A stretch of DNA of 60,180 bases from a virus. Positions 1 to 60,180 of this stretch are shown piece after piece. Position numbers and translations under genes: made by a program. How positions within the stretch are numbered: the first letter of the stretch is position 1; each line of letters begins with the position of its first letter. The notes beneath the pieces are model-generated. The model was given only the letters and a program-made list of their open reading frames with translations. It was not told the DNA's origin and searched no databases. Location of the stretch: IMG/VR virus record IMGVR_UViG_3300046005_001206, positions 1-60,180 of that record, one strand, 5' to 3'.

Positions 1-133
1 CATGATTACTTTTTATGATGCGTTTCCAATCAGCATTGGAGATATTGAGTTTAATAGTACAGATACTAGTGTCAATTATATAGAATGCAGTGTAGAGTTT
101 AAATATCTAAGGTATGATATCGAAGTTTTATAG
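1..133 (+). CDS. C-terminal fragment of a phage structural protein (tail-tube-like)
   Basis: An open frame enters from the left edge and ends at TAG 131-133, leaving about 43 residues. It includes FYDAFPISIGDIEF and ends VEFKYLRYDIEVL. The DAFPISIG segment followed by a beta-rich tail resembles the C-terminus of gp19-type tail tube proteins of T4-like phages (family knowledge, not tested). The visible ATG at 2 is probably an internal Met. Too little remains to exclude another baseplate or tube protein. Confidence 0.5.
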   Translation, partial: MITFYDAFPISIGDIEFNSTDTSVNYIECSVEFKYLRYDIEVL

Positions 134-142
134 GATTTAGTT

Positions 143-577
143 ATGAAAATTGATGACATTTATGCAGAATGGGAAAAAGATTCCCAGATTAATCGCTCTG
201 AGCTCGGCGACGAGGCGCTCAACATTCCAAAGCTTCATCACAAGTATTTTAAGATCTTTACACATGAGCGTCTGCTGCTTCGTAAACAAGAAGTCGAACT
301 GAAGCAACTCAAGCTCGAGAAGCTGGAATTCTATACTCTCGGGCCGACAGAAGAGTCTCATGAGAAAGGTTGGCGTTTGCCACCTCAAGGTAAAATACTC
401 AAATCTGAAGTGAATAACTATATCGAAGCAGACAAGGATATGGTGAATCTATCGCTGAAACTCGGCATTCAGCACGAGAAGATTGATCTCCTTGAATCCA
501 TCATCAAGTCTCTCACTGCTCGTGGTTTTAATATTAAGGCCGCAATAGAATGGGAAAAGTTCAAGGTAGGTATCTGA
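143..577 (+). CDS. uvsY: UvsY-like recombination mediator
   Basis: A 144-residue charged, helical protein, close to T4 UvsY in size (137 aa). It opens with IYAEWEKDSQIN and closes with IKAAIEWEKFKVG, the start and end pattern of UvsY in cyanophage and T4-like genomes. UvsY loads UvsX recombinase onto gp32-coated single-stranded DNA. Its location just before uvsW, with uvsX present at 32143, supports the call. Its stop overlaps the next ATG (TGATG). Confidence 0.85.
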   Translation: MKIDDIYAEWEKDSQINRSELGDEALNIPKLHHKYFKIFTHERLLLRKQEVELKQLKLEKLEFYTLGPTEESHEKGWRLPPQGKILKSEVNNYIEADKDMVNLSLKLGIQHEKIDLLESIIKSLTARGFNIKAAIEWEKFKVGI

Positions 578-765
578 TGTATTTTTATCAAGCACAATGG
601 TGGGATGATGGCAATCAGTTTGGAAAATTGCGACAAACTCGTGAAGAAGCCATTGCCGATCTGGCTGCTATGGGTTGTCCGGTAGACGAACTAGTCGACA
701 CTGGTTTACATGTGCCAATGTATGATCCTGGTATGGGATACGGCATTGCAGTCACTAGAGTTTAA
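577..765 (+). CDS. Small hypothetical protein between uvsY and uvsW
   Basis: A 62-residue protein starting MYFYQAQWWDDG. The ATG at 577 overlaps the uvsY stop and has AGGTAGG about 8 nt upstream; an in-frame ATG at 550 lies inside uvsY and is less likely. Aromatic-rich and acidic with no family I recognise. Position and tight coupling suggest co-translation with the recombination genes. Confidence 0.6.
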   Translation: MYFYQAQWWDDGNQFGKLRQTREEAIADLAAMGCPVDELVDTGLHVPMYDPGMGYGIAVTRV

Positions 766-767
766 GA

Positions 768-2225
768 ATGGCAGATGTCCACCTAAAATTTATTAATAGT
801 GTCCACGTCAAAGTGGAAGCAGAACCATCGACTATCATGGAATTGGCAGACGAGTTTACGTTCTATGCAGAGAATTATAAGTTCCATCCAAAGTATCGAG
901 CGAGAATGTGGGACGGCAAAATTCGTCTCATCAACAATCTGACTGGATATGTATACTCGGGTTTAGCAAGACATATTAAAAAGTTTTGCGATGCTCGAAA
1001 CTATACGTTCTCGTTTGACGAAGAATTGTATTATGATGGAGTATCTGAGCACGAGCTAAGAGAGTTCATAAATACTCTTGGAATTCCTGAAAAGTATGCC
1101 GTTCGAGATTATCAGTTTGATTCAATCTTGAAATGTATTCGATCGAATCGAAGAACATTGGTATCGCCGACTTCTTCTGGTAAATCTCTCATGATCTACA
1201 TTCTGATGAGATGGTATCAAAAACATAAGGCTTTGATCATTGTTCCTACGATTGGACTGGTGAATCAGATGGAGAGTGACTTTCGAGATTATGGCTATGC
1301 AGGCGATATTCACATGTCGACTCAAGGTTTGAGTAAGGCGAATGATATTGAATGTGATATGGTCGTAACGACGTGGCAGTCATTGAACAATGGTAAGAAT
1401 AAGATGCCAAAACCTTGGTATCAACAGTTTGGAGTCGTATTCGGAGATGAAGCACATGGAGCAAAAGCAACTTCGCTTATACAAATTCTTAGTAGTCTTA
1501 CTGATTGTAAGTATCGCTTTGGCACTACTGGCACCCTTGATGGCACACCCCTCAACGAAACAACAATCGAAGGTCTCTTCGGTCCAAAATACAAAGCCGT
1601 TAGCACAAAAGATCTTATGGATCAAGGATACGTATCCAAACTCAAGATCAAGTGCATCGTCCTGAAGTATAATGAATCAACTAGCCATGCAGTCAAAGGA
1701 AAGACATATCAAGAAGAGATCGATTTCCTCATTCATTGCGACGCTCGAAATAAATTTATCAGAAACCTCAGTCTCTCGTTAAAAGGTAATAAGCTTGTTT
1801 TCTTTCGAATTGTGGATCATGGTAAAACACTCCATGATCTCATCACAAGAAGTACTGATCATAATGTTTTTTACATCGATGGCTCTGTTAGCGGTGATAC
1901 TCGAGAATCGATACGAAAGGCGATCGAAGAAGAAGAAAACGCCATCCTCCTCGCCTCTCTAGGAACGACATCGACTGGAGTAAGTATTAATCGATTGCAT
2001 CATATGATCGCAGCATCTCCATCGAAGTCAAAGATTAAGGTGCTTCAGTCTATCGGTCGTATGCTTCGCCAGCATGAATCAAAAGAGCACGCTGTCTTAT
2101 ATGACATCGTCGATGACCTCTCTTACAAATCCCATCAAAACTTTACTCTTCTACACTTTATTGAACGTACGAAGATTTATGACTCTGAACAGTTTGACTA
2201 TGAAATCTATAATGTAAAGGTTTAA
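768..2225 (+). CDS. uvsW: UvsW-like superfamily 2 DNA/RNA helicase
   Basis: A 485-residue SF2 helicase. Residues about 1-100 form the UvsW N-terminal domain (KFHPKYRARMWDGKIR). Walker A is SPTSSGKS at 133-140, the DEAH box is at about 227-230 (GDEAHGAKA), and motif VI is SIGRMLRQHE near 430. T4 UvsW unwinds R-loops and branched recombination intermediates and shifts replication from origin- to recombination-dependent initiation. Full length, following uvsY and preceding gp55. Confidence 0.93.
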   Translation: MADVHLKFINSVHVKVEAEPSTIMELADEFTFYAENYKFHPKYRARMWDGKIRLINNLTGYVYSGLARHIKKFCDARNYTFSFDEELYYDGVSEHELREFINTLGIPEKYAVRDYQFDSILKCIRSNRRTLVSPTSSGKSLMIYILMRWYQKHKALIIVPTIGLVNQMESDFRDYGYAGDIHMSTQGLSKANDIECDMVVTTWQSLNNGKNKMPKPWYQQFGVVFGDEAHGAKATSLIQILSSLTDCKYRFGTTGTLDGTPLNETTIEGLFGPKYKAVSTKDLMDQGYVSKLKIKCIVLKYNESTSHAVKGKTYQEEIDFLIHCDARNKFIRNLSLSLKGNKLVFFRIVDHGKTLHDLITRSTDHNVFYIDGSVSGDTRESIRKAIEEEENAILLASLGTTSTGVSINRLHHMIAASPSKSKIKVLQSIGRMLRQHESKEHAVLYDIVDDLSYKSHQNFTLLHFIERTKIYDSEQFDYEIYNVKV

Positions 2226-2227
2226 TT

Positions 2228-2611
2228 ATGATAAAAATATTACACTTGATTAGTGGCGAAACTCTTATCGGTGATGTTAAAAATGATACAGATATATCAG
2301 CGACATATATAATTGAACAACCATTTATGATGGATATTATCGACGACTCAGATGAAGGTTCTGGTGTTCGTATGGATTATTTGTTAGCATTTTCGAAAGA
2401 TAACGGTGTACATATAAAGAAAAACGTTGTATTGTATGACTATAATCCTTCAGATAGAATGGAAAGATATTATAATAAACTCGTCGAATACACAGTCAAG
2501 CATGAAAATGATAAAATCCTAGAACAAACCCTCGAGGGCATGGAAGAGATGGATCGCAAAATGAAATCTTTTATAGCACAAAGACTCGTCGGAAAAAGTA
2601 CAGTAAATTGA
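2228..2611 (+). CDS. Sm-like phage protein, long form
   Basis: A 127-residue protein starting ILHLISGETLIGDVKND, with an acidic helical C-terminus (EGMEEMDRKMKSF). The opening matches a short conserved protein of T4-like marine phages that begins with a K(L/I)xSGExxI motif and is predicted to adopt an Sm/Hfq-like beta barrel. A shorter relative in this window (39818) starts YTIKLMSGEELIARVK. RNA binding is inference only. Confidence 0.6.
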   Translation: MIKILHLISGETLIGDVKNDTDISATYIIEQPFMMDIIDDSDEGSGVRMDYLLAFSKDNGVHIKKNVVLYDYNPSDRMERYYNKLVEYTVKHENDKILEQTLEGMEEMDRKMKSFIAQRLVGKSTVN

Positions 2612-2620
2612 GAAAGTTGA

Positions 2621-3184
2621 ATGATGATTAAAAAGAAATCGACTACCCATTATATCGATAATAAGTTATTCTATACCGAGATGGTCAAGTTTTGGAACTC
2701 GTGTCAAGAAGCTAAAAAGAATGGTGAACCGAGACCAGCAATTCCAGATTACGTAGGCAAGTGCATCATGTTGATCGCACAGCGCCTCTCAACTCGGCCT
2801 AACTTTATTGGATACTCATATCGTGAAGAGATGGTAGGAGATGGTATTGAAAACTGCCTGACATACATTCATAACTTCAATCCAGAAAAATCATCGAATC
2901 CATTCGCTTACTTTACACAAATCATTTACTATGCGTTCTTACGTCGAATTCAAAAAGAAAAGAAACACACATACATCAAGCATAAAGCTTTTGAGAATAG
3001 CATGATCATGAACACTCTCGTAGACATGGCGCCAGAAGATCGATCACACTTCAATGCCGCATTTATCAATGTCTCAGAAAAGCTCGGCGAATTAGTAGAG
3101 AAGTTTGAAGCAAAGAAACCGCCAAAGCCAGTCGAAAAGAAAGGCGTAGAGAAGTTTATCGAGGACGAAGAAGATGAAGGATAA
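2621..3184 (+). CDS. 55: Late transcription sigma factor gp55
   Basis: A 187-residue protein matching T4 gp55 in length. The core FNPEKSSNPFAYFTQI, followed by YYAFLRRIQKEKK, is the gp55/sigma region 2 signature that recognises the single late promoter element. The acidic tail (EKFIEDEEDEG) is where T4 gp55 carries its clamp-binding segment. Its presence explains the TATAAATA boxes before virion genes here. The start is ATGATG at 2621 or 2624. Confidence 0.93.
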   Translation: MMIKKKSTTHYIDNKLFYTEMVKFWNSCQEAKKNGEPRPAIPDYVGKCIMLIAQRLSTRPNFIGYSYREEMVGDGIENCLTYIHNFNPEKSSNPFAYFTQIIYYAFLRRIQKEKKHTYIKHKAFENSMIMNTLVDMAPEDRSHFNAAFINVSEKLGELVEKFEAKKPPKPVEKKGVEKFIEDEEDEG

Positions 3185-3344
3185 TATTCCAGCTCTGGTT
3201 CAACAGATCAGAGAAAACATGCTGAATGAAAAAACACCTGAACACATTCGGTATAACTACATGATTTCGATGGAACTCATTCGTGATTTTGCGGATATGT
3301 CTTTACGTGAATATTATGGTAACAAGAAGAAGATCTTTAAATGA
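3174..3344 (+). CDS. Small protein between gp55 and gp47
   Basis: A 56-residue ORF overlapping the end of gp55 by 11 nt and gp47 by ATGA. It begins MKDNIPALVQQIRENML and is helical and charged. Small proteins at this position occur in other T4-like phages between the sigma factor and the recombination nuclease. The double overlap strongly suggests it is translated; function unknown. Confidence 0.65.
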   Translation: MKDNIPALVQQIRENMLNEKTPEHIRYNYMISMELIRDFADMSLREYYGNKKKIFK

Positions 3345-4405
3345 AAATTGCTTTAATTACTGACACCCATTGGGGTGCTCGTGGGGATTCTGCGGCTTTC
3401 GCAGAGTATTTTAATAGGTTTTATTATGAACACTTCTTTCCGTACCTTTCTGCTAATGGTATTAGCCGCATTTTTCATTTGGGCGATATTGTTGATCGAC
3501 GAAAGTATATCAACTTTGTTACAGCGAGAAATTTACGGCGATTCGTCGAACACTGTGATACTTCAGGAATCCGACTAGACGTTATCATCGGCAACCATGA
3601 TACTTCGTTCAAGAACACGAACGAAGTCAATTCAATGCGCGAGTTGTTTGATCACTCGACGTATAACATTCACTACTACTCAGATCCAACAGAAGTCGAT
3701 ATCGACGGCTTGAATATTGCCGTACTTCCTTGGATTTGTTCTGGCAACTATGATGAAAGCATGGAGTTTATCGATAAGACTTCTGCGCAGGTTTTATTTG
3801 GACATCTTGAACTTGCCGGCTTCGAGATGTATAAAGGTGCAATAAATGATCATGGATTTAGCGCTAGCATGTTTGATAAGTTTGATGTCGTGTGTAGTGG
3901 GCATTTCCATCATAAATCCACGCGTGGTAATATCAATTATCTTGGCGCACCCTACGAAATGTCTTGGTCTGACTATGATGATCCAAGGGGCTTTCATATA
4001 TTTGACACAGACACTCGTGAGCTAACATTCATACAGAATCCTTATACGATGTTTCAGAAGTGGTTCTATGATGATGCCAAATGGTCTAACTTTGAATCCA
4101 TTAACGAGTTAGATTTCGATGCTGTTAAGGGTAACTACATCAAGGTGATTGTAAAGAACAAGAACAATCCTTTCTGGTTCGATACATATATTGATAAGCT
4201 CGAAAAGGCAGGTGCTCTTGACATTCAGGTGGTCGAAGACAATCTTAATCTTCAACTGGAAGATGACCGTGACATTGTCAATGAAGCGGAAGATACGCTC
4301 ACAATCCTCACCAAAGTAGTCGACCAGTGGGATACTCCAGTCGATAAAAAAAGATTGTACAATTTCTTAACAACGCTGTATGGTGAAGCTTTAAGTGTGG
4401 AGTAA
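3341..4405 (+). CDS. 47: gp47 recombination endonuclease subunit (Mre11-like)
   Basis: A 354-residue metallophosphoesterase. Metal-binding motifs appear in order: ITDTHWGARGD (about 6-16), HLGDIVDRR, GNHDTSF and GHFHHKS. It is the nuclease subunit of the gp46/gp47 (SbcCD/Rad50-Mre11-like) complex that resects DNA ends for recombination-dependent replication and helps degrade host DNA. The partner gp46 follows after 2 nt. Confidence 0.95.
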   Translation: MKIALITDTHWGARGDSAAFAEYFNRFYYEHFFPYLSANGISRIFHLGDIVDRRKYINFVTARNLRRFVEHCDTSGIRLDVIIGNHDTSFKNTNEVNSMRELFDHSTYNIHYYSDPTEVDIDGLNIAVLPWICSGNYDESMEFIDKTSAQVLFGHLELAGFEMYKGAINDHGFSASMFDKFDVVCSGHFHHKSTRGNINYLGAPYEMSWSDYDDPRGFHIFDTDTRELTFIQNPYTMFQKWFYDDAKWSNFESINELDFDAVKGNYIKVIVKNKNNPFWFDTYIDKLEKAGALDIQVVEDNLNLQLEDDRDIVNEAEDTLTILTKVVDQWDTPVDKKRLYNFLTTLYGEALSVE

Positions 4406-4407
4406 TC

Positions 4408-6123
4408 ATGATTTATTTTAATAAACTCCGTTGGCAGAATCTTCTATCGACTGGAAACCAAATGACTGAGGTTCAATTGGATCGCAGCAAATCGACACTC
4501 ATTCTCGGTGAAAATGGCGCAGGCAAGTCGACGATCTTGGATGCGCTGTCTTATGTCTTGTATGGTAAAGCTTTTCGTAATATCAATAAACCTCAGCTTG
4601 TCAATTCCATGACAAATAAGAACCTTTTGGTTGAATGCGAGTTCTTAATAGGAAAAAACGCCTTTCTTGTAAAAAGAGGTATACGACCTAACCTCTTCGA
4701 GATCTATCAAAATGGTGTACTATTAAATCAAAATAGCTCTAATAAAGATTATCAAGATTACTTCGAGAAGCAGATATTGAAATTAAGTTTCAAATCTTTC
4801 AGCCAGATCGTAGTATTAGGCTCTGCAAACTATTTGCCTTTTATGCAGCTCCCAGCTCATGGGCGAAGAGAAGTCATCGAAGATCTTCTGGACATTCAAA
4901 TCTTCAGTACGATGAACACTCTTCTCAAAGAAAAGATCATTGAGAATCGCAACGAACTCCACGAGTCTGATCATAAGATTAATCTCATCGAGAATAAGAT
5001 CGAGTTGGCAGAGAAGCACATCGTATCTCTTCGTACCAATAATGACGAGCTCATCAAGGCCAAGCAAGGTATGATCGATGAACTCGAAGATCGTGTAGCA
5101 GAAACTGAAACTGCTATTCAAGTCGTGGCTGATAATATCTTGTCTTTGAGTGCACAGATCGAGGATCATGATAAGATATCCAAGCGCAAGCTAAAGCTAC
5201 GTCAGATGGAGACCGATCTCGAGACCAAGATTCGTAAGTTTAAGAAAGAGATCTCATTCTTCCATGACCACGACAACTGCCCGACATGTCGTCAAGGTAT
5301 TGATCATGGTTTTAAAGAAGAATGGATTAGTAATCGTACGAATAAGACGAGTGAAATCGAAGGCGCCATGGTCGAGATCGAGAAGCAGATGCAAAACATC
5401 GAAACTCGATTAAACGAGATCGCCGATATTAATACTCAGATCACTTCTTACAATACACAGATCACTGGTCATAATGCAGACATTCGTTCTTGGCAAAACT
5501 CGATTAAGACTCTGAATGCAGAGATCGAATCGATTCGTAATAATACTCTTGCGATTGACACAAGCAACATCGATGTCGATACTTTCAAGACTGAGTTAAA
5601 GAACACCAAAGCTCGTAAAGAAGAACTCACACATCATCGTTCGGTTCTTGAAGTGGCTGGTGTTCTTCTGAAGGACACAGGCATCAAGACGAAGATCATT
5701 AAGCAATATGTTCCTGTGATGAACAAACTCATCAACAAATATCTCGCAGCCATGGACTTCTTTGTTCAGTTCGAATTGGATGAAAATTTTAATGAAACTA
5801 TTAAATCGCGTTACAGAGACGATTTCAGCTATGCCTCTTTCTCAGAAGGAGAAAAGATGCGCATTGATCTTAGCCTTATGTTTACCTGGCGGGCTATTGC
5901 TAAGCTCCGTAATTCTGCTTCGACCAACCTTCTCCTCATGGATGAAGTCTTCGACTCGTCGCTTGACGTCGGAGGAACAGAAGAATTTATGAAGATCCTC
6001 GAAGGCTTGACACAAGATACGAATACGTTTGTGATCTCACATAAGGGCGATCAGCTCTATGATAAGTTCCATAGCGTAATCAAGTTTGAGAAGCATAAGA
6101 ACTTCAGTCGGATTGCAGCATGA
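4408..6123 (+). CDS. 46: gp46 recombination endonuclease subunit (Rad50-like ATPase)
   Basis: A 571-residue SMC-like ATPase. Walker A is LGENGAGKSTI near residue 33, a long coiled coil carries the zinc-hook NCPTCRQG near the middle, the ABC signature is FSEGEKMRIDLS, and Walker B is LLLMDEVFDSSLD close to the C-terminus. All elements are intact, so the complex with gp47 should be functional. The zinc hook joins two gp46 protomers. Confidence 0.95.
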   Translation: MIYFNKLRWQNLLSTGNQMTEVQLDRSKSTLILGENGAGKSTILDALSYVLYGKAFRNINKPQLVNSMTNKNLLVECEFLIGKNAFLVKRGIRPNLFEIYQNGVLLNQNSSNKDYQDYFEKQILKLSFKSFSQIVVLGSANYLPFMQLPAHGRREVIEDLLDIQIFSTMNTLLKEKIIENRNELHESDHKINLIENKIELAEKHIVSLRTNNDELIKAKQGMIDELEDRVAETETAIQVVADNILSLSAQIEDHDKISKRKLKLRQMETDLETKIRKFKKEISFFHDHDNCPTCRQGIDHGFKEEWISNRTNKTSEIEGAMVEIEKQMQNIETRLNEIADINTQITSYNTQITGHNADIRSWQNSIKTLNAEIESIRNNTLAIDTSNIDVDTFKTELKNTKARKEELTHHRSVLEVAGVLLKDTGIKTKIIKQYVPVMNKLINKYLAAMDFFVQFELDENFNETIKSRYRDDFSYASFSEGEKMRIDLSLMFTWRAIAKLRNSASTNLLLMDEVFDSSLDVGGTEEFMKILEGLTQDTNTFVISHKGDQLYDKFHSVIKFEKHKNFSRIAA

Positions 6124-6160
6124 ACCAGTGGATTGCAATCATAGATAGTAGGATTATCAA

Positions 6161-6721
6161 ATGATTAGAGATATTTTAATGCATACCGATTCTCTTTTGA
6201 AGGAAGAGATGCCTAAGTTTGACTTCGATAATCCGATCGTTAATCCTGTAGAACTCTATAACGATCTTGCTAAGACGATGATCGATGCTGAAGGCATGGG
6301 ACTCTCGGCCAATCAGATTGGTGTACGTACTCGTATGTTTGTCATGCGCGCAGAGAACGTGATCGGTGTGATCAATCCAAAGATCATCGACGTATCATCA
6401 GAGATGGTGACACTCGAAGAAGGATGCTTGTCGTATCCAAATCTCTTTGTGAAGATCAAGCGACCGAAGTTTATTAAGGTTCGCTTCACACATCCGGATG
6501 GCACAACTGAGACGAAGAAGTTCGATGGTATCACTGCTCGTGTGTTTCAACATGAGCTCGATCATTTGAATGGAATCCCGCACACAAAGCGAGCGAATAC
6601 ATATCATATGGAACAAGCAAAAAAGTTAGCGGCGAAAATAAACCGAAAAAACGGTGTACTTAAACCGAAAAATGAGTTATCTTTAGAAGTACAACAAATG
6701 ATGGATTGGTTAAAAGCATGA
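6161..6721 (+). CDS. def: Peptide deformylase
   Basis: A 186-residue protein with all three deformylase motifs: GMGLSANQIG, EEGCLSYPN (Cys metal ligand) and HELDHLNGI (two His ligands and Glu). The enzyme removes N-formyl groups from nascent peptides. Phage copies are common in cyanophages and other marine T4-like phages. The extension after the HELDH helix is lysine-rich. The stop overlaps the next start (ATGA). Confidence 0.93.
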   Translation: MIRDILMHTDSLLKEEMPKFDFDNPIVNPVELYNDLAKTMIDAEGMGLSANQIGVRTRMFVMRAENVIGVINPKIIDVSSEMVTLEEGCLSYPNLFVKIKRPKFIKVRFTHPDGTTETKKFDGITARVFQHELDHLNGIPHTKRANTYHMEQAKKLAAKINRKNGVLKPKNELSLEVQQMMDWLKA

Positions 6722-7128
6722 GTGAAGATTGGGTAAGAGATATTAATGGTATGCATCGGTATTACGGTGTGAATGAGAAGGTTCAAGATTTTGATGCCGA
6801 GAAGCTCAAGCAGTTTCTTCGGTTTCGTATGACGTTCCTCGATGAAGAACTGACTGAAACAAAGAATGCAGTTCGCGATAACGATGCCGAGGAAATCGTT
6901 GATGGTCTGATCGACCTGTGTGTCGTGGCCATTGGTACTCTCGATTCGATGGGTATCGATTCGTATGAGGCATGGAATAAGGTACTTCGTGCCAACCTTT
7001 CAAAAGAAGTTGGTATCAAGCCTGAACGACCGAATCCTCTCGGTCTTCCAGATCTGATCAAACCTGCCGGCTGGAAGGCTCCGAGCCATGCTAACAACCA
7101 TGGATTGCTCACAAAACTAAAAAAATAG
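6718..7128 (+). CDS. MazG-like NTP pyrophosphohydrolase
   Basis: A 136-residue all-alpha protein. FRMTFLDEELTE supplies the EExxE-type helix and AEEIVDGLIDLCVVAIG the ExxD-type metal site of MazG/phosphoribosyl-ATP pyrophosphohydrolase-like enzymes. These hydrolyse NTPs or dNTPs to the monophosphates, which could feed thyX or the hydroxymethylase at 8918. The start at 6718 overlaps the deformylase stop; an in-frame ATG at 6706 lies inside that gene. Confidence 0.75.
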   Translation: MSEDWVRDINGMHRYYGVNEKVQDFDAEKLKQFLRFRMTFLDEELTETKNAVRDNDAEEIVDGLIDLCVVAIGTLDSMGIDSYEAWNKVLRANLSKEVGIKPERPNPLGLPDLIKPAGWKAPSHANNHGLLTKLKK

Positions 7129-7149
7129 TTTTGTTTCGAAAATAAAGCA

Positions 7150-7178
7150 TGTACAATTAATCCAATTCTTGGTAAGGT
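7150..7178 (+). promoter_or_regulatory. TGTACA-class promoter
   Basis: TGTACA, 17 nt, TAAGGT, followed by CTATAATCAAGAAGGA and the gene at 7206. Member of leader family A (see findings). Confidence 0.8.
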
Positions 7179-7205
7179 GGACCTATAATCAAGAAGGAAA
7201 TAATT

Positions 7206-7508
7206 ATGACTGCTTTTACCAAACAAAATTTAGTTATCAGTGGCGATTATGTTTTTTACCAGCCTCACGCTGACAACTACTGGGAAGACCGCAAGTTTGT
7301 TGCCCGCTTCAAACACCGTGGGCCAGTTACCAAATCGAAGTTCATCAAGACTCTGATCAACCACTACTCGGTAGAAACCTACTTCAATCGTTTGGCCGGC
7401 GCTTACAACGCTCAAGGTGAAGCACCTCTGCAGATCCTTATGAATGACAACATTCTGATCTTCGATAGCGAAAATCGCAAGTTCATCCTTGACGGAAAGG
7501 TACTGTAA
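7206..7508 (+). CDS. Hypothetical protein, paralogue of 35875
   Basis: A 100-residue protein with its own TGTACA promoter and RBS AAGGAAATAATT. It shares long identical stretches (KFVARFKHRGPVTK, HYSVETYF, GAYNAQGEAPLQILMND) with the protein at 35875-36177, so the two are duplicated genes. Neither resembles a family I can name. A small basic/aromatic beta-rich fold is likely; early expression is suggested by the promoter. Confidence 0.8.
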   Translation: MTAFTKQNLVISGDYVFYQPHADNYWEDRKFVARFKHRGPVTKSKFIKTLINHYSVETYFNRLAGAYNAQGEAPLQILMNDNILIFDSENRKFILDGKVL

Positions 7509-7996
7509 TGGGTAAGCAACTTACCGATCAGCAAAAATATGATAAGTATGTTGCTTTGGCAAATGTTATCATCGGCAATCATTCATTATTTCGGGATAAA
7601 CCTCTCGAGCGGCAGATTGCCATTAATGGAATCCGTAATTTGCTATTCGATTCTCCTAGTACTTTCAGCGGACTTGTTTCTGAAAAAGGCCAACATCTTA
7701 AAACCACTGAGTTGGTAAAGGAGCATTTTTATCCTCGCCAAGCGAGTGCATATAAAATGTTTGAGATGCTCGATGCCGGCGCTACAAAAGATGAGATAGT
7801 TAATTTCATTAAAATGTCATGCCAAGTTCACTATGTGACAAAAGAAGAAAATGAAGCGCTCAAGCCATATCAAAAACTTGGTTCAGGTTATGATACATGG
7901 GAAGAGCAATACGCCGCAGTTGTGATTGACGGCGTTAAGGGCATCAAGCTAGTTCCATATGTTCGAAAGAAACCTGGCCGCAAGCCGAAAAAATAA
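7508..7996 (+). CDS. Hypothetical protein with AT-hook-like tail
   Basis: A 162-residue protein overlapping the previous stop by one base (TAATG). Mostly helical. It contains FIKMSCQVHYVTKEENEAL and ends KKPGRKPKK, an AT-hook-like basic tail (GRKP) suggesting minor-groove DNA contact. No family recognised. It is co-transcribed with 7206. Confidence 0.7.
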   Translation: MGKQLTDQQKYDKYVALANVIIGNHSLFRDKPLERQIAINGIRNLLFDSPSTFSGLVSEKGQHLKTTELVKEHFYPRQASAYKMFEMLDAGATKDEIVNFIKMSCQVHYVTKEENEALKPYQKLGSGYDTWEEQYAAVVIDGVKGIKLVPYVRKKPGRKPKK

Positions 7997-8004
7997 AATA
8001 ACTG

Positions 8005-8033
8005 TGTACATATTATGAAAGCTGTGGTATATT
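8005..8033 (+). promoter_or_regulatory. TGTACA-class promoter, leaderless configuration
   Basis: TGTACA, 17 nt, TATATT. The predicted start point lies at about 8040, which is the ATG of the next gene, and no Shine-Dalgarno sequence is visible. Confidence 0.75.
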
Positions 8034-8039
8034 AAAATT

Positions 8040-8576
8040 ATGACCGAACTATTAGAAAAACTCAAAACCATCTTTGCAACAACCGAGCCTGGCTTGGTGA
8101 TCGATAAAGATTTCCTGCAACTTCGTGAAGATATGAAGGCTCGCCTTAATCAAGGATCTCGAACCGACTTCAAGTTCACCAAAGACGTCGACTGTCTGGT
8201 CCTCGAAGAGTGGCTCATCAAGAAAAACATCGTTCTTGGCCCTCTAACTGAGCATCTGACAAAGAATGGTGCATGCGTTTATGACGTCCGCATCGACGAT
8301 GCTTACATCGATTTCAAATGCATCGATGAGAACCTGTATTATAACGTTTCTGAACAGAAACTGAATACACATCCATGGGTTCAAGCTGGCATCAATGCCG
8401 GACTCTTGACTCATTATTGTTTTTATCGGATGCATCGGCCTGAAGATCGACCGCTCCAAGAAAATGATGTGGTGACATTCGAATTAATCAATGTACTTAA
8501 TTCGCAATATGTAGTAGATTCATTAATGCCTTCCAAATACGAAGGTAAATTTTTAAAGGTGAAAAAGTATGTCTAA
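8040..8576 (+). CDS. Hypothetical protein, possibly PD-(D/E)XK-like
   Basis: A 178-residue protein. VYDVRIDDAYIDFKCI in the middle has the spacing of a D...(D/E)xK nuclease core (IDFK), but this is weak and could be chance. Located between the 7206 operon and the modification locus, and overlapping the Nmad1-like gene by 8 nt, so it may belong to that operon. The predicted promoter start coincides with its ATG. Confidence 0.65.
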   Translation: MTELLEKLKTIFATTEPGLVIDKDFLQLREDMKARLNQGSRTDFKFTKDVDCLVLEEWLIKKNIVLGPLTEHLTKNGACVYDVRIDDAYIDFKCIDENLYYNVSEQKLNTHPWVQAGINAGLLTHYCFYRMHRPEDRPLQENDVVTFELINVLNSQYVVDSLMPSKYEGKFLKVKKYV

Positions 8577-8931
8577 AGAACGTGAATCAATTCGAGTCCT
8601 CCAAGAATGTGCTGAAATCCAGCTAAAGAAGTCGAAAGACTATCAGAATGATGCGAGTCGCATTCGTCAAGCTGACTACTATCCTCGTGGCGTAGCAACC
8701 ATCACCGATCTCATCTATGCCAAGACTCTGCGTATGCAGTCTGTCATCGAAGCCATGGAAAAAGATCCTACGTACAAGCCTAACTTCGAATCGATCGAAG
8801 ATTCGGCAATGGATCTGATCAACTACGCATCGTTCGTAGTATCCTATTGTCGTGGCAAGATGGACGGCCAATCACCTGATCGTGACTTTCTCAACCGTCC
8901 AGTAGGAGCGATGAAGAATGTTGAAGGTTGA
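8569..8931 (+). CDS. Nmad1/DUF1599-like protein (MazG superfamily)
   Basis: A 120-residue helical protein. IQLKKSKDYQND (E/K-rich helix then KDY) and ESIEDSAMDLINYASF resemble DUF1599, the nucleotide-modification-associated domain 1 (Nmad1), a relative of MazG-type pyrophosphatases often placed next to phage base-modification enzymes. Here the very next gene is a pyrimidine hydroxymethylase. It may remove unmodified nucleotides from the pool (inference). Confidence 0.6.
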   Translation: MSKERESIRVLQECAEIQLKKSKDYQNDASRIRQADYYPRGVATITDLIYAKTLRMQSVIEAMEKDPTYKPNFESIEDSAMDLINYASFVVSYCRGKMDGQSPDRDFLNRPVGAMKNVEG

Positions 8932-9565
8932 AGATATTCGTAAACACTTCATCAACGAACTTCTCGACGATCATTACGTCACAGACAAGACTGGTGTCAA
9001 AACCATCGAGATGATTGGTGCTACCTTCGAAGCAGATGAACCAACCATCTTCGGTGAAGTCAATGAAGAGTATGTCGAGCGCGAACTTCAATGGTATCAG
9101 TCGATGTCACTCAGTGTTAACGATATTCCTGGTAAGACTCCTGCAATTTGGCAGCAAGTCGCTGATAAGTATGGCTACATCAACTCGAATTATGGTTGGG
9201 CTATCTGGCATGAAGATAACTTCGATCAATATAATCATGTTCTGAAAGAACTTCGTGATAATCCAAACAGTCGTCGTGCTGTGATGATCTACACTCGTCC
9301 TACGATGTGGTACGACTACAACTATAATGGCATGTCAGACTTCATGTGCACCAATGCAGTACAGTATATGATTCGTGACGATCAGTTGGTAGCCATAGTT
9401 CAAATGCGGTCGAACGACGTTGTCTTCGGCTATCGCAATGACTATGCGTGGCAAAAGCACGTCGTCGATAAGCTGGCTGCTGAACTCGGTATCAACAGCA
9501 CTAAGATTATCTGGCATGTCGGTAACCTCCATGTATATGAGAGGCACTTTGATAAGGTAAAGTAA
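8918..9565 (+). CDS. dCMP hydroxymethylase-type thymidylate synthase homologue
   Basis: A 215-residue thymidylate-synthase-fold protein. The nucleophile is Cys144 (DFMCTNAVQY) and the phosphate/base loop is RSNDVVFGYRNDYAWQ (164-179). In E. coli TS the base-reading residue is Asn177; the aligned residue here is Asp175, the change that marks dCMP-specific hydroxymethylases such as T4 gp42. The likely reaction is dCMP plus methylene-THF to 5-hydroxymethyl-dCMP. Since thyX is present at 56000, a canonical TS is not needed. It is shorter than T4 gp42. Confidence 0.75.
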   Translation: MLKVEDIRKHFINELLDDHYVTDKTGVKTIEMIGATFEADEPTIFGEVNEEYVERELQWYQSMSLSVNDIPGKTPAIWQQVADKYGYINSNYGWAIWHEDNFDQYNHVLKELRDNPNSRRAVMIYTRPTMWYDYNYNGMSDFMCTNAVQYMIRDDQLVAIVQMRSNDVVFGYRNDYAWQKHVVDKLAAELGINSTKIIWHVGNLHVYERHFDKVK

Positions 9566-9990
9566 TGAAAGACGTTTTATATTATTCTTCCATTAGCGGC
9601 CACAAGATCAGCGACGATGTTGTGGTCGTTGGCTTGTGTCCATCGAGCAACGATGTTCGTTCGAGATCTGACACATACTGGAGGCTGAAGAACTGGATGA
9701 ACATCGTAGGTCAATACGACTATGATTTCTATAACGTGATTCCTGACATTGTCGATGCAGAACCGAAGATGACGAACGTCAATCTTAACGATATAAATAC
9801 TAAGCTAAGCAAGTTTAAGGATAAGAAGGTGATTGCCCTTGGCAACTTTCCTTCGAAGGTTCTCGATAAGCTAGGCATTCACCATCTCAAGATCGGTCAT
9901 CCTTCGATGCGTAATAGAAAGTGGAATGACTTTCGTAACGTAACGATGACTCTTGAAAATATGAAAGATTACTTGCGTGGAACTCACTGA
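9565..9990 (+). CDS. Uracil-DNA-glycosylase-superfamily-like protein
   Basis: A 141-residue protein. VVVVGLCPSSND corresponds to the UDG motif 1 position, FYNVIPD to the N-containing strand, KVIALGNFPSKVLDKLG to the alanine/glycine-rich strand, and GHPSMRNRKW to the HPS motif 2. This is the family 4-like UDG layout in a compact form. Whether it cleaves a base or only binds one is unclear, as the usual catalytic acid in motif 1 is not obvious. It sits in the modification locus, starting on the last base of the hydroxymethylase gene. Confidence 0.6.
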   Translation: MKDVLYYSSISGHKISDDVVVVGLCPSSNDVRSRSDTYWRLKNWMNIVGQYDYDFYNVIPDIVDAEPKMTNVNLNDINTKLSKFKDKKVIALGNFPSKVLDKLGIHHLKIGHPSMRNRKWNDFRNVTMTLENMKDYLRGTH

Positions 9991-11137
9991 ATATTATGAC
10001 GAGTACATCCGATATTTCTATCTAGCAAAAGATCAGCAAGCCAAGTGTAATCTTGGTTCTGTTCCATACCTCGAATCAAATATGAACGACGACCTTCTCG
10101 AGAACGTAGAGCTCTATGACGTCGTCGAACGTAAGTTTGCGGGCTTCTCACAAATCGTCAATGACGTGTTTTATGGTTGGACTCCTGAACATCCTTATTG
10201 GGAGAAGATGGAGAAAGGTCATCACACATACCAACGTAAGACGATTGCCACCGACTGGACAGGAAAGCAATCGGACTTTCAACTTGCAGAATGGCTCTAC
10301 GTCTTTCTTCTCCATCGTGTGACTGGTTCTGGTATCAACTACTCAGTCAAACCTTCAGGTTATTCGAACACGGTTCTTCCGCATCTCTACAAGTTTAAAA
10401 CTATCGAAGAGATGACGCGGTTCATCAACGTTTATCCATATCCATTCTACACTTCAGTAGGTTATCAGTTTCCTTCCTTTCCAAAGCCGAAGCCAGGTTA
10501 CAAGAGAGGTGGAGACTATTACCTTTCTGAATATGCGCCGCGTCTTTGTCGAGAAATGGCAGAGTGGCTCGAAGGTAATAATCAAAAGAAAGATCTCCGC
10601 GAAATCGGAGAATGGATGTTTGACTGGAATACCAAGAATGGACTTCGTGTTTATCGATTCCAGTATGCGGCATTCGTCGCAGATATCGCAGATTGGTTTC
10701 CACAATATGTCAATCTTGAAAGCCCATTCTATTATGGTACAAATGCTGTCGAGTGCATCTCATATCTGGCAAACAACACTGATAAGTTGCAAAAAGAAAA
10801 GTTCCTCGATAAGGTAATGGAGAAGATCTATGCAGACACAGGTGCGTTCCCCTACAATGCAGAAGATGTATGTTGCGACTTTATCCGATGGGTCGAGAAC
10901 TATGTCAAGCCAGGATCAGGATATAACCATCTTTGCTTTGATTCCGTCTGGTCTTCTTGCAGAATTAAAGATCACCCATATGGAAGACAGCGAGCGATGC
11001 TGGATCTGGGCTTAGTTCGAACATTCAATGGCATGACAAACCATCCATCCGACGATACTGTTCTCAAGCAAGTTGGCATGAGCGTAGCAGACTATAAGGA
11101 AAAAGTCAATGAATATGTTAACGCAGCTGCTCGGTGA
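9977..11137 (+). CDS. Putative DNA base hypermodification protein
   Basis: A 386-residue protein, very rich in Trp and Tyr. Conserved-looking segments: HRVTGSGINYSVKPSGY with NTVLPHLYKFKTIEEM, then FYTSVGYQFPSFPKPKPGY, and KPGSGYNHLCFDSVWSSC near the C-terminus. The arrangement is reminiscent of amino-acid:DNA transferase-type proteins described in phage modification loci by Iyer and colleagues, but I rely mainly on context. It overlaps the UDG-like gene by 14 nt and the next gene by 29 nt, so it is tightly coupled to both. Confidence 0.45.
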   Translation: MELTEYYDEYIRYFYLAKDQQAKCNLGSVPYLESNMNDDLLENVELYDVVERKFAGFSQIVNDVFYGWTPEHPYWEKMEKGHHTYQRKTIATDWTGKQSDFQLAEWLYVFLLHRVTGSGINYSVKPSGYSNTVLPHLYKFKTIEEMTRFINVYPYPFYTSVGYQFPSFPKPKPGYKRGGDYYLSEYAPRLCREMAEWLEGNNQKKDLREIGEWMFDWNTKNGLRVYRFQYAAFVADIADWFPQYVNLESPFYYGTNAVECISYLANNTDKLQKEKFLDKVMEKIYADTGAFPYNAEDVCCDFIRWVENYVKPGSGYNHLCFDSVWSSCRIKDHPYGRQRAMLDLGLVRTFNGMTNHPSDDTVLKQVGMSVADYKEKVNEYVNAAAR

Positions 11138-12116
11138 GCATGAATTTGATATTGAATATCCTAACATTGCCGAAGTCGAGTATGACGACAAAGGCAAACC
11201 GAAACAATCATGGATGAAAGATTGGACTCAAGAAGAGAGGACCGAAAAGTTCTTTGAGTTCTGTCGTGAGTATGACTTGCGCCGTGACTCGCTTCTTCGT
11301 GATAACTATCAACAGTTCAGCCATCGTCTCCATTGGCATGAGTGTCCGTTCGTTGATGAGATTGCCAAAGAGAACGACTTTCAAACAATACTTGAAGCAT
11401 GTCTGATCTTCTCTTTTAGTAACGAGCATTGGAAAACTTTTCGAGCGTGGCAAACCGGTGGTCCAAAAGCCATGCGCACTCGATTTATATCTGAACGACA
11501 TGCTCGCTCAGATCTTTTTCAAATTTACTATCCGAAAGACACAAGCGTAAAAGATTGGCTGTGTGAAGTTCCTACATTATTTGCAGAAAGACATGCCGAA
11601 AGGTTGTTTGCAAAAATCAATCGACCTTATACAATGATGGAGTTCGCAAAGAAACTTAATCAAATTTTTGTCGAGGAATTTGGCTTTCGTAATGCCATGT
11701 ATCCTTGTAAGAATGCGGCTCGACATGTCGCGATGACTCATCCAAACTGGGTGGATCCTGATTCGTTTCTTCATGGTGGTACAGGCTACTTCGATGGACT
11801 GAGTCAAGTGTTCGATTGTCCAAACCTCATGAGTAAGAGTAAGTACGAGATCAACGAGTTCGGCGAGTATATCGCTTTGAATGATGCGGCGAAGATGCAA
11901 GTCGAGCATATGGATTACCTCAAAGCTCATCCATCAAATCCCATTCATACGCACAACTATCTCAACCTTGAAGATAAGCTATGCATGCATTATAAATATA
12001 TGGCAGTCAAGCTTGGCGTGAAGTCGCAAACGATGCAAATCCCATATGATTGGGTATATCCCATTGAATGGTCTCTCAAAACAAATAGATATGATAGGCT
12101 GATGAATGGCGCATAA
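11109..12116 (+). CDS. aGPT-pyrophosphorylase/5-hmdU-kinase-helical-like hypermodification protein
   Basis: A 335-residue helical protein. FFEFCREYDLRRDSL near the N-terminus, DPDSFLHGGTGYFDGL in the middle and LEDKLCMHYKYMAVKLG near residue 295 parallel the conserved elements of the alpha-glutamyl/putrescinyl-thymine pyrophosphorylase family (E..LC...KY...LG near the C-terminus). Those enzymes attach amino groups to pyrophosphorylated hydroxymethyl pyrimidines. No P-loop 5-hm-base kinase is fused or adjacent, so the activation step must be elsewhere or different. The family match is by eye. Confidence 0.5.
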   Translation: MNMLTQLLGEHEFDIEYPNIAEVEYDDKGKPKQSWMKDWTQEERTEKFFEFCREYDLRRDSLLRDNYQQFSHRLHWHECPFVDEIAKENDFQTILEACLIFSFSNEHWKTFRAWQTGGPKAMRTRFISERHARSDLFQIYYPKDTSVKDWLCEVPTLFAERHAERLFAKINRPYTMMEFAKKLNQIFVEEFGFRNAMYPCKNAARHVAMTHPNWVDPDSFLHGGTGYFDGLSQVFDCPNLMSKSKYEINEFGEYIALNDAAKMQVEHMDYLKAHPSNPIHTHNYLNLEDKLCMHYKYMAVKLGVKSQTMQIPYDWVYPIEWSLKTNRYDRLMNGA

Positions 12117-13008
12117 TAAACATGTCACCGACGGTGTGAACAAAGACGTAGGCATTTACGGTTGGGAAAAAGCCAGAGAGTATTACCTCAACCTTGCCGA
12201 GACATGGACTGATCCATATCCTGATCCAGTCATAACAGTACACGATGGCATTCGTTGTGTACGAGATGATTTGATTACAGGAACGAAGGTTCGCGGCGGT
12301 GATTGTCTACTCTCTAGAATCAATCAGTCGACGATCGTGTATGTGCAACCTCGCACCGGACTCGCTGGCGTTTCTCTTCTCGATGTAGCAAAACGCCACA
12401 ACAAGAAGGTGAAGTTGTTTATGCCTTCTTCACAAACAATTTCTCATCATCAGGCATGCTGCATCGAACAAGGCGCAGATGTCGAGTTTCATCGCATCGC
12501 TGCGATGCCAAATCTGAACAAGATTGCCAAAGATTGGGCAGATTCTCAAGAAGATGCATTCTTCGTTCCACTCGGTCTGAAGCACGAGTTAGTCACTGCT
12601 GGTATCGTGAAGGCTGCATCGAAGATCGAAGCACCTGATGAGGTGTATGTAGCCATCTCGACGGGTGTTCTGTCACGTGCAATGCAAATCGCATGGCCAA
12701 ATGCCAAGTTCCACTCAGTTGCAGTGTCTCGTAACCTAAAAGCAGGCGAACTCGGTCGAGCTGAAGTCATCTCTGAACCGATGCCATTTCAGCAGAGCGA
12801 GAAGGCAGAAAATCTTCCACCTTTTCCTTGCATAGATACTTACGATGGCAAGGTTTGGAAATATATTCCAAAGAATACTGGTAAGAATATATTGTTTTGG
12901 AATGTTGGCAAACAACCGGTACTCAATGATCCTACGATATATGATCGCGTAAATAGTTACCGTGATTGGCTAAAAAATGATGTACAATATAGGCAACTTG
13001 ATATATAA
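12106..13008 (+). CDS. PLP-dependent enzyme, fold type II
   Basis: A 300-residue protein with the tryptophan-synthase-beta/ACC-deaminase layout: DDLITGTKVRGGDCLL with candidate Schiff-base Lys61, YVQPRTGLAGVSLLDVAK as the cofactor/substrate loop, FMPSSQTISHHQ, then ISTGVLSRAMQIAWP as a glycine-poor phosphate region. In phage hypermodification loci PLP enzymes trim or rearrange an amino acid already attached to the base. Amino-acid supply is an alternative role. It overlaps the previous gene by 11 nt. Confidence 0.65.
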   Translation: MAHNKHVTDGVNKDVGIYGWEKAREYYLNLAETWTDPYPDPVITVHDGIRCVRDDLITGTKVRGGDCLLSRINQSTIVYVQPRTGLAGVSLLDVAKRHNKKVKLFMPSSQTISHHQACCIEQGADVEFHRIAAMPNLNKIAKDWADSQEDAFFVPLGLKHELVTAGIVKAASKIEAPDEVYVAISTGVLSRAMQIAWPNAKFHSVAVSRNLKAGELGRAEVISEPMPFQQSEKAENLPPFPCIDTYDGKVWKYIPKNTGKNILFWNVGKQPVLNDPTIYDRVNSYRDWLKNDVQYRQLDI

Positions 13009-13009
13009 G
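12981..13009 (+). promoter_or_regulatory. TGTACA-class promoter inside the end of the PLP gene
   Basis: TGTACA, 17 nt, TATAAG; the predicted start at about 13015 leaves almost no leader before the ATG at 13017. AAGGGA just upstream of the ATG could serve read-through mRNA. Confidence 0.55.
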
Positions 13010-13016
13010 GGATAAT

Positions 13017-14045
13017 ATGAACATATTACTCACATCCCCATTCACTCCCGTTTCTTCCAACATTCATTCGCATCGAGCAGCGCAGGCTGCCATCTATGCG
13101 GAGCAGTTGAGTAGTTTAGGTAAAGTCCATCTCGATCGCACTGGAGACATTCATCCAGAGCCAGCATCGTTCGATCAAGCCTATACTTATCATGGCAATG
13201 ATTGGTTTGGCTCTCTAAACCTTTTCGGAGGCATGAAAAATTATAGTAATATCGATAAGCTAATTCGATACTCGAATCTAAAGGCTCCTGTCTATTCATT
13301 ATGGATCGATCATCCGAAGTACAGCGAGATGTTAAAGCCTCGACTTGATGGTGATATCCATCCTGATTGGCATCTTGTTGATTGGGAAAATCTAAAGAAG
13401 ATTGAAGATACTGCCATTACAGTCCGCGAAATTGAAACTACGAATCGAGCAATTGCTGGAGATAGTCATGCCATTTGCATGTATCGTCCAACTTGGTTTG
13501 TCAATTCTGTTCCATTTAAAACTTTGCACGGTGCATTGAAAGAAGGTCTACAAACTTTCATCGAACCACATCACAAGATCGCAGAGTTTTATTTCGGTAA
13601 CATCGACGTACGTCATCACCTTAATCGCTTGCCAAATATGGAACAAAGGACTCGTAATTTGGCAAATAGATATCATGAACAGTTGGTATCTCTCGATCTT
13701 GAAGAAGTATCAGCGTATGAACTTCTTCCAATCGAAAACGAATCTCGAATTCTTCCAAAGACCGGTTACTATAAAGGCTCACCATTCTACGGATCATGGG
13801 AACAACGCAATAAAGCTCGTCTTATCTTTAAGGATGAGATGAAGAATCTTTGTGCGAAGAGTAGAGTAAACTTTATTGATTGGGTAGATCCTTTACTCAA
13901 CAATAGCGGTGAGCTCGACTTTGAATGCATGGAAAAACCGAAGTCTGTACACCTCTCTCGAAATTCTTATCCGCACTGGCAAGGTCGCAAATGGAGTGGA
14001 TTATCTGAAAACAAACCCGCAACTCTAGAGGATTTCTTTGCATGA
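13017..14045 (+). CDS. SGNH/GDSL-family hydrolase-like protein in the modification locus
   Basis: A 342-residue protein. Block I is AGDSHAICMYRP (candidate Ser nucleophile near residue 150), block III FYFGNIDVRHHL (GxND-like, with D for the usual spacing) and block V KSVHLSRNSY supplies the His. SGNH enzymes remove or transfer acyl and sugar esters; acting on a decorated base or on cell-wall sugar are both possible. The placement between the PLP enzyme and the glycosyltransferase suggests a part in DNA decoration (inference). Confidence 0.6.
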   Translation: MNILLTSPFTPVSSNIHSHRAAQAAIYAEQLSSLGKVHLDRTGDIHPEPASFDQAYTYHGNDWFGSLNLFGGMKNYSNIDKLIRYSNLKAPVYSLWIDHPKYSEMLKPRLDGDIHPDWHLVDWENLKKIEDTAITVREIETTNRAIAGDSHAICMYRPTWFVNSVPFKTLHGALKEGLQTFIEPHHKIAEFYFGNIDVRHHLNRLPNMEQRTRNLANRYHEQLVSLDLEEVSAYELLPIENESRILPKTGYYKGSPFYGSWEQRNKARLIFKDEMKNLCAKSRVNFIDWVDPLLNNSGELDFECMEKPKSVHLSRNSYPHWQGRKWSGLSENKPATLEDFFA

Positions 14046-14440
14046 AAACAAGTAAGTATATAATGAATGAACACGATGATAATACAATATCGATTACTGA
14101 AGCAGTAGAGAATCTTTCGGCCACACGCACAAATTTTATTCCAGAAATTACAGCGAAGCATCTCAGTGTGTATAAATATAATGAAGGCGAATCTCTGAAG
14201 GAGATCCAGTCTTACATCGATGCTACTTACGAGCAGCACTATTCCCGAAATAAATATCAAGCAACAGAATTCATCATTGACGCTGGTCATGGAACTGGTT
14301 TCAATATCGGGAATATGATGAAGTACACTCAACGATACGGTCGTAAGGGTGATCCCGCCGAATGGCGAAAGGACCTGATGAAGGTTATCCACTACGCAAT
14401 TATGCAACTCCACGTTCATGATACTGAAAATAAGGATTAA
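14042..14440 (+). CDS. DUF3310-like protein
   Basis: A 132-residue protein. The second half (FNIGNMMKYTQRYGRKGD, then AEWRKDLMKVIHYAIMQL) matches the DUF3310 pattern GxxxGNAxKYxxRxGxKG...DLxKAxxYL, frequent in phages. The N-terminal half (IYNEGESLKEIQ-like region, YIDATYEQHYSRNKY) replaces the usual NPxHY opening. Function is unknown in the family. It overlaps the SGNH gene by ATGA. Confidence 0.6.
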   Translation: MKTSKYIMNEHDDNTISITEAVENLSATRTNFIPEITAKHLSVYKYNEGESLKEIQSYIDATYEQHYSRNKYQATEFIIDAGHGTGFNIGNMMKYTQRYGRKGDPAEWRKDLMKVIHYAIMQLHVHDTENKD

Positions 14441-14449
14441 GGATTAATT

Positions 14450-15424
14450 ATGGGTATTGAAATTAATGTTCCAATGGAAGAGCTCAGAAAGCGCAAGCTC
14501 TTCATCGCTACACCAATGTATGGCGGTCAATGCGCAGGCATGTTTACACGTTCGATTGCCGATCTCTCGGCTCTCTGCACCCACTACGGAATCCAAGTCA
14601 GATTCTACTTTCTCTTCAACGAATCACTAATTACTCGAGCACGCAACTATTGTGCCGACGAGTTCATGCGCTCAGGCGATACGCACTTGATGTTCATCGA
14701 CTCAGACATTGGATTTAATCCGAACGACGTGATCGCTCTTCTCGCTCTGCAGAATCCAGATGTAGCAGAAGACAAATATGACATCATCGCTGGTCCATAT
14801 CCAAAGAAGTGCATCAGCTGGGAAAAGATCAAGCTTGCTGTCGATAAGGGTATGGCTGACGAGAATCCAAATGATCTTGAAAAGTTTGTCGGCGACTACG
14901 TCTTCAATCCGACAGGTGAAACTCGTGAAATTCCTCTCGGCCAACCAGTCGAAGTGCTTGAATCTGGTACTGGATTCATGATGATTCGTCGTCAAACCTT
15001 TGAGAAGTTTCAAGAAGCATATCCTCAACAGTTCTACAAGCCAGATCATGTTCGTACAGAACACTTCGACGGCAGTCGCGAGATCATGGCTTACTTCGAT
15101 ACGCCGATCGATCATAAGCGTACGAATATCAATGCTGAGCTTGAAGAATACTTGAAAAAGAATCCAAAAGCAAAAGCTTCTGATATCGTAGACTTTGTCA
15201 AAGATCCGAACAATGGTTTGTTGAAGGACTACTCGAAGCGTTATCTTTCAGAAGATTACATGTTCTGTCAGTGGGTTCGTAATGCTGGAATGAAAGTATG
15301 GCTCTGCCCGTGGATGGAACTGAAGCACGTTGGTTCTTATGTCTTCGGTGGTTCTCTACCAGATATTGCACGAATTGGTGCTGCAGCAACAGCAGATCCT
15401 TCTGCACTCGGTAAAAACAAATAA
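14450..15424 (+). CDS. GT-A fold glycosyltransferase
   Basis: A 324-residue protein. KLFIATPMYGGQ begins the Rossmann-like first strand, THLMFIDSDIGFNP contains the DxD metal/nucleotide-sugar motif, and VLESGTGFMMIRRQTFE plus SEDYMFCQWVRNAGMKVW are acceptor-side motifs typical of family 2-like enzymes in T4-like phages. The substrate is unknown. Being last in the hydroxymethylase operon suggests glycosylation of a modified base, as T4 does with hmC, but cell-surface targets are possible. Confidence 0.75.
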   Translation: MGIEINVPMEELRKRKLFIATPMYGGQCAGMFTRSIADLSALCTHYGIQVRFYFLFNESLITRARNYCADEFMRSGDTHLMFIDSDIGFNPNDVIALLALQNPDVAEDKYDIIAGPYPKKCISWEKIKLAVDKGMADENPNDLEKFVGDYVFNPTGETREIPLGQPVEVLESGTGFMMIRRQTFEKFQEAYPQQFYKPDHVRTEHFDGSREIMAYFDTPIDHKRTNINAELEEYLKKNPKAKASDIVDFVKDPNNGLLKDYSKRYLSEDYMFCQWVRNAGMKVWLCPWMELKHVGSYVFGGSLPDIARIGAAATADPSALGKNK

Positions 15425-15425
15425 G

Positions 15426-15454
15426 TGTACAATTAATACAAACCTTGGTATATT
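15426..15454 (+). promoter_or_regulatory. TGTACA-class promoter of gp45
   Basis: TGTACA, 17 nt, TATATT, starting immediately after the glycosyltransferase stop; about 22 nt of leader with GGAG precede the gp45 ATG. Confidence 0.8.
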
Positions 15455-15482
15455 GAATATTCCGAACATATGGAGATTTATT

Positions 15483-16142
15483 ATGAAATTAGATAATGAT
15501 ACGTTGCAAGTACTCAAGAACTTCTCGGCTATCAACAAGAATATTATGTTCAAGCCTGGAAATGTGATCCGTACTATTTCGAGTACAAAATCTGTTCTTG
15601 CGAAAGCAATAATTAAACAAGACTTCGAGAAGGGTTTTGCCGTATATGACCTCTCACGGTTTATCGGCACTCTCTCCTTGTTTAATGATCCTGAGATTGA
15701 AATCAAGGATTCGTACGTCGAACTCATCGAAGGCAACAATCGGTTTCAGTACGCTGTCACTGATCCTTCGCTGATCATCGTTCCTCCTGATCGCGAGATT
15801 GAGTTGCCAAATCCTGAAGTCAACTGTTTGATTTCAGAAGAGGCACTCAATCGAGTGATGAAGGCTTTGGCAGTTTCTCAGTTGCCTGAGATTGCCATTG
15901 TCGGTAAGAACGGCAAGATCTTGCTTCAAGCAGTCGATACACGTGGCACTAGCAACGATTCGTTTAGCATCGAAGTTGGTGAAACTGAAGCTCGCTTCCG
16001 TATGGTATTCCGTTCGGATTGCATGAAGTTGATTCCAGGTTCTTATGACGTATCAATCTCTTCGAAGGGATTGAGTCATTGGAAAGGTGCTAGCGTAGAG
16101 TATTGGATTGCTGTTGAGTCCAACTCGGCGTTCGAGGCTTGA
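15483..16142 (+). CDS. 45: Sliding clamp gp45
   Basis: A 219-residue protein (T4 gp45 is 228). It starts MKLDNDTLQVLKNFSAINKN, typical of gp45, with FEKGFAVYDLSRF and the C-terminal WIAVESN-type end. The trimeric clamp tethers gp43 polymerase and also activates late transcription through gp55 and gp33. The chosen ATG has TGGAGATTTATT upstream; longer in-frame starts would run into the promoter and the preceding gene. Confidence 0.9.
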   Translation: MKLDNDTLQVLKNFSAINKNIMFKPGNVIRTISSTKSVLAKAIIKQDFEKGFAVYDLSRFIGTLSLFNDPEIEIKDSYVELIEGNNRFQYAVTDPSLIIVPPDREIELPNPEVNCLISEEALNRVMKALAVSQLPEIAIVGKNGKILLQAVDTRGTSNDSFSIEVGETEARFRMVFRSDCMKLIPGSYDVSISSKGLSHWKGASVEYWIAVESNSAFEA

Positions 16143-16147
16143 TTTGA

Positions 16148-16178
16148 ATGGGCGGTGTTTCGGCATCGCCCATTTTTT
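16148..16178 (+). terminator. Intrinsic terminator after gp45
   Basis: ATGGGCG...CGCCCAT hairpin followed by six T residues. It probably limits clamp-loader expression relative to the clamp. Confidence 0.8.
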
Positions 16179-16194
16179 GTGACGGAGATATATT

Positions 16195-17130
16195 ATGCTT
16201 GAAGATTTTTTGTGGGTCGAGAAGTATCGCCCAAAGACCGTATCCGACACTATCCTGACTGACGAATTGAAGAAGACATTTCAACAGTTCGTCGATCAAA
16301 AGAACATTCCTAACCTCATTCTCTCTGGTACCGCAGGTGTTGGTAAGACAACTGTGGCCAAAGCCATGTGCGAAGAACTCCAATGTGACTACATCGTTAT
16401 CAACGGTTCGATGAATGGCAACATCGACATGTTACGTAACGACATCTCGCAGTTTGCTAGCTCTGTCTCTTTGATGGGTGGCAGAAAGATGGTCATCCTC
16501 GACGAAGCCGACTATCTCAATCCTCAGTCCACTCAGCCAGCTCTTCGTAACTTTATGGAAGAGTTTAGTGCCAACTGTGGGTTTATTCTGACTTGCAACT
16601 TCGTTGATCGTATCATCGAGCCTCTTCATTCTCGTTGCTCTGTGATCAAGTTCAAGATTCCAAAGTCAGAACTCCCTTCTCTTGCAAAACAATTCATGCA
16701 ACGAGTGTGTGGTATTCTTGACACTGAAGGTGTAGAATACGAGAAGCCAGTGGTTGCCGAAGTGATCAAGTCTCACTTTCCTGATTGGCGCCGAGTGATC
16801 AATGAGTTGCAGCGTTACAGTGCGACTGGTAAGATCGACACTGGTATCCTACGCAACTTCTCTGACAATGCACTCGCCAAGCTGATCGGTTACATGAAAG
16901 ACAAGAACTTTACAGCCGTACGTAAGTGGCTTGGAGAGTCTGACATTGAACCAACAGAATTCTTTCGTGCCTTCTTCGATAAGGCCGAGGATTATATCGG
17001 CAAAGGTAGCATGCCTCAACTCGTACTTCATCTCGCAAAGTATCAGTATCAGAATGCATTCGCTGCGGATCCTGAGATCAACCTCATGGCATGTCTCACC
17101 GAGATCATGGCTGACTGCGAGTTTCTGTGA
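16195..17130 (+). CDS. 44: Clamp loader large subunit gp44
   Basis: A 311-residue AAA+ ATPase, close to T4 gp44 (319). It begins FLWVEKYRPKTVSDTIL, with Walker A GTAGVGKTT, Walker B LDEADYLN and sensor/arginine-finger segment LHSRCSVIKF. With gp62 it opens and loads the gp45 clamp. RBS CGGAG lies upstream. Its stop overlaps the GTG start of the next ORF. Confidence 0.95.
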   Translation: MLEDFLWVEKYRPKTVSDTILTDELKKTFQQFVDQKNIPNLILSGTAGVGKTTVAKAMCEELQCDYIVINGSMNGNIDMLRNDISQFASSVSLMGGRKMVILDEADYLNPQSTQPALRNFMEEFSANCGFILTCNFVDRIIEPLHSRCSVIKFKIPKSELPSLAKQFMQRVCGILDTEGVEYEKPVVAEVIKSHFPDWRRVINELQRYSATGKIDTGILRNFSDNALAKLIGYMKDKNFTAVRKWLGESDIEPTEFFRAFFDKAEDYIGKGSMPQLVLHLAKYQYQNAFAADPEINLMACLTEIMADCEFL

Positions 17131-17375
17131 TTTGGTTCAATCGAAATAAGACATGCGCCGTATGTGAAGATAAGTATCTCAAGAGCGTACCATTCCATGA
17201 AATGCAGGTAAATACTGATGAAGGTGTGGTTTCTCTTGAGATTTGTGATAAGTGTGCAGACTTCTTTGATAAGTCTGCTGACGTGATAATGAAAGGCCGC
17301 AAAGATGAAACCGTTCGACTTCGTGACATCGATCAACTCGACCAAGAAGAACCTGATGAAAGGTACGGAGAATGA
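17127..17375 (+). CDS. Small zinc-ribbon-like protein
   Basis: An 82-residue protein with CAVCEDKY and ICDKCADFF, two CxxC pairs suited to one zinc ion. The start is GTG at 17127, overlapping the gp44 stop. The C-terminal third overlaps the start of gp62 by 71 nt in another frame, which is unusual but consistent with a coupled operon. Small zinc-binding proteins at this position occur in cyanophage-like genomes (recollection). Confidence 0.65.
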   Translation: MIWFNRNKTCAVCEDKYLKSVPFHEMQVNTDEGVVSLEICDKCADFFDKSADVIMKGRKDETVRLRDIDQLDQEEPDERYGE

Positions 17376-17691
17376 TGCTCTTGCCGAGAAGACATATAGT
17401 CCTTGGCTAACGAATCGTTCTCTGTCCTACTTTGCGGATAGTATCCATGCCGCCAACATGATGAATTGTAACCATAATCTCGATAACAAACTGCAATATT
17501 CCTTTTTGATAAATATCATACGACCTAGCAAACGCTTTGCGAAGTGGGTGAAAAAAGAAAAGGATGGAGATCTCGAAGCGGTTGCAGAATATTATGGTTA
17601 TAACCGCCGCGCTGCCAAGGCAGCTCTTGATATCCTCTCCTCTGAACATATAAAAATAATAAAGAAAAAGATTCAGAAGGGTGAAACATGA
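17305..17691 (+). CDS. 62: Clamp loader small subunit gp62
   Basis: A 128-residue protein matching the short gp62 of cyanophage-like T4 relatives: PFDFVTSINSTKKN, YSPWLTNRSLSYFAD, then RPSKRFAKWVKKEKD. The PFDF opening argues for the start at 17305, despite the 71-nt overlap with the zinc-ribbon gene, over an internal ATG at 17358. Position between gp44 and regA is the T4 order. Confidence 0.88.
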   Translation: MKPFDFVTSINSTKKNLMKGTENDALAEKTYSPWLTNRSLSYFADSIHAANMMNCNHNLDNKLQYSFLINIIRPSKRFAKWVKKEKDGDLEAVAEYYGYNRRAAKAALDILSSEHIKIIKKKIQKGET

Positions 17692-18083
17692 ATATTTTAG
17701 AAACTTTAGTTGAAGTGAGGCTTGGAGAAGAAGACGATTTCCTAAAAGTCCGCGAGACTCTGACTCGCATCGGCGTAGCTTCGCGCAAAGACAAGACACT
17801 CTATCAGTCTTGCCATATCTTACACAAACAAGGTAAATATTATATCGTCCATTTTAAAGAGCTCTTTGCTCTTGACGGTAAACCTTCCGACTTTTCCGAA
17901 GAGGATAAAGGTCGGCGAAATACGATTACCAAGTTACTCTCCGATTGGGGACTTATTGCAGTGGTCGATGTTGACAAGATCACAGATCTGCAGACTCCTT
18001 TGAATCAGATTAAGATCCTTCCATTCAAGGAAAAAAATGAATGGAGCCTTGTGACAAAATATAATATTGGTCGCAAAAAATAA
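17688..18083 (+). CDS. regA: RegA translational repressor
   Basis: A 131-residue protein with very high similarity to T4 RegA: DFLKVRETLTRIGVASRKD, LYQSCHILHKQGKYYIVHFKE and EWSLVTKYNIG near the end. RegA binds initiation regions of early mRNAs to stop translation late in infection. It overlaps gp62 by ATGA and is followed by a strong terminator. Confidence 0.95.
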   Translation: MNILETLVEVRLGEEDDFLKVRETLTRIGVASRKDKTLYQSCHILHKQGKYYIVHFKELFALDGKPSDFSEEDKGRRNTITKLLSDWGLIAVVDVDKITDLQTPLNQIKILPFKEKNEWSLVTKYNIGRKK

Positions 18084-18105
18084 GTCATTGATTTAAATCG
18101 AAACT

Positions 18106-18140
18106 AAAACGCACTTGGATGATTCTGAGTGCGTTTTTTT
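18106..18140 (+). terminator. Intrinsic terminator after regA
   Basis: AAAACGCACT...AGTGCGTTTT with a T run; immediately followed by a TGTACA promoter. Nearly the same module recurs at 23378. Confidence 0.85.
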
Positions 18141-18141
18141 G

Positions 18142-18170
18142 TGTACATTATTGTCAAAACATTGTATCCT
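18142..18170 (+). promoter_or_regulatory. TGTACA-class promoter
   Basis: TGTACA, 17 nt, TATCCT; drives the gene at 18201 from directly behind the regA terminator. Confidence 0.75.
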
Positions 18171-18200
18171 GGGTATATGATGATGAAAAGGAAAAATACT

Positions 18201-18593
18201 ATGCTTACTCTTCATGATATTAACGCCGCCACTGGTTCAAAAGATGCTTGCATCTATTCAGATCTCTACAAGGATGTGTATGGATGCCGTCCATATAATC
18301 CTACGTTCGAGTCGGTCGAAGCATTTGATGCTCACTTCGAAGAGCTCTCGCGCCTGCTTGATAAAGAAATCCAACAAGAAGTTATTGATCAACAGATCTA
18401 CTTCGACAAGTTTGTTGCCCGCGTTGAAGAAACGATGGAAATCGTTCACGATACAACTCGTGAACGTGCGATCAAGATCATCGCCGAAGCAGAAGGCATT
18501 CGCGATGCAGATTTCGACTTCTATGGTCTCGAGATTCTTGAGCACGAATTGCGTCTCAAGTTTGGCTCAATCGCTCGGTGGTTATCAGAGTAA
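18201..18593 (+). CDS. Hypothetical acidic helical protein
   Basis: A 130-residue protein starting MLTLHDINAATGSKD. Upstream in-frame ATGs at 18129, 18177 and 18180 lie in the promoter region; AAAAGGAAAAATACT before 18201 is a good RBS. It is acidic and alpha-helical (EEEL/EIQQEV heptads). No family recognised. TAATG overlap with the next gene. Confidence 0.75.
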   Translation: MLTLHDINAATGSKDACIYSDLYKDVYGCRPYNPTFESVEAFDAHFEELSRLLDKEIQQEVIDQQIYFDKFVARVEETMEIVHDTTRERAIKIIAEAEGIRDADFDFYGLEILEHELRLKFGSIARWLSE

Positions 18594-18922
18594 TGGCTGA
18601 TCTCTCAGCTTGGTTGGACGATGATCCGATGGTGAACGATGTTCAGACTTTGTCAGAGAAGATCAGGCAGCGACGCACTCAGATGCTCGTGCATTCCTAT
18701 CTCTACTATGTGATGGATGAAAATGTCATCGACGACCATAAGTGGCAAGAATGGGCTGATGAGCTTACCGAGTTGCAGAAGCAAAAGAAGGTAATAGGAT
18801 TCTACGATAAAGCGTTCTCAGATTGGACTGGTGCCACTGGTACACATCTGCCATTCGAACCGTGGATACAAAAAAGAGCAAAAGATTTGCTCAATGCGAA
18901 AATACCGGTGTACATATTATAG
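18593..18922 (+). CDS. LigA Ia-domain-like small protein
   Basis: A 109-residue protein. RRTQMLVHSYLYYVMDENVIDD, followed by WADELTEL, mirrors domain Ia of NAD-dependent DNA ligases (HxYxYYVxDxPxISDxxYDxLxxEL), which binds the NMN half of NAD. Free-standing versions are found in many phages. No adenylation domain follows, so it is not a ligase by itself. NAD-related binding is possible (inference). Confidence 0.6.
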   Translation: MADLSAWLDDDPMVNDVQTLSEKIRQRRTQMLVHSYLYYVMDENVIDDHKWQEWADELTELQKQKKVIGFYDKAFSDWTGATGTHLPFEPWIQKRAKDLLNAKIPVYIL

Positions 18923-18937
18923 AAACTGATATAGTAT
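18909..18937 (+). promoter_or_regulatory. TGTACA-class promoter
   Basis: TGTACA, 17 nt, TAGTAT, then GAATAATAAGCTAAGGAGA, the shared leader family B; overlaps the end of the preceding gene. Confidence 0.75.
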
Positions 18938-18962
18938 GAATAATAAGCTAAGGAGATACAAC

Positions 18963-19238
18963 ATGATTGATCTAGAGAGACTGGAAGCCGACCGCGACGC
19001 CGCCCGTGTCACCTTCGACGCCTTCGACGCCATAGAGGAGTACAAACCTGCGCTAACCGCCATCGCCGCCATCGCAGTGCAAACTAAGGAGCAGACCGAG
19101 ATGACTGACCTTGAGAGACTGAAAGCCGACATGGACGCCAAGCGGGAAGCTTATGCCGTCGCCTACGCCGCATGGGACGATGCCACCTACGCCTACAGCG
19201 CCGCCCTCGCAGCGCAAGAGAAGGAAACTGAACAATGA
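18963..19238 (+). CDS. Ala-rich repeat protein, MTDLERLKA module
   Basis: A 91-residue protein made of two modules, MIDLERLEADRDAAR... and MTDLERLKADMDAKR..., each a helix rich in Ala, Tyr and Asp. The second module has its own Met at 19101. GC content and codon use (GCC, GAC) clearly differ from the rest of the window. RBS AAGGAGATACAAC from leader family B. Function unknown; similar Ala/Asp-rich micro-proteins occur in other phages. Confidence 0.65.
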   Translation: MIDLERLEADRDAARVTFDAFDAIEEYKPALTAIAAIAVQTKEQTEMTDLERLKADMDAKREAYAVAYAAWDDATYAYSAALAAQEKETEQ

Positions 19239-19354
19239 CTAAACTCGAACTATTGAAACTCGCCGCGATGCTTTGCTTTTCGCTGCTGCTTTTTGCGGCG
19301 CTGGTTATGAGCATCCTTGCCGACTTAGGCTTTCGTTGGGGGCCGGGAGCATGA
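19235..19354 (+). CDS. Micro membrane protein
   Basis: 39 residues; one strongly hydrophobic helix (MLCFSLLLFAALVMSIL). It overlaps both neighbours in the nest by ATGA. RBS AAGGAAACTGAAC. Confidence 0.5.
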   Translation: MTKLELLKLAAMLCFSLLLFAALVMSILADLGFRWGPGA

Positions 19355-19419
19355 CAATCGCTTTCGACATCAAGAACCGCTTCACCGGCGCAGCGCAAGA
19401 GCAGGAGACAGACCGATGA
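19351..19419 (+). CDS. Micro-ORF in GC-rich nest
   Basis: 22 residues (MTIAFDIKNRFTGAA...), chained by ATGA overlaps to both neighbours. It may only serve translational coupling. Confidence 0.3.
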   Translation: MTIAFDIKNRFTGAAQEQETDR

Positions 19420-19574
19420 CTGACCTTGAGAGACTGAAGGCCGAACTCGAAGCGGCCCACGCCGACGAATCTGTGCGCCGGGCGACCCGTGATCTTGAAA
19501 AGGCCATCATGGCAAAATTGGCAGCGCGCGGTCTTGCTCCGCTGGTGCTGTATCGTAGGGAGGTTGCAGAATGA
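19416..19574 (+). CDS. MTDLERLKA-module protein
   Basis: 52 residues starting MTDLERLKAELEAAH, a paralogue of the modules at 18963 and 19624, with a different C-terminus (ARGLAPLVLYRREVAE). RBS CAGGAGACAGACCG. Confidence 0.5.
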   Translation: MTDLERLKAELEAAHADESVRRATRDLEKAIMAKLAARGLAPLVLYRREVAE

Positions 19575-19623
19575 CCCGCGAAGTTGAGATACTGACCCGC
19601 AGCGCAAGAGCAGGAGCAGACCG

Positions 19624-19788
19624 ATGACTGACGAAATCCAGAGACTGAAAGTTGCACGGGACGCAGCCCTCGACGCATACGATGCCGCAGCCATCGCCGC
19701 CGACGTCCGAAACGCCGCCGCTGACGTTGCCTACGCCCGCTACAACGCCGCCCGGTCGGCGCAAGAAAAGGAAGATAAAAATGTTTGA
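19624..19788 (+). CDS. MTDLERLKA-module protein, Ala-rich
   Basis: 54 residues starting MTDEIQRLKVARDAALDAYDAAA. It is the clearest example of the Ala/Asp/Tyr helical module. RBS CAGGAGCAGACCG. Its end overlaps the start of 19781. Confidence 0.5.
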   Translation: MTDEIQRLKVARDAALDAYDAAAIAADVRNAAADVAYARYNAARSAQEKEDKNV

Positions 19789-19933
19789 AGTTCAGTTATT
19801 CGATGACGTTGATGTGAGATATCCTTTGTTTGTGAGCCCTATTTTGGCAGAGGCTCAGTTCTTTTACCATCAACACCGACGCGATAATCCCGATGTTAGT
19901 ATTCGTCTTATCGAAGTTTTACGAAAGAGCTAA
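19781..19933 (+). CDS. Small hypothetical protein
   Basis: 50 residues starting MFEVQLFDDVDVRYPLF. Composition returns to that of the phage at large. AAGGAAGATAAAA upstream sets this start; longer in-frame readings would pass through the GC-rich repeat. It resembles small phage proteins with an FxVQLFD opening; function unknown. Confidence 0.6.
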   Translation: MFEVQLFDDVDVRYPLFVSPILAEAQFFYHQHRRDNPDVSIRLIEVLRKS

Positions 19934-19941
19934 AATAAACA

Positions 19942-19970
19942 TGTACAATAATCCGAAACCGTTGTAAGAT
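19942..19970 (+). promoter_or_regulatory. TGTACA-class promoter
   Basis: TGTACA, 17 nt, TAAGAT; precedes 19999 and probably reads on into the tRNA cluster. Confidence 0.75.
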
Positions 19971-19998
19971 GATATTATCAGTTGAAAAGGAATATATC

Positions 19999-20304
19999 AT
20001 GACTCTTACCATCGAACAAATCGAATCAACCTACAATGCGCCAGTCGAAGGCCTTACCGATAGCTATTATCCCGTTCTGGCCTATTGGATTCCGATCGAA
20101 CTTCGCGAGCAAGTTTTGGCCGCTTATCGCGAAACCAATACGCGTGTCCGCCTTCGCTATCGTGGCCCTCGCAACGTCGCTATCGGCCGCGAAATGCCTG
20201 CCACTAAAGGTCGTACTTATATTCGCGGCCGCATCCGGGCGATGCAAGATTGTTTGATTGCCGACGCAACTCATTTCACCGTTTACGACTATACCTCGCG
20301 ATAA
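19999..20304 (+). CDS. Hypothetical protein
   Basis: A 101-residue basic protein (RVRLRYRGPRNVAIGREMP) starting MTLTIEQIESTYNAP. AAAAGGAATATATC precedes the ATG at 19999; the ATG at 19969 overlaps the -10 element. No family recognised. Confidence 0.7.
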   Translation: MTLTIEQIESTYNAPVEGLTDSYYPVLAYWIPIELREQVLAAYRETNTRVRLRYRGPRNVAIGREMPATKGRTYIRGRIRAMQDCLIADATHFTVYDYTSR

Positions 20305-20333
20305 GTTGAATATATATTATTAGGAGACCGAAT

Positions 20334-20495
20334 ATGGAAGTTGAACTTTTTGCATTTCCTACAATGGAAAATCCAAAGGCTGTAGAAAATACTTTCTGCA
20401 ATCTTCTGAATGCCCAGCGACGCGGAGAATCGATTCCAGTCGAAGCACTCGACTGGATGGATACTGCGAATAACTGGTTGATGGAGTCAAAGTAA
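20334..20495 (+). CDS. Small hypothetical protein
   Basis: 53 residues, MEVELFAFPTMENP..., preceded by TAGGAGACCGAAT. It overlaps the following gene by one base (TAATG). Acidic; no family recognised. Confidence 0.6.
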   Translation: MEVELFAFPTMENPKAVENTFCNLLNAQRRGESIPVEALDWMDTANNWLMESK

Positions 20496-20668
20496 TGCCA
20501 AATGAAGCGAAAGGCGACGCGTTTGCGCCAGCAGACATGGAGTTGCTTAAGCGAGCTCTTTATTGTTATAAGGATATGCTTAGTCGTATCGAGGAAAGTG
20601 AGCGCATAACTTCACCAGAGTTGACGCAGGTAGCCAATCTCCTCCATCGAATAGGCCGTATTTCTTAA
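20495..20668 (+). CDS. Small hypothetical helical protein
   Basis: 57 residues, MPNEAKGDAFAPADMELLKRAL...; helical, ends eight bases before the first tRNA gene. Coupled to the previous gene by TAATG. Confidence 0.55.
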   Translation: MPNEAKGDAFAPADMELLKRALYCYKDMLSRIEESERITSPELTQVANLLHRIGRIS

Positions 20669-20676
20669 GAGTTAGA

Positions 20677-20753
20677 GGTCCCGTAGCTCAGCTGGATAGA
20701 GCACGAGCCTTCTAAGCTTGGGGCCGCAGGTTCGAATCCTGCCGGGATCACCA
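20677..20753 (+). tRNA. tRNA-Arg (TCT)
   Basis: Cloverleaf with acceptor GGTCCCG/CGGGATC, D-stem GCTC/GAGC, anticodon loop CTTCTAA, T-arm GCAGG TTCGAAT CCTGC and encoded CCA. It reads AGA/AGG codons. Confidence 0.95.
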
Positions 20754-20754
20754 C

Positions 20755-20829
20755 ACTCCTGTAGCTCAATGGTAGAGCCGACCGCTCATAACGGTTTGGT
20801 TAGGGGTTCGAGTCCCTTCGGGAGTACCA
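20755..20829 (+). tRNA. tRNA-Met (CAT)
   Basis: Acceptor ACTCCTG/CGGGAGT, anticodon loop CTCATAA, T-loop TTCGAGT, encoded CCA. The A1-T72 pair excludes an initiator. A CAT anticodon modified to lysidine (Ile2) cannot be excluded. Confidence 0.9.
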
Positions 20830-20846
20830 TTTTTAAGGAGATTTAT

Positions 20847-21134
20847 ATGTTTTCATTTTTTCAATCAGCACCTCATGGTGTCAAAGTCCGGGTCATTGGT
20901 GACGATAAGTCAGGTTATGATGCACAGTATGCTATTTGCTGCAACCGGATTATGCCTGACAATTGGACACTGGTGACAGAATCACCATACCAACGCCGGT
21001 TTCCAACGTTCCAGGAAGCTAAAGCGGCAGCTCACAAGGAATACAAAAGCTGGATCAAATTCTACGAACGTAAAAACCTTGAAAAGCTGGCTAAGAAAAA
21101 TAAAAGTAATACGGTGGTGTGGACCCACCCATAA
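20847..21134 (+). CDS. Hypothetical protein within tRNA cluster
   Basis: A 95-residue basic protein, MFSFFQSAPHGVKVRVIG..., with a Lys-rich C-terminal helix. TAAGGAGATTTAT precedes the ATG at 20847; the longer frame from 20718 would translate tRNA-Met. No family recognised. Confidence 0.65.
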   Translation: MFSFFQSAPHGVKVRVIGDDKSGYDAQYAICCNRIMPDNWTLVTESPYQRRFPTFQEAKAAAHKEYKSWIKFYERKNLEKLAKKNKSNTVVWTHP

Positions 21135-21156
21135 CACAACAGCAGATACACCAATT

Positions 21157-21244
21157 GGAAGCGTGTCAGAGAGGTCGATTGATACAGTCTTGAAAACTGT
21201 CGTACCGCAAGGTACCGTGGGTTCGAATCCCACCGCTTCCTCCA
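21157..21244 (+). tRNA. tRNA-Ser (TGA)
   Basis: 88 nt with a long variable arm (CGTACCGCAAGGTACCG). Acceptor GGAAGCG/CGCTTCC, anticodon loop CTTGAAA, encoded CCA. Confidence 0.95.
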
Positions 21245-21252
21245 CTTTTTAG

Positions 21253-21281
21253 TGTACATTATTTCTTTTCTGATGTAAGAT
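21253..21281 (+). promoter_or_regulatory. TGTACA-class promoter within tRNA cluster
   Basis: TGTACA, 17 nt, TAAGAT; precedes 21309 and the next eight tRNA genes. Confidence 0.75.
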
Positions 21282-21308
21282 GAATCTATAGTCAGAAAGG
21301 AAACGAAG

Positions 21309-21467
21309 ATGCTCAACTACACTCTCACCATTCGCAACGCTAAAACCAACAGGGTTCTTCGTAAGATTGAATACAAAGGTCACAGCGGTCATGCTATGAT
21401 GGATGAATGCTTTTACTGGAGGCAACACTATCGCGATAAGGGAATTGAGATTATCAACGAATGGTAA
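21309..21467 (+). CDS. Small hypothetical protein within tRNA cluster
   Basis: 52 residues, MLNYTLTIRNAKTNRVLRK...; RBS AAAGGAAACGA. Basic N-terminus and a His/Met-rich centre (GHSGHAMMDECF). Five bases separate it from tRNA-Leu. No family recognised. Confidence 0.6.
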   Translation: MLNYTLTIRNAKTNRVLRKIEYKGHSGHAMMDECFYWRQHYRDKGIEIINEW

Positions 21468-21472
21468 TCTAC

Positions 21473-21548
21473 GGGGGCATAGTCCAACGGCAGAGACAAG
21501 GGACTTAAAATCCCTCCAGTGTGAGTTCGAGTCTCACTGCCCCTACCA
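21473..21548 (+). tRNA. tRNA-Leu (TAA), short variable arm
   Basis: Acceptor GGGGGCA/TGCCCCT, anticodon loop CTTAAAA, T-loop TTCGAGT, CCA encoded. The variable region is only about 5 nt, whereas leucine tRNAs are normally class II; the D-stem is also weak (GTC/GAC). Confidence 0.8.
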
Positions 21549-21552
21549 TTTC

Positions 21553-21628
21553 GGACACTTAGCTCAGTCGGTAGAGCAACGGGCTTTTAACCTGTAGGTC
21601 TTGGGTTCGAACCCCAAAGTGTCCACCA
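21553..21628 (+). tRNA. tRNA-Lys (TTT)
   Basis: Acceptor GGACACT/AGTGTCC, anticodon loop CTTTTAA, T-loop TTCGAAC, CCA encoded. Confidence 0.95.
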
Positions 21629-21635
21629 TTTATGT

Positions 21636-21709
21636 TGCCCCTTCCTCTAATGGTAAGAGCGCGGACTTTGAATCCGTCAATCTAGGTTCGAGCCCTAGGG
21701 GGGCATCCA
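21636..21709 (+). tRNA. tRNA-Gln (TTG)
   Basis: Acceptor TGCCCCT/GGGGGCA, anticodon loop CTTTGAA, T-loop TTCGAGC, CCA encoded. The weak T1-A72 pair is typical of glutamine tRNAs. Confidence 0.93.
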
Positions 21710-21733
21710 AAAATAAGATATATAATAGACAAT

Positions 21734-21809
21734 GCCCTTATAGCTCAGTTGGTAGAGCACATCACTTGTAATGATGGGGTCCGGCGTTCGAGTCGTCGTG
21801 GGGGCACCA
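21734..21809 (+). tRNA. tRNA-Thr (TGT)
   Basis: Acceptor GCCCTTA/TGGGGGC with two G-T pairs, anticodon loop CTTGTAA, T-loop TTCGAGT, CCA encoded. Confidence 0.93.
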
Positions 21810-21816
21810 GAATAAA

Positions 21817-21890
21817 GCGGGCTTGGTATAATGGTATTACGCTAGCCTTCCAAGCTGACGACACGGGTTCGATTCCCGTAGCCCGCTCCA
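21817..21890 (+). tRNA. tRNA-Gly (TCC)
   Basis: Acceptor GCGGGCT/AGCCCGC, anticodon loop CTTCCAA, T-loop TTCGATT, CCA encoded. Confidence 0.93.
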
Positions 21891-21891
21891 T

Positions 21892-21975
21892 GCGGATGTG
21901 GCGGAATGGTAGACGCCCTGGTTTTAGGTACCAGTGCCGAAAGGCGTGGGGGTTCGAGTCCCTTCATCCGTACCA
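21892..21975 (+). tRNA. tRNA-Leu (TAG)
   Basis: 84 nt class II tRNA with variable arm TGCCGAAAGGCG. Acceptor GCGGATG/CATCCGT, anticodon loop TTTAGGT, CCA encoded. Confidence 0.93.
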
Positions 21976-21984
21976 AGCTTATAA

Positions 21985-22059
21985 GTCGGTGAGGGAAAAC
22001 GGTAATCCGCAGGTCTCCAAAACCTTGAGAAGTAGGTTCAATTCCTACCACCTTCGCCA
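21985..22059 (+). tRNA. tRNA-Trp (CCA), imperfect acceptor stem
   Basis: Anticodon loop CTCCAAA, perfect T-arm GTAGG TTCAATT CCTAC, discriminator G typical of Trp, CCA encoded. The acceptor stem GTCGGTG/CACCTTC has T-T and C-T mismatches at the second and third pairs, and the first anticodon-stem pair is also C-T. Confidence 0.75.
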
Positions 22060-22061
22060 AA

Positions 22062-22158
22062 TTATGTGGTTTGTTTGCATAGAAAAGAGATGAGGTCGAC
22101 CTTATGAAACCCCATTGAGCAAACAGTAATACAGAACAGCGGGGACTGTTCCACATAA
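22062..22158 (+). ncRNA. Structured RNA inside tRNA cluster
   Basis: No tRNA fits this 97-nt interval, but it is closed by TTATGTGG/CCACATAA (22062-22069 with 22151-22158). Inside lie TGTTTGC/GCAAACA (22072-22078 with 22119-22125), the palindrome AGGTCGACCT and a hairpin AACAG-CGGGGA-CTGTT whose GGGG loop can pair with CCCC at 22110-22113. T4 likewise encodes two stable non-tRNA species (RNA C and D) in its tRNA cluster. Confidence 0.65.
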
Positions 22159-22166
22159 AGTTGAAT

Positions 22167-22241
22167 GCCCGATTAGCTCAGCGGTAGAGCAGATCCTTTA
22201 CACGGATAAGGTCGGCGGTTCAATCCCGTCATCGGGTACCA
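22167..22241 (+). tRNA. tRNA-Val (TAC)
   Basis: Acceptor GCCCGAT/ATCGGGT, anticodon loop TTTACAC, T-loop TTCAATC, CCA encoded. Confidence 0.93.
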
Positions 22242-22269
22242 TTTATTTTTTACTGCATGCGTTTTTTAG

Positions 22270-22298
22270 TGTACAAATTATGTAAACTGTTGTAGAGT
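22270..22298 (+). promoter_or_regulatory. TGTACA-class promoter
   Basis: TGTACA, 17 nt, TAGAGT; precedes 22322. Confidence 0.75.
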
Positions 22299-22321
22299 GA
22301 ATAATAGAAATGGAGATTATA

Positions 22322-22573
22322 ATGACTAATTCTGATTATTTGACGATGGCTGAAAATCGCCTGGATTCGGTACAACGTTACTATCCTAACTCTTCTGAGT
22401 TTAATCGATTGTTTAATATCGTTCTTGATATGACAAACAAGATGACATCTGAAGAACTTGCTAAGCATAATGCAAAGAAGATTGAAACTCCAGAAGCAAA
22501 AATCGAGCGCCTAAAAGAAGAACAGCGAGTGCTCGAGCAGATGGCAATGAACAAAGATAGCAACAGCATATAA
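22322..22573 (+). CDS. Hypothetical helical protein
   Basis: An 83-residue charged helical protein, MTNSDYLTMAENRLDSV...; coiled-coil-like C-terminus (IERLKEEQRVLEQM). GGAGATTATA precedes the ATG. No family recognised. Confidence 0.7.
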   Translation: MTNSDYLTMAENRLDSVQRYYPNSSEFNRLFNIVLDMTNKMTSEELAKHNAKKIETPEAKIERLKEEQRVLEQMAMNKDSNSI

Positions 22574-22587
22574 ATAAGGAATATAAT

Positions 22588-22779
22588 ATGATTAAGAAAA
22601 TTGAAATGCATGTCAATGATCACACTCTCGACGAAGATGATGGTCCTGGTTCTCAATCGATTGATATCAATCTGTACGTTGAAGCGAGAGGTGCAACGCC
22701 TGCCGAGAAGGCTGCCATTCGCGAAATTATGAATATGGCTCAGTCGTATATCAAAACGGGACTTAAAGAGTTAAAGTAA
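22588..22779 (+). CDS. Small hypothetical protein
   Basis: 63 residues with an acidic turn (DEDDGPGSQS) between two short strands; RBS AAGGAATATAAT. It ends seven bases before tRNA-Asn. Confidence 0.65.
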   Translation: MIKKIEMHVNDHTLDEDDGPGSQSIDINLYVEARGATPAEKAAIREIMNMAQSYIKTGLKELK

Positions 22780-22786
22780 AGTTTAT

Positions 22787-22861
22787 TCCCCGATAGCTCA
22801 GTGGTAGAGCAGGTGACTGTTAATCACCTGGCCGGTGGTTCGAACCCATCTCGGGGAGCCA
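22787..22861 (+). tRNA. tRNA-Asn (GTT)
   Basis: Acceptor TCCCCGA/TCGGGGA, anticodon loop CTGTTAA, discriminator G, CCA encoded. Confidence 0.93.
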
Positions 22862-22862
22862 A

Positions 22863-23004
22863 TTCGAGTGGAAGATGATGGAGATGCATCTCTTGATTCA
22901 AGGCACACTATGAGGGTCGTGGAACCCGAACTGCTGAACCACCGAAGAAGCGGCAAATCTAGGGAGTGGTACTCCTGCCCAACCAGCAATAGGTTTGCCG
23001 CTTC
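22863..23004 (+). ncRNA. Structured RNA after tRNA-Asn
   Basis: A 142-nt non-coding interval containing a perfect 12-bp palindrome GAGATGCATCTC (22881-22892), GGGT...ACCC around 22913-22926, and an 11-bp perfect stem GAAGCGGCAAA/TTTGCCGCTTC (22947-22957 with 22994-23004) that encloses the hairpin GGAGT-GGT-ACTCC. It would be co-transcribed with tRNA-Asn. Function unknown. Confidence 0.55.
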
Positions 23005-23025
23005 ACATTATTCATGGAGTTAGTT

Positions 23026-23175
23026 ATGTGGCGTATTTGGGCAAAAGCCTTAGGTGAGAAAGCAACTCCTTGTGATCGCGAATCTGACAGAGTCGCTTTG
23101 ATCCGGACTCTTTTCATCGTACAAGCTGTCATAGCAAACATTTTTCTGATTGCAAATGCAATTCATCATTGGTAG
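23026..23175 (+). CDS. Small membrane protein
   Basis: 49 residues; an N-terminal amphipathic/basic half and one transmembrane helix (LFIVQAVIANIFLIANAI). RBS GGAGTTAGTT. Begins 22 nt after the structured RNA. Confidence 0.6.
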   Translation: MWRIWAKALGEKATPCDRESDRVALIRTLFIVQAVIANIFLIANAIHHW

Positions 23176-23187
23176 GAGTAAATTGTC

Positions 23188-23361
23188 GTGGACAATAAGA
23201 AGGTCGTCGCTGGAGTTGCAGGAATAGTAGTCGTAGGAATTCTTTCTTACCTTGGTTACCGTGTCGTGAAAGAGCTTAACGAGCTTGAAATCGATTTTTT
23301 CGGAGAGAATATCGACGACTTATATCATCATAGGCATTTTCAGAAAAATAACGATACATAA
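23188..23361 (+). CDS. Small membrane protein, GTG start
   Basis: 57 residues; GTG start with TAGGAG nine bases upstream. One transmembrane helix (VVAGVAGIVVVGILSYLGY) then an acidic, His-rich tail (DDLYHHRHFQ). No ATG exists in the frame before the helix. Confidence 0.6.
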   Translation: MDNKKVVAGVAGIVVVGILSYLGYRVVKELNELEIDFFGENIDDLYHHRHFQKNNDT

Positions 23362-23377
23362 CCTCTAATCTTTTTGA

Positions 23378-23415
23378 AAAAAACGCATTCGGACTTGTTC
23401 TGAGTGCGTTTTTTG
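23378..23415 (+). terminator. Intrinsic terminator
   Basis: AAAACGCATT...GAGTGCGTTTTTT hairpin; near copy of the terminator at 18106, again followed at once by a TGTACA promoter. Confidence 0.8.
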
Positions 23416-23416
23416 G

Positions 23417-23445
23417 TGTACATTATTATCAAAACAGTGTAAGGT
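23417..23445 (+). promoter_or_regulatory. TGTACA-class promoter
   Basis: TGTACA, 17 nt, TAAGGT, leader family A; precedes 23474. Confidence 0.8.
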
Positions 23446-23473
23446 GGAACTATAATCAAGAAGGAAGAAAAAA

Positions 23474-23818
23474 ATGATTAAGGTTTACCAGATTCAGCTC
23501 ACCGATCTCGAGATCACTATCGCTAATAGTGGTAGTACATCACCTCGGCTTAAGGCTTACTTCGATCGTAGCTTAGAAAGTAATTTCAAAGCTGAAAACT
23601 TCCAGTATTACACACATGTTGCCAACGTTGATACCAACGACATGGAAAATGCTTTCGAAGCGATGAATCTCTGGGAAGAAAGCATATACTTCGAAGATGT
23701 TTTTAAGCTCGGTCGTTGCTCTTCGATGTCTGTCGGCGACATCCTCGAATCGAACGGTCAGCTTTATCGCTGCTCTTCTTTCGGTTTCACGCTTCTTGAA
23801 AATTATCAAAAGGATTGA
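23474..23818 (+). CDS. Hypothetical protein
   Basis: A 114-residue protein, MIKVYQIQLTDLEITI..., ending with SSFGFTLLENYQ. The C-terminal part (VGDILESNGQLYRCSSFGF) resembles a short beta-domain found in many phage early proteins that follow the same kind of promoter. Function unknown. RBS AAGGAAGAAAAA. Confidence 0.75.
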   Translation: MIKVYQIQLTDLEITIANSGSTSPRLKAYFDRSLESNFKAENFQYYTHVANVDTNDMENAFEAMNLWEESIYFEDVFKLGRCSSMSVGDILESNGQLYRCSSFGFTLLENYQKD

Positions 23819-23820
23819 TT

Positions 23821-24036
23821 ATGAATAACACGCTTGAAACCATCAAATGGATCGGCACCATCTGTGTCATCATCGCGGCTAGCTGTCGTGCCTTCGAATT
23901 CCACACGGCAGATCTTCTGATCTCGATTGTTGGTGCTGGTCTTTGGGGATATGCATCGATCGTCATGAAGGATAAGGCGCTGTTTGTTGTCAATGCCTTT
24001 ATTGTTGCTATTTTGATTGTAGGAGTTATTATATGA
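23821..24036 (+). CDS. Small integral membrane protein (DUF6552-like)
   Basis: 71 residues with three hydrophobic segments: IKWIGTICVIIAASCRA, DLLISIVGAGLWGYA and LFVVNAFIVAILIVGVI. It resembles a widespread phage membrane family that I recall as DUF6552. AAAGGATTGATT precedes the ATG at 23821. ATGA overlap with the next ORF. Confidence 0.65.
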   Translation: MNNTLETIKWIGTICVIIAASCRAFEFHTADLLISIVGAGLWGYASIVMKDKALFVVNAFIVAILIVGVII

Positions 24037-24173
24037 AGTATGATCCATGGACTGATCCAACCTTTGTTCGTCGTTTAAAGAACGTTCTCGTTGCAGCGTC
24101 GCGCGCAGAGAATCCTGAGTTTAAAGAAATGTGGTTAAGGAAGTTTGACGAGCTGTTTTTACGAACAGAATAA
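24033..24173 (+). CDS. Small hypothetical protein
   Basis: 46 residues, MKYDPWTDPTFVRRLKNVL..., helical and charged; overlaps the previous stop by ATGA with AGGAG upstream, so probably translated. Confidence 0.55.
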   Translation: MKYDPWTDPTFVRRLKNVLVAASRAENPEFKEMWLRKFDELFLRTE

Positions 24174-24194
24174 ATAATAGCAATCGCGAAATAG

Positions 24195-24202
24195 TATAAA
24201 TA
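24195..24202 (+). promoter_or_regulatory. T4-type late promoter box TATAAATA
   Basis: Exact TATAAATA, five bases before the ATG at 24208. A gp55-dependent transcript would start at about the ATG, giving a leaderless mRNA. Confidence 0.6.
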
Positions 24203-24207
24203 CTCGT

Positions 24208-24495
24208 ATGGGTTACGATACTATATTCAAACTTATTGGTGATGTCGGATTCCCCATCGCAGCAGCTTTGCTCGGTGGGGTTTTTGTTTATTTTGTCATC
24301 AACTATATCCTTGAGAGTGTTGTAAAAGCAATCAAGGGCATGCAGGGTATTATCATGGGGCTTGACAATCGAGTCAAGACAATGAATCATGATATCATCC
24401 GTGTTGATGCTATAGTCAGTTCAGCTCTCGGTCTTCAACCAGACCTCGACAGAATTGCCCGAGCAGACGGAAAGAACGATGCTCGGAAAGACTAA
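24208..24495 (+). CDS. Membrane-anchored coiled-coil protein, tandem copy 1
   Basis: 95 residues: a short N-terminus, one transmembrane segment (GFPIAAALLGGVFVYFVI), then a coiled coil (VKTMNHDIIRVDAIVSSAL). The GFPI start of the membrane segment and the layout match the next gene, so the pair are diverged duplicates. The pattern resembles YvrJ-type small phage membrane proteins; a holin or virion role is possible. Confidence 0.65.
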   Translation: MGYDTIFKLIGDVGFPIAAALLGGVFVYFVINYILESVVKAIKGMQGIIMGLDNRVKTMNHDIIRVDAIVSSALGLQPDLDRIARADGKNDARKD

Positions 24496-24749
24496 TGGAT
24501 CCAGAACTGCTTGCAGAACTTGTAAAACAATATGGATTTCCAATTGTCGCATCAGTGGGAATGGGATATTTTGTTTGGTTCATTTATAAGTTTGTCACAG
24601 ACAAATTAATGCCGCTGATTGGCGAAACGAATGGTATTTTAATTGCACTAATCGATCGTGTCCGTATGTTGGACAACGATCTCATTAGACTTCAACAGAA
24701 GGTGAGTGTTGTTTTACAGATTAAGGACGATCATCATAATGACAATTAA
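24495..24749 (+). CDS. Membrane-anchored coiled-coil protein, tandem copy 2
   Basis: 84 residues: transmembrane segment YGFPIVASVGMGYFVWFI near the N-terminus, then DRVRMLDNDLIRLQQKVSVVL, parallel to DNRVKTMNHDIIRVD in copy 1. One-base overlap with copy 1 (TAATG). Function unknown. Confidence 0.65.
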   Translation: MDPELLAELVKQYGFPIVASVGMGYFVWFIYKFVTDKLMPLIGETNGILIALIDRVRMLDNDLIRLQQKVSVVLQIKDDHHNDN

Positions 24750-24879
24750 TTTAAAAATTGAGATCCTTAAAGTATTCTGTCTTGAATTTGGATTTTCTTC
24801 TGAAAAGAAAGAGGAAAAAGATGTTCAAGAAAATATTGATTTGCTCGATATTCTTCAGCAGCCCAGTAGCAGCAAGTGA
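24739..24879 (+). CDS. Possible small acidic ORF
   Basis: 46 residues, MTINLKIEILKVFCLEFG..., overlapping the previous gene and the start of the decayed gene that follows. No clear RBS. It is mentioned because the region is otherwise non-coding. Confidence 0.3.
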   Translation: MTINLKIEILKVFCLEFGFSSEKKEEKDVQENIDLLDILQQPSSSK

Positions 24880-25300
24880 GATCGTATATCAGTTTAAGAA
24901 CCTTTTTTCAAACAATTAAAACAGACGAATATGGAAGAGTGTTCATCAATCCGAACTATCGATTTCAGACATACGAAATTGGTGCGAGTCCTTTACCTGA
25001 TCTGACAGGTAAAATCGTGATTCTCTGAGTGATTGCAGTTGGAGTAAGTAATCCCGTAGAGACTCCGTCAGGTGAGCAGCATCCCCATCAGCTCCAAGCG
25101 AGTATTCTTGAAACTCTGATAAATGGTGATTCGGTTTCGATTCCGAATTGAACTCAGCTTGTAGATCTTGTTGCTCTTCTTGTTTTGGCTCTGTCATTGA
25201 TCATTATCTCTCGATTAAAATACTCTATCGTCTGGATAGGCTTGATTCTAGGTGGGATACCTTTATTTACTGGTGTATTTATCGCGATACCTCAAAATAA
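24821..25300 (+). pseudogene. Decayed CHASE2-like sensor domain gene
   Basis: RBS GAGGAAAAAG and an ATG at 24821 open a secretion-type N-terminus (ILICSIFFSSPVAAS). At the T6 run 24903-24908 the frame breaks. In the +1 frame the text continues: TDEYGRVFINPNYRFQTYE, LPDLTGKIVIL, TGA at 25026, VIAVGVSNPVETPSGEQ, TGA at 25146, then a two-helix membrane segment (LVALLVLALSLIII, IVWIGLILGGIPLF). This is the order of the second half of a CHASE2 domain (GKIVLIG, tP, PxW, membrane helices), with the TGAs where Gly and Trp are expected. Three lesions indicate decay. Confidence 0.55.
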
Positions 25301-25303
25301 GCA

Positions 25304-25332
25304 TGTACATTTTATCAAAAGCTTGGTAAGGT
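25304..25332 (+). promoter_or_regulatory. TGTACA-class promoter
   Basis: TGTACA, 17 nt, TAAGGT, leader family A (GGTGGACCTATGATGATGAGGAACG). Confidence 0.8.
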
Positions 25333-25359
25333 GGACCTATGATGATGAGGAACGAAAAC

Positions 25360-25818
25360 ATGAATATCACGATCACCGGCATGATTGGCAAGCGCAAAGA
25401 GAAAGCCATCCTTCAGGAAGCCGCAGAGTTTTTTGCCAATCAGTTGATGGATCCTCGCATGGTCCGCAACCTCACCCTCGACATTGATGTTTATAACAAC
25501 CTTGACGTTGAAGGCGAATGTGTCGATGAAGACGGCAATCGTAATCCTCGGTGGTTTACCATCGGCCTCAAGAGCCAAGACATCAACATCATGATCAAGA
25601 CACTTGGCCACGAGATGGTGCATGTCAAGCAACATGCCAAGAACGAACTTCAGACTGGTCATGCAGTTGCCGCACGTGGCGGCCTTAAAATCTACAGCAA
25701 GTGGATGGGTGAAGTTTGGAAAGCAAAACAAAAAGAAGATGACTACTTTGACTCTCCTTGGGAGATCGAAGCGTATGGCCGCGAAGTTGGCCTTTATGCA
25801 AAATGGTTGAATCGTTAA
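25360..25818 (+). CDS. HExxH zinc metallopeptidase-like (SprT-like) protein
   Basis: A 152-residue protein. LGHEMVHVKQHAKNEL carries the HExxH zinc motif, and SPWEIEAYGRE downstream can supply the third ligand; this arrangement is common in small phage metallopeptidase-like proteins. GAGGAACGAAAAC precedes the ATG at 25360, while ATGs at 25339-25345 are within the leader. Substrate unknown. Host-protein cleavage early in infection would fit the promoter type. Confidence 0.7.
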   Translation: MNITITGMIGKRKEKAILQEAAEFFANQLMDPRMVRNLTLDIDVYNNLDVEGECVDEDGNRNPRWFTIGLKSQDINIMIKTLGHEMVHVKQHAKNELQTGHAVAARGGLKIYSKWMGEVWKAKQKEDDYFDSPWEIEAYGREVGLYAKWLNR

Positions 25819-25834
25819 TTGAAAGGAATTTACT

Positions 25835-26071
25835 ATGAAGATTGTTAAAGATATTTTTGATGCAGTGTTTAGCTTTGGCGGTTTTGTGGCTGTCGCCGGG
25901 GCTTTGATAGTGTTTATTTTTGGAAATCTTATCTTGCAAGATAACGTAAAGAAAGCATTCGCTGAGGCAACCACGAAGGCTTGCTATGACGGCGGTCTGA
26001 TTAAGGTCGATACCGATGCAGGTTTTTATTGCGTTGCTCCTGCTAATCTTGTAAAGGTTGAAGTGAAATGA
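25835..26071 (+). CDS. Small membrane protein
   Basis: 78 residues with one transmembrane helix (FVAVAGALIVFIFGNLIL) and a C-terminal domain with two cysteines (ACYDGG, FYCVAP) that could form a disulfide outside the cytoplasm. RBS AAAGGAATTTACT. ATGA overlap with the next gene. Confidence 0.65.
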   Translation: MKIVKDIFDAVFSFGGFVAVAGALIVFIFGNLILQDNVKKAFAEATTKACYDGGLIKVDTDAGFYCVAPANLVKVEVK

Positions 26072-26280
26072 GTTTCTGGTTGATCGTATATCTGTTCACC
26101 GCCGAGGGTGAGTTCATCGCAAAGGATATCTACGAAACTGGTAGTGAGGAACAATGCGTTGAATTTGCAGGTAAAGTCACTCGTACTATTATCAATAGTC
26201 CAATTCAGGCACAGTTTCATTGCGTAAGCGATGATCACTATATGGGCCGCAAGCAAGATGAAGGTGTTGATTATGACTAA
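26068..26280 (+). CDS. Small hypothetical protein
   Basis: 70 residues, MSFWLIVYLFTAEGEF...; a hydrophobic N-terminal strand then YETGSEEQCVEFAG and FHCVSDD. Two cysteines. Coupled to genes on both sides by ATGA-type overlaps. Confidence 0.6.
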   Translation: MSFWLIVYLFTAEGEFIAKDIYETGSEEQCVEFAGKVTRTIINSPIQAQFHCVSDDHYMGRKQDEGVDYD

Positions 26281-26383
26281 TCATCCGCGCCAGCGTTCAA
26301 TGTGGGATGGACTGACTCGATCAGGATGTCTTACGATTATAGGAATAATTGTACTTTTAACTGTTATTGGAGCAATTTTATAA
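26273..26383 (+). CDS. 36-residue membrane protein
   Basis: MTNHPRQRSMWDG followed by one hydrophobic helix (CLTIIGIIVLLTVIGAIL). It overlaps the previous gene by 8 nt and the next by one base (TAATG), with AAGGTGTTGATT upstream. The chain of overlaps supports translation. Confidence 0.55.
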   Translation: MTNHPRQRSMWDGLTRSGCLTIIGIIVLLTVIGAIL

Positions 26384-26799
26384 TGGCTGAACGCGTAGGC
26401 ATCGTAGCGAGTTGTTTCGATTTGTTTCATGCAGGTCATATCCTGATGCTGATAGAAGCAAAAGAAGAATGCGACCGACTGATTGTAGCTCTTCAGTCAG
26501 ATCCTACGATCGATCGTCCTGAGAAGAATAAGCCTGTCCAAGGTTTGTACGAACGATACCTACAGGTAGATTCGTGTAAGTATGTCGACCATGTCATTCC
26601 ATACGATACTGAAGTCGATCTTTATAACATGCTGTCTGGTTTTGAATGGGACGTCCGTTTCCTCGGAGCCGACTATTATGGACGTACAGACTTCACCGGA
26701 GCAGATCTCGATATTCCCATTCACTACTGCTCGCGTAAGCACGACTATAGCTCATCAGGTTTACGTGATCGTATCGTAAAAGCAGGAAAAAGCAAATGA
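26383..26799 (+). CDS. Cytidylyltransferase-like nucleotidyltransferase
   Basis: A 138-residue protein with GIVASCFDLFHAGHILML (HxGH nucleotide-binding motif) and YSSSGLRDRIV (SSTxIR-like motif), the arrangement of glycerol-3-phosphate cytidylyltransferase/RfaE-type enzymes. Activation of a polar head group or sugar with CTP is expected. The start at 26383 overlaps the preceding stop; the upstream frame codes the membrane peptide in another phase. Confidence 0.75.
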   Translation: MAERVGIVASCFDLFHAGHILMLIEAKEECDRLIVALQSDPTIDRPEKNKPVQGLYERYLQVDSCKYVDHVIPYDTEVDLYNMLSGFEWDVRFLGADYYGRTDFTGADLDIPIHYCSRKHDYSSSGLRDRIVKAGKSK

Positions 26800-27239
26800 G
26801 TAAGTGGGCAGCACGATTCCTCGACCTTGCTGATCATGTCGCGACGTGGTCAAAAGATCCTCGAACACAAGTAGGCTGCGTCATTGTAGATAAGCACAAT
26901 CGTATCGTCTCTCTCGGTTTCAATGGCTTTCCCCGAGGCGTGAAGGATCTTGCAGAGAGATACAACGATAGGCCTACGAAGCATCTGTTTGTAGCTCATG
27001 CCGAACGGAATGCACTCGACAATGCTCCGCTGTCTGTCGAAGGCTGTACGCTTTATAGTCCTCTTCTACCTTGCAGCGAATGCGCCAAGAGCATCATTCA
27101 GAAAGGAATTACGAAGGTGGTATCGTACGAGCCAGTTGAAGATGTCGAACATTTTCACTGGCATATCACAAAACAAATGTTTTTAGAAGCTGGAGTTCAA
27201 CTCTATCTTATAAATAAACCTGTCACGCCTAATGGGTGA
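26796..27239 (+). CDS. dCMP deaminase
   Basis: A 147-residue zinc deaminase: AHAERNALDNA (His ligand, catalytic Glu) and LPCSECAKSII (two Cys ligands), with KDPRTQVGCVIVD as the nucleotide-site strand. It converts dCMP to dUMP, the substrate of ThyX at 56000, and therefore competes with the hydroxymethylase at 8918 for dCMP, as in T4. ATGA overlap with the previous gene. Confidence 0.9.
   Translation: MSKWAARFLDLADHVATWSKDPRTQVGCVIVDKHNRIVSLGFNGFPRGVKDLAERYNDRPTKHLFVAHAERNALDNAPLSVEGCTLYSPLLPCSECAKSIIQKGITKVVSYEPVEDVEHFHWHITKQMFLEAGVQLYLINKPVTPNG
27209..27216 (+). promoter_or_regulatory. T4-type late promoter box TATAAATA
   Basis: Exact TATAAATA within the last codons of the deaminase, 53 nt before the secreted EF-hand gene, giving it a late start. 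Confidence 0.6.
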
Positions 27240-27269
27240 CACAATTTAACTCGCTTAATAGGAGCATAT

Positions 27270-27521
27270 ATGAAAACAGTAATTCTCGGTCTCGTGGCCG
27301 CAACTCTCATGACAACACCCGCTGCGGCTACTTCGTGGAAAGTAGATCTTTTTGATCGCCTCGATAACGACAGCAATGAAACCCTTACACTTGAAGAACT
27401 TAGAACAGCCGAATGTAAGACTGATGCTAAGATGTTCAAGTATGCAGATAAGAATCATGACTTGGTTCTGACTCAATCTGAGTATTTCACTAACCGTGAT
27501 CTACTTGGTCGCTGCAAGTAA
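27270..27521 (+). CDS. Secreted EF-hand protein
   Basis: 83 residues. Signal peptide MKTVILGLVAATLMTTPAAA with a likely AxA cleavage site, then two EF-hand-like loops: DRLDNDSNETLTLEEL and YADKNHDLVLTQSEY. Two cysteines could pair. A periplasmic calcium-binding protein is implied. RBS TAGGAGCATAT. Seldom seen in T4-like phages. Confidence 0.7.
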   Translation: MKTVILGLVAATLMTTPAAATSWKVDLFDRLDNDSNETLTLEELRTAECKTDAKMFKYADKNHDLVLTQSEYFTNRDLLGRCK

Positions 27522-27532
27522 GGAGAATGAAT

Positions 27533-28054
27533 ATGTTTAAAGATAATCCTTTCATGAAAGACTTCGATCGCTTCTTTGTGGGATTTGATCCTATGATTAA
27601 GAGGCTATCAGAAACAGCTGAGCAATCCTTGAAGCTGGCTCAGAACTATCCTCCGTACAACATCAAAAAGATTGATGAGAACAAGTACGTTATTGAAATG
27701 GCTGTAGCTGGTTTCGGTAAACAAGATCTCGAGATTGAGATTGCAGATGATAAGCTAATCATCAAGGGCAGCAATATTCATCAGGGTGAACCTGCTGCAC
27801 AGGATTCAAATGGTGATTGGACATGGCCGGCTATATTGTATCAGGGTCTTGCGATGCGACCGTTTACTCGCACGTTTAATCTTGCAGATAATGTAGAAAT
27901 CCGTAATGCTACATTGCTAAACGGTATTCTCAAGATTGCTCTCGAAGCTATTATTCCTGAGCATAAGAAGCCAAAGAAGATCCATATTGAGGATCCTAAT
28001 GAAGAGTATCCGTCACAAGCTGCCGAATTCTTGGCAGAAGGTAAGACTAAGTAA
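27533..28054 (+). CDS. Small heat-shock protein Hsp20
   Basis: A 173-residue alpha-crystallin-domain protein: YPPYNIKKIDENKYVIEMAVAGF, then DLEIEIADDKLIIKG and NGILKIALE, the hallmark GILxIxL strand. Hsp20 genes are recurrent in cyanophage and marine myophages and hold unfolding proteins. The ATG at 27533 is better spaced from AAGGAG than the ATG at 27527. Confidence 0.9.
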   Translation: MFKDNPFMKDFDRFFVGFDPMIKRLSETAEQSLKLAQNYPPYNIKKIDENKYVIEMAVAGFGKQDLEIEIADDKLIIKGSNIHQGEPAAQDSNGDWTWPAILYQGLAMRPFTRTFNLADNVEIRNATLLNGILKIALEAIIPEHKKPKKIHIEDPNEEYPSQAAEFLAEGKTK

Positions 28055-28058
28055 AAAG

Positions 28059-28080
28059 AAGGGGAGCTTTCGCTCCCCTT
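28059..28080. terminator. Hairpin between convergent genes
   Basis: AAGGGGAGC-TTTC-GCTCCCCTT. On the - strand the hairpin is followed by CTTTTT, so it best ends the endolysin transcript; on the + strand the T tract is weak. Confidence 0.75.
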
Positions 28081-28084
28081 CAAC

Positions 28085-29263
28085 TTATCCCCAATTGGCG
28101 TATTGTTTTGTTTTCTTTAAACGATCGTCAAGACCATGTGTACCACCATTTACTCGCTTCGAGATTTGAGTGATTACGGCATCGGTCACGCCTTTGTCTG
28201 CAATTGCAAGCAATCCATTTTTACGGAAGAACCATAATGCAGACTCAAAAGCCAACTCACCAACCACAAGATCAGAATTCGTTAAGACGTCAGGCCGTTT
28301 TACGTCAGCGGCAAAAGCTGTATAGTTGTCTTTCCCGGTCAGTTGGATCGGGCCTCGACCACGATACTTCCAGCCATCTCCAGAGGCTTCTGAACCGTTC
28401 CCCATCCGATTAGCATACACTTTGTTTGCAATCTTTTCTGGCTTACGAGCATAGCCTGCGGTCGAAGCGATCGTAGGAAAATACTTCTTGAAGATTCCGT
28501 TGAGTCCCTTATCTGAGTAGTTTAGGTTCTCAGAGAACACCTTAAACCCACCTGACTCGTGTGCGCATTGGCCGAAGAAGTGTGCTGCTTGATTGTTTGT
28601 CAGCTTGAAGTAATCTCTTGCTGCCTTATATGTGCCAGGTCCCCATTTACCGTCGGCAGTAATGCCGCATTTCGTTTGGAGCGCAGCCAATGGACCAAGA
28701 CCTGCAGCGACTGGTTTGGCTTGCGTTACAGAGTCAGTGATCTGTGAGTTGACTGTCTTGATGGTAGGTGCACCAGCAGCCTTTGTCGTCGATGGATCAA
28801 AGTCAGCAACAGTAGTATATACCGTACCACCAGCTTTTGATTTCGAAGCGATCATACGTACTTTACGATTTCCGCCAGCCTTCTTAATCGAAGCGTGAAC
28901 CCAACCAGAATTCTTATCGCCTTTTGTGTAGAACTCTAAGATTACCTGATCAAACTCAAGGTTATCTCCAATCCAATCGGCAACAACTTTGTTATCAACA
29001 CCTTTTACTTCAAAGTCAATCGCCTGACCGTTGACGTGTTGAGATGTTTTTGAACCACCGACTGCCTTATTGACAAGCGGTGCACGATACGAAGAGTTGA
29101 TCGTGACTGGTCCAAACTTTGCACGAACTGGTTCGAGAATCTTCTCGCAACAGTAACGCATATTCTCGATATGTTCTGGAGTTGGTGTGTTACTCAATCC
29201 AAGTCTTTTAGCCGTTGGAGAAACAGTCATTTCTTCTAAAGCAAAATTTTCAGTTAGTTTCAT
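28085..29263 (-). CDS. Endolysin with M15 peptidase and GH19 domains
   Basis: 392 residues, the only convincing gene on the - strand. Residues about 1-135 are a VanY/M15A L-alanyl-D-glutamate type peptidase (SSYRAPLVNKAVGG, SQHVNGQAIDF, GWVHASIK with the second His). A linker follows. Residues about 190-392 are a GH19 chitinase/muramidase-like domain (AHESGGFKVFSENLNY with the catalytic Glu, YRGRGPIQLTGKDNY). No signal peptide is seen, so a holin is needed. AAAGG precedes the start. Confidence 0.85.
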   Translation of the reverse strand: MKLTENFALEEMTVSPTAKRLGLSNTPTPEHIENMRYCCEKILEPVRAKFGPVTINSSYRAPLVNKAVGGSKTSQHVNGQAIDFEVKGVDNKVVADWIGDNLEFDQVILEFYTKGDKNSGWVHASIKKAGGNRKVRMIASKSKAGGTVYTTVADFDPSTTKAAGAPTIKTVNSQITDSVTQAKPVAAGLGPLAALQTKCGITADGKWGPGTYKAARDYFKLTNNQAAHFFGQCAHESGGFKVFSENLNYSDKGLNGIFKKYFPTIASTAGYARKPEKIANKVYANRMGNGSEASGDGWKYRGRGPIQLTGKDNYTAFAADVKRPDVLTNSDLVVGELAFESALWFFRKNGLLAIADKGVTDAVITQISKRVNGGTHGLDDRLKKTKQYANWG

Positions 29264-29339
29264 TTTTATAGCCTTTTACTATGTACTTTATTTGGGTTTT
29301 AGAGTATAACTAATAATGCGGCCAGATACTGGAGATCCA

Positions 29340-31847
29340 ATGAATTTTTATACCAATGTAACTCGTCATCGAAATCAAATTCTAGTTCGCGGAATATCTG
29401 ATGGTAAACCTGTCAAGTTTTCTGTGAAATACAAACCTTATTTATTCGTTCAAGCAAGTGCACAAACCGAACATAAGAATCTGAAAGGTGAATATGTAGG
29501 TAAGATGCAATTCGATTCCATGTCTGAGACGCGAGAGTTTCTGCAAAGTTACGAGAACGTAGCAGGCATGAACATCTATGGCCTCTCCGATTGGCCTTAC
29601 ATGTATATTTATGACAAGTATAAGGGTGAGATCAAGTATGATCCTGCCCTCGTTTCAGTTTGTTCGATCGATATCGAGACCAGTATTGAAGGCGGTTTTC
29701 CTGACATCGAGAAAGCAGACAATGAAATCACAGCGATTACCATAGGCCGCAATGGTAGAAAGACTACGTTTGGTTGCGGTGAATATCAGGAGCATCAAGA
29801 AAATGTACAATATTACAAATGCGCAGACGAGTCTGCACTCTTACTCGCCTTTCTCGAAGTCTGGAACGGATCACTCTATTCGCCTGAAGTTGTCACAGGC
29901 TGGAACATCGAGTTCTTCGATATCCCATATCTTGTCAACAGGATTCGAAAAGTTCTTGGATCTGATCACGCTGAACGTCTCTCTCCCTGGAAAATGCTGC
30001 GTGAATACAAAGTTAACAGTCGCGGGCGAGACTGCATTTGCTATGCCCCCATTGGTGTCGCAGTCCTCGATTACATCCAGCTTTATCGGAAGTTTACGTA
30101 CACAGAGCAGGAATCTTACCGACTTGACTACATCGCTCAAGTTGAGCTCGGCGAAGGAAAGCTTGACTACCGCGACGAAGGTTATACCGACCTCGATGAC
30201 CTTCGACTAAGAAACTTTCAACTCTATATCGAATATAACGTTCGAGATGTTGAGATCGTTGAGAGGCTCGAAGATAAGCTGAAGCTCATCGAGTTGGTCT
30301 ATGCTTTGGCTTATGACGCCAAGGTTAACTATGAAGATACTATGACAACCGTGAAACAGTGGGATGTGATCACTCACAACTACCTGCTCGATCGAAACAT
30401 CGTAGTGCCTCTCAACGATAAGAATAAACCCGACCGAGCCTTCGTAGGCGGATATGTTAAAGATCCAAAGGTCGGCATGAGTAAATGGGTTGTGTCGTTC
30501 GATTTGAACTCCCTTTATCCTCACCTTATCATGCAGTACAACATCTCCCCCGAGACGCTTGTCACTCGCTTAAAAGATAAGGTGTCAATCGACGACCTAC
30601 TTGTTGGTGGCGCTAGTCAGTTCGGTGACTATCTTGATAAAACGAACTGTACTATCGCCGCCAACCTTTGTATCTATACGAAAGAAAAGCGTGGCTTCTT
30701 GCCATCGATTATGGATCGTATGTATGACGATCGTACTCGATATAAGAAGCAGATGATCGAGGTGAAGAAGGAATACGAGAAGACAAAGAATCCTCTTCTT
30801 GTCAAAGAAATTGCACGTCTCGATAACATGCAAATGGCAAAGAAGATTCAGTTGAACTCGGCTTATGGTGCTCTCGGTAACAAGTGGTTTCGTTGGTTTG
30901 ACGTGAATAATGCCGAAGCCATCACCACCTCTGGTCAGCTCAGCATTCGTTGGATCGAGAACAAGTTGAATGACTATCTCAACAAACTGTTGAAGACAGA
31001 AAACTTTGATTATGTGTTGGCTTCTGATACCGACTCGGTGTATGTCACTCTCGAATACCTCGTGAAGAATGTATTCGGTGATGATGTACCTGAAACCAAG
31101 AAGGTGATTCAGTATATCGACAAGATCTGTAAGGAACGTATCGAACCATTCATCGATCGTTCTTATCAAGAACTTGCCGAATATATGCATGCATACGATC
31201 AAAAGATGCAAATGAAGCGAGAGAACATCGCCGATAAGGGCATCTGGAAAGCCAAGAAGATGTACATTCTCAATGTATGGAACTCTGAAGGTGTTGAGTA
31301 TGAGAAGCCGAAGCTGAAGATGACAGGCATCGAAGCAGTTCGATCCTCGACTCCGACTGCATGTCGTGATGCCATTAAGAAGTCTCTCGAGATTATCATG
31401 GCTGGATCTGAATCGGATCTTCAGAAGTATGTCGCCAACTTCAAAGAAAAGTTTTCATCTCTTGGATTTGACGACATAGCTTTCACTCGCGGTGTCAAGG
31501 ATATCGAGAAATACTGGGTAGGTGGTAGGTTTCAAAGCCAGACACCTATTCACGTTCGCGGTTCAGTCGTCTTCAATGAAATGTTGAAGAAGAAGAAACT
31601 CACGAATAAATATCAATCGATTACCAGTGGTGAGAAGATTAAGTTCGCGTATCTCAAAAATCCGAACCCGACACAAGACTATGTGATCGCATGTCCGAAT
31701 GGTCTACCAAAAGAATTGAAGATGGAAACTTATATCGACTATGCAGTGCAGTTCGAGAAAGGCTATCTTAGCCCTATCGAGTCGATCACAAACACCATGG
31801 GATGGCAAGCAGAAAAAAGAGCAACACTCGAGGATTGGTTCAGCTAA
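29340..31847 (+). CDS. 43: DNA polymerase gp43 (family B)
   Basis: 835 residues versus 898 in T4. The exonuclease motif is SIDIETSIEGGFPD, with WNIEFFDIPYLVNR as Exo II. Polymerase motif A is SFDLNSLYPHLIMQ, motif B KKIQLNSAYGALGN, and motif C LASDTDSVYV. The C-terminus EDWFS is a likely clamp-binding peptide, as in T4. The ATG at 29340 has TGGAGATCC upstream; ATG 29316 is the longer alternative. No intein or intron. Confidence 0.96.
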   Translation: MNFYTNVTRHRNQILVRGISDGKPVKFSVKYKPYLFVQASAQTEHKNLKGEYVGKMQFDSMSETREFLQSYENVAGMNIYGLSDWPYMYIYDKYKGEIKYDPALVSVCSIDIETSIEGGFPDIEKADNEITAITIGRNGRKTTFGCGEYQEHQENVQYYKCADESALLLAFLEVWNGSLYSPEVVTGWNIEFFDIPYLVNRIRKVLGSDHAERLSPWKMLREYKVNSRGRDCICYAPIGVAVLDYIQLYRKFTYTEQESYRLDYIAQVELGEGKLDYRDEGYTDLDDLRLRNFQLYIEYNVRDVEIVERLEDKLKLIELVYALAYDAKVNYEDTMTTVKQWDVITHNYLLDRNIVVPLNDKNKPDRAFVGGYVKDPKVGMSKWVVSFDLNSLYPHLIMQYNISPETLVTRLKDKVSIDDLLVGGASQFGDYLDKTNCTIAANLCIYTKEKRGFLPSIMDRMYDDRTRYKKQMIEVKKEYEKTKNPLLVKEIARLDNMQMAKKIQLNSAYGALGNKWFRWFDVNNAEAITTSGQLSIRWIENKLNDYLNKLLKTENFDYVLASDTDSVYVTLEYLVKNVFGDDVPETKKVIQYIDKICKERIEPFIDRSYQELAEYMHAYDQKMQMKRENIADKGIWKAKKMYILNVWNSEGVEYEKPKLKMTGIEAVRSSTPTACRDAIKKSLEIIMAGSESDLQKYVANFKEKFSSLGFDDIAFTRGVKDIEKYWVGGRFQSQTPIHVRGSVVFNEMLKKKKLTNKYQSITSGEKIKFAYLKNPNPTQDYVIACPNGLPKELKMETYIDYAVQFEKGYLSPIESITNTMGWQAEKRATLEDWFS

Positions 31848-32077
31848 TGGCAAAACTAGATATAGACTTAGACTTTGATTTTGGTTTCACGACTTCTTCT
31901 GAAGAAGAAATCAAGCAAGAAGGTAATGACAAAGTAAGGCAGATGTACGATTCTATCATGCCTTTACTTACAAACTTAAAGAAAGATGCAGATAAAAATC
32001 CGATCATTAACTGGCCTAATCGTGGTGAGAAGATCGATCTCTTCATTACTAAACTGAATAAGATACTTGCGAGTTAA
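31847..32077 (+). CDS. Small acidic protein after gp43
   Basis: 76 residues, starting with the acidic MAKLDIDLDFDFGFTT and ending RGEKIDLFITKLNKIL. ATG overlaps the gp43 stop (TAATG). A similar acidic small protein lies next to polymerase or uvsX in other T4-like phages (recollection). Function unknown. Confidence 0.75.
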   Translation: MAKLDIDLDFDFGFTTSSEEEIKQEGNDKVRQMYDSIMPLLTNLKKDADKNPIINWPNRGEKIDLFITKLNKILAS

Positions 32078-32089
32078 TAAAAATACTTG

Positions 32090-32118
32090 TGTACAAATAA
32101 AGATATATCGTATATACT
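32090..32118 (+). promoter_or_regulatory. TGTACA-class promoter of uvsX
   Basis: TGTACA, 17 nt, TATACT; leader with AAGGAG before uvsX. Confidence 0.8.
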
Positions 32119-32142
32119 GGGACAATAAGACAAGGAGAAGTT

Positions 32143-33213
32143 ATGTCTGACCTATTAAATAAATTGCGTAAGAATACCACAATCAAGGATTCAGATATTC
32201 TGTCTGATTCGAAGTTCTTCAATGCCAAGGATATGGTGGCAACAACTGTTCCAGCAATCAATATTGCATTGAGTGGTAAGATCAACGGTGGCTTCGTTCC
32301 TGGTTTGACTATTTGGGCAGGTCCATCGAAGCACTTCAAGACATCTTTTAGTCTTCTGATGGCAAAGGCATACATGGACAAGTATTCAGACGCAGTCATG
32401 CTTTTCTATGACTCAGAGTTTGGTACTCCTCAATCTTACTTCGACTCGTTCGGCATCGACACAACCCGAGTTCTCCATACTCCCATCACCGATGTCGAAC
32501 AGTTGAAGTTTGATATTATGCATCAGTTCGAAGAGATCAAGCGCGGTGATCATGTCATCATCGTAATCGACTCTGTTGGTAACCTTGCATCGAAGAAAGA
32601 AGTTGAGGATGCGCTCAAGCAGAACTCAGCAGCCGATATGACTCGCGCAAAGCAACTGAAGTCATTGTTCCGCATGGTCACACCTCACCTCAATCTCAAA
32701 GACATTCCACTAGTCGTGGTCAATCACACCTACCAGACTCAAGAGATGTACTCGAAGGCTGTGGTTTCTGGTGGTACAGGCATCTATTACTCAGCTGATA
32801 ACATCTTCATCATCGGTCGTCAGCAAGAAAAAGACGGCAAGGATGTGACTGGTTATAACTTCATCATCAACGTCGAGAAGAGCCGATTCGTGAAGGAGAA
32901 GTCGAAGATTCCTATCGAAGTATCATGGGATAAAGGAATCAGCAAATGGTCTGGTCTTCTCGACATGGCTCTCGAGTCTGGTCACGTCATCAAGCCAAAG
33001 GTTGGTTGGTTTCAGCGCGTGGACATGGAGACAGGTGAGATCCTTGAGAAGAGCTATCGTATGGCTGATACATACGAGTTCGGTTTCTGGCATCCAATCC
33101 TTATATGCCCTAAATTCAATGAGTTCATTGAAAAGAAGTATGCTGCATCGAATGGCGCCATTATGCAAGAAGAAGATGAAGTCGCAGCGGTCTATGAGAT
33201 GGAGGATGAATGA
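32143..33213 (+). CDS. uvsX: UvsX recombinase (RecA-like)
   Basis: 356 residues. Walker A is GPSKHFKTSF, a form typical of UvsX; HVIIVIDSVGNLASKKE carries Walker B; VVVNHTYQTQEMY and VVSGGTGIYYSADNI are the DNA-binding loops. Acidic C-terminus (QEEDEVAAVYEMEDE). It catalyses strand exchange together with UvsY at 143. ATGA overlap with gp41. Confidence 0.96.
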   Translation: MSDLLNKLRKNTTIKDSDILSDSKFFNAKDMVATTVPAINIALSGKINGGFVPGLTIWAGPSKHFKTSFSLLMAKAYMDKYSDAVMLFYDSEFGTPQSYFDSFGIDTTRVLHTPITDVEQLKFDIMHQFEEIKRGDHVIIVIDSVGNLASKKEVEDALKQNSAADMTRAKQLKSLFRMVTPHLNLKDIPLVVVNHTYQTQEMYSKAVVSGGTGIYYSADNIFIIGRQQEKDGKDVTGYNFIINVEKSRFVKEKSKIPIEVSWDKGISKWSGLLDMALESGHVIKPKVGWFQRVDMETGEILEKSYRMADTYEFGFWHPILICPKFNEFIEKKYAASNGAIMQEEDEVAAVYEMEDE

Positions 33214-34625
33214 GAATTGAACACATCATATTTGGAAATCTTATTGAAAACGAGGAGTACGGTCGGAAAGTTATTCCATTCCTGAAGGAAGAATACTTTA
33301 CTGACACCGTAGATCGTAAGATCTTCTCTATCATTCATGACTATGTGGGGAAGTATAACAACTTTCCTACAAAATCTGCTGTCGAGATCGATCTGAATGA
33401 TGTCGGAGGTCTGTCTGACGATCAGTTCAAGACTGCCAAAGAAGTTGTCTCTGGCCTTGACAAGTCTGAAGATCGTGATGTGGCATGGCTTGTAGATAAT
33501 ACCGAGAAGTTTTGTAAAGACAAGGCACTGTATAATGCTCTGATGCAATCGATTCAGATCGTCGACGATAGTAAGAAAGATAGCATATCAGTTGGATCTA
33601 TTCCTCAGATCTTGACTGATGCACTCGGTGTTTCTTTCGATAGCCATATCGGTCATGATTTCTTAAATGATGCACCAGAACGTTATGAGTTCTATCATCG
33701 CAAGGAAGTTCGCATTGGTTTCGATATTGATTACTTTAACAAGATTACTCAAGGCGGTCTCCCTCGCAAGACTCTGAACATTGCTCTCGCTGGTACTGGT
33801 GTCGGTAAATCTTTGTTCATGTGTCATGGTGCTGCACACAACTTGATGGCAGGTCAGAACGTCTTGTATATCACTTTGGAAATGGCAGAAGAAAGAATCG
33901 CCGAGCGCATCGATGCCAATCTTCTTGGTGTGACGCTTACCGATCTCAAAGATCTGCCACAAGCTATCTACTATAAGTTGATCGGAAAAGTCAAAGAACG
34001 AGCAAAAGGTAAGCTCATTGTAAAGGAGTATCCAACAGCATGCGCAGGCGCCGCAAACTTTCGACATCTCTTGAACGAATTGAAGATCAAGAAGAACTTT
34101 ATTCCAGACATTATCTACATCGATTATCTGAACATTTGTGCGTCGTCGAGGATCAAACCGGGATCGAACGTAAACTCGTACACCTACATCAAGGCGATCG
34201 CCGAAGAGCTAAGAGGTCTGGCCGTCGAGTTCAACGTTCCGATAGTTTCTGCTACTCAGACTAATCGTTCTGGTTTTAGTAACTCTGATGTCGGCCTCGA
34301 AGATACTTCTGAATCGTTTGGTCTACCAGCAACAGCCGATTTTATGTTTGCCTTAATTACGAGCGAAGAGCTACGGCAGCTCAATCAGATCATGGTCAAG
34401 CAATTGAAGAATCGTTACGGCGATCCTTCAGTGCACAAGCGATTCGTGATTGGTGTTGACTACTCGAAGATGCGTCTGTATAATGTAGAGGCTTCAGCTC
34501 AAGTCGATGTTGTACAAGATGAAGATCGACCAGTCTTCGACAACTCCGCCTCTGGTTATCGAATGGAAAATGAATCGAAACCTGTCAGTAAATTTGAGAA
34601 AATTAAATTTGCAGGATTCAAATGA
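33210..34625 (+). CDS. 41: Replicative DNA helicase gp41 (DnaB-like)
   Basis: 471 residues, near T4 gp41 (475). Walker A is LAGTGVGKSLFMCH, Walker B DIIYIDYLNICASS, then the H4-like VSATQTNRSGF and arginine finger region LKNRYGDP. It unwinds the lagging-strand template and stimulates gp61 primase (54208). Confidence 0.95.
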   Translation: MRIEHIIFGNLIENEEYGRKVIPFLKEEYFTDTVDRKIFSIIHDYVGKYNNFPTKSAVEIDLNDVGGLSDDQFKTAKEVVSGLDKSEDRDVAWLVDNTEKFCKDKALYNALMQSIQIVDDSKKDSISVGSIPQILTDALGVSFDSHIGHDFLNDAPERYEFYHRKEVRIGFDIDYFNKITQGGLPRKTLNIALAGTGVGKSLFMCHGAAHNLMAGQNVLYITLEMAEERIAERIDANLLGVTLTDLKDLPQAIYYKLIGKVKERAKGKLIVKEYPTACAGAANFRHLLNELKIKKNFIPDIIYIDYLNICASSRIKPGSNVNSYTYIKAIAEELRGLAVEFNVPIVSATQTNRSGFSNSDVGLEDTSESFGLPATADFMFALITSEELRQLNQIMVKQLKNRYGDPSVHKRFVIGVDYSKMRLYNVEASAQVDVVQDEDRPVFDNSASGYRMENESKPVSKFEKIKFAGFK

Positions 34626-34804
34626 TTGGCAATCTGAGACAAGATTGGATAATCAATACCGTTAAAAATCCAAGGTACACTTGGAAATGTAAGGTATTGA
34701 AAAATGTGACGTGGATGGTTGAAGAAGGCAATGAGCCTAATTGGTTTCATCGCAAAATGCAAGAGCTTTGTTTTGGTTTTAAATGGGAGAAGATTGATGG
34801 TTAA
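34622..34804 (+). CDS. Small basic protein after gp41
   Basis: 60 residues, Trp-rich and basic (NPRYTWKCKVLKNVTWM, WFHRKMQELCFGFKWEK). ATGA overlap with gp41 and overlap with the next gene. No family recognised. Confidence 0.65.
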   Translation: MIGNLRQDWIINTVKNPRYTWKCKVLKNVTWMVEEGNEPNWFHRKMQELCFGFKWEKIDG

Positions 34805-35030
34805 CTATAAGATCGTAAATACTGGAAAAATCGTCGATGTTGGCGGAGGGTTTGGAGAAATGGCCGCTGATATCGTTGAGACAAAGACGGATCAGATTGT
34901 AATCAAGAGTGTGTGTATGGCAAAAGCCAAGGAAATGGTTCGCCATCTGAACTTTGGCGGTGGCTTTGACGGATCGACTCCAGCATTTTTTTTAGCCGAA
35001 CGTGAAAAAACTTTAGAATTAACTGAATAA
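34797..35030 (+). CDS. Small hypothetical protein
   Basis: 77 residues, MVNYKIVNTGKIVDVGGGFG..., ending in an acidic stretch. It starts within the last codons of the previous gene (8-nt overlap), with GGGAGAAG upstream. GGGFGE and NFGGGFDG glycine turns; no function known. Confidence 0.65.
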   Translation: MVNYKIVNTGKIVDVGGGFGEMAADIVETKTDQIVIKSVCMAKAKEMVRHLNFGGGFDGSTPAFFLAEREKTLELTE

Positions 35031-35034
35031 CTTG

Positions 35035-35042
35035 TATAAATA
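35035..35042 (+). promoter_or_regulatory. T4-type late promoter box TATAAATA
   Basis: Exact TATAAATA immediately upstream of the structured RNA; the predicted start is near 35048. A TGTACA (35045) with TATACA 16 nt later (35067) lies just downstream, so either class could drive the RNA. Confidence 0.6.
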
Positions 35043-35047
35043 GATGT

Positions 35048-35187
35048 ACACTATGTGGTGCGTGGATATACAGTTTTAACTGTGTAAGAGGCAAGTGTCT
35101 TAATTGACGACTGGAATAGGCAGGATCACAGGTGGGGTTCCTCCTGCTACACGCATGATGGGCGACTTTCGGGTCGCCCATTTTTTT
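35048..35187 (+). ncRNA. Cloverleaf-like non-coding RNA with own terminator
   Basis: No ORF covers 35031-35261. A TGCGTG/CACGCA stem (35059-35064 with 35150-35155) encloses three hairpins: ACAGTT/AACTGT (35070-35083), TAAGA/TCTTA (35085-35102) and GCAGGA/TCCTGC (35120-35147). An intrinsic terminator follows. A promoter of one or both phage classes precedes it. The predicted product is about 140 nt; function unknown. Confidence 0.65.
35160..35187 (+). terminator. Intrinsic terminator of the 35-kb RNA
   Basis: GGGCGAC-TTTCGG-GTCGCCC followed by A and seven T residues. Confidence 0.9.
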
Positions 35188-35207
35188 GTCTTTTTTGAAA
35201 ATAAGCA

Positions 35208-35236
35208 TGTACATTTTATCAAAACTTTAGTAGTAT
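35208..35236 (+). promoter_or_regulatory. TGTACA-class promoter
   Basis: AATAAGCATGTACATTTTAT context, TAGTAT -10, leader family B; precedes 35262. Confidence 0.8.
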
Positions 35237-35261
35237 GAATAATAAGCTAAGGAGAAACTTC

Positions 35262-35522
35262 ATGTACACTATTCAATATTTCGACGACACCATCTCACCT
35301 AAATTCCCTAACATCCAAACGCTCGTCGACTATCACAATCAACATCCCGATCTCGACTCATGTATTTTTTATCAAAACGATTATAACCATCGCGACGAAC
35401 TTGTCGCCTATCGACGCGTCGATATTATCCTTAACGAAAAACCCCGTCGAAAATTCGTCAACCACATGACTAAATACATCGAATCCATCCCCGATCAAAT
35501 TCATTGGCAAACTAAAAAATAA
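35262..35522 (+). CDS. Hypothetical protein
   Basis: 86 residues, MYTIQYFDDTISPKFP...; ATG at 35262 follows AAGGAGAAACTTC. The in-frame ATG at 35235 gives MNNKLRR, which is merely the translated leader and recurs at other family B promoters. His/Asp/Tyr-rich; no family recognised. Confidence 0.7.
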   Translation: MYTIQYFDDTISPKFPNIQTLVDYHNQHPDLDSCIFYQNDYNHRDELVAYRRVDIILNEKPRRKFVNHMTKYIESIPDQIHWQTKK

Positions 35523-35544
35523 TTCATTATTTTCAAAATAAACA

Positions 35545-35573
35545 TGTACATTTTATCAAAACTTTGGTAAGGT
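35545..35573 (+). promoter_or_regulatory. TGTACA-class promoter
   Basis: TGTACA, 17 nt, TAAGGT, leader family A; precedes 35601. Confidence 0.8.
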
Positions 35574-35600
35574 GGACCTATAATGATGAAGGACGAAAAT

Positions 35601-35813
35601 ATGATTACGAATCTTTGCGGTGGCTCTTTCGAGCATAGGACTGGTCGCAAGTGGACATGGGGCCTTAGCCGCTTTCGCGACGGTGAAGCTATGAAGATTC
35701 GTTGGGAAAAAACTGGTCCCGTAAGCGGGCGGTGGTTCTTTGAGATCGAAGGCATTCAGTATTCTGCCAAATCGATCTCTCCTTACCTCAAAGAAATTCA
35801 GATGCACAGCTAA
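35601..35813 (+). CDS. Small hypothetical protein
   Basis: 70 residues, MITNLCGGSFEHRTGRKWTW...; Trp- and Arg-rich, beta-strand-like (GRWFFEIEGIQYSAKSI). GAAGGACGAAAAT precedes the ATG at 35601. No family recognised. Confidence 0.7.
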   Translation: MITNLCGGSFEHRTGRKWTWGLSRFRDGEAMKIRWEKTGPVSGRWFFEIEGIQYSAKSISPYLKEIQMHS

Positions 35814-35821
35814 AATAAGCA

Positions 35822-35850
35822 TGTACATTTTATCAAAACTTTGGTAATAT
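35822..35850 (+). promoter_or_regulatory. TGTACA-class promoter
   Basis: TGTACA, 17 nt, TAATAT, leader family B; precedes 35875. Confidence 0.8.
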
Positions 35851-35874
35851 GAATAATAAGCTAAGGAGATTGAA

Positions 35875-36177
35875 ATGACTGCTTTTAATAAAAAGAACTT
35901 TGAATACCATGGTGGATACCTGCACTATATGACTGCTACAGGTGAACGCAAGTTTGTTGCGCGCTTCAAGCATCGTGGTCCAGTTACAAAAACCAAGTTT
36001 CAAGCCGCGTTGATCAAGCATTACTCAGTAGAAACCTACTTCGCTCGTCTTGGCGGCGCTTACAATGCACAGGGTGAGGCTCCTCTTCAGATCCTCATGA
36101 ATGATGAGATCTTGCAATTCGATCGCGACGATCTCGGCCGTGGCTACTTTATCCTTGACGGTAAAGAACTTCGCTAA
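35875..36177 (+). CDS. Hypothetical protein, paralogue of 7206
   Basis: 100 residues, same length as the copy at 7206 and sharing KFVARFKHRGPVTK, HYSVETYF and GAYNAQGEAPLQILMND; the N-terminal 30 residues and the C-terminus differ most. Each copy has its own TGTACA promoter but a different leader family. Function unknown. Confidence 0.8.
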   Translation: MTAFNKKNFEYHGGYLHYMTATGERKFVARFKHRGPVTKTKFQAALIKHYSVETYFARLGGAYNAQGEAPLQILMNDEILQFDRDDLGRGYFILDGKELR

Positions 36178-36185
36178 AATAAGCA

Positions 36186-36214
36186 TGTACATTTTATCAA
36201 AAGCTTGGTAATAT
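36186..36214 (+). promoter_or_regulatory. TGTACA-class promoter
   Basis: TGTACA, 17 nt, TAATAT, leader family B; precedes 36240. Confidence 0.8.
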
Positions 36215-36239
36215 GAATAATAAGCTAAGGAGATTGAAA

Positions 36240-36503
36240 ATGTTTAATGTTCGAATGAATAAGTTTGGTAACAAAGTTAGCGGCAACTTCTCTATGACGT
36301 TCGCGAATGGCTATAGTGTCTCTGTGGCTATGGGTGACGGCACTTATAGCAATGGTAATTCGGAAGACGGTTTTACCTCTGTAGAAGTTGCTGCATGGGA
36401 TGCTGATGGCAACTGGGTTGAACTGGGTCATGACGATACGCTTGTCGGTTGGCAGCACTCAGATCAAGTCTTGGCGCTCATGAATAAAGTGGCAGCAATG
36501 TAA
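36240..36503 (+). CDS. Hypothetical beta-rich protein
   Basis: 87 residues, MFNVRMNKFGNKVSGNFSM...; repeated short strands with Gly/Asn turns (FANGYSVSVAMGDG, EVAAWDADGNWVELG). AAGGAGATTGAAA precedes the ATG at 36240. A similar small early protein type is common in phages with such cassettes; no named family. Confidence 0.7.
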   Translation: MFNVRMNKFGNKVSGNFSMTFANGYSVSVAMGDGTYSNGNSEDGFTSVEVAAWDADGNWVELGHDDTLVGWQHSDQVLALMNKVAAM

Positions 36504-36512
36504 TTTTAAGCA

Positions 36513-36541
36513 TGTACAATTAATCGAAATCAGTGTAAGCT
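36513..36541 (+). promoter_or_regulatory. TGTACA-class promoter of a structured RNA
   Basis: TGTACA, 17 nt, TAAGCT; the predicted start at about 36547 coincides with the first base of the long stem at 36546. Confidence 0.8.
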
Positions 36542-36545
36542 GATA

Positions 36546-36634
36546 ATGGTTGAAGCGACTACGAGTGATCTTTCGTAAATTGGGTTGGGCTCGATCCCTG
36601 TAAATTCCCTAGGTGGATTAGTCGCTTCAACCAT
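36546..36634 (+). ncRNA. Structured RNA with 16-bp closing stem
   Basis: Perfect inverted repeat ATGGTTGAAGCGACTA/TAGTCGCTTCAACCAT (36546-36561 with 36619-36634). Inside are TACGA...TCGTA and GGGCTCGATCCC, which looks like a tRNA T-arm. The 3' side ends CAACCA and is followed by TATTTTT, so an RNA of about 90 nt could terminate here, or act as the leader of the gene at 36652. Confidence 0.65.
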
Positions 36635-36651
36635 ATTTTTGGAGTTTTATT

Positions 36652-36870
36652 ATGGATTATGATTTTGAACAGCTGGTTGAAGCCTTCGAATACCTCGACG
36701 ACCTTCGTGAGTCAGGTGCAGTGAATATGTTTGGCGCTGCAAGTTATGTAGCTTCTGATCTTGGTCACGACAAACGGACTGCACGAGATCTTGTTTCTGC
36801 GTGGATGAAATCCTACGATGGCAAGACGTCGGTTGAAGACCGTGCTGCATCGTTTGGAGAAACAGTATGA
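36652..36870 (+). CDS. Small hypothetical helical protein
   Basis: 72 residues, MDYDFEQLVEAFEYLDDL..., acidic and helical, possibly helix-turn-helix-like (AASYVASDLGHDKRTARDLV). TTTGGAGTTTTATT precedes it, after the structured RNA. ATGA overlap with the phosphoesterase. Confidence 0.65.
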   Translation: MDYDFEQLVEAFEYLDDLRESGAVNMFGAASYVASDLGHDKRTARDLVSAWMKSYDGKTSVEDRAASFGETV

Positions 36871-37493
36871 CTCGATTCGTAAATAGGTTTGTGATCTCTG
36901 ACCACCACCTTGGTCATACGAACTCATGGGAAAAGTTCAAGCTCAGGGATGGCAGTCCGCTGCGTCCGTTCACTTCGACCGAAGAGATGAATGAGACCAT
37001 GATCGAGCGGCACAATGCCAAGGTCAAACCGTTCGATACAGTTTACTATCTTGGCGATGTGGTAATCAACAAGAAGTATCTCGAACTGGTAAAGCGTATG
37101 AACGGTCGTAAGATCCTTGTACGCGGTAACCACGACATCTTCAAGGACGAAGACTATCGTTCAGTTGGCTTTGAGCAGATCCATGGTGTTCGTGTGTGGG
37201 TGGATAAGTTCATTCTGAGCCATATCCCTCTGCATCCTGACTGCGTAACTGAACGTTTCAAGGTCAACGTCCATGGGCATCTTCATGCCAATGAGATCAT
37301 GGGCTGGTGGAAGCACGGATATTCTGAGGATACAGAGATACCTGATCCTCGCTACCTGTGTGTCTCGGTTGAGCATACCAACTATGAGCCGTTGCATTTT
37401 GATGAGGTTGAGGCTAAGATCAAGAAGCGTTGGGAAGAGACTGGTTACACTGGTCCTGCAAAGGCCTGGGGTAATGGAAGTGGACCAGGTTAA
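36867..37493 (+). CDS. Calcineurin-like metallophosphoesterase
   Basis: 208 residues: FVISDHHLGHTNSWEKF, YYLGDVVINKKYL, VRGNHDIFKDED, LSHIPLHP and VNVHGHLHANE provide a full dimetal site. This family is common in phages and resembles YfcE/cyclic-phosphate esterases; substrate unknown. Confidence 0.85.
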   Translation: MTRFVNRFVISDHHLGHTNSWEKFKLRDGSPLRPFTSTEEMNETMIERHNAKVKPFDTVYYLGDVVINKKYLELVKRMNGRKILVRGNHDIFKDEDYRSVGFEQIHGVRVWVDKFILSHIPLHPDCVTERFKVNVHGHLHANEIMGWWKHGYSEDTEIPDPRYLCVSVEHTNYEPLHFDEVEAKIKKRWEETGYTGPAKAWGNGSGPG

Positions 37494-37584
37494 AGTGGGA
37501 TACGCCTATCCTACTACAAATCCTGTCGTAAATGATCTCTGTAAGTTCCTTTACGACTTTAAGGGTATCGTCAACGTAAAATAA
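37474..37584 (+). CDS. Possible 36-residue protein
   Basis: MEVDQVKVGYAYPTTNPVV..., out of frame with the end of the phosphoesterase and overlapping it by 20 nt. GGCCTGGGGTA upstream is a poor RBS. Composition is protein-like, but it may be spurious. Confidence 0.4.
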   Translation: MEVDQVKVGYAYPTTNPVVNDLCKFLYDFKGIVNVK

Positions 37585-37587
37585 GCA

Positions 37588-37616
37588 TGTACAATTAATT
37601 GGTGGTAGTGTATACC
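37588..37616 (+). promoter_or_regulatory. TGTACA-class promoter
   Basis: TGTACA, 17 nt, TATACC; leader with CAGGAGGAAAT before 37639. Confidence 0.75.
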
Positions 37617-37638
37617 AGAATCAGGAGGAAATTATATT

Positions 37639-38043
37639 ATGACAATGCATCTTCTTGGTCCGGCTTACACGACCACCAATACGCGTGTACGAAAGACCAA
37701 GACTAGTGCCACGCAGTACCATAAGTACTATATTGATTGGCGTGATGACTGCAAATTCAACAAGCGGCTTGGTACAACGCCAAAGACTCTAGACGAGTAC
37801 ATTGCGTATCGTCAGGGAAAGTACAAGCCAAAGCTCCGTGGCACACCGTTGCCAGAGTATAATGTATCCAACCACCGTGAACGCTATCCATCACAGACCG
37901 ACACTGGTGTCACATTTGCCAAGAAGCCAAACGTCTACACAGGCGATAAGTTGCTAGGTATTGCCACTATGCATAAGTCCAACATGGTTCCTGTCTTCAG
38001 TCAGGAGGATGCTGAAGAGATTGCTAAGATGCGCCGGGGCTAA
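37639..38043 (+). CDS. Conserved phage protein of unknown function
   Basis: 134 residues. It ends with GIATMHKSNMVPVFSQEDAEEIAKMRRG and has YPSQTDTGVTFAKKPNVYTG in the middle, both parts of a short protein conserved in many T4-like and podoviral marine phages (SL.D.....KK....YTG....GI.TMHKSNAVPV). Basic N-terminal half (RVRKTKTS). Function unknown. Confidence 0.8.
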   Translation: MTMHLLGPAYTTTNTRVRKTKTSATQYHKYYIDWRDDCKFNKRLGTTPKTLDEYIAYRQGKYKPKLRGTPLPEYNVSNHRERYPSQTDTGVTFAKKPNVYTGDKLLGIATMHKSNMVPVFSQEDAEEIAKMRRG

Positions 38044-38051
38044 AATAGTTG

Positions 38052-38080
38052 TGTACAAATTATCCAAAATATCGTATTGT
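38052..38080 (+). promoter_or_regulatory. TGTACA-class promoter
   Basis: TGTACA, 17 nt, TATTGT; precedes 38105. Confidence 0.75.
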
Positions 38081-38104
38081 AAATAATAACATGTGGAGAT
38101 TATT

Positions 38105-38275
38105 ATGAACCAACGTCCTGGTAAGACTCATTTGGCTGCACTCGGTGATAGTCAAAATATTGCACTTCGTTCTCTTATTGACTATGTCAAGAATGCACGA
38201 GTTGCTCTTGACGAAACTGAACTCGAACATTGCGGTCAACCGTGGCTCCGTACATATGATGGGAAGTTGAAATGA
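38105..38275 (+). CDS. Small hypothetical protein
   Basis: 56 residues, MNQRPGKTHLAALGDSQNIAL...; GGAGATTATT precedes the ATG at 38105. ATGA overlap with the zinc-ribbon gene. Confidence 0.6.
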   Translation: MNQRPGKTHLAALGDSQNIALRSLIDYVKNARVALDETELEHCGQPWLRTYDGKLK

Positions 38276-38679
38276 TTATTCAAAATGCTGTAACATGTCT
38301 CGGTTGCGGAGACTTCATCTTCTCTAAGCACAGTCACGATTTTGTAACTTGCACCTGTGGTGCTATCTCGGTCGATGGCGGCCAGGCGTATCTACGTCGG
38401 GTAGGTGCTATCCATAACTTTACTGAACTCAGCTGGGAGCTTCCTGACGAACTGTACAATGCTTGTGCAGCGGCTGTTGAAGATGCTATCAATACCAACC
38501 GCAATAAGTTTGGCATTGCCAATGCTGTGATGCGTAAGCTTCGCGAAGCTGGTCGTGTGGTTGCTGAGCATGAGCAGCGTATCTTTGCTGAGAATAAGGG
38601 CCTCGATGAGATCATGGTTGAAGAAGCAGATGGAACTTTTAATCGTTATAGAAAGGTCGTAGAATGCGATACTCTTTAG
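38272..38679 (+). CDS. Zinc-ribbon phage protein
   Basis: 135 residues. The N-terminal CLGCGDFIFSKHSHDFVTCTCG, followed by AISVDGGQAYLRR, is a compact CxxC...CxC zinc ribbon of a kind that recurs in phage genomes. A helical extension follows (DELYNACAAAVEDAI...). Nucleic-acid or protein binding; no defined function. Confidence 0.7.
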   Translation: MIIQNAVTCLGCGDFIFSKHSHDFVTCTCGAISVDGGQAYLRRVGAIHNFTELSWELPDELYNACAAAVEDAINTNRNKFGIANAVMRKLREAGRVVAEHEQRIFAENKGLDEIMVEEADGTFNRYRKVVECDTL

Positions 38680-38966
38680 AACGCGAAGGCGATGGTGCCG
38701 GTGATCGTGGCGGCATGAGTGATGCCATCACTCCTATTTGGGACGAAAACCAGAAGATGATCGACACGATCATCGAACAAAACGCCCGCCCAAAGGTAGG
38801 AGCGGTTATGAGAGTTGGCTCAATTTATGCTCGTAGCTACGATCATCACGACTGGTGGATGACTACGCCTATCACAGAGATCCTTGAAGAACACACCAGG
38901 GAAGATGGTGCAGAGTATGTTCGCTTCAAGACCCGTAACTCGATCTATATATGGAGATGCCAGTGA
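38664..38966 (+). CDS. Hypothetical protein
   Basis: 100 residues, MRYSLEREGDGAGDRGG...; VGAVMRVGSIYARSYDHHDWWMTT suggests a small beta barrel. It overlaps both neighbours by 16 nt. No family recognised. Confidence 0.6.
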   Translation: MRYSLEREGDGAGDRGGMSDAITPIWDENQKMIDTIIEQNARPKVGAVMRVGSIYARSYDHHDWWMTTPITEILEEHTREDGAEYVRFKTRNSIYIWRCQ

Positions 38967-39199
38967 ATCTTGAGACTGAGGCATATGAAGGAGAGTTGCG
39001 TAAACTGCGTCAAGTTTACGCAATGGTCAAGCACATCGGCCTTATAGAAAAACTTGGTGGCATCTACTTCATCTGTGGTGAAAGCGGCGCCAAAGACGAC
39101 AATGACCTTCCCGATAACATCTATATTTGTCCGGCATATGGATGTGATTGGTTTCAAGTATATAAAAAAACGGACAAATCTTTTGGACCTGAATGGTAG
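38951..39199 (+). CDS. Hypothetical protein
   Basis: 82 residues; helix (YEGELRKLRQVYAMVKHIGL) followed by strands with two Cys (FICGESG, YICPAYGCDWF). The start is ATG 38951 or 38957, both overlapping the previous gene. Confidence 0.6.
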   Translation: MEMPVNLETEAYEGELRKLRQVYAMVKHIGLIEKLGGIYFICGESGAKDDNDLPDNIYICPAYGCDWFQVYKKTDKSFGPEW

Positions 39200-39209
39200 G
39201 AGAATGAAT

Positions 39210-39452
39210 ATGAAGCATACTATTGAACTTGATTATGAAACTATAGACAAGATCGTTACTGAAACATTGCTTGAACAGCGGTCGAGTCTCCTTGAGGACT
39301 ATCAGAATGGTAACGTTCGTGTGTTCGATACGGATCCTGTCAACGACCGTAAACAGATTGGCGAGGTGATCAAGGCACTGGAGAAGGTCATTGACTGGTA
39401 CTCTATACCTGGTACCTATAAGTTCGCTGAACTGCCTACCTTCGATGCCTAA
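39210..39452 (+). CDS. Small hypothetical protein
   Basis: 80 residues, MKHTIELDYETIDKIVTETLLEQ...; TAGGAG nine bases before ATG 39210. The pattern DPVNDRKQIGEVIKALEKVIDWY is typical of a short phage family of unknown function. Overlaps the next gene. Confidence 0.65.
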   Translation: MKHTIELDYETIDKIVTETLLEQRSSLLEDYQNGNVRVFDTDPVNDRKQIGEVIKALEKVIDWYSIPGTYKFAELPTFDA

Positions 39453-39831
39453 GTATCTTGTAGAAACAATCTCGATACACCGTATTCGTTATGTTGTCGA
39501 TTGTGAGAGTGCAGAACATGCAAAAGACACAGTCACGATGAACGAGGCGGAAGAGTTTTCTCAGATGCATATCGACGAGTTAGTCACTTCTGCTCGCGTG
39601 ATCGATGACGCCGAGTATCTTCGTATGTTCGACGAGGATAATGACTATCTCAAAGGGTGGTCAGAAGAGCAGAAATTTAATTATGTGCACGAAGTAAACT
39701 ATGATACTTCAAATCCAGATATGAAAGAACTTGATCCTAGCCAACGTGACTGGGAATACGATGGCGGCGGAGTAAAAGTCTGGAAAGGCACAATGCAACG
39801 TTATGAGGTAGAAAATAATGGAACAGAATAA
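39445..39831 (+). CDS. Hypothetical acidic protein
   Basis: 128 residues, MPKYLVETISIHRIRYVVDC...; a beta start (RIRYVVDCESAEHAKDTV), as in small phage proteins annotated with a YxVExxS-type opening. It overlaps the previous stop by 8 nt and the Sm-like gene by 14 nt. Confidence 0.65.
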   Translation: MPKYLVETISIHRIRYVVDCESAEHAKDTVTMNEAEEFSQMHIDELVTSARVIDDAEYLRMFDEDNDYLKGWSEEQKFNYVHEVNYDTSNPDMKELDPSQRDWEYDGGGVKVWKGTMQRYEVENNGTE

Positions 39832-40081
39832 AGTATATACAATTAAGTTGATGTCGGGCGAAGAACTCATTGCTCGTGTCAAGCAAGAAGGTGGTGTCAC
39901 CGAACTGCTGAAGCCTCGTACAGTTGGTATGGGACCTCAAGGTTTTGCTATGATGCCATGGATGATGTCAGCTCCTGATAACAACGTCGTCATCTCTGAT
40001 ACTGTGATTGTTGGCGCCACTGAAACAAGCGCACAGGTTGCTACACAATATCTGAAACAGGTGACAGGAATTCAAGTCTAA
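39818..40081 (+). CDS. Sm-like phage protein, short form
   Basis: 87 residues. YTIKLMSGEELIARVKQEGGVTELLKP matches the K(L/I)xSGExxIxxV opening of the Sm-like family of T4-like phages, and PDNNVVISDTVIV corresponds to the second Sm motif region. It is related to the longer protein at 2228. RNA binding is inferred. One-base overlap with the SGNH gene. Confidence 0.65.
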   Translation: MEQNKVYTIKLMSGEELIARVKQEGGVTELLKPRTVGMGPQGFAMMPWMMSAPDNNVVISDTVIVGATETSAQVATQYLKQVTGIQV

Positions 40082-40497
40082 TGCTTGAATGTTTGATCAT
40101 GGGAGACTCGATCGCAGTTGGAACGAAGATGTTTGCTCCAAAAGAGTGTGTATCTTATTCGAAAGGTGGTTGGAATACTTGGCAATGGAACAAAAAGTGG
40201 GGTAAGACTCCGCTTGAAGCCAAGACAATCGTGATTAGCCTCGGAACAAACGATCATAGCGGCGTGAATACGAAAAAAGAGTTTACAAAAATTAGAACTC
40301 GTATTAAGGTAGGCAATATAGTATGGATCATGCCTCCTTGTAATAAAGGCTTTTGCAAACCTGCAGTCAACACTGCAGTGAAGAGCATTGCTGTCAGTTA
40401 CGGAGATCGTATCATCTCTACTTCGTATGTTCAACCTGATAATGTCCATCCGTCATGGCGTGGATATAAAGATCTCGTAAAGAAAGCTGGAATATGA
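40081..40497 (+). CDS. SGNH/GDSL hydrolase-like protein
   Basis: 138 residues with all SGNH blocks: IMGDSIAVGTKM (Ser), VSYSKGGWNTW, VISLGTNDHSG (GxND) and PDNVHPSWRGY (Asp/His). A complete small esterase; likely acts on cell-wall or capsule esters or in the virion. The second SGNH protein of the window (compare 13017). Confidence 0.8.
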   Translation: MLECLIMGDSIAVGTKMFAPKECVSYSKGGWNTWQWNKKWGKTPLEAKTIVISLGTNDHSGVNTKKEFTKIRTRIKVGNIVWIMPPCNKGFCKPAVNTAVKSIAVSYGDRIISTSYVQPDNVHPSWRGYKDLVKKAGI

Positions 40498-41051
40498 ATG
40501 TATTTGTATTAGATACTGATCCTGTAAAAGCAGCTCAGCTGCAGTGTGATAAACATGTAGTCAAGATGATCGTCGAGAGCGCTCAGATGCTCTCGACAGT
40601 TCATCGTATGCTCGACGGCGAGCAGTGTCGTATTCCTTCAAAGTCTGGTAAGACGATGTCGAAGGCATGGACTCTTCCTGACGAACGCGAAGATACGTTC
40701 TATCGTGCTGTGCATATGCACCATCCTTGCACGATTTGGACTGCACAGAGTAATAACAACTACACTTGGCACTGGGTACATTTTGCTGCTCTCTGCGACG
40801 AGTATACGTATCGCTATGGTAAAGTTCATAGTACTGATACACTCTTACGAGAAGCACTCAAGCAATTGCCTCGTAATATTCCAATTGGCTACAAGACTCA
40901 GTTTCCGTTGGCCATGGCGGCTTTTCCCGAGTGTATCGATTACAGCGACATCGTAGGATCTTATCGTAAGTTCTATCAGACAAAGCAAGAACGATTTAAG
41001 ATGGCTTGGACAAAGCGTCCTATTCCAGAATGGTTTACTGTCGCAGCATAA
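40494..41051 (+). CDS. Conserved phage protein of unknown function
   Basis: 185 residues. FVLDTDPVKAAQLQCDKHVVKM, HHPCTIWTAQSNNNYTW, CDEYTYRYGKVH and RPIPEWF at the end are diagnostic of a protein found in many T4-like marine phages. Conserved His, Cys, Asp, Trp suggest an enzyme. Function has not been assigned to my knowledge. ATGA overlap with the SGNH gene. Confidence 0.8.
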   Translation: MNVFVLDTDPVKAAQLQCDKHVVKMIVESAQMLSTVHRMLDGEQCRIPSKSGKTMSKAWTLPDEREDTFYRAVHMHHPCTIWTAQSNNNYTWHWVHFAALCDEYTYRYGKVHSTDTLLREALKQLPRNIPIGYKTQFPLAMAAFPECIDYSDIVGSYRKFYQTKQERFKMAWTKRPIPEWFTVAA

Positions 41052-41053
41052 CA

Positions 41054-41061
41054 TATAAATA
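41054..41061 (+). promoter_or_regulatory. T4-type late promoter box TATAAATA
   Basis: Exact TATAAATA three bases after the stop of the previous gene, yet only 13 nt before a terminator hairpin. A GATAAATA variant at 41114-41121, after the terminator, may be the working promoter of 41138. Confidence 0.5.
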
Positions 41062-41073
41062 GAATTAATACGG

Positions 41074-41109
41074 CCGCTCCAGTAGAGATACTCGGAGCGG
41101 TTTTATTTT
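41074..41109 (+). terminator. Intrinsic terminator
   Basis: CCGCTCC...GGAGCGG with a 13-nt loop followed by TTTTATTTT. It ends the early-gene run from 37588. Confidence 0.85.
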
Positions 41110-41137
41110 GTTTGATAAATATGTCAAAGGAGTTTTT

Positions 41138-41863
41138 ATGAGTGTAGCATCAGACAAGTTTGAAAAAGATGTAGCGGCAGCTATCAACTCGGCGCCGAAT
41201 ACTAAAGCAGTACAGGGCCGCGATGTCAAATATGCTGATGTGCAAGTAACTCGCAATGGAACTACAGCGTGGCTCGAAGTAAAGATGTCTCATGGAGATA
41301 ATCTTTCGAATCCAAGATGTTTTTATATGGATGGAAAGTGGCAGACTACCTACACTACACCTGTTGCAGCTGAAGCTGTAAAGATCCTAAACGCATCTTC
41401 TCAAGCTGCAAAGTTTATCAAAGACATCTCCGCTTATTCTGGAATTCCTCACAAATCAATTATCATTGCAACGAATAAAGGCCAACTTAAAATGCCTGGT
41501 TGTGTACCGTTGCATGTCATGAAGAGCTACTTTGGCCAATCTGGTATAAATCGCTATATTGCTAACGAGCCGAATATGAATATCGGAGAACTCGTAACGA
41601 GACACTACCTCGAAGGAAAAGCTGCACCAGCATATTATATTCAAGCGGGCGATGACTTCTATATGATTGGTTCTAAAAATCCGTTTGGCCTCGACAGAAA
41701 TATTCCAAAGCTGGCAGGAACAGGAGATTTTAAGGTTCGTGTCTCGACTCGATCACAGTATTATGAAGTTCAAGCTGAGGTAAAGATCAAAGAGTTCATG
41801 CCTAAAAAATCAAAGTACACCGTTCTTGGAACTCCAGGAAAAATAAATCCTTTTTCGAAATAA
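41138..41863 (+). CDS. PD-(D/E)XK-like nuclease domain protein
   Basis: 241 residues, MSVASDKFEKDVAAAINS... VKYADVQVTRNGTTAWLEVKMS contains D...ExK in the right spacing and strand context for a PD-(D/E)XK core; helix 1 (EKDVAAAI) precedes it as in the fold. A similar protein occurs in other marine T4-like phages among late genes. AAAGGAGTTTTT sets the start. Virion-borne or host-DNA nuclease is possible. Confidence 0.6.
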   Translation: MSVASDKFEKDVAAAINSAPNTKAVQGRDVKYADVQVTRNGTTAWLEVKMSHGDNLSNPRCFYMDGKWQTTYTTPVAAEAVKILNASSQAAKFIKDISAYSGIPHKSIIIATNKGQLKMPGCVPLHVMKSYFGQSGINRYIANEPNMNIGELVTRHYLEGKAAPAYYIQAGDDFYMIGSKNPFGLDRNIPKLAGTGDFKVRVSTRSQYYEVQAEVKIKEFMPKKSKYTVLGTPGKINPFSK

Positions 41864-41867
41864 AGCA

Positions 41868-41896
41868 TGTACATTTTATCGAAACTATGGTAGAGT
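41868..41896 (+). promoter_or_regulatory. TGTACA-class promoter, leaderless configuration
   Basis: TGTACA, 17 nt, TAGAGT; the predicted start at about 41902 equals the ATG of the next gene, which lacks a good RBS. Confidence 0.7.
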
Positions 41897-41901
41897 AAAC
41901 T

Positions 41902-42507
41902 ATGATAAAGAAACGATTCAGAGAGTTTATTGGTTCAGGTACACTTACGATATTCGATATCGATGAGACGCTCTTCCATACGTATGCCAAAGTTGCTGTT
42001 GTGAAAGATGGTAAGACAGTTCGTATGCTAGATAACCAAGAGTTCAACACATATAAGCGTAAGAAGGGTGAAACCTACGACTTCGGAGAGTTTGCTAACG
42101 CAGAGGTGTTCCGCAAGTCATCGAAGCCAATCACTCGAATGGTTGCCAAAACAAAAGCTATCTTTGCTAACTCGAAAAAGAATCCTCATAGTCGAGTGAT
42201 TATCTGTACAGCACGTGCTGACTTCGATAACAAGGACATCTTCCTTCAGACATTCAGAGATCATGGTCTTCCTATCGATAATATCCATGTCGAACGTGCT
42301 GGTAACTTGAAGATTGACTCATCGGCTGAAGCCAAGAAGATCATCTTTAAGAAATATATAAATACCAAGAACTATACAAAGTTAAGATTGTTTGATGATG
42401 CTCCTAGCAATCTTCATGCGTTTCTTTCATTGAAGAAAGAATTTCCTGATATTACGTTCGAAGCTTATTTTGTAAATCCTGATGGATCGGTAAAAACAGT
42501 ACGATGA
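41902..42507 (+). CDS. HAD-superfamily phosphatase-like protein
   Basis: 201 residues. TIFDIDETLFHTYAK is the DxDxT nucleophile motif; VIICTARADFDNK supplies motif II Thr/Ser; LRLFDDAPSNLHAF supplies the acidic motif. N-terminal RFREFIGSG resembles the head-targeting starts of its downstream neighbours. Conserved in T4-like marine phages beside the next genes. ATGA overlap with 42504. Confidence 0.75.
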   Translation: MIKKRFREFIGSGTLTIFDIDETLFHTYAKVAVVKDGKTVRMLDNQEFNTYKRKKGETYDFGEFANAEVFRKSSKPITRMVAKTKAIFANSKKNPHSRVIICTARADFDNKDIFLQTFRDHGLPIDNIHVERAGNLKIDSSAEAKKIIFKKYINTKNYTKLRLFDDAPSNLHAFLSLKKEFPDITFEAYFVNPDGSVKTVR

Positions 42508-42671
42508 AAACATTTAAACATTTTGTCTCTGAACAGCACGTAGACCACAAGGGTAATCCTATTACTGTGCAAGACATCCGTCTTATAGCTGGCGAAGGAA
42601 AACTTTTAAAAAGAACTATTAAACAAGCTGTTGATGTAATTAAAAGGCATCGCATGAAGAGAAACCCATAA
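42504..42671 (+). CDS. Small protein with capsid-targeting-like N-terminus
   Basis: 55 residues, MKTFKHFVSEQHVDHKG... The first ten residues match the T4 IPIII/IPII capsid-targeting peptide MKTYQEFIAEA, which ends at a prohead-protease site. Basic C-terminus (VIKRHRMKRNP). Overlaps: ATGA with the previous gene, TAATG with the next. Probably a packaged internal head protein (inference). Confidence 0.65.
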   Translation: MKTFKHFVSEQHVDHKGNPITVQDIRLIAGEGKLLKRTIKQAVDVIKRHRMKRNP

Positions 42672-43840
42672 TGACCACATTTAAAGATTTCCTTGCAGAA
42701 GAGCTTGACGAAAGCAAACTGAAGCATCTTGAGCATGCCGAAGATCATGTAATCAATGCTGGTCATGAAGGCTTTTCGCATGCCTATCACAACCTAAAAG
42801 ATGTGCATGATAAGTTGACTGGAAAGAAAAACGATACCAAAGTGACCATGAAGTATGATGGTTCTCCTTCTGTCGTATTCGGTCGACATCCTCAAACTGG
42901 TCGATTCTTTGTCGCATCAAAGTCTGCCTTTAATAAGAATCCAAAGATTAACTATACCGAAGACGATATTCAAAAGAATCATGGTCATGCGCCTGGCTTG
43001 GTAACAAAACTGAGAGCAGCTTTACAGCACCTTCCGAAGGTGACACCGAAGAAAGGGGTTTTCCAAGGCGATATTATGCATACGCCTGACGATGTTCATG
43101 ACAATGATGGTCGAGTGCACTTCACTCCGAATACCATTACATATTCTGCTGCGAAGGCATCTGCACAAGGTAAAGCCGCTCTCAATTCGAAAATTGGTGT
43201 TGCTGTTCATACCAAGTATAATGGCAACAACCTCGAAGACATGCAAGCCGAGCACGGCGCCGAACTCGGCGATTTTGGATTGCATAAAGATGTGCATTTG
43301 ATTTCTACCGCGCATCGCCTTGATAATATCAAGTATACTCCTCAGAATCGCGAAAGATTTGCAAAGGCGATGTCTGCAGCAGCTGCAGCCAATAAGAAAA
43401 CAAAGCCTGAAACATATGAAGCGATTAAAGGCCATGAGATTCCTCTGAAGACTTATATCAATCATACTGTTCGTACTGGTACAAAACCGAATGTCGAAGG
43501 TTTTATGAATCACTACATCAAGTCGCATCAAAAGAAAGTTGATAGTGTAAAAACTGACAAATCAAAAGCCGCGAAAACTGCTGAGATGGAAACTGCAATT
43601 GGCCACGTTCAACGCAATCGTAGGCACTTTGAAAATGTGTTAAATCAACATAAGGCATTACAAAAGGCCAAGAACGTATTAACGAATACGCTTTCGAGCA
43701 ATTCAGAATTTGATCATAGCATTAATGGAAAGAAAGCAAAGCCTGAAGGTTTTGTAGTAGTCAGACATAATCGTCCTACTAAGTTTGTTGATCGTGCTGA
43801 GTTCTCGGCAGCCAATTTTAATAGGGATAAAGCAGTATGA
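42671..43840 (+). CDS. Nucleotidyltransferase/ligase-like protein with head-targeting N-terminus
   Basis: 389 residues. After MTTFKDFLAEEL (capsid-targeting-like), VTMKYDGSPSVVFG has the KxDG adenylation motif of DNA/RNA ligases; GVFQGDIMHT, PEGFVVVRHN and TKFVDRAEF correspond in order to motifs IIIa, IV and V. Known in marine T4-like phages as a family without assigned function (I recall DUF6267). A virion-carried ligase-like enzyme would be unusual. Confidence 0.7.
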   Translation: MTTFKDFLAEELDESKLKHLEHAEDHVINAGHEGFSHAYHNLKDVHDKLTGKKNDTKVTMKYDGSPSVVFGRHPQTGRFFVASKSAFNKNPKINYTEDDIQKNHGHAPGLVTKLRAALQHLPKVTPKKGVFQGDIMHTPDDVHDNDGRVHFTPNTITYSAAKASAQGKAALNSKIGVAVHTKYNGNNLEDMQAEHGAELGDFGLHKDVHLISTAHRLDNIKYTPQNRERFAKAMSAAAAANKKTKPETYEAIKGHEIPLKTYINHTVRTGTKPNVEGFMNHYIKSHQKKVDSVKTDKSKAAKTAEMETAIGHVQRNRRHFENVLNQHKALQKAKNVLTNTLSSNSEFDHSINGKKAKPEGFVVVRHNRPTKFVDRAEFSAANFNRDKAV

Positions 43841-44448
43841 AGTCCATTCATATTACACAAGGAAGATTTAATCCTGTCCATGCTGGACATGCGATGGTTG
43901 TGAAACATGTGATGGATTCTGCTAAAGCGGAAGGTGCTGATCATAAGATCTTGACGACTGGATCTCATGATGCCAAGAAGAACCCTTTGACACCTGAGCA
44001 GAAGGTAAAGCATCTTTCTCGTGCTGTCAAAGGAGCGAAGGTTGAAGCGATGAGTAAAGATCATCCTACTCTTTTGCATCAGATGTCGAAGTTGCATAAA
44101 GCTGGTTACACACATGTGACGATGCATGTTGGTTCTGATCGTGTCAATGAATTCCATAAACTCCTACATCAGTATAATGGCAAAGATCTCAAGCATGGTC
44201 ATTATAACTTTAAGAGCATTAAGGTCAAGTCAGTAGGCGGAGAACGTAAAGAAGGCGGAGGTGGAATTGAATCCGCTTCTGGTACTGCTATGCGTAAGCA
44301 CGTTACCGCAGGTGATAAGGAATCATTCCATAAGATGGCTCCATCAGGTATGAGTAAAGCACATAAAGATGAACTGTATCATGATGTCCGCAAAGGCATG
44401 GGCGTGAACGAATCATTCATTGTGAGATTTAAAAACTGGATTGGTTGA
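43837..44448 (+). CDS. Cytidylyltransferase-like protein
   Basis: 203 residues. HITQGRFNPVHAGHAMVV contains the HxGH motif and SASGTAMRKHV the SxTxxR-type motif; MHVGSDRVNEF is typical of the phage branch. The C-terminus NESFIVRFKNWIG recalls the head-targeting F..F motif at the other end. Always adjacent to the ligase-like gene in related phages (recollection). ATGA overlap. Confidence 0.75.
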   Translation: MKSIHITQGRFNPVHAGHAMVVKHVMDSAKAEGADHKILTTGSHDAKKNPLTPEQKVKHLSRAVKGAKVEAMSKDHPTLLHQMSKLHKAGYTHVTMHVGSDRVNEFHKLLHQYNGKDLKHGHYNFKSIKVKSVGGERKEGGGGIESASGTAMRKHVTAGDKESFHKMAPSGMSKAHKDELYHDVRKGMGVNESFIVRFKNWIG

Positions 44449-44467
44449 TCCGTTAAAGTTTCTTTGT

Positions 44468-44475
44468 TATAAATA
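44468..44475 (+). promoter_or_regulatory. T4-type late promoter box TATAAATA
   Basis: Exact TATAAATA 62 nt before the large late gene at 44537; the intervening leader could fold (GGTTTGCGG...). Confidence 0.75.
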
Positions 44476-44536
44476 GGTTTGCGGTTAGGCTACGGCAATC
44501 CCGTTTGTGTAACAGATAAGCCCAAGGGAAACTCTG

Positions 44537-46609
44537 ATGGAAGATAAGAATAAAAAACCGGTTGATACGAAGCAGTTAAAAAAGCCAACCGGCACGTCTG
44601 TAACTGGCAAACCACTTGATAGTATCGAGATCCGTCCTCAGCTTAAGGGTCTCGGAAATCGCCAGCATAACGAGGATACCGTAGTCCTAACTGACACCTT
44701 AGCTGAGAAAAAAGCGTTGACACTCGTTCAGCGCCAACGCAGAGCTCGCATCTTAAGAGCAAAAGAGCCAAAGATGCAGAGAGCGAAAGAAGTCGCACAA
44801 CACAAGCTTGCCTCAGAAGATAAGCTGAAGGCTCGAGCAATCAACAAAGCAAGAAACATTGTCAAGATGAGGTTTGCAGCTCGTAAGGGAACTCCTTATA
44901 CCGAGCTTACCACATCTGAAAAAATTCAAGTGGATAAAGTAGTCGATAAGAAAGTCGCGCTAATTCGAAAATTAGCTGCGCGGCTTTTACCTTCGCTTCG
45001 TAAAGCGGAAGTCAATCGTTTAGCTTCATTCCAATCTGGAGCAAAGCTACAGCATGCGACTGCTGGACCAGTCAACGAAGAATTCAATAACATCGTCGAA
45101 AGTCTTGACAGTAAGACTTCGATGCAGCTCGTCGACATCATTAATGATTCGATTGATGCTCTTAACGAGAACAATAACACAATGGGTATTACGCTGAAGA
45201 GACTGCTTAATGCAGTTCTTCCAGAAGATGCCGCAACCTCTACTCTTATTCAAAAAGCCGAAAGAACCGGCATACCGTTCTCGACCCTTAGAGAGGTGTT
45301 CGAGCGCGGTTCTTTTGCGTGGGAAAATGACGGCAAAGCTACACAAGAACAATTCTCTTTTGCAAGAGTGAATAGCTATATTGCCAAAGGCAGAGCGTGG
45401 ACACTCGATGCAGATCTTCGCGAAGAGAAACTTATCAACGATAAGCTTGATAATGTCTTCGAAGCCTATCATACTGGTTTAAGCCCATCAACTGCCAAGA
45501 AGCGTGAAGCTCACTGGAAGAAGATGGAAAAGTATTCTGATAAAGATGATCGTGCATATCAAGATGCTCCTGGAGACAAAGAAGCTCGTAAGAAACCGAT
45601 GCCACAATCTGTACATACGAAGAAATATCATGCCATGTACGGTGCTAACGAGGATTATAGTGCATCTGATATGCACGAAGATCCTGTCAACGAAAGTCTA
45701 TGGGCTAATATTCATGCCAAGCGCAAAAGAATTGCAGCTGGATCTGGCGAACGTATGCGTAAGCCTGGATCGAAAGGTGCTCCAACACAAGCTGGATTAA
45801 AGTCAGCTCAAGAAGCAGTCGAAGATCAAGTAGGCAATAAGATCGCTGATACGGCAAGACACGGTAAAGTAAGATATGGCGGCGTAAGAACTGCAGATCA
45901 TAAAGAAACTGCTACTCAAGAACGTCAAGAAGTTCAGTACGTTAAGCGCCATAAGATGCACACGAAAAGAGAGACTGACGCTGATCCGCAACAGATTCGT
46001 ATCGCTCAAGATCAGATCAAAAAGAAAGTGATCGACGAATCCAACAATACACCGTATGTAAAAGCCTTTAAAGAAAAAGGCAGCACTGAACAACGCGGTT
46101 GGAAAGCTTCGAACAAACATGGCAAGGTAAAATACTTTGGTTTAAAGTTCAAAGATTCTGCACATAAGCATGCAGGAATCAATGAAGCTGCCGACAAGCA
46201 TCCGATTGTAAAAGAATATGACTCATTAAAAAAGCACGATATTAAAACTCTTCGTAGTATGATTGCACAGAGCGGCGGAGTTGTTGATACCTCTGGTTTT
46301 AAATCTAAAGATCACGCGGCATCACACATTATTCGTTCAAAGCACGGCAATAAAAAAGTAGATGCGGCATTTGGATTTAACGAAGATACTTCTGCAGATC
46401 GTGAAGTCGGTACTAAATCACTTGTCAAGAAGTATCAGAAAGAAACGCCTGGTCAAGAAAAAGCAGATGTCAACGAAATGTTTAATACAACTTTCGACGA
46501 AGATATCGAGCGCAGATCAGATTTTCGAATGATCAAATTTCGTACTCCAAAAGGATGGGTTTGGAGAAAAGTTCGGAAAGAAGTAGATGTTGAGAGAGAT
46601 GCCGAATGA
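44537..46609 (+). CDS. Large basic late protein, likely virion-associated
   Basis: 690 residues, highly charged, Lys/Arg-rich, mostly helical and low in hydrophobics. A segment TGIPFSTLREVFERGSFAWEN with FSFARVNSYIAKGRAWTLDADL matches a motif in the protein at 47368 (compare DUF5824-like proteins). Two internal TxKYHAMYG and RAYQDAPGDKEARKK segments also recur in marine phages. Function unknown; DNA condensation in the head is possible. Confidence 0.7.
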   Translation: MEDKNKKPVDTKQLKKPTGTSVTGKPLDSIEIRPQLKGLGNRQHNEDTVVLTDTLAEKKALTLVQRQRRARILRAKEPKMQRAKEVAQHKLASEDKLKARAINKARNIVKMRFAARKGTPYTELTTSEKIQVDKVVDKKVALIRKLAARLLPSLRKAEVNRLASFQSGAKLQHATAGPVNEEFNNIVESLDSKTSMQLVDIINDSIDALNENNNTMGITLKRLLNAVLPEDAATSTLIQKAERTGIPFSTLREVFERGSFAWENDGKATQEQFSFARVNSYIAKGRAWTLDADLREEKLINDKLDNVFEAYHTGLSPSTAKKREAHWKKMEKYSDKDDRAYQDAPGDKEARKKPMPQSVHTKKYHAMYGANEDYSASDMHEDPVNESLWANIHAKRKRIAAGSGERMRKPGSKGAPTQAGLKSAQEAVEDQVGNKIADTARHGKVRYGGVRTADHKETATQERQEVQYVKRHKMHTKRETDADPQQIRIAQDQIKKKVIDESNNTPYVKAFKEKGSTEQRGWKASNKHGKVKYFGLKFKDSAHKHAGINEAADKHPIVKEYDSLKKHDIKTLRSMIAQSGGVVDTSGFKSKDHAASHIIRSKHGNKKVDAAFGFNEDTSADREVGTKSLVKKYQKETPGQEKADVNEMFNTTFDEDIERRSDFRMIKFRTPKGWVWRKVRKEVDVERDAE

Positions 46610-46899
46610 TCGGGTTCAAGGAGTTCATCGCTGAGCGTGGAGAAGATTCAAAGGGTCACTTCATTGCCACCGAAAAAGGCGCAGGGATGACAGCGAAAGG
46701 TGTGAAAGCTTTTCGCGCAAAGAATCCTGGATCTAACCTTCAGACAGCCGTAACTGGTAAAGTCAAACCCGGATCAAAAGCTGCAGGCAGACGTAAGTCA
46801 TTCTGTGCTCGTATGAGTGGCAATAAAGGTCCAATGAAAGACGAGAAGGGCAGACCAACTCGTAAAGCAATGTCCCTTCGTAGATGGAAGTGCAACTGA
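46606..46899 (+). CDS. Basic protein with head-targeting-like N-terminus (DUF6321-like)
   Basis: 97 residues, MIGFKEFIAERGEDSKG...; the first eleven residues again match the T4 internal-protein targeting peptide. The rest (GMTAKGVKAFRAKNPGSNLQ, RRKSFCARMSGNKGPMKDEKG, RKAMSLRRWKC) is a widespread phage family that I recall as DUF6321. Very basic, DNA binding is likely. Confidence 0.75.
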   Translation: MIGFKEFIAERGEDSKGHFIATEKGAGMTAKGVKAFRAKNPGSNLQTAVTGKVKPGSKAAGRRKSFCARMSGNKGPMKDEKGRPTRKAMSLRRWKCN

Positions 46900-47333
46900 T
46901 GGAAGAGATCACTAATCCGCTTAAAGAAGCTTTTGCAGATACCTATGCTTTCTATGTGAAGGCACAGAACTATCATTGGAACGTCGAAGGACCAATGTTC
47001 TCGATGTATCATGATTTCTTTGGTAACATTTATCAAGAAGTCGGTGGTGCAATCGATCAGTTTGCCGAAGAGATTCGCGCACAGAATGCATACGCTCCTG
47101 CTGCCTTCAGCCGCTTCAAAGAATTAACAAGCATCGAAGACGAAGTTCTTATCATTAAACCTGAGCAAATGGTGTCTAATCTTTTCGAAGATAACAATCG
47201 AGTTCTTGCTTCTCTTCAACTCGTAAGAAATGTAGCAGACGAATACAAACAAAACGGTCTTGTTAACTTCCTCGAAGAAAGACTTGATCAGCACAATAAA
47301 CACGCATGGATGCTCCGAGCATCGATGAAATAA
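46899..47333 (+). CDS. Dps-like ferritin
   Basis: 144 residues. KAQNYHWNVEGPMFSMYHDFF and GGAIDQFAEEIRA place His26, His38, Asp53 and Glu57 at the spacing of the Dps ferroxidase ligands (12, 15 and 4 residues). Dps forms a 12-mer shell, oxidises iron and protects or condenses DNA. It lies between virion-type genes under late control, so a packaged or late protective role is likely. TGATG overlap with the previous gene. Confidence 0.85.
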   Translation: MEEITNPLKEAFADTYAFYVKAQNYHWNVEGPMFSMYHDFFGNIYQEVGGAIDQFAEEIRAQNAYAPAAFSRFKELTSIEDEVLIIKPEQMVSNLFEDNNRVLASLQLVRNVADEYKQNGLVNFLEERLDQHNKHAWMLRASMK

Positions 47334-47336
47334 TTT

Positions 47337-47344
47337 CATAAATA
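47337..47344 (+). promoter_or_regulatory. Late promoter variant CATAAATA
   Basis: CATAAATA 24 nt before the 790-residue protein gene; one base off TATAAATA. Confidence 0.55.
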
Positions 47345-47367
47345 GATTCAAATAAACGGAGCAAAAA

Positions 47368-49740
47368 ATGTTAACGAATAAAATCACAGGATTTAGTGCT
47401 GATCTTCTTAATACAGTTCGCGGTATTCTTGGAGAAGCGAAGAAGTGCCCATCAGATTGTGAATGCGAAAAGTGCGAAGCAGAAGAGATGAAAGAAGGCT
47501 CGATGCCGACTGTCGACGAACCGACTGATGCAAACAAGAAAACTGCAGACAAAGTTCGCGCGATGATGGCCAAAGAAAAGAAATTAAAAGAAGACATCAT
47601 GGAAATGGTGGAAGAAGCTTCAAGCGGTCTTGCCGATAAAGCAAAGAAATCTGGTGTATCTTTGTCTACCTTGAAAAAAGTATATGCTCGCGGTATTGCT
47701 GCTTGGAATAGTGGCCATCGTCCAGGTACAACTCCACAACAGTGGGCACATGCTCGTGTCAATTCATACATCACGAAGGGCAAAGGCACATATCATGGTG
47801 CTGACAAAGATCTTCGTAGCGAAGGCACTGATATGCCTTTTGATCCGCCGTATAGCAAACCCGGTGAACGCAAAGACGCATACGGCAATAAAGTAAAGAA
47901 TGTTGCTAAGTATCTTGCGAAGAAAGCAATGAACGATCTTGCTAAGAAGAATGAAGAAGCTGAGCATAACAATTGCGGAACTCCTGAATGTTGCGGACAG
48001 TGCGATACGCCTGGACAGATCGATGAGATTTCTGCAAAGACTGCAGTAAATGCTTATGCCAAGCGTAATGCCAAAGCATTCAACGACGGTCAATACGATG
48101 ATGAAGCTGAAAAAGACTATAACAAGTTAGACAAACAAGGTGATAGAATTCAAAGAAAGTTTGGTGACAAAACTGTTCGTAAAGCACAGAGTGCCGCTTA
48201 TAAGAAGATCTTTGGAGAAGAAGTCGAAAATCTCGATGAAACTGCAAAGATCGTTGCTCATCTTCAAAAGCGTTACGGAGACAATATTCGCAAGAGCCAT
48301 GTTCGCTCAGCAGCTAGCGATTTCGGTGTCGATGCATCAAAGTTAGCGAAAGCAGTACGTACTAAGTTGGGCAAGAATATGCTTGATGAAGAGGATGATG
48401 GCTGGTATACCCATTCTCAGATGCACGGTTCAAAGAAAAGTGAAAAGCACCCAAAGGGTATTTCGGCTGATGAATGGAAATCTGGCATTAGATGGCATCA
48501 TGGTAAGAATAAAAGAATTAATATTAAAGAAGAAGTCGAGCAGATTGATGAGTTGAGTGATACGTATTCAGCTCCTGCTAGAGTTCCACAAAAGATGATT
48601 AAGCCTGAAGCAGCTCGTAGAATGGCTAATACTGCTAATAGAAAAAACATGTCCGACAAGGATATTGAAACCGTTCTATTCAATCAGGGACACGGTCGCA
48701 AGTCGTTGAAACTAATTAATCAACTTCGTAAGGAAGAAGCTGAAGATCTTGATGAAACATCTGCAAAGAAAGCAATGGATTACCTAAGTAAATCGTTTGC
48801 ACCTAGAGAAACAGCTGTAGAACGTTCAGCTAGAGCTACTCGGTATAATCCTGGTGATCGAAAGGAAGCTGGTAGACTCCTAGGTAATAAAATGAAGGGA
48901 GCCGAAAGAGCTGGAAAGATCATCAGTAAGTCATTTACTGTTAAAGAAGAAGCCGAGCAGGTCGATGAACTTTCAAAGAAACCCGGGGGAATCTTAGACA
49001 CATATCAACAGCGTGGCACTTTTAAAGGTGACAAGAACCGGGATGCTGGTAGAAAGCTTGCAACTAAAAAATTGAATCCTGGCAAATATGGAATGGAAGC
49101 ACCTAAGGTAGCAGCTACCAATGAAGAAGCCGAACAGATTGATGAACTTTCAAAGGGAACACTGGGTCGTTATATTAATAAGGCGGCAGATCGCATGAGT
49201 ACACAAGGTGTGACTGCTGGTCTGAAGATTGCTGCCGATGAAAAATCAAAGAAAAACTTTGACACTATCGCAAAGCGTCAAAAAGGTATTGCGACTGCAG
49301 TTAGCAAGCTGACCAAGGAAGAGCAAGACTTTGTTGATTCGCTGAACGATGAGACATTCGAAGAAGTAGAAATCACCGAAGCGCGCGGTCGCCCAAGAAA
49401 GGCTGGTGCCAAGGATTTCACGATTCATCCGAAGACAAAAGAAAAGCTCATGCACAACAATCCTGCACATATGAAGACTATCGAAATTCTTCAGAAAAAC
49501 GGTATTCTTGAGAAGCCAAAGGTTGAAGCTGGTCAGCACATCATGAATCAGTTGTCGAAGGCAAAGACATCGATGTTAGGTGGATCTAAGATCAACTTTA
49601 CACATGGCGATTCGAAAGAAGTTTCAGGAACACATGCAGCAAAGATCTTGACGAAGTATGCTGGCATGAAGCCGAACGAGAAAGAAGACTTTCAGAAGTT
49701 TGTAGGTCACTCTCATGAAAACCTGATGAAACACGTATAG
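47368..49740 (+). CDS. Large repetitive late protein
   Basis: 790 residues. KKSGVSLSTLKKVYARGIAAW with WAHARVNSYITKGKG matches the 44537 protein. An acidic motif EEAEQ(I/V)DELS or close variant recurs about six times (for example EEVEQIDELSD, EEAEDLDETSA, EEAEQVDELSK, EEAEQIDELSK), each followed by a different basic helical segment of 40-100 residues. Such spacing suggests processing sites. An early CxxxCxCxxC (CPSDCECEKC) may bind metal. GGAGCAAAAA precedes the ATG. Confidence 0.75.
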   Translation: MLTNKITGFSADLLNTVRGILGEAKKCPSDCECEKCEAEEMKEGSMPTVDEPTDANKKTADKVRAMMAKEKKLKEDIMEMVEEASSGLADKAKKSGVSLSTLKKVYARGIAAWNSGHRPGTTPQQWAHARVNSYITKGKGTYHGADKDLRSEGTDMPFDPPYSKPGERKDAYGNKVKNVAKYLAKKAMNDLAKKNEEAEHNNCGTPECCGQCDTPGQIDEISAKTAVNAYAKRNAKAFNDGQYDDEAEKDYNKLDKQGDRIQRKFGDKTVRKAQSAAYKKIFGEEVENLDETAKIVAHLQKRYGDNIRKSHVRSAASDFGVDASKLAKAVRTKLGKNMLDEEDDGWYTHSQMHGSKKSEKHPKGISADEWKSGIRWHHGKNKRINIKEEVEQIDELSDTYSAPARVPQKMIKPEAARRMANTANRKNMSDKDIETVLFNQGHGRKSLKLINQLRKEEAEDLDETSAKKAMDYLSKSFAPRETAVERSARATRYNPGDRKEAGRLLGNKMKGAERAGKIISKSFTVKEEAEQVDELSKKPGGILDTYQQRGTFKGDKNRDAGRKLATKKLNPGKYGMEAPKVAATNEEAEQIDELSKGTLGRYINKAADRMSTQGVTAGLKIAADEKSKKNFDTIAKRQKGIATAVSKLTKEEQDFVDSLNDETFEEVEITEARGRPRKAGAKDFTIHPKTKEKLMHNNPAHMKTIEILQKNGILEKPKVEAGQHIMNQLSKAKTSMLGGSKINFTHGDSKEVSGTHAAKILTKYAGMKPNEKEDFQKFVGHSHENLMKHV

Positions 49741-49747
49741 GTGTAAT

Positions 49748-50050
49748 ATGGCAATTAATATCGGAACCCTTATAGTAAAAAATACTACGCCTTCTATCGA
49801 AAGTGAAGAAGTTGTAACTTTACCTAATGTAGCATCTAATATTAATGTCGGAAATTTTATAGTAAAAAATAAACCAATTGTAACCGAGACTTTATCAGAA
49901 GTTGAAGTTGTTATTGAAAATGAAAAAGTTATGCCTCTACCTCAAGTTGTACAGATGGAAGAAGGCACTGTTATTCATAATGGTCAACCAAAAAAGTTTA
50001 ATAAAAAAATGTCGGCATACATGATTGATATGCTTACATCCGAAGAATGA
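49748..50050 (+). CDS. Small protein with internal repeat
   Basis: 100 residues. INIGTLIVKNTTP and INVGNFIVKNKPI are two copies of one beta motif; the C-terminus is helical (KFNKKMSAYMIDMLTSEE). Separated by 7 nt from the large protein, so probably in the same late operon. No family recognised. Confidence 0.65.
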   Translation: MAINIGTLIVKNTTPSIESEEVVTLPNVASNINVGNFIVKNKPIVTETLSEVEVVIENEKVMPLPQVVQMEEGTVIHNGQPKKFNKKMSAYMIDMLTSEE

Positions 50051-50056
50051 TAAATA
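50049..50056 (+). promoter_or_regulatory. Late promoter variant GATAAATA
   Basis: GATAAATA overlapping the stop of the previous gene, 29 nt before the structural protein gene. Confidence 0.55.
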
Positions 50057-50084
50057 AGACAAAGAATCTTTAGGAGAAACGAAG

Positions 50085-50930
50085 ATGGCTCAATGGGGCA
50101 ATACAGACGATGCTGCAAACTCGGTCCTATGGGCCACAACTGCAGTTAACTTAACACCTAACACAACAAACCAAACAGCTCTGTTTGGTAATACGACAAT
50201 CGGCGCATTTGTTGCCGGCGAAGCAGTAGGCCAATTTGGCCTTGATGCTACAGAAATTGGTGTTTCTGGTAACGCAGCAGTTCAGCAATATATCATTACC
50301 AACGCAGGTTCTGGTTATGCAGCTAACGCCGCAGTGTCAGTTGCGAATACAACTGGCGGTGCAAACACGCTTGCTGCTAACTCAACAGTTGCAACAGGTC
50401 GTGTGACTGCGGTGACAGCCAACGCAACAATCAGCGGATATACATCTGCACCTGCAGTGACTATTGCTGCACCGGCTGCAGCTGCATTTAATGCTAACGC
50501 CGCTGTTACAAATGCTACAGATGCGATTGCAATCACGACCGCAAATAGCTTTTTCCTTGTGGGTGATAAGGTAACGTACACAGTTGCAACAGGCAATACC
50601 GCTCTGACAAATCTAGTATCAGGTACTGATTATTTTATTAAGACGTCAAATACAACAGTCGTTACTCTTGCAGCTGTTCCAAATGGTGATAAGATCGACC
50701 TGACAAAGGGATTGTCAGAAACAGGGCACTCTTTGAGAGGCGAAACTGCGACTGCGGTTGCTGTTTTGACAGAGCGCGGTTATACCAAGGGCGCAGCACA
50801 CACCGGTTGGGTACTTCGTACAGTTGGTACAGGCGGTCGTGCAGGTCGCGTTCAGTATGAAACACTCGTAGCTATGGGTGGAACGTTCTCGACTGATGCA
50901 TCTGACGACGCAATCTTGCCAGACGCATAA
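50085..50930 (+). CDS. Putative structural protein, Ala/Thr/Asn-rich
   Basis: 281 residues, strongly biased to Ala, Thr, Gly, Asn and Val with few charges and no Cys, typical of beta-structured capsid or fibre proteins. VTNAGSGY-like YIITNAGSGYAANAAV and TISGYTSAPAVTIA are tandem beta repeats. The end GRVQYETLVAMGGTFSTDAS matches a conserved end in structural proteins of marine T4-like phages (recollection). TAGGAGAAACGA precedes the start. Confidence 0.7.
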   Translation: MAQWGNTDDAANSVLWATTAVNLTPNTTNQTALFGNTTIGAFVAGEAVGQFGLDATEIGVSGNAAVQQYIITNAGSGYAANAAVSVANTTGGANTLAANSTVATGRVTAVTANATISGYTSAPAVTIAAPAAAAFNANAAVTNATDAIAITTANSFFLVGDKVTYTVATGNTALTNLVSGTDYFIKTSNTTVVTLAAVPNGDKIDLTKGLSETGHSLRGETATAVAVLTERGYTKGAAHTGWVLRTVGTGGRAGRVQYETLVAMGGTFSTDASDDAILPDA

Positions 50931-50939
50931 GGATAATAT

Positions 50940-51191
50940 ATGAGTGATCGTGCCAAGAAAATAACTGAACTGACTTCGATTGGCACGGCCAATACGTCGA
51001 TCGCGAGCGGAGACATCTTCATTGTCGAGGATATCTCCGCCAACACGACAGTATCTGCTACATTATCCACACTTCGTAAAGCTATCGTACAAGGCCCATA
51101 TGCAAATAACACTGCCGCAAATACCGGCGGTGTTGCACTCGGTCAACTATACTATACTGCGGCAGGGGAAGTGAAAGTAAGAATTGCCTAA
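50940..51191 (+). CDS. Putative structural protein
   Basis: 83 residues, MSDRAKKITELTSIGTANTS..., with SGDIFIVEDISANTTVSATLSTLR. This KITELT...GDxFxVED opening is common at the N-terminus of phage tail-fibre-like and decoration proteins. RBS AAGGATAATAT. One-base overlap with the next gene (TAATG). Confidence 0.65.
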   Translation: MSDRAKKITELTSIGTANTSIASGDIFIVEDISANTTVSATLSTLRKAIVQGPYANNTAANTGGVALGQLYYTAAGEVKVRIA

Positions 51192-51580
51192 TGATTGAAA
51201 AACTTGATGATTCCAATTTCTTGATATATGCTGCTAAGTGTTATGATAATCCACAATGTTTTGAGGATCTTGAATTTTACGAAGACTTAGCTCGATTCAA
51301 ATATATTAAAAGATTACTGAATCGCTATGAAGAATCTGGAGACTTAAAAGATAGATTAATCGTCAATCATCTTGTTGTTCTATATAACGTATTTGGCAAC
51401 GAAGCCACACGATTACTCTTCTTTAAGTTGGATGGCTATCATCATATGTTGAAGCCATTCATTATTTTATTAGGAAGACTTCCTGAGAAGATATTGAATA
51501 TCGGTGTCGATAATAAAACACTTCTGACAGACGACATTATTGTAGACGAAGTCATAGTACAAAAACTAAGGAAGATTTAA
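51191..51580 (+). CDS. Conserved late protein of unknown function
   Basis: 129 residues; LARFKYIKRLLNRYEESGDL and RLIVNHLVVLYNVFG are strongly conserved in marine T4-like phages (I recall a DUF7207-type family). Helical. TAATG overlaps on both sides. It sits with structural genes and may be virion-associated. Confidence 0.75.
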   Translation: MIEKLDDSNFLIYAAKCYDNPQCFEDLEFYEDLARFKYIKRLLNRYEESGDLKDRLIVNHLVVLYNVFGNEATRLLFFKLDGYHHMLKPFIILLGRLPEKILNIGVDNKTLLTDDIIVDEVIVQKLRKI

Positions 51581-51894
51581 TGGCTAAAGATTCAAGAGAA
51601 TACGGATACGAAGGCGAGATGGTCATGTCTCAGCTGAAGGGTATCATGAATCATGCAGAACAACTTCATGATATGCTCGAGCCAAGCACAGATCTTCCTG
51701 AATGGGTTCAATCAAAGATTACTCTTGCTTATGATTATATGCAGACGGCTGCTGACTACATGGCAACCGAGATGAGCGAAGAAGTTGCGACGAATTCAGT
51801 AGGTGCTGGCAATGTAGCTGGTCTACAAGGTGAACCACCGGTAAATAAGAAAAAGAAAAACGTAATGTCTTTCAATCGGTTTATGAAAAAATAA
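51580..51894 (+). CDS. Conserved late protein of unknown function
   Basis: 104 residues; EGEMVMSQLKGIMNHAEQLHDML followed by LPEWVQSKITLAYDYMQTAADYM is a recognised pair-mate of the previous protein in marine T4-like phages. The end NVMSFNRFMKK is a basic F..F motif. Function unknown. Confidence 0.75.
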   Translation: MAKDSREYGYEGEMVMSQLKGIMNHAEQLHDMLEPSTDLPEWVQSKITLAYDYMQTAADYMATEMSEEVATNSVGAGNVAGLQGEPPVNKKKKNVMSFNRFMKK

Positions 51895-51895
51895 T

Positions 51896-52408
51896 ATGCT
51901 AGGCATGATTCCACTGCCATATAAACTGCTTGCCATCGGCGCGGCTCTGGTTGGTGTATTCATTTTCGGTTATATGAAAGGATCTGCCTATGCTGAAGCC
52001 GAATTGGCTCGTTTCTCTGCACAAAAGAGTGAGCAAGTCGCGGAATTAGAGAGGAAGAATTCTACAATTTCTACTCAGGTAGTGACTGAATACGTTGATA
52101 GAGTTAACACAATTAGAGAGAAAGAATATGTATATCGCGACATCGTTAAAGACTCTGTTCCTACTCAGCACGATATGTCTAATGGCTGGGTGTACACGCA
52201 CGACCTTAGTGCCACATCCGGTGATGCCGACTCCGCCAGAGCTTCTGATGCGAGCCCCTCAGGAATTACAGACACTACGGCCCTCCTCTCCATCATCGGA
52301 AACTATTCCAGTTGCCAAGCCAACTCCGAGCAGTTAAGACAGCTCCAACAGTGGATAATTCAAAATAAAGAAGCTGTTGATGCCATGGCAAAAGAGAAGA
52401 AGAAATGA
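51896..52408 (+). CDS. Rz-like inner-membrane spanin (i-spanin)
   Basis: 170 residues: N-terminal transmembrane anchor (LLAIGAALVGVFIFGYM), then a long periplasmic coiled coil (AQKSEQVAELERKN, VDRVNTIREKEYVYR) and a C-terminal helix. This is the Rz layout. An Rz1-like lipoprotein is encoded inside it in the +1 frame. The pair fuses inner and outer membranes at lysis, which requires a Gram-negative host. Confidence 0.8.
   Translation: MLGMIPLPYKLLAIGAALVGVFIFGYMKGSAYAEAELARFSAQKSEQVAELERKNSTISTQVVTEYVDRVNTIREKEYVYRDIVKDSVPTQHDMSNGWVYTHDLSATSGDADSARASDASPSGITDTTALLSIIGNYSSCQANSEQLRQLQQWIIQNKEAVDAMAKEKKK
52128..52337 (+). CDS. Rz1-like outer-membrane spanin lipoprotein, embedded
   Basis: 69 residues wholly inside the Rz gene in another frame. 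Signal sequence MYIATSLKTLFLLSTIC ends in the lipobox LMAGC (Cys22), followed by a short Pro-rich mature part (VPHPVMPTPPELL) as in Rz1. GAGAGAAAGAAT precedes ATG 52128, so this start is preferred over the upstream in-frame ATG at 52095. Confidence 0.85.
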   Translation: MYIATSLKTLFLLSTICLMAGCTRTTLVPHPVMPTPPELLMRAPQELQTLRPSSPSSETIPVAKPTPSS

Positions 52409-52620
52409 AGAAGTTTAAAGACGCTCCAGTAGAAGACGATTCGAATGATAGTGTCATTACGATCATTGCCAACTCTCTCAATAGAGCGAGCAGTGGCAAT
52501 AAAGATGATACGCGCGGTCTCCTACTTTTGATCGCCGCACTGGGACTTCTTAATCTTTCAAAAGACGGGCTTCCTGCGAGTGTTGCAAGAAAACTAGCAT
52601 CAACATCAAATAGAAAATAA
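52405..52620 (+). CDS. Small membrane-associated protein
   Basis: 71 residues; acidic N-terminus (DAPVEDDSNDS) and one hydrophobic helix (GLLLLIAALGLLNL). ATGA overlap with the spanin gene. Possibly part of the lysis or virion set. Confidence 0.6.
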   Translation: MKKFKDAPVEDDSNDSVITIIANSLNRASSGNKDDTRGLLLLIAALGLLNLSKDGLPASVARKLASTSNRK

Positions 52621-52633
52621 GCGGAGACATACT

Positions 52634-52936
52634 ATGTGGGAAAAAATTAAAAGTTGGTTTGCATTCGCAGATCTTAATAAAGATAATAAAGTCACAGTAG
52701 AAGATCTTGAAGTTGCTAAAGCTGTTGCTGAAAACAATTTTAAAGAAGCCAATGAGAAGATTAACGAAGTTGTAGAAGAAGTGAAAGAAGTCGTAACAGA
52801 AGTGAAAACTCGTGTAGAACGTGTAAAAGAAGAAGTAACCGACGTTGTCATTGCAGCGAAAGAAGTTGTCAATCAAGCTGGAGATGTAGTGGCTGCTGCA
52901 AAAGGCAAAGCGCGCAAAGGCAGAAAAAAGAAATGA
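52634..52936 (+). CDS. EF-hand and coiled-coil protein
   Basis: 100 residues. ADLNKDNKVTVEDLE near residue 12 is an EF-hand/dockerin-like calcium loop. It is followed by a long heptad coiled coil of EVVEEVKEVVTEVK type and a basic tail (KGKARKGRKKK). No signal peptide. It resembles phage coiled-coil proteins next to small membrane proteins. RBS GCGGAGACATACT. Confidence 0.65.
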   Translation: MWEKIKSWFAFADLNKDNKVTVEDLEVAKAVAENNFKEANEKINEVVEEVKEVVTEVKTRVERVKEEVTDVVIAAKEVVNQAGDVVAAAKGKARKGRKKK

Positions 52937-53382
52937 GTCTGCTATCGTTTTTCTCATCACCTCCAATTACTAGCTTCGAACAACTCGAGCTAGAAAAAGG
53001 TAAGATCCAGTTAACTATCATGAAGATGGTAACGCTCGTCTTATCATCTATTATGTTAGCAGTTGTTGGTATCTTCCTAATTGGTCTCTTTTTGCCAAAT
53101 CACATGATAGATAACAACGAGATCTTTAAGATCATTGGTCCTGCATTCTCAATGATTATTGGTGCCTTTGTTGGTGCGTTTGCTACGATGATGGGCATGA
53201 AAGTTGCCGAGTTTGATCCGAATGTAAAGGTTCAAGAACTCGGTAAGACCGATCATAAGGCTGTTGCAGAATCTCATGTCATTAATGCGCAAGCCGAATC
53301 GATTGAAACAGACAACGAAATTAAGATGATGGCTGCAATTGATAAATACAAAGATAGCGACGAGGATCACGGTCCTTTCTAA
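52933..53382 (+). CDS. Membrane protein with two transmembrane helices
   Basis: 149 residues. Transmembrane helices MVTLVLSSIMLAVVGIFLIGLFL and IIGPAFSMIIGAFVGAFATMMG, then a polar C-terminal domain of about 60 residues. ATGA overlap with the coiled-coil protein. Holin-like or virion membrane role; not recognised as a known holin. Confidence 0.65.
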   Translation: MSLLSFFSSPPITSFEQLELEKGKIQLTIMKMVTLVLSSIMLAVVGIFLIGLFLPNHMIDNNEIFKIIGPAFSMIIGAFVGAFATMMGMKVAEFDPNVKVQELGKTDHKAVAESHVINAQAESIETDNEIKMMAAIDKYKDSDEDHGPF

Positions 53383-53413
53383 ATTATGATTTCGTCCATT
53401 TACGGAGTCTCAT

Positions 53414-53653
53414 ATGTTTAAGAAACTAAAGGATCTTATTTTCCAGACTTTTACTGGAAAAGATAATAAAACGCTCGATTTAGGCAGAATCCTATGGGCC
53501 AAAGGAGTAATGATCTTCTTTGGCCTTTCGATTTATGATATCTATCGTGGTGCAGAATTTGACGCATCAACATGGGGTATCGGTTTAGGAGCAGTCCTCG
53601 CAGCAGGCGGTGCAGCTCTTGCACTCAAAGCTAGCACAGAACCTACAGAATAA
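53414..53653 (+). CDS. Holin-like small membrane protein
   Basis: 79 residues. A basic, amphipathic N-terminus, then two hydrophobic stretches (GVMIFFGLSIYDIY, GIGLGAVLAAGGAALALKA). Size, topology and position after the spanins make it the best holin candidate in the window. CGGAGTCTCAT precedes it. One-base overlap with the next gene. Confidence 0.5.
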   Translation: MFKKLKDLIFQTFTGKDNKTLDLGRILWAKGVMIFFGLSIYDIYRGAEFDASTWGIGLGAVLAAGGAALALKASTEPTE

Positions 53654-54135
53654 TGGCAACACCATCGGTCAATAAGCTATCTGAAGACGTGTCGTATCTG
53701 AATAGAGACATGGCAGTCGTCAATACGCTTGTTGGTCGTTTGGATACCACTATTGATAAGCTGACTGATATTTCAAGCAGCGTATCGAATCTTCTTGCTG
53801 TGCATGAAACTAAGTTGACTTCTCAAGAAATCATAAGCAAACAACTATCAGATTTATTGGAAGCGCGCAGAATGGAAACAGACGACAAGATTCAAATCCT
53901 ACATGAGCGCATCTCTTCTGGTGAACGTGAGCTGAAAGAAAGCATTGATGATCAGTACGATGAACTCATGAAAGAAATTAAAGAGATGAGAGCCGAGTCG
54001 ACTATTCAGCACAATACTTTAAGTGATCGAATCACTACTATGGAAAAATGGATGTGGGCAGTCATCGGCGGATCTGCTATTGTAGGTGGCATTATAACTC
54101 TCGTTCCATGGGCATCTATATTTAATATTTACTGA
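53653..54135 (+). CDS. Coiled-coil protein with C-terminal membrane anchor
   Basis: 160 residues: about 125 residues of helical coiled coil (VNTLVGRLDTTIDKLTDISSSV..., ERELKESIDDQYDELMKEIKE) followed by one transmembrane helix (WMWAVIGGSAIVGGIITLVPW). The layout matches XhlA-like tail-anchored phage lysis proteins and distantly the pair at 24208/24495. Probably acts with the preceding membrane protein. Confidence 0.65.
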   Translation: MATPSVNKLSEDVSYLNRDMAVVNTLVGRLDTTIDKLTDISSSVSNLLAVHETKLTSQEIISKQLSDLLEARRMETDDKIQILHERISSGERELKESIDDQYDELMKEIKEMRAESTIQHNTLSDRITTMEKWMWAVIGGSAIVGGIITLVPWASIFNIY

Positions 54136-54150
54136 AACCGCATTATTTAA

Positions 54151-54178
54151 TGTACATTATTCCATAACTGTGTATAAT
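54151..54178 (+). promoter_or_regulatory. TGTACA-class promoter of gp61
   Basis: TGTACA, 16 nt, TATAAT, the best -10 of the class; precedes the primase gene. Confidence 0.8.
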
Positions 54179-54207
54179 GAGTATATCAGTTGTGAGGAAT
54201 AATAGTA

Positions 54208-55227
54208 ATGCTTTGGATAGAACACAAATACATTAGTCTTCTCTCAGGAAGATTAGAAAGATTTCAAAGAATCAATAGCAATGTCTATCGATTCCGTTGC
54301 CCGATCTGCGGTGACAGTCAAAAGGATCGTCGTAAGACTCGTGGGCATCTTCTCGAAAGAGGAGGTAAGATCCGCTTTTATTGTCATAACTGTAGCGCGA
54401 GCATGCAGTTTAAGTATTTTATGAAAGAAATCGATCCGACTCTTTATCTCGAATACGTCAAGGAACAGATCAAAGAATCTGGTAATCAAAAAGACGTCGA
54501 AACTTTTGCAGAGAAGATGAAACCGCCAGTCTTTGTCAAGACCACGGCTCTGTCGAAACTGAAGAAAGTAAGTCAGTTAGATCCTGATCATCCTGTCAAG
54601 AAGTATGTCGACAGTCGGCAAATCCCTCCGCATTTGCATTATAAATTATTCTATGCTCCAAAATTTGGTGCGTGGGTCAATACTATGATTCCTGACAAGA
54701 TCAAGATTGGTGAGAAAGACGAACCTCGTCTGATCATACCATTCCTCGATAAGGAAAAGAATCTCTTTGGTTTTCAAGGCAGGTCGTTTCGAAAAGACGG
54801 CGTTCGATATATCACCATCATGTTAGACGATTCGAAACCAAAAATATTCGGTATGGATACTATCGACGAGTCCAATGATATATATCTACTAGAGGGACCG
54901 ATCGATTCGATGTTCTTGCCAAATGCAATGGCAGCCGCCGGTGGAGATCTTGCTGCACAAGTCGAACAAACCGGTTTACTTAAAGAGAAAATTGTGGTAG
55001 TATTTGATAATGAGCCAAGACATTCAGATACAATCAAAAGAATGCAGAAGGCGATTGATGCTGGTTATCGTGTAGTCATATGGCCGTCGGACATCCAATA
55101 TAAAGATGTCAATGATATGATTTTAGCTGGTATGAAACCAGAATATATTAAGGATGTTTTAGATGAATGTAATTACTCCGGACCAACTGCAAAGTTACAT
55201 TTCGCATTATGGCGAAAAGACCGTTAA
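54208..55227 (+). CDS. 61: DNA primase gp61
   Basis: 339 residues, T4 gp61 is 342. N-terminal zinc finger FRCPICGDSQKD...FYCHNCSAS; TOPRIM core YLLEGPIDSMFLPNA (catalytic Glu) and IVVVFDNEPRHSD (DxD-like). It synthesises primers for the lagging strand together with gp41. GTGAGGAATAATAGTA precedes the start. Confidence 0.93.
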   Translation: MLWIEHKYISLLSGRLERFQRINSNVYRFRCPICGDSQKDRRKTRGHLLERGGKIRFYCHNCSASMQFKYFMKEIDPTLYLEYVKEQIKESGNQKDVETFAEKMKPPVFVKTTALSKLKKVSQLDPDHPVKKYVDSRQIPPHLHYKLFYAPKFGAWVNTMIPDKIKIGEKDEPRLIIPFLDKEKNLFGFQGRSFRKDGVRYITIMLDDSKPKIFGMDTIDESNDIYLLEGPIDSMFLPNAMAAAGGDLAAQVEQTGLLKEKIVVVFDNEPRHSDTIKRMQKAIDAGYRVVIWPSDIQYKDVNDMILAGMKPEYIKDVLDECNYSGPTAKLHFALWRKDR

Positions 55228-55444
55228 GACTATTCTGAGTATGCCCAACGAAGAACTGACATGGGTAGTCTATAACGCAAACATGGTCAGTCTGGCACAG
55301 ATGTTGATCATTGCCCTTCGAGGACTCAAGTTCTTTGATGATTATGTTCGAGTTGTTTCCCGTGATCAAGATTGTACCAGTACACATGGTAAACTCTACT
55401 TTGATCCAAATATATTTAATTTAATGGGTAATGGACATGGATGA
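55163..55444 (+). CDS. Hypothetical protein overlapping gp61
   Basis: 93 residues, MNVITPDQLQSYISHYGEKTV..., overlapping the 3' end of gp61 by 65 nt. The long overlap is unusual; AAGGATGTTTTAG supplies an RBS. NANMVSLAQMLIIALRGLKFFDDYV is helical. No family recognised. Confidence 0.65.
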   Translation: MNVITPDQLQSYISHYGEKTVKTILSMPNEELTWVVYNANMVSLAQMLIIALRGLKFFDDYVRVVSRDQDCTSTHGKLYFDPNIFNLMGNGHG

Positions 55445-55595
55445 AGATACTATTATGAACTTAACTCTTGAACTTCATGATTTTCTTGTGCAGCTTGGTC
55501 GAGTTCCTAATGAAGACGAAGACTATGACGCGCTGAGTGACTTTATGATGACTAAGTTAGATCCGTTCATTACAAAGGAAAGGAACTATAACTGA
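55437..55595 (+). CDS. Small acidic protein
   Basis: 52 residues, MDEDTIMNLTLELHDFLVQLG...; acidic and helical. Overlaps the previous gene by 8 nt and the next by one base (TGATG); alternative start at 55431. Confidence 0.55.
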   Translation: MDEDTIMNLTLELHDFLVQLGRVPNEDEDYDALSDFMMTKLDPFITKERNYN

Positions 55596-55867
55596 TGACT
55601 GAGTTAGTAGACAACGAATACGGAATCGAGTACGAGAAGATCGTAATCAAGAAGCTTCGAATCTTTCGAGTCGGTAAGCAGTGGCTTGTAGAGTACCACC
55701 GCGCGCCGCGGGCTTGGGCTCCATGGGATTATTTTTGGTGGTATAACGATGGGCAATATGTCGAGTACTACGATGCTCTTGCTCGAGTTCAAGAATTAAA
55801 GGCAAATGGATATGTAAATCTTCCACAGTTCCAAAAGGTGAAAACGTTCGATGTCTCATCTGAGTGA
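55595..55867 (+). CDS. Hypothetical aromatic-rich protein
   Basis: 90 residues; WLVEYHRAPRAWAPWDYFWWYNDGQ is strikingly rich in Trp and Tyr. Small beta domain expected. AAAGGAAAGGAACT upstream. Overlaps the next gene by 17 nt. No family recognised. Confidence 0.65.
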   Translation: MTELVDNEYGIEYEKIVIKKLRIFRVGKQWLVEYHRAPRAWAPWDYFWWYNDGQYVEYYDALARVQELKANGYVNLPQFQKVKTFDVSSE

Positions 55868-55997
55868 TAATAACATAAGTTATTTTAAGCATATGTTGAG
55901 ATCGTGGCGCTGGGGAGCAATACTGTTTATTCATGGTTTATTGCCAAACGTATTCAAGACAACAGTAAGTGATGAAATGTGTAATCATAAGGATTAA
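55851..55997 (+). CDS. DUF6356-like small membrane protein
   Basis: 48 residues; SYFKHMLRSWRWGAILFIHGLLPNVFKTT matches the DUF6356 pattern (SYxxHxxxA...L..IHGLxPxxFxTT) found in phages and alphaproteobacteria. CCAAAAGGTG upstream. One transmembrane helix. Confidence 0.65.
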   Translation: MSHLSDNNISYFKHMLRSWRWGAILFIHGLLPNVFKTTVSDEMCNHKD

Positions 55998-55999
55998 TA

Positions 56000-56704
56000 A
56001 TGAGTGAAGTAAATTTAATCGGTCTGACGAAGCCGAGCTCCTATACAGAATGCAATACTGCCAATGAACTAGTTGCATGGGCAGCAAGAGTATCAAATCC
56101 CTCGAATCAAAACAATACAGCAACAGCGCCTAAACTGGTTCAGTATCTTATTAAGAACCAACACTGGTCACCGCTGGAGATGGTACATGTATCAATGGAA
56201 ATTAAAACAACTCGTGACATCGCTCGGCAAATTCTTCGCCATCGATCCTTTTCGTTTCAAGAATTTTCGCAGAGATATGCAGACCCGATTAAGGAACTTG
56301 GATTCGTCACTCGAGAAGCCCGTCTACAAGACGCCAAGAATAGGCAAAACTCGGTGGAGCTGGGATCCGAAAAAAACCGATTGGCCGAAGAATGGCAAGC
56401 AATGCAACAATGCGCCACACGGGCAGCAAAAGATGCCTACACCTGGGCAATAGAAAACGGAATTGCGAAAGAACAAGCGCGTGCAGTTCTTCCAGAAGGG
56501 TTGACCGAATCGACAATACTAATGGCTGGTTCTCTTCGTTCATGGATTCACTACTGCCAACTTCGTATGGATAAGGCGACGCAGAAAGAACATCGTATTG
56601 TTGCTGAGCAATGCTGGACGATTATTGGACAACATTTTCCTGATGTAATCAAGGCTCTCGATGATATTAAAGTTTGGGATGATTTTGTGAGTAAGCTACC
56701 ATGA
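56000..56704 (+). CDS. thyX: Flavin-dependent thymidylate synthase ThyX
   Basis: 234 residues. RHRSFSFQEFSQRY is the RHRxxS signature with its following helix; HWSPLEMVHVSMEI and LRSWIHYCQLRM are the flanking FAD/dUMP motifs. It makes dTMP from dUMP supplied by the deaminase at 26796. Its presence frees the TS-like protein at 8918 for another reaction. Confidence 0.95.
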   Translation: MSEVNLIGLTKPSSYTECNTANELVAWAARVSNPSNQNNTATAPKLVQYLIKNQHWSPLEMVHVSMEIKTTRDIARQILRHRSFSFQEFSQRYADPIKELGFVTREARLQDAKNRQNSVELGSEKNRLAEEWQAMQQCATRAAKDAYTWAIENGIAKEQARAVLPEGLTESTILMAGSLRSWIHYCQLRMDKATQKEHRIVAEQCWTIIGQHFPDVIKALDDIKVWDDFVSKLP

Positions 56705-56877
56705 AACATAGCACTGTAGTTAAAGAAACTGAAGATGGAGAGTTATACATAGATCTATCAGATGAATTCATGGAACAAATGGGTTGGGATATCGATACAG
56801 AATTAGTATGGACCGTTTATGACGACGGTAAAGTTTGTTTAAGAAAGAGGTCAGATGATAACAGTAACGAAACGTGA
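56701..56877 (+). CDS. AbrB/MazE-like swapped-hairpin protein
   Basis: 58 residues. GELYIDLSDEFMEQMGWDIDTEL followed by WTVYDDGKVCLRKR is the AbrB/SpoVT fold pattern (xLPxELLxxLGWxxGDxLxW). Such small DNA-binding-like proteins precede nrd genes in other T4-like phages (recollection). ATGA overlap with thyX; overlaps nrdA by 23 nt. Confidence 0.7.
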   Translation: MKHSTVVKETEDGELYIDLSDEFMEQMGWDIDTELVWTVYDDGKVCLRKRSDDNSNET

Positions 56878-59122
56878 TGGAACGCGAGAACCACTCAATA
56901 TTAATAAGTTCCATAAGGTTGCGCAGTTTGCGTGTGAAGGTTTAAGTGGCGTTTCTGTTTCAGATCTTGAAATCAAAACACATATTCAATTCTATGATAA
57001 GATCAAGTCTTCTGATATTCAAGAGACACTAATCAAAGCAGCTGCCGAACTCATTACAGAAGATGAACCAAACTATCAGTATGTTGCTGGTCGTTTGATT
57101 AACTATAATCTTCGTAAGCAAGTGTATGGTACGTACAATCCTGTCTCTCTACTTACACACTACTTCGAAGTAGCAACCGCTGGTTACTATGACTGGGCTA
57201 TCTACGATGCATATTCTCCAGAAGAGTGGCAAGAACTCAATAAGTACATTGACCACGATCGTGACAGTCTGCTGACTTACGCTGCCATGGAACAGTTTCG
57301 TGGTAAGTATCTGATTAAGAATCGTGTGACTAACAAGTTCTATGAGACACCTCAAATGGCTTTTATGTTGATTGCCATGACACTTTTCCAGAACTATAGT
57401 AAAAATAGAATTAAATGGGTAAAGGATCTTTATGATGCAATCAGTACTTTTGATATTAGTCTTCCTACTCCTATTATGGCAGGCGTGCGCTCACCTCAAC
57501 GTCAGTTTAGTTCGTGCGTACTTATCGAAACTGATGACTCACTGGATTCCATAAATGCAACAGCTTCTGCGATTGTTAAGTACGTTTCTCAAAAAGCCGG
57601 AATTGGTATTGGCGGGGGTTCTATTAGGGCTATTGGATCTCCTATACGCAATGGTGATGCTTCTCACACTGGTGTTATTCCTTTTTATAAGCATTTCCAG
57701 TCAGCTGTTAAATCTTGTAGCCAAGGTGGTGTCCGTGGTGGAGCAGCGACTCTCTATTACCCCCTTTGGCATTACGAAGTGGAAGATATTCTTGTCCTAA
57801 AGAATAACAAGGGTACAGAAGACAATCGAATTCGTCATCTTGATTATGGCGTGCAATTTAATAAGGTAATGTATGAAAGACTTTTATCTGGAGGTAATAT
57901 CACCCTCTTCTCGCCTAGTGATGTCCCGGATCTCTATGAAGCCTTTTATAAAAGCACTGAAGACTTTAGAGAGCTCTACGAAAAGTACGAACGTAGTAAA
58001 GTTAGAAAGAAAACCGTCTCTGCGATTGATCTCTTCTCAACCTTCGTTACCGAGCGAAAAGATACTGGACGAATCTATCTGATGAACGTCGACCATGCGA
58101 ATGAGCATGGTTCATTTACTGATGCCGCACCAATTAAGATGAGTAATCTGTGCTGCGAGATTACACTCCCAACTACACCACTAAAGGATATTCATGATGA
58201 GTCAGGTGAAATTAGCCTATGCACGCTTGCTGCAATTAATTGGGGAAAAATTAGAAAGCCAGCTGATTTCGAAAAGCCATGCACCCTTGCAGTACGCGCT
58301 TTGGATGCCTTACTTGATTATCAGGACTATCCTGTTCGAGCCGCTGCTATTGGTACTCGGAATCGTAGGCCTCTTGGTATTGGTATCATTAACTTTGCTT
58401 ATTGGTTGGCTCGTAATGACACTAATTACTCTGATCCTAACCTTGAGCTTGTTCATGAGTATGCTGAAGCATGGAGTTACTACCTTATTAAAGCCTCGGT
58501 TGACTTGGCTGAAGAAGTAGGAGCTTGCCCACTTGATCATCAAACAAAGTATGCGTATGGTACTATGCCAATCGATACGTATAAGAAAGATGTAGACGAA
58601 TTGGTCGCTCCGAACTATAAGATGCCATGGAGTGTATTATCGAGTCGAGCATTGTCATCTGGCATTCGTAACTCAACTTTGATGGCTCTGATGCCTTCAG
58701 AAACATCTGCGCAGATTAGTAACTCTACCAATGGTATTGAACCACCACGTGCACTCATCTCGATCAAACAGTCAAAAGATGGCGTACTCAAGCAAGTTGT
58801 TCCAGAGTTAAAAAGATTAAAGAATAAATATGAGTTACTATGGGATCAAAAGTCTCCAGAAGGTTATCTGAAGATTATGGCAGTCCTACAGAAATTTATC
58901 GATCAGGCAATCTCGGTCAATACTTCTTATAATCCTCGTCACTATGAGGACGAGAAGATCCCGATGTCTGAGATGATCAGGCACATCTTGATGCACTACA
59001 AGTATGGTGGCAAGACTTTATATTACTTCAACACCTTTGACGGTGCTGGTGAGATTGAAGAAACCAAACCACTCGCACACGGTCAACTTGACGACGAGGA
59101 TTGTGACTCTTGTAAGATATGA
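56855..59122 (+). CDS. nrdA: Ribonucleotide reductase class I large subunit NrdA
   Basis: 755 residues (T4 NrdA 754). N-terminal ATP-cone (ITVTKRDGTREPLNINKFHKV), QFSSCVLIETDDSL with the first active-site Cys, LCCEITLPTTP with NxCxE-type catalytic centre, and PSETSAQISNSTNGIEPPR as the phosphate loop. The C-terminal DEDCDSCKI holds the redox CxxC. Full length, no intein. NrdB is not in the window. Confidence 0.95.
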   Translation: MITVTKRDGTREPLNINKFHKVAQFACEGLSGVSVSDLEIKTHIQFYDKIKSSDIQETLIKAAAELITEDEPNYQYVAGRLINYNLRKQVYGTYNPVSLLTHYFEVATAGYYDWAIYDAYSPEEWQELNKYIDHDRDSLLTYAAMEQFRGKYLIKNRVTNKFYETPQMAFMLIAMTLFQNYSKNRIKWVKDLYDAISTFDISLPTPIMAGVRSPQRQFSSCVLIETDDSLDSINATASAIVKYVSQKAGIGIGGGSIRAIGSPIRNGDASHTGVIPFYKHFQSAVKSCSQGGVRGGAATLYYPLWHYEVEDILVLKNNKGTEDNRIRHLDYGVQFNKVMYERLLSGGNITLFSPSDVPDLYEAFYKSTEDFRELYEKYERSKVRKKTVSAIDLFSTFVTERKDTGRIYLMNVDHANEHGSFTDAAPIKMSNLCCEITLPTTPLKDIHDESGEISLCTLAAINWGKIRKPADFEKPCTLAVRALDALLDYQDYPVRAAAIGTRNRRPLGIGIINFAYWLARNDTNYSDPNLELVHEYAEAWSYYLIKASVDLAEEVGACPLDHQTKYAYGTMPIDTYKKDVDELVAPNYKMPWSVLSSRALSSGIRNSTLMALMPSETSAQISNSTNGIEPPRALISIKQSKDGVLKQVVPELKRLKNKYELLWDQKSPEGYLKIMAVLQKFIDQAISVNTSYNPRHYEDEKIPMSEMIRHILMHYKYGGKTLYYFNTFDGAGEIEETKPLAHGQLDDEDCDSCKI

Positions 59123-59862
59123 AATATAAAACCATCTTCATTAGTGATGTTCACCTAGGAACAAATGATTGCAAAGCCGATCTTTTAAATAATTTCCTTA
59201 AACACAACTCGTGCGATACTTTATACTTAGTTGGTGATATTATTGATGCATGGAAGATACAACAAAATCGTTTAAAATGGAAACAGTCGCATACAAATGT
59301 AGTGAGAAGAATTTTAGGATTTGCTAAACATGGTACACGTGTAGTCTATGTTGCCGGCAATCACGACGAGTTTCTTCGACCAATGATTCCGTATGGCGTA
59401 AGTTTTGGTAAGATTGAAATATGCAATCAGATATGCCATGAAGGCATTGATGGTAAAAAATACATGGTTGTTCATGGTGATCTTTTTGATGGCATTACTC
59501 GTCTTGCTCCTTGGTTAAGTTTTCTTGGAGACAGAGCATATGATTTTGTACTCAATTTAAATAGCCGATTTAATTGGATTCGTCATCGACTTGGATTTGG
59601 TTATTGGTCTTTAAGTAAGTGGTTAAAGTATAAAGTCAAGAGAGCCATCGACTTTATGTTTCAGTTTGAAAAAAATGTCACTACATATGCTAAAAGAAAA
59701 GGATATGACGGTGTAATCTGTGGTCACATACATAATGCAGAAATCAAAGAGGTTGATGGAATTGTGTATATGAATGATGGAGATTGGGTAGAATCATGTA
59801 CCGCTCTTGTTGAACACAAAAGTGGCAAATGGGAAATAGTGACTTGGCAAAAAATAAAGTAG
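59119..59862 (+). CDS. LpxH-like metallophosphoesterase
   Basis: 247 residues. IFISDVHLGTND, LVGDIIDAWKI, VAGNHDEFLRP, VVHGDLFDGI and ICGHIHNAEIKE give the full dimetal site in the arrangement of UDP-2,3-diacylglucosamine hydrolases (LpxH/LpxG). The long helical insertion (LNSRFNWIRHRLGFGYWSL) is typical of that branch. In the host this family makes lipid X for lipid A. ATGA overlap with nrdA. Confidence 0.8.
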   Translation: MKYKTIFISDVHLGTNDCKADLLNNFLKHNSCDTLYLVGDIIDAWKIQQNRLKWKQSHTNVVRRILGFAKHGTRVVYVAGNHDEFLRPMIPYGVSFGKIEICNQICHEGIDGKKYMVVHGDLFDGITRLAPWLSFLGDRAYDFVLNLNSRFNWIRHRLGFGYWSLSKWLKYKVKRAIDFMFQFEKNVTTYAKRKGYDGVICGHIHNAEIKEVDGIVYMNDGDWVESCTALVEHKSGKWEIVTWQKIK

Positions 59863-59879
59863 TGTACAGAAAGTAGCAA

Positions 59880-60068
59880 ATGCAGTATATTAAAATAGAT
59901 AACGATATGTGGGCAGACGCAGGTAAAGTTTGGTTTGTACATAAGCATGAAACAAATCCAAACTCGACTGCTGTAAAACTCACAATTGAAGACACCAAAA
60001 CAGGTGAAATTCAAACACGAACAGTTCCTCAAAACCAAATTGAGTGGCTCGAACCGAAGGACTTTTAA
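59880..60068 (+). CDS. Small hypothetical protein
   Basis: 62 residues, beginning with a strand (YIKIDNDMWADAGKVWFVH) and ending IQTRTVPQNQIEWLEPKD. The start at 59880 has a weak RBS; ATG 59907 is an alternative. A TGTACA at 59863 with TATATT after 18 nt would start downstream of 59880, so it is either inactive or implies the later start. One-base overlap with the next ORF. Confidence 0.55.
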   Translation: MQYIKIDNDMWADAGKVWFVHKHETNPNSTAVKLTIEDTKTGEIQTRTVPQNQIEWLEPKDF

Positions 60069-60180
60069 TGCTATATACGGGGTCGGGGAATATACCTCAT
60101 CATATCTATTGTTGGGTAGATTCTTCGTTCATTCGTAAAGATGCCAAACCAAATACGTTCGAACCGTGTATATGTTTCCT
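60068..60180 (+). CDS. N-terminal fragment of hypothetical protein
   Basis: 37 residues before the window ends: MLYTGSGNIPHHIYCWVDSS..., starting at TAATG behind the previous gene. Not identifiable from this length. Confidence 0.5.
   Translation, partial: MLYTGSGNIPHHIYCWVDSSFIRKDAKPNTFEPCICF

Follow-up and report, generated by a model that had tools for sequence, protein, structure and literature searches.

What does the gene-free gap behind the helicase gene of an uncultured T4-like virus encode? The window, by which we mean the whole stretch of DNA that was analysed, is IMG/VR virus record IMGVR_UViG_3300046005_001206 (60,180 bases), which carries the T4-type replication genes uvsX (32143-33213) and gp41 helicase (33210-34625). 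Farther along the window, two large proteins (44537-46606 and 47368-49737) each contain a DUF5824 domain. Downstream of gp41 lie a 60-aa ORF and then a small conserved ORF with its stop at 35030, and the gap extends from there to the next ORF start at 35235 or 35262. A preliminary description had placed a late promoter box, a closing stem, three hairpins and a terminator within 35035-35187, and both its coordinates and its list of features proved correct: the 7-bp closing stem pairs 35058-35064 with 35150-35156, and the terminator is an 11-bp stem followed by T7. The elements of the locus are as follows.

34797 to 35030, + strand: small conserved ORF of 77 aa with the motif RHLNxGGGFDGxTPxFFL (weakly phrog_29065), which adjoins the RNA upstream
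35035 to 35042, + strand: T4-type late promoter box TATAAATA, with a box in 77/77 testable homologous loci
35048 to 35187, + strand: predicted primary transcript of about 140 nt, from sequence, fold and covariance model match
35048 to 35057, + strand: 5' leader ACACUAUGUG, possibly a short 5' hairpin (weak evidence)
35058 to 35064, + strand: P1 closing stem, 5' strand GUGCGUG, which pairs with 35150-35156
35067 to 35086, + strand: hairpin P2, UAUACAG-UUUUAA-CUGUGUA, which covaries and includes TATACA
35087 to 35093, + strand: junction segment AGAGGCA, with the near-invariant GGCA
35094 to 35112, + strand: hairpin P3, AGU-GUC-UUAAUU-GAC-g-ACU, with covariation for the inner pairs
35113 to 35119, + strand: junction segment GGAAUAG, whose final G begins P4
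35119 to 35148, + strand: P4, with outer stem GGCAGG/CCUGCU, inner stem AGG/CCU and apical loop UGGGGUU
35150 to 35156, + strand: P1 closing stem, 3' strand CACGCAU, partner of 35058-35064
35157 to 35187, + strand: intrinsic terminator with an 11-bp stem, a 4-nt loop and a T tract

In this arrangement, P1 (7 bp) closes a four-way junction with hairpins P2, P3 and P4, and three unpaired segments, GGCA, GGAAUAG and UGGGGUU, are nearly invariant. The transcript end was placed by the T tract and its start by T4 late-promoter geometry: the T4 late box is centred near -10, so transcription would begin a few bases upstream of P1. Folding by itself suggests an RNA. However, for the RNA stretch of this virus, z is -3.4 when the terminator is included and -1.5 when it is left out, and on these values one sequence is insufficient as proof of an RNA.

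Homologues were therefore collected from viral contigs. An exact 17-mer from the 5' part of the RNA occurs in 43 of them, the core pattern GGAATAG-N-GGTGGGGTTCCTCC in 109 contigs and its variant with CGGTGGGGTTCCG in 111; since the GGTGGGGTTCCTCC and CGGTGGGGTTCCG patterns are mutually exclusive at one site, about 220 IMG/VR contigs contain the core. The same RNA appears in loci fetched solely via gp41 or via the small ORF, which makes the finding independent of the patterns. Covariance models built from 13 sequences (R1) and then from 78 sequences (R2) recover these loci. The members fall into 86 clusters at 90% identity, and each large contig has exactly one strong copy (18/18); in the window, the sole match is 35047-35157, with 93.5 bits. 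Beyond these contigs, model R2 found no RNA among 27 named phage records, including T4, KVP40, HTVC008M, Melnitz, DLP6, phiM12, phiW-14 and cyanophages such as S-PM2, with 18 of the 27 scanned under stricter filters that lose weak matches. Nothing convincing emerged when the locus and five RNA variants of differing divergence were compared by blastn with 50,697 phage records, in which the Vibrio phage matches were short pieces within a gene. Across 84,980 bacterial and archaeal genomes, the core pattern is present in three stretches, which is chance level, and two of these are without a covariance model match. Model matches in P-SSM2, AG-345-F15, S-SRM01, S-B68 and an Ochrobactrum phage were weak (E 0.06-1.8) and unconvincing. 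One locus outside the RNA-bearing clade (L056:7344-7462; 17 bits) has a loop around AGGGGUUU and is a possible very divergent member, which, if true, would extend the family past the clade.

The preliminary description had proposed covariance modelling as a check, and across 45-78 homologues the pairs co-vary far above shuffled and slid controls. In the 78-sequence alignment, 93.6% of cells pair and 28/29 pairs show changes on both sides, with 606 cells of such double change compared with 171 in shuffles and a covariation score of 0.698 compared with at most 0.122 for slid controls. Because this alignment is fitted to the model and includes pattern-fetched loci, the analysis was repeated on the window together with 45 loci that had been retrieved through neighbouring proteins and hence not chosen for the RNA. 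In this set, 94.4% of cells are paired, both sides change in 28/29 pairs, double-change cells number 248 against 52 in shuffles, and the covariation score is 0.603, with slid structures reaching at most 0.165. From the 45-locus alignment, which was model-made and so leans towards the model's structure, RNAalifold's own prediction returned 25 pairs in the same helices, 24 of them with double changes.

The helices differ in how firmly they are supported. In P1, 97% of cells are paired and all seven pairs show changes on both sides, as do all seven pairs of P2 (93-96% of cells paired) and all six of the P4 outer stem, which is 100% paired. Beyond this 6-bp outer stem, P4 has an internal loop on one side, with an extra hairpin in some clades, a short inner stem whose closing pair is A-U, C-G or U-A across members, and the 7-nt apical loop UGGGGUU at 35133-35139. 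The inner three pairs of P3 are well supported; the outer three, kept mainly in the window's clade, are the weakest element of the structure. The possible leader hairpin occurs in the variants CAC-UAU-GUG, CACA-AUA-UGUG and CCACA-CU-AUGUGG. Among the unpaired segments of the 78 sequences, GGCA is conserved in at least 99%, and within GGAAUAG, GGAA is conserved in 100% and UAG in 94-97%. Loop conservation is partly a selection effect in pattern-fetched loci, and the UGGGGUU loop is also present in protein-fetched loci, with rare variants (L022, possibly L056). Pairs of G and U are frequent on the + strand (the first pair of P4 is GC in 63 sequences, GU in 13, AU in 2 and unpaired in none), which fits an RNA of the + strand.

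This pattern bears on whether the locus could be a DNA-level element, such as a replication origin or a recombination or packaging site, mistaken for an RNA: although the site lies in a replication module and is made of inverted repeats, G-U pairs are kept on one strand only, several helices carry double changes, and promoter and terminator stand in constant order, so that this reading is barely credible.

A late box (TATAAATA, NATAAATA or CTAAATA) lies directly upstream of the RNA in 77/77 testable representatives, compared with 1.9% of random windows, and a hairpin with a T run lies downstream in 74/74 representatives with enough sequence. The gap from box to P1 is 15 nt in 21/22 close relatives and mostly 9-10 nt in other members; terminator stem sequences differ even between close relatives. 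Within the window, TATAAATA has 10 exact copies, all on the + strand, compared with 2.8 expected. The locus has the NATAAATA box near the predicted start that characterizes a T4-type late transcription unit, with CTAAATA in its place in some members; for S-PM2, the late consensus has been reported as NATAAATA (PMC2984593). A late box is by itself no proof of late transcription.

It had also been suggested that TGTACA (35045-35050) and TATACA (35067-35072) form a second promoter, which would place the RNA under dual early and late control. The letters are there; as a conserved promoter they do not hold up, the pair being kept in 10/29 of the closest variants. They fail a sigma-70 scan, and TATACA is part of the 5' strand of the co-varying P2. 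Dual control is therefore unsupported, because the putative early promoter is not kept and half of it co-varies as a helix strand, whereas the late box is universal. Elsewhere in the window, CATGTACATTTTATCAAAACTTTGGTA occurs in six near-identical + strand copies (25302, 35206, 35543, 35820, 36184 and 41866), with none expected by chance; several directly precede small ORFs. With TGTACA, about 17 nt and a TATAAT-like element, these repeats appear to be early promoters of the phage.

The order uvsX, gp41, small ORF, RNA is retained in nearly all loci. One gp41 clade carries the unit reversed at the equivalent position: the RNA lies on the opposite strand, facing gp41, and retains its fold together with a late box and a terminator of its own. 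Loci of this inverted clade are L041, L050, L066, L068, L070, L073, L078, L218, L220, L286, L325 and L345, several of which are without the small ORF. The distribution of the RNA on the gp41 tree can be explained by 5 changes, compared with 32 after shuffling, and the inverted copies essentially form a single clade; basal branch supports in this tree are only about 85, and the sampling is non-random, as many loci were collected because they have the RNA. Judged by sequence, we conclude that the RNA is inherited vertically at one locus. Cultured cyanophages have mazG or other genes after gp41, and the RNA is absent. The small ORF, for whose family the motif is also written RHLNxGGGFDGWTPxFFL, is present in 86/100 RNA loci and almost always ends just before the RNA. 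As an obligate partner it was rejected, since it is absent from 14 RNA loci (mostly the inverted clade) and three loci have the ORF without the RNA; it is a constant neighbour, and a partner role is not supported. On the other side of the RNA, the first downstream ORFs belong to 42 families among 120 loci.

A coding function was looked for as a refutation of the RNA, and a conserved reading frame is absent: only 62/159 members contain the start of an ATG ORF with 20 codons or more, which makes a peptide unlikely. Helix lengths and loops vary by single bases among members. The preliminary description of a cloverleaf-like non-coding RNA of about 140 nt, with a T4-type late promoter before it and an intrinsic terminator behind it, is thus well supported by the late box (77/77), the terminator (74/74) and the covarying four-way junction P1-P4. 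Because downstream genes differ, the RNA would be a standalone transcript instead of a riboswitch of a single gene, and the lack of a constant downstream gene together with the inverted copies argues for action in trans. Taken together, we consider it quite likely that the locus is a standalone gene for a structured non-coding RNA of T4-like phages that is late, trans-acting and of a new family. The promoter box, structure, terminator, conservation, vertical inheritance at one locus and lack of a conserved frame are features of the sequences themselves, and transcription, late timing and action in trans are what we infer.

Such a unit probably does some job late in infection. Phage replication would switch RNA polymerase to late promoters, and transcription would start about 6 nt past the TATAAATA box and stop at the adjacent terminator. 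The resulting RNA of about 140 nt would fold into the four-way junction P1-P4, presenting the UGGGGUU loop, GGCA and GGAAUAG, and through loop and junction it would bind one partner in trans during the late phase. That this partner is the translation apparatus or tRNA is a guess. Possible targets of the loop (AACCCCA) show no enrichment in the window, with two on the + strand compared with 2.8 expected. An anti-Shine-Dalgarno role for CCUCC in P4 was rejected, since CCGCC replaces these letters in much of the family.

Early synthesis, at the 3' end of the uvsX-gp41 transcript, is also conceivable. In one alternative, the RNA is a 3' end element of this operon, in which structure and terminator would cap and protect early or middle mRNA, and the late box would be incidental. 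Consistent with this idea, most loci have the RNA and its terminator downstream of gp41 and the small ORF, all on one strand. However, the opposite-strand clade keeps fold, late box and terminator, and these inverted copies make a 3' UTR role unlikely. Furthermore, a 3' UTR would not be expected to have a late box at almost constant spacing in 77/77 loci, and the invariant loop and junctions go beyond the needs of a protective hairpin.

Two readings take their cue from the shape of the RNA. The bolder one, a long shot in our estimate, is that the RNA represents a new class carried by a whole uncultivated T4-like clade, whose UGGGGUU would imitate the ribosomal P loop, capture tRNA CCA ends or ribosomes and steer late translation or lysis. 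The other, to which we give very slightly less credence, is that the RNA is a tRNA mimic or relic that acts on tRNA-handling proteins or the ribosome, with its UGGGG loop likened to the P loop of 23S rRNA, the pairing site of tRNA CCA ends. The cloverleaf, the 7-bp closing stem, the 2-nt linker and the 7-nt loop on the last arm fit a tRNA mimic, the weak model matches in KVP40 and in locus L398, which we rejected as members, are tRNA-Leu genes, and GACTGGGGCGGTC is present in E. coli 23S rRNA (sequence checked), where the P loop reads GAC-UGGGGCG-GUC. However, neither ARAGORN nor the Rfam tRNA model calls the RNA, which is without a 3' CCA or a T-loop or D-loop consensus and has long P2 and P4 arms, much longer than those of tRNA. 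The P-loop likeness spans five letters and was noticed post hoc; it and the cloverleaf likeness are weak leads.

A further alternative is a cis-acting riboswitch or attenuator that controls a downstream gene via the terminator, as an aptamer-like junction directly before an intrinsic terminator might suggest. We regard it as most improbable, because the downstream genes change (42 families in 120 loci) and no constant regulated gene exists. Moreover, the terminator stems vary freely and share no strand or sequence with P1, the downstream genes in the window's clade are preceded by their own early promoter-like repeats immediately past the terminator, and the inverted copies point at gp41.

We also asked whether the RNA, read as a standalone gene, belongs to a known kind. 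On the RNA, no Rfam 15 family reached its gathering threshold, the only such calls being tRNAs elsewhere in the window; weak matches on this stretch were far below threshold and largely driven by the terminator, and four divergent members matched nothing in Rfam 15 up to E = 1. Rfam also reports a twelfth tRNA in the window (21985-22056; 44 bits) that is absent from the ARAGORN calls and is possibly degenerate or unusual. The closest likeness in size, timing and obscurity is to T4 RNAC and RNAD (species 1 and 2 RNA; 139 and 119 nt; NC_000866 70908-71171), small structured RNAs classed as late and of unknown function (PMC9697503, PMC3014915), with the timing of the new RNA predicted from its late box. 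RNAC and RNAD lie in the T4 tRNA cluster, whereas the new RNA lies at 35.05 kb after gp41 and the window's tRNAs at 20.7-22.9 kb. Model R2 had no match in the T4 genome and gave only chance scores in the RNAC/RNAD region with filters off; by these comparisons, the RNAs are not homologous.

Other phage RNAs are more distant. GOLLD, whose expression rises during lysis (PMC12286853), and ROOL are likewise phage-borne and structured with no known function, but they are several hundred nt long, have other structures, often lie near tRNA islands and gave no Rfam match here. The ncRNAs named for T4-like phages are wcaG, manA, glnA, PhotoRC-II, CfrI and abiF (PMC9964418, PMC2864571, PMC2984593, PMC9602691), and neither Rfam models nor whole-record searches gave any sign of identity with them. 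Like the new RNA, the first five are structured or antisense RNAs from T4-like phages, in their case marine cyanophages; unlike it, they are cis-regulatory leaders or antisense to psbA, and the new RNA is without an Rfam match and absent from S-PM2. No earlier description was found in the openly accessible main texts that the literature search covered. We conclude that the RNA family matches no catalogued one and is in this sense new, and that late phage RNAs of obscure function are already known as a broad kind.

According to a 2010 review of T4 post-transcriptional control, T4 had yet to yield a functionally characterised small RNA acting in trans, and it was hoped that candidates would come from relatives (PMC3014915). 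The new RNA is such a candidate, with a promoter, a terminator and an invariant core kept through large sequence change and inversion. Phage and RNA biologists thereby gain a defined molecule for probing, and annotators a model by which to recognise a gene now overlooked in hundreds of viral contigs.
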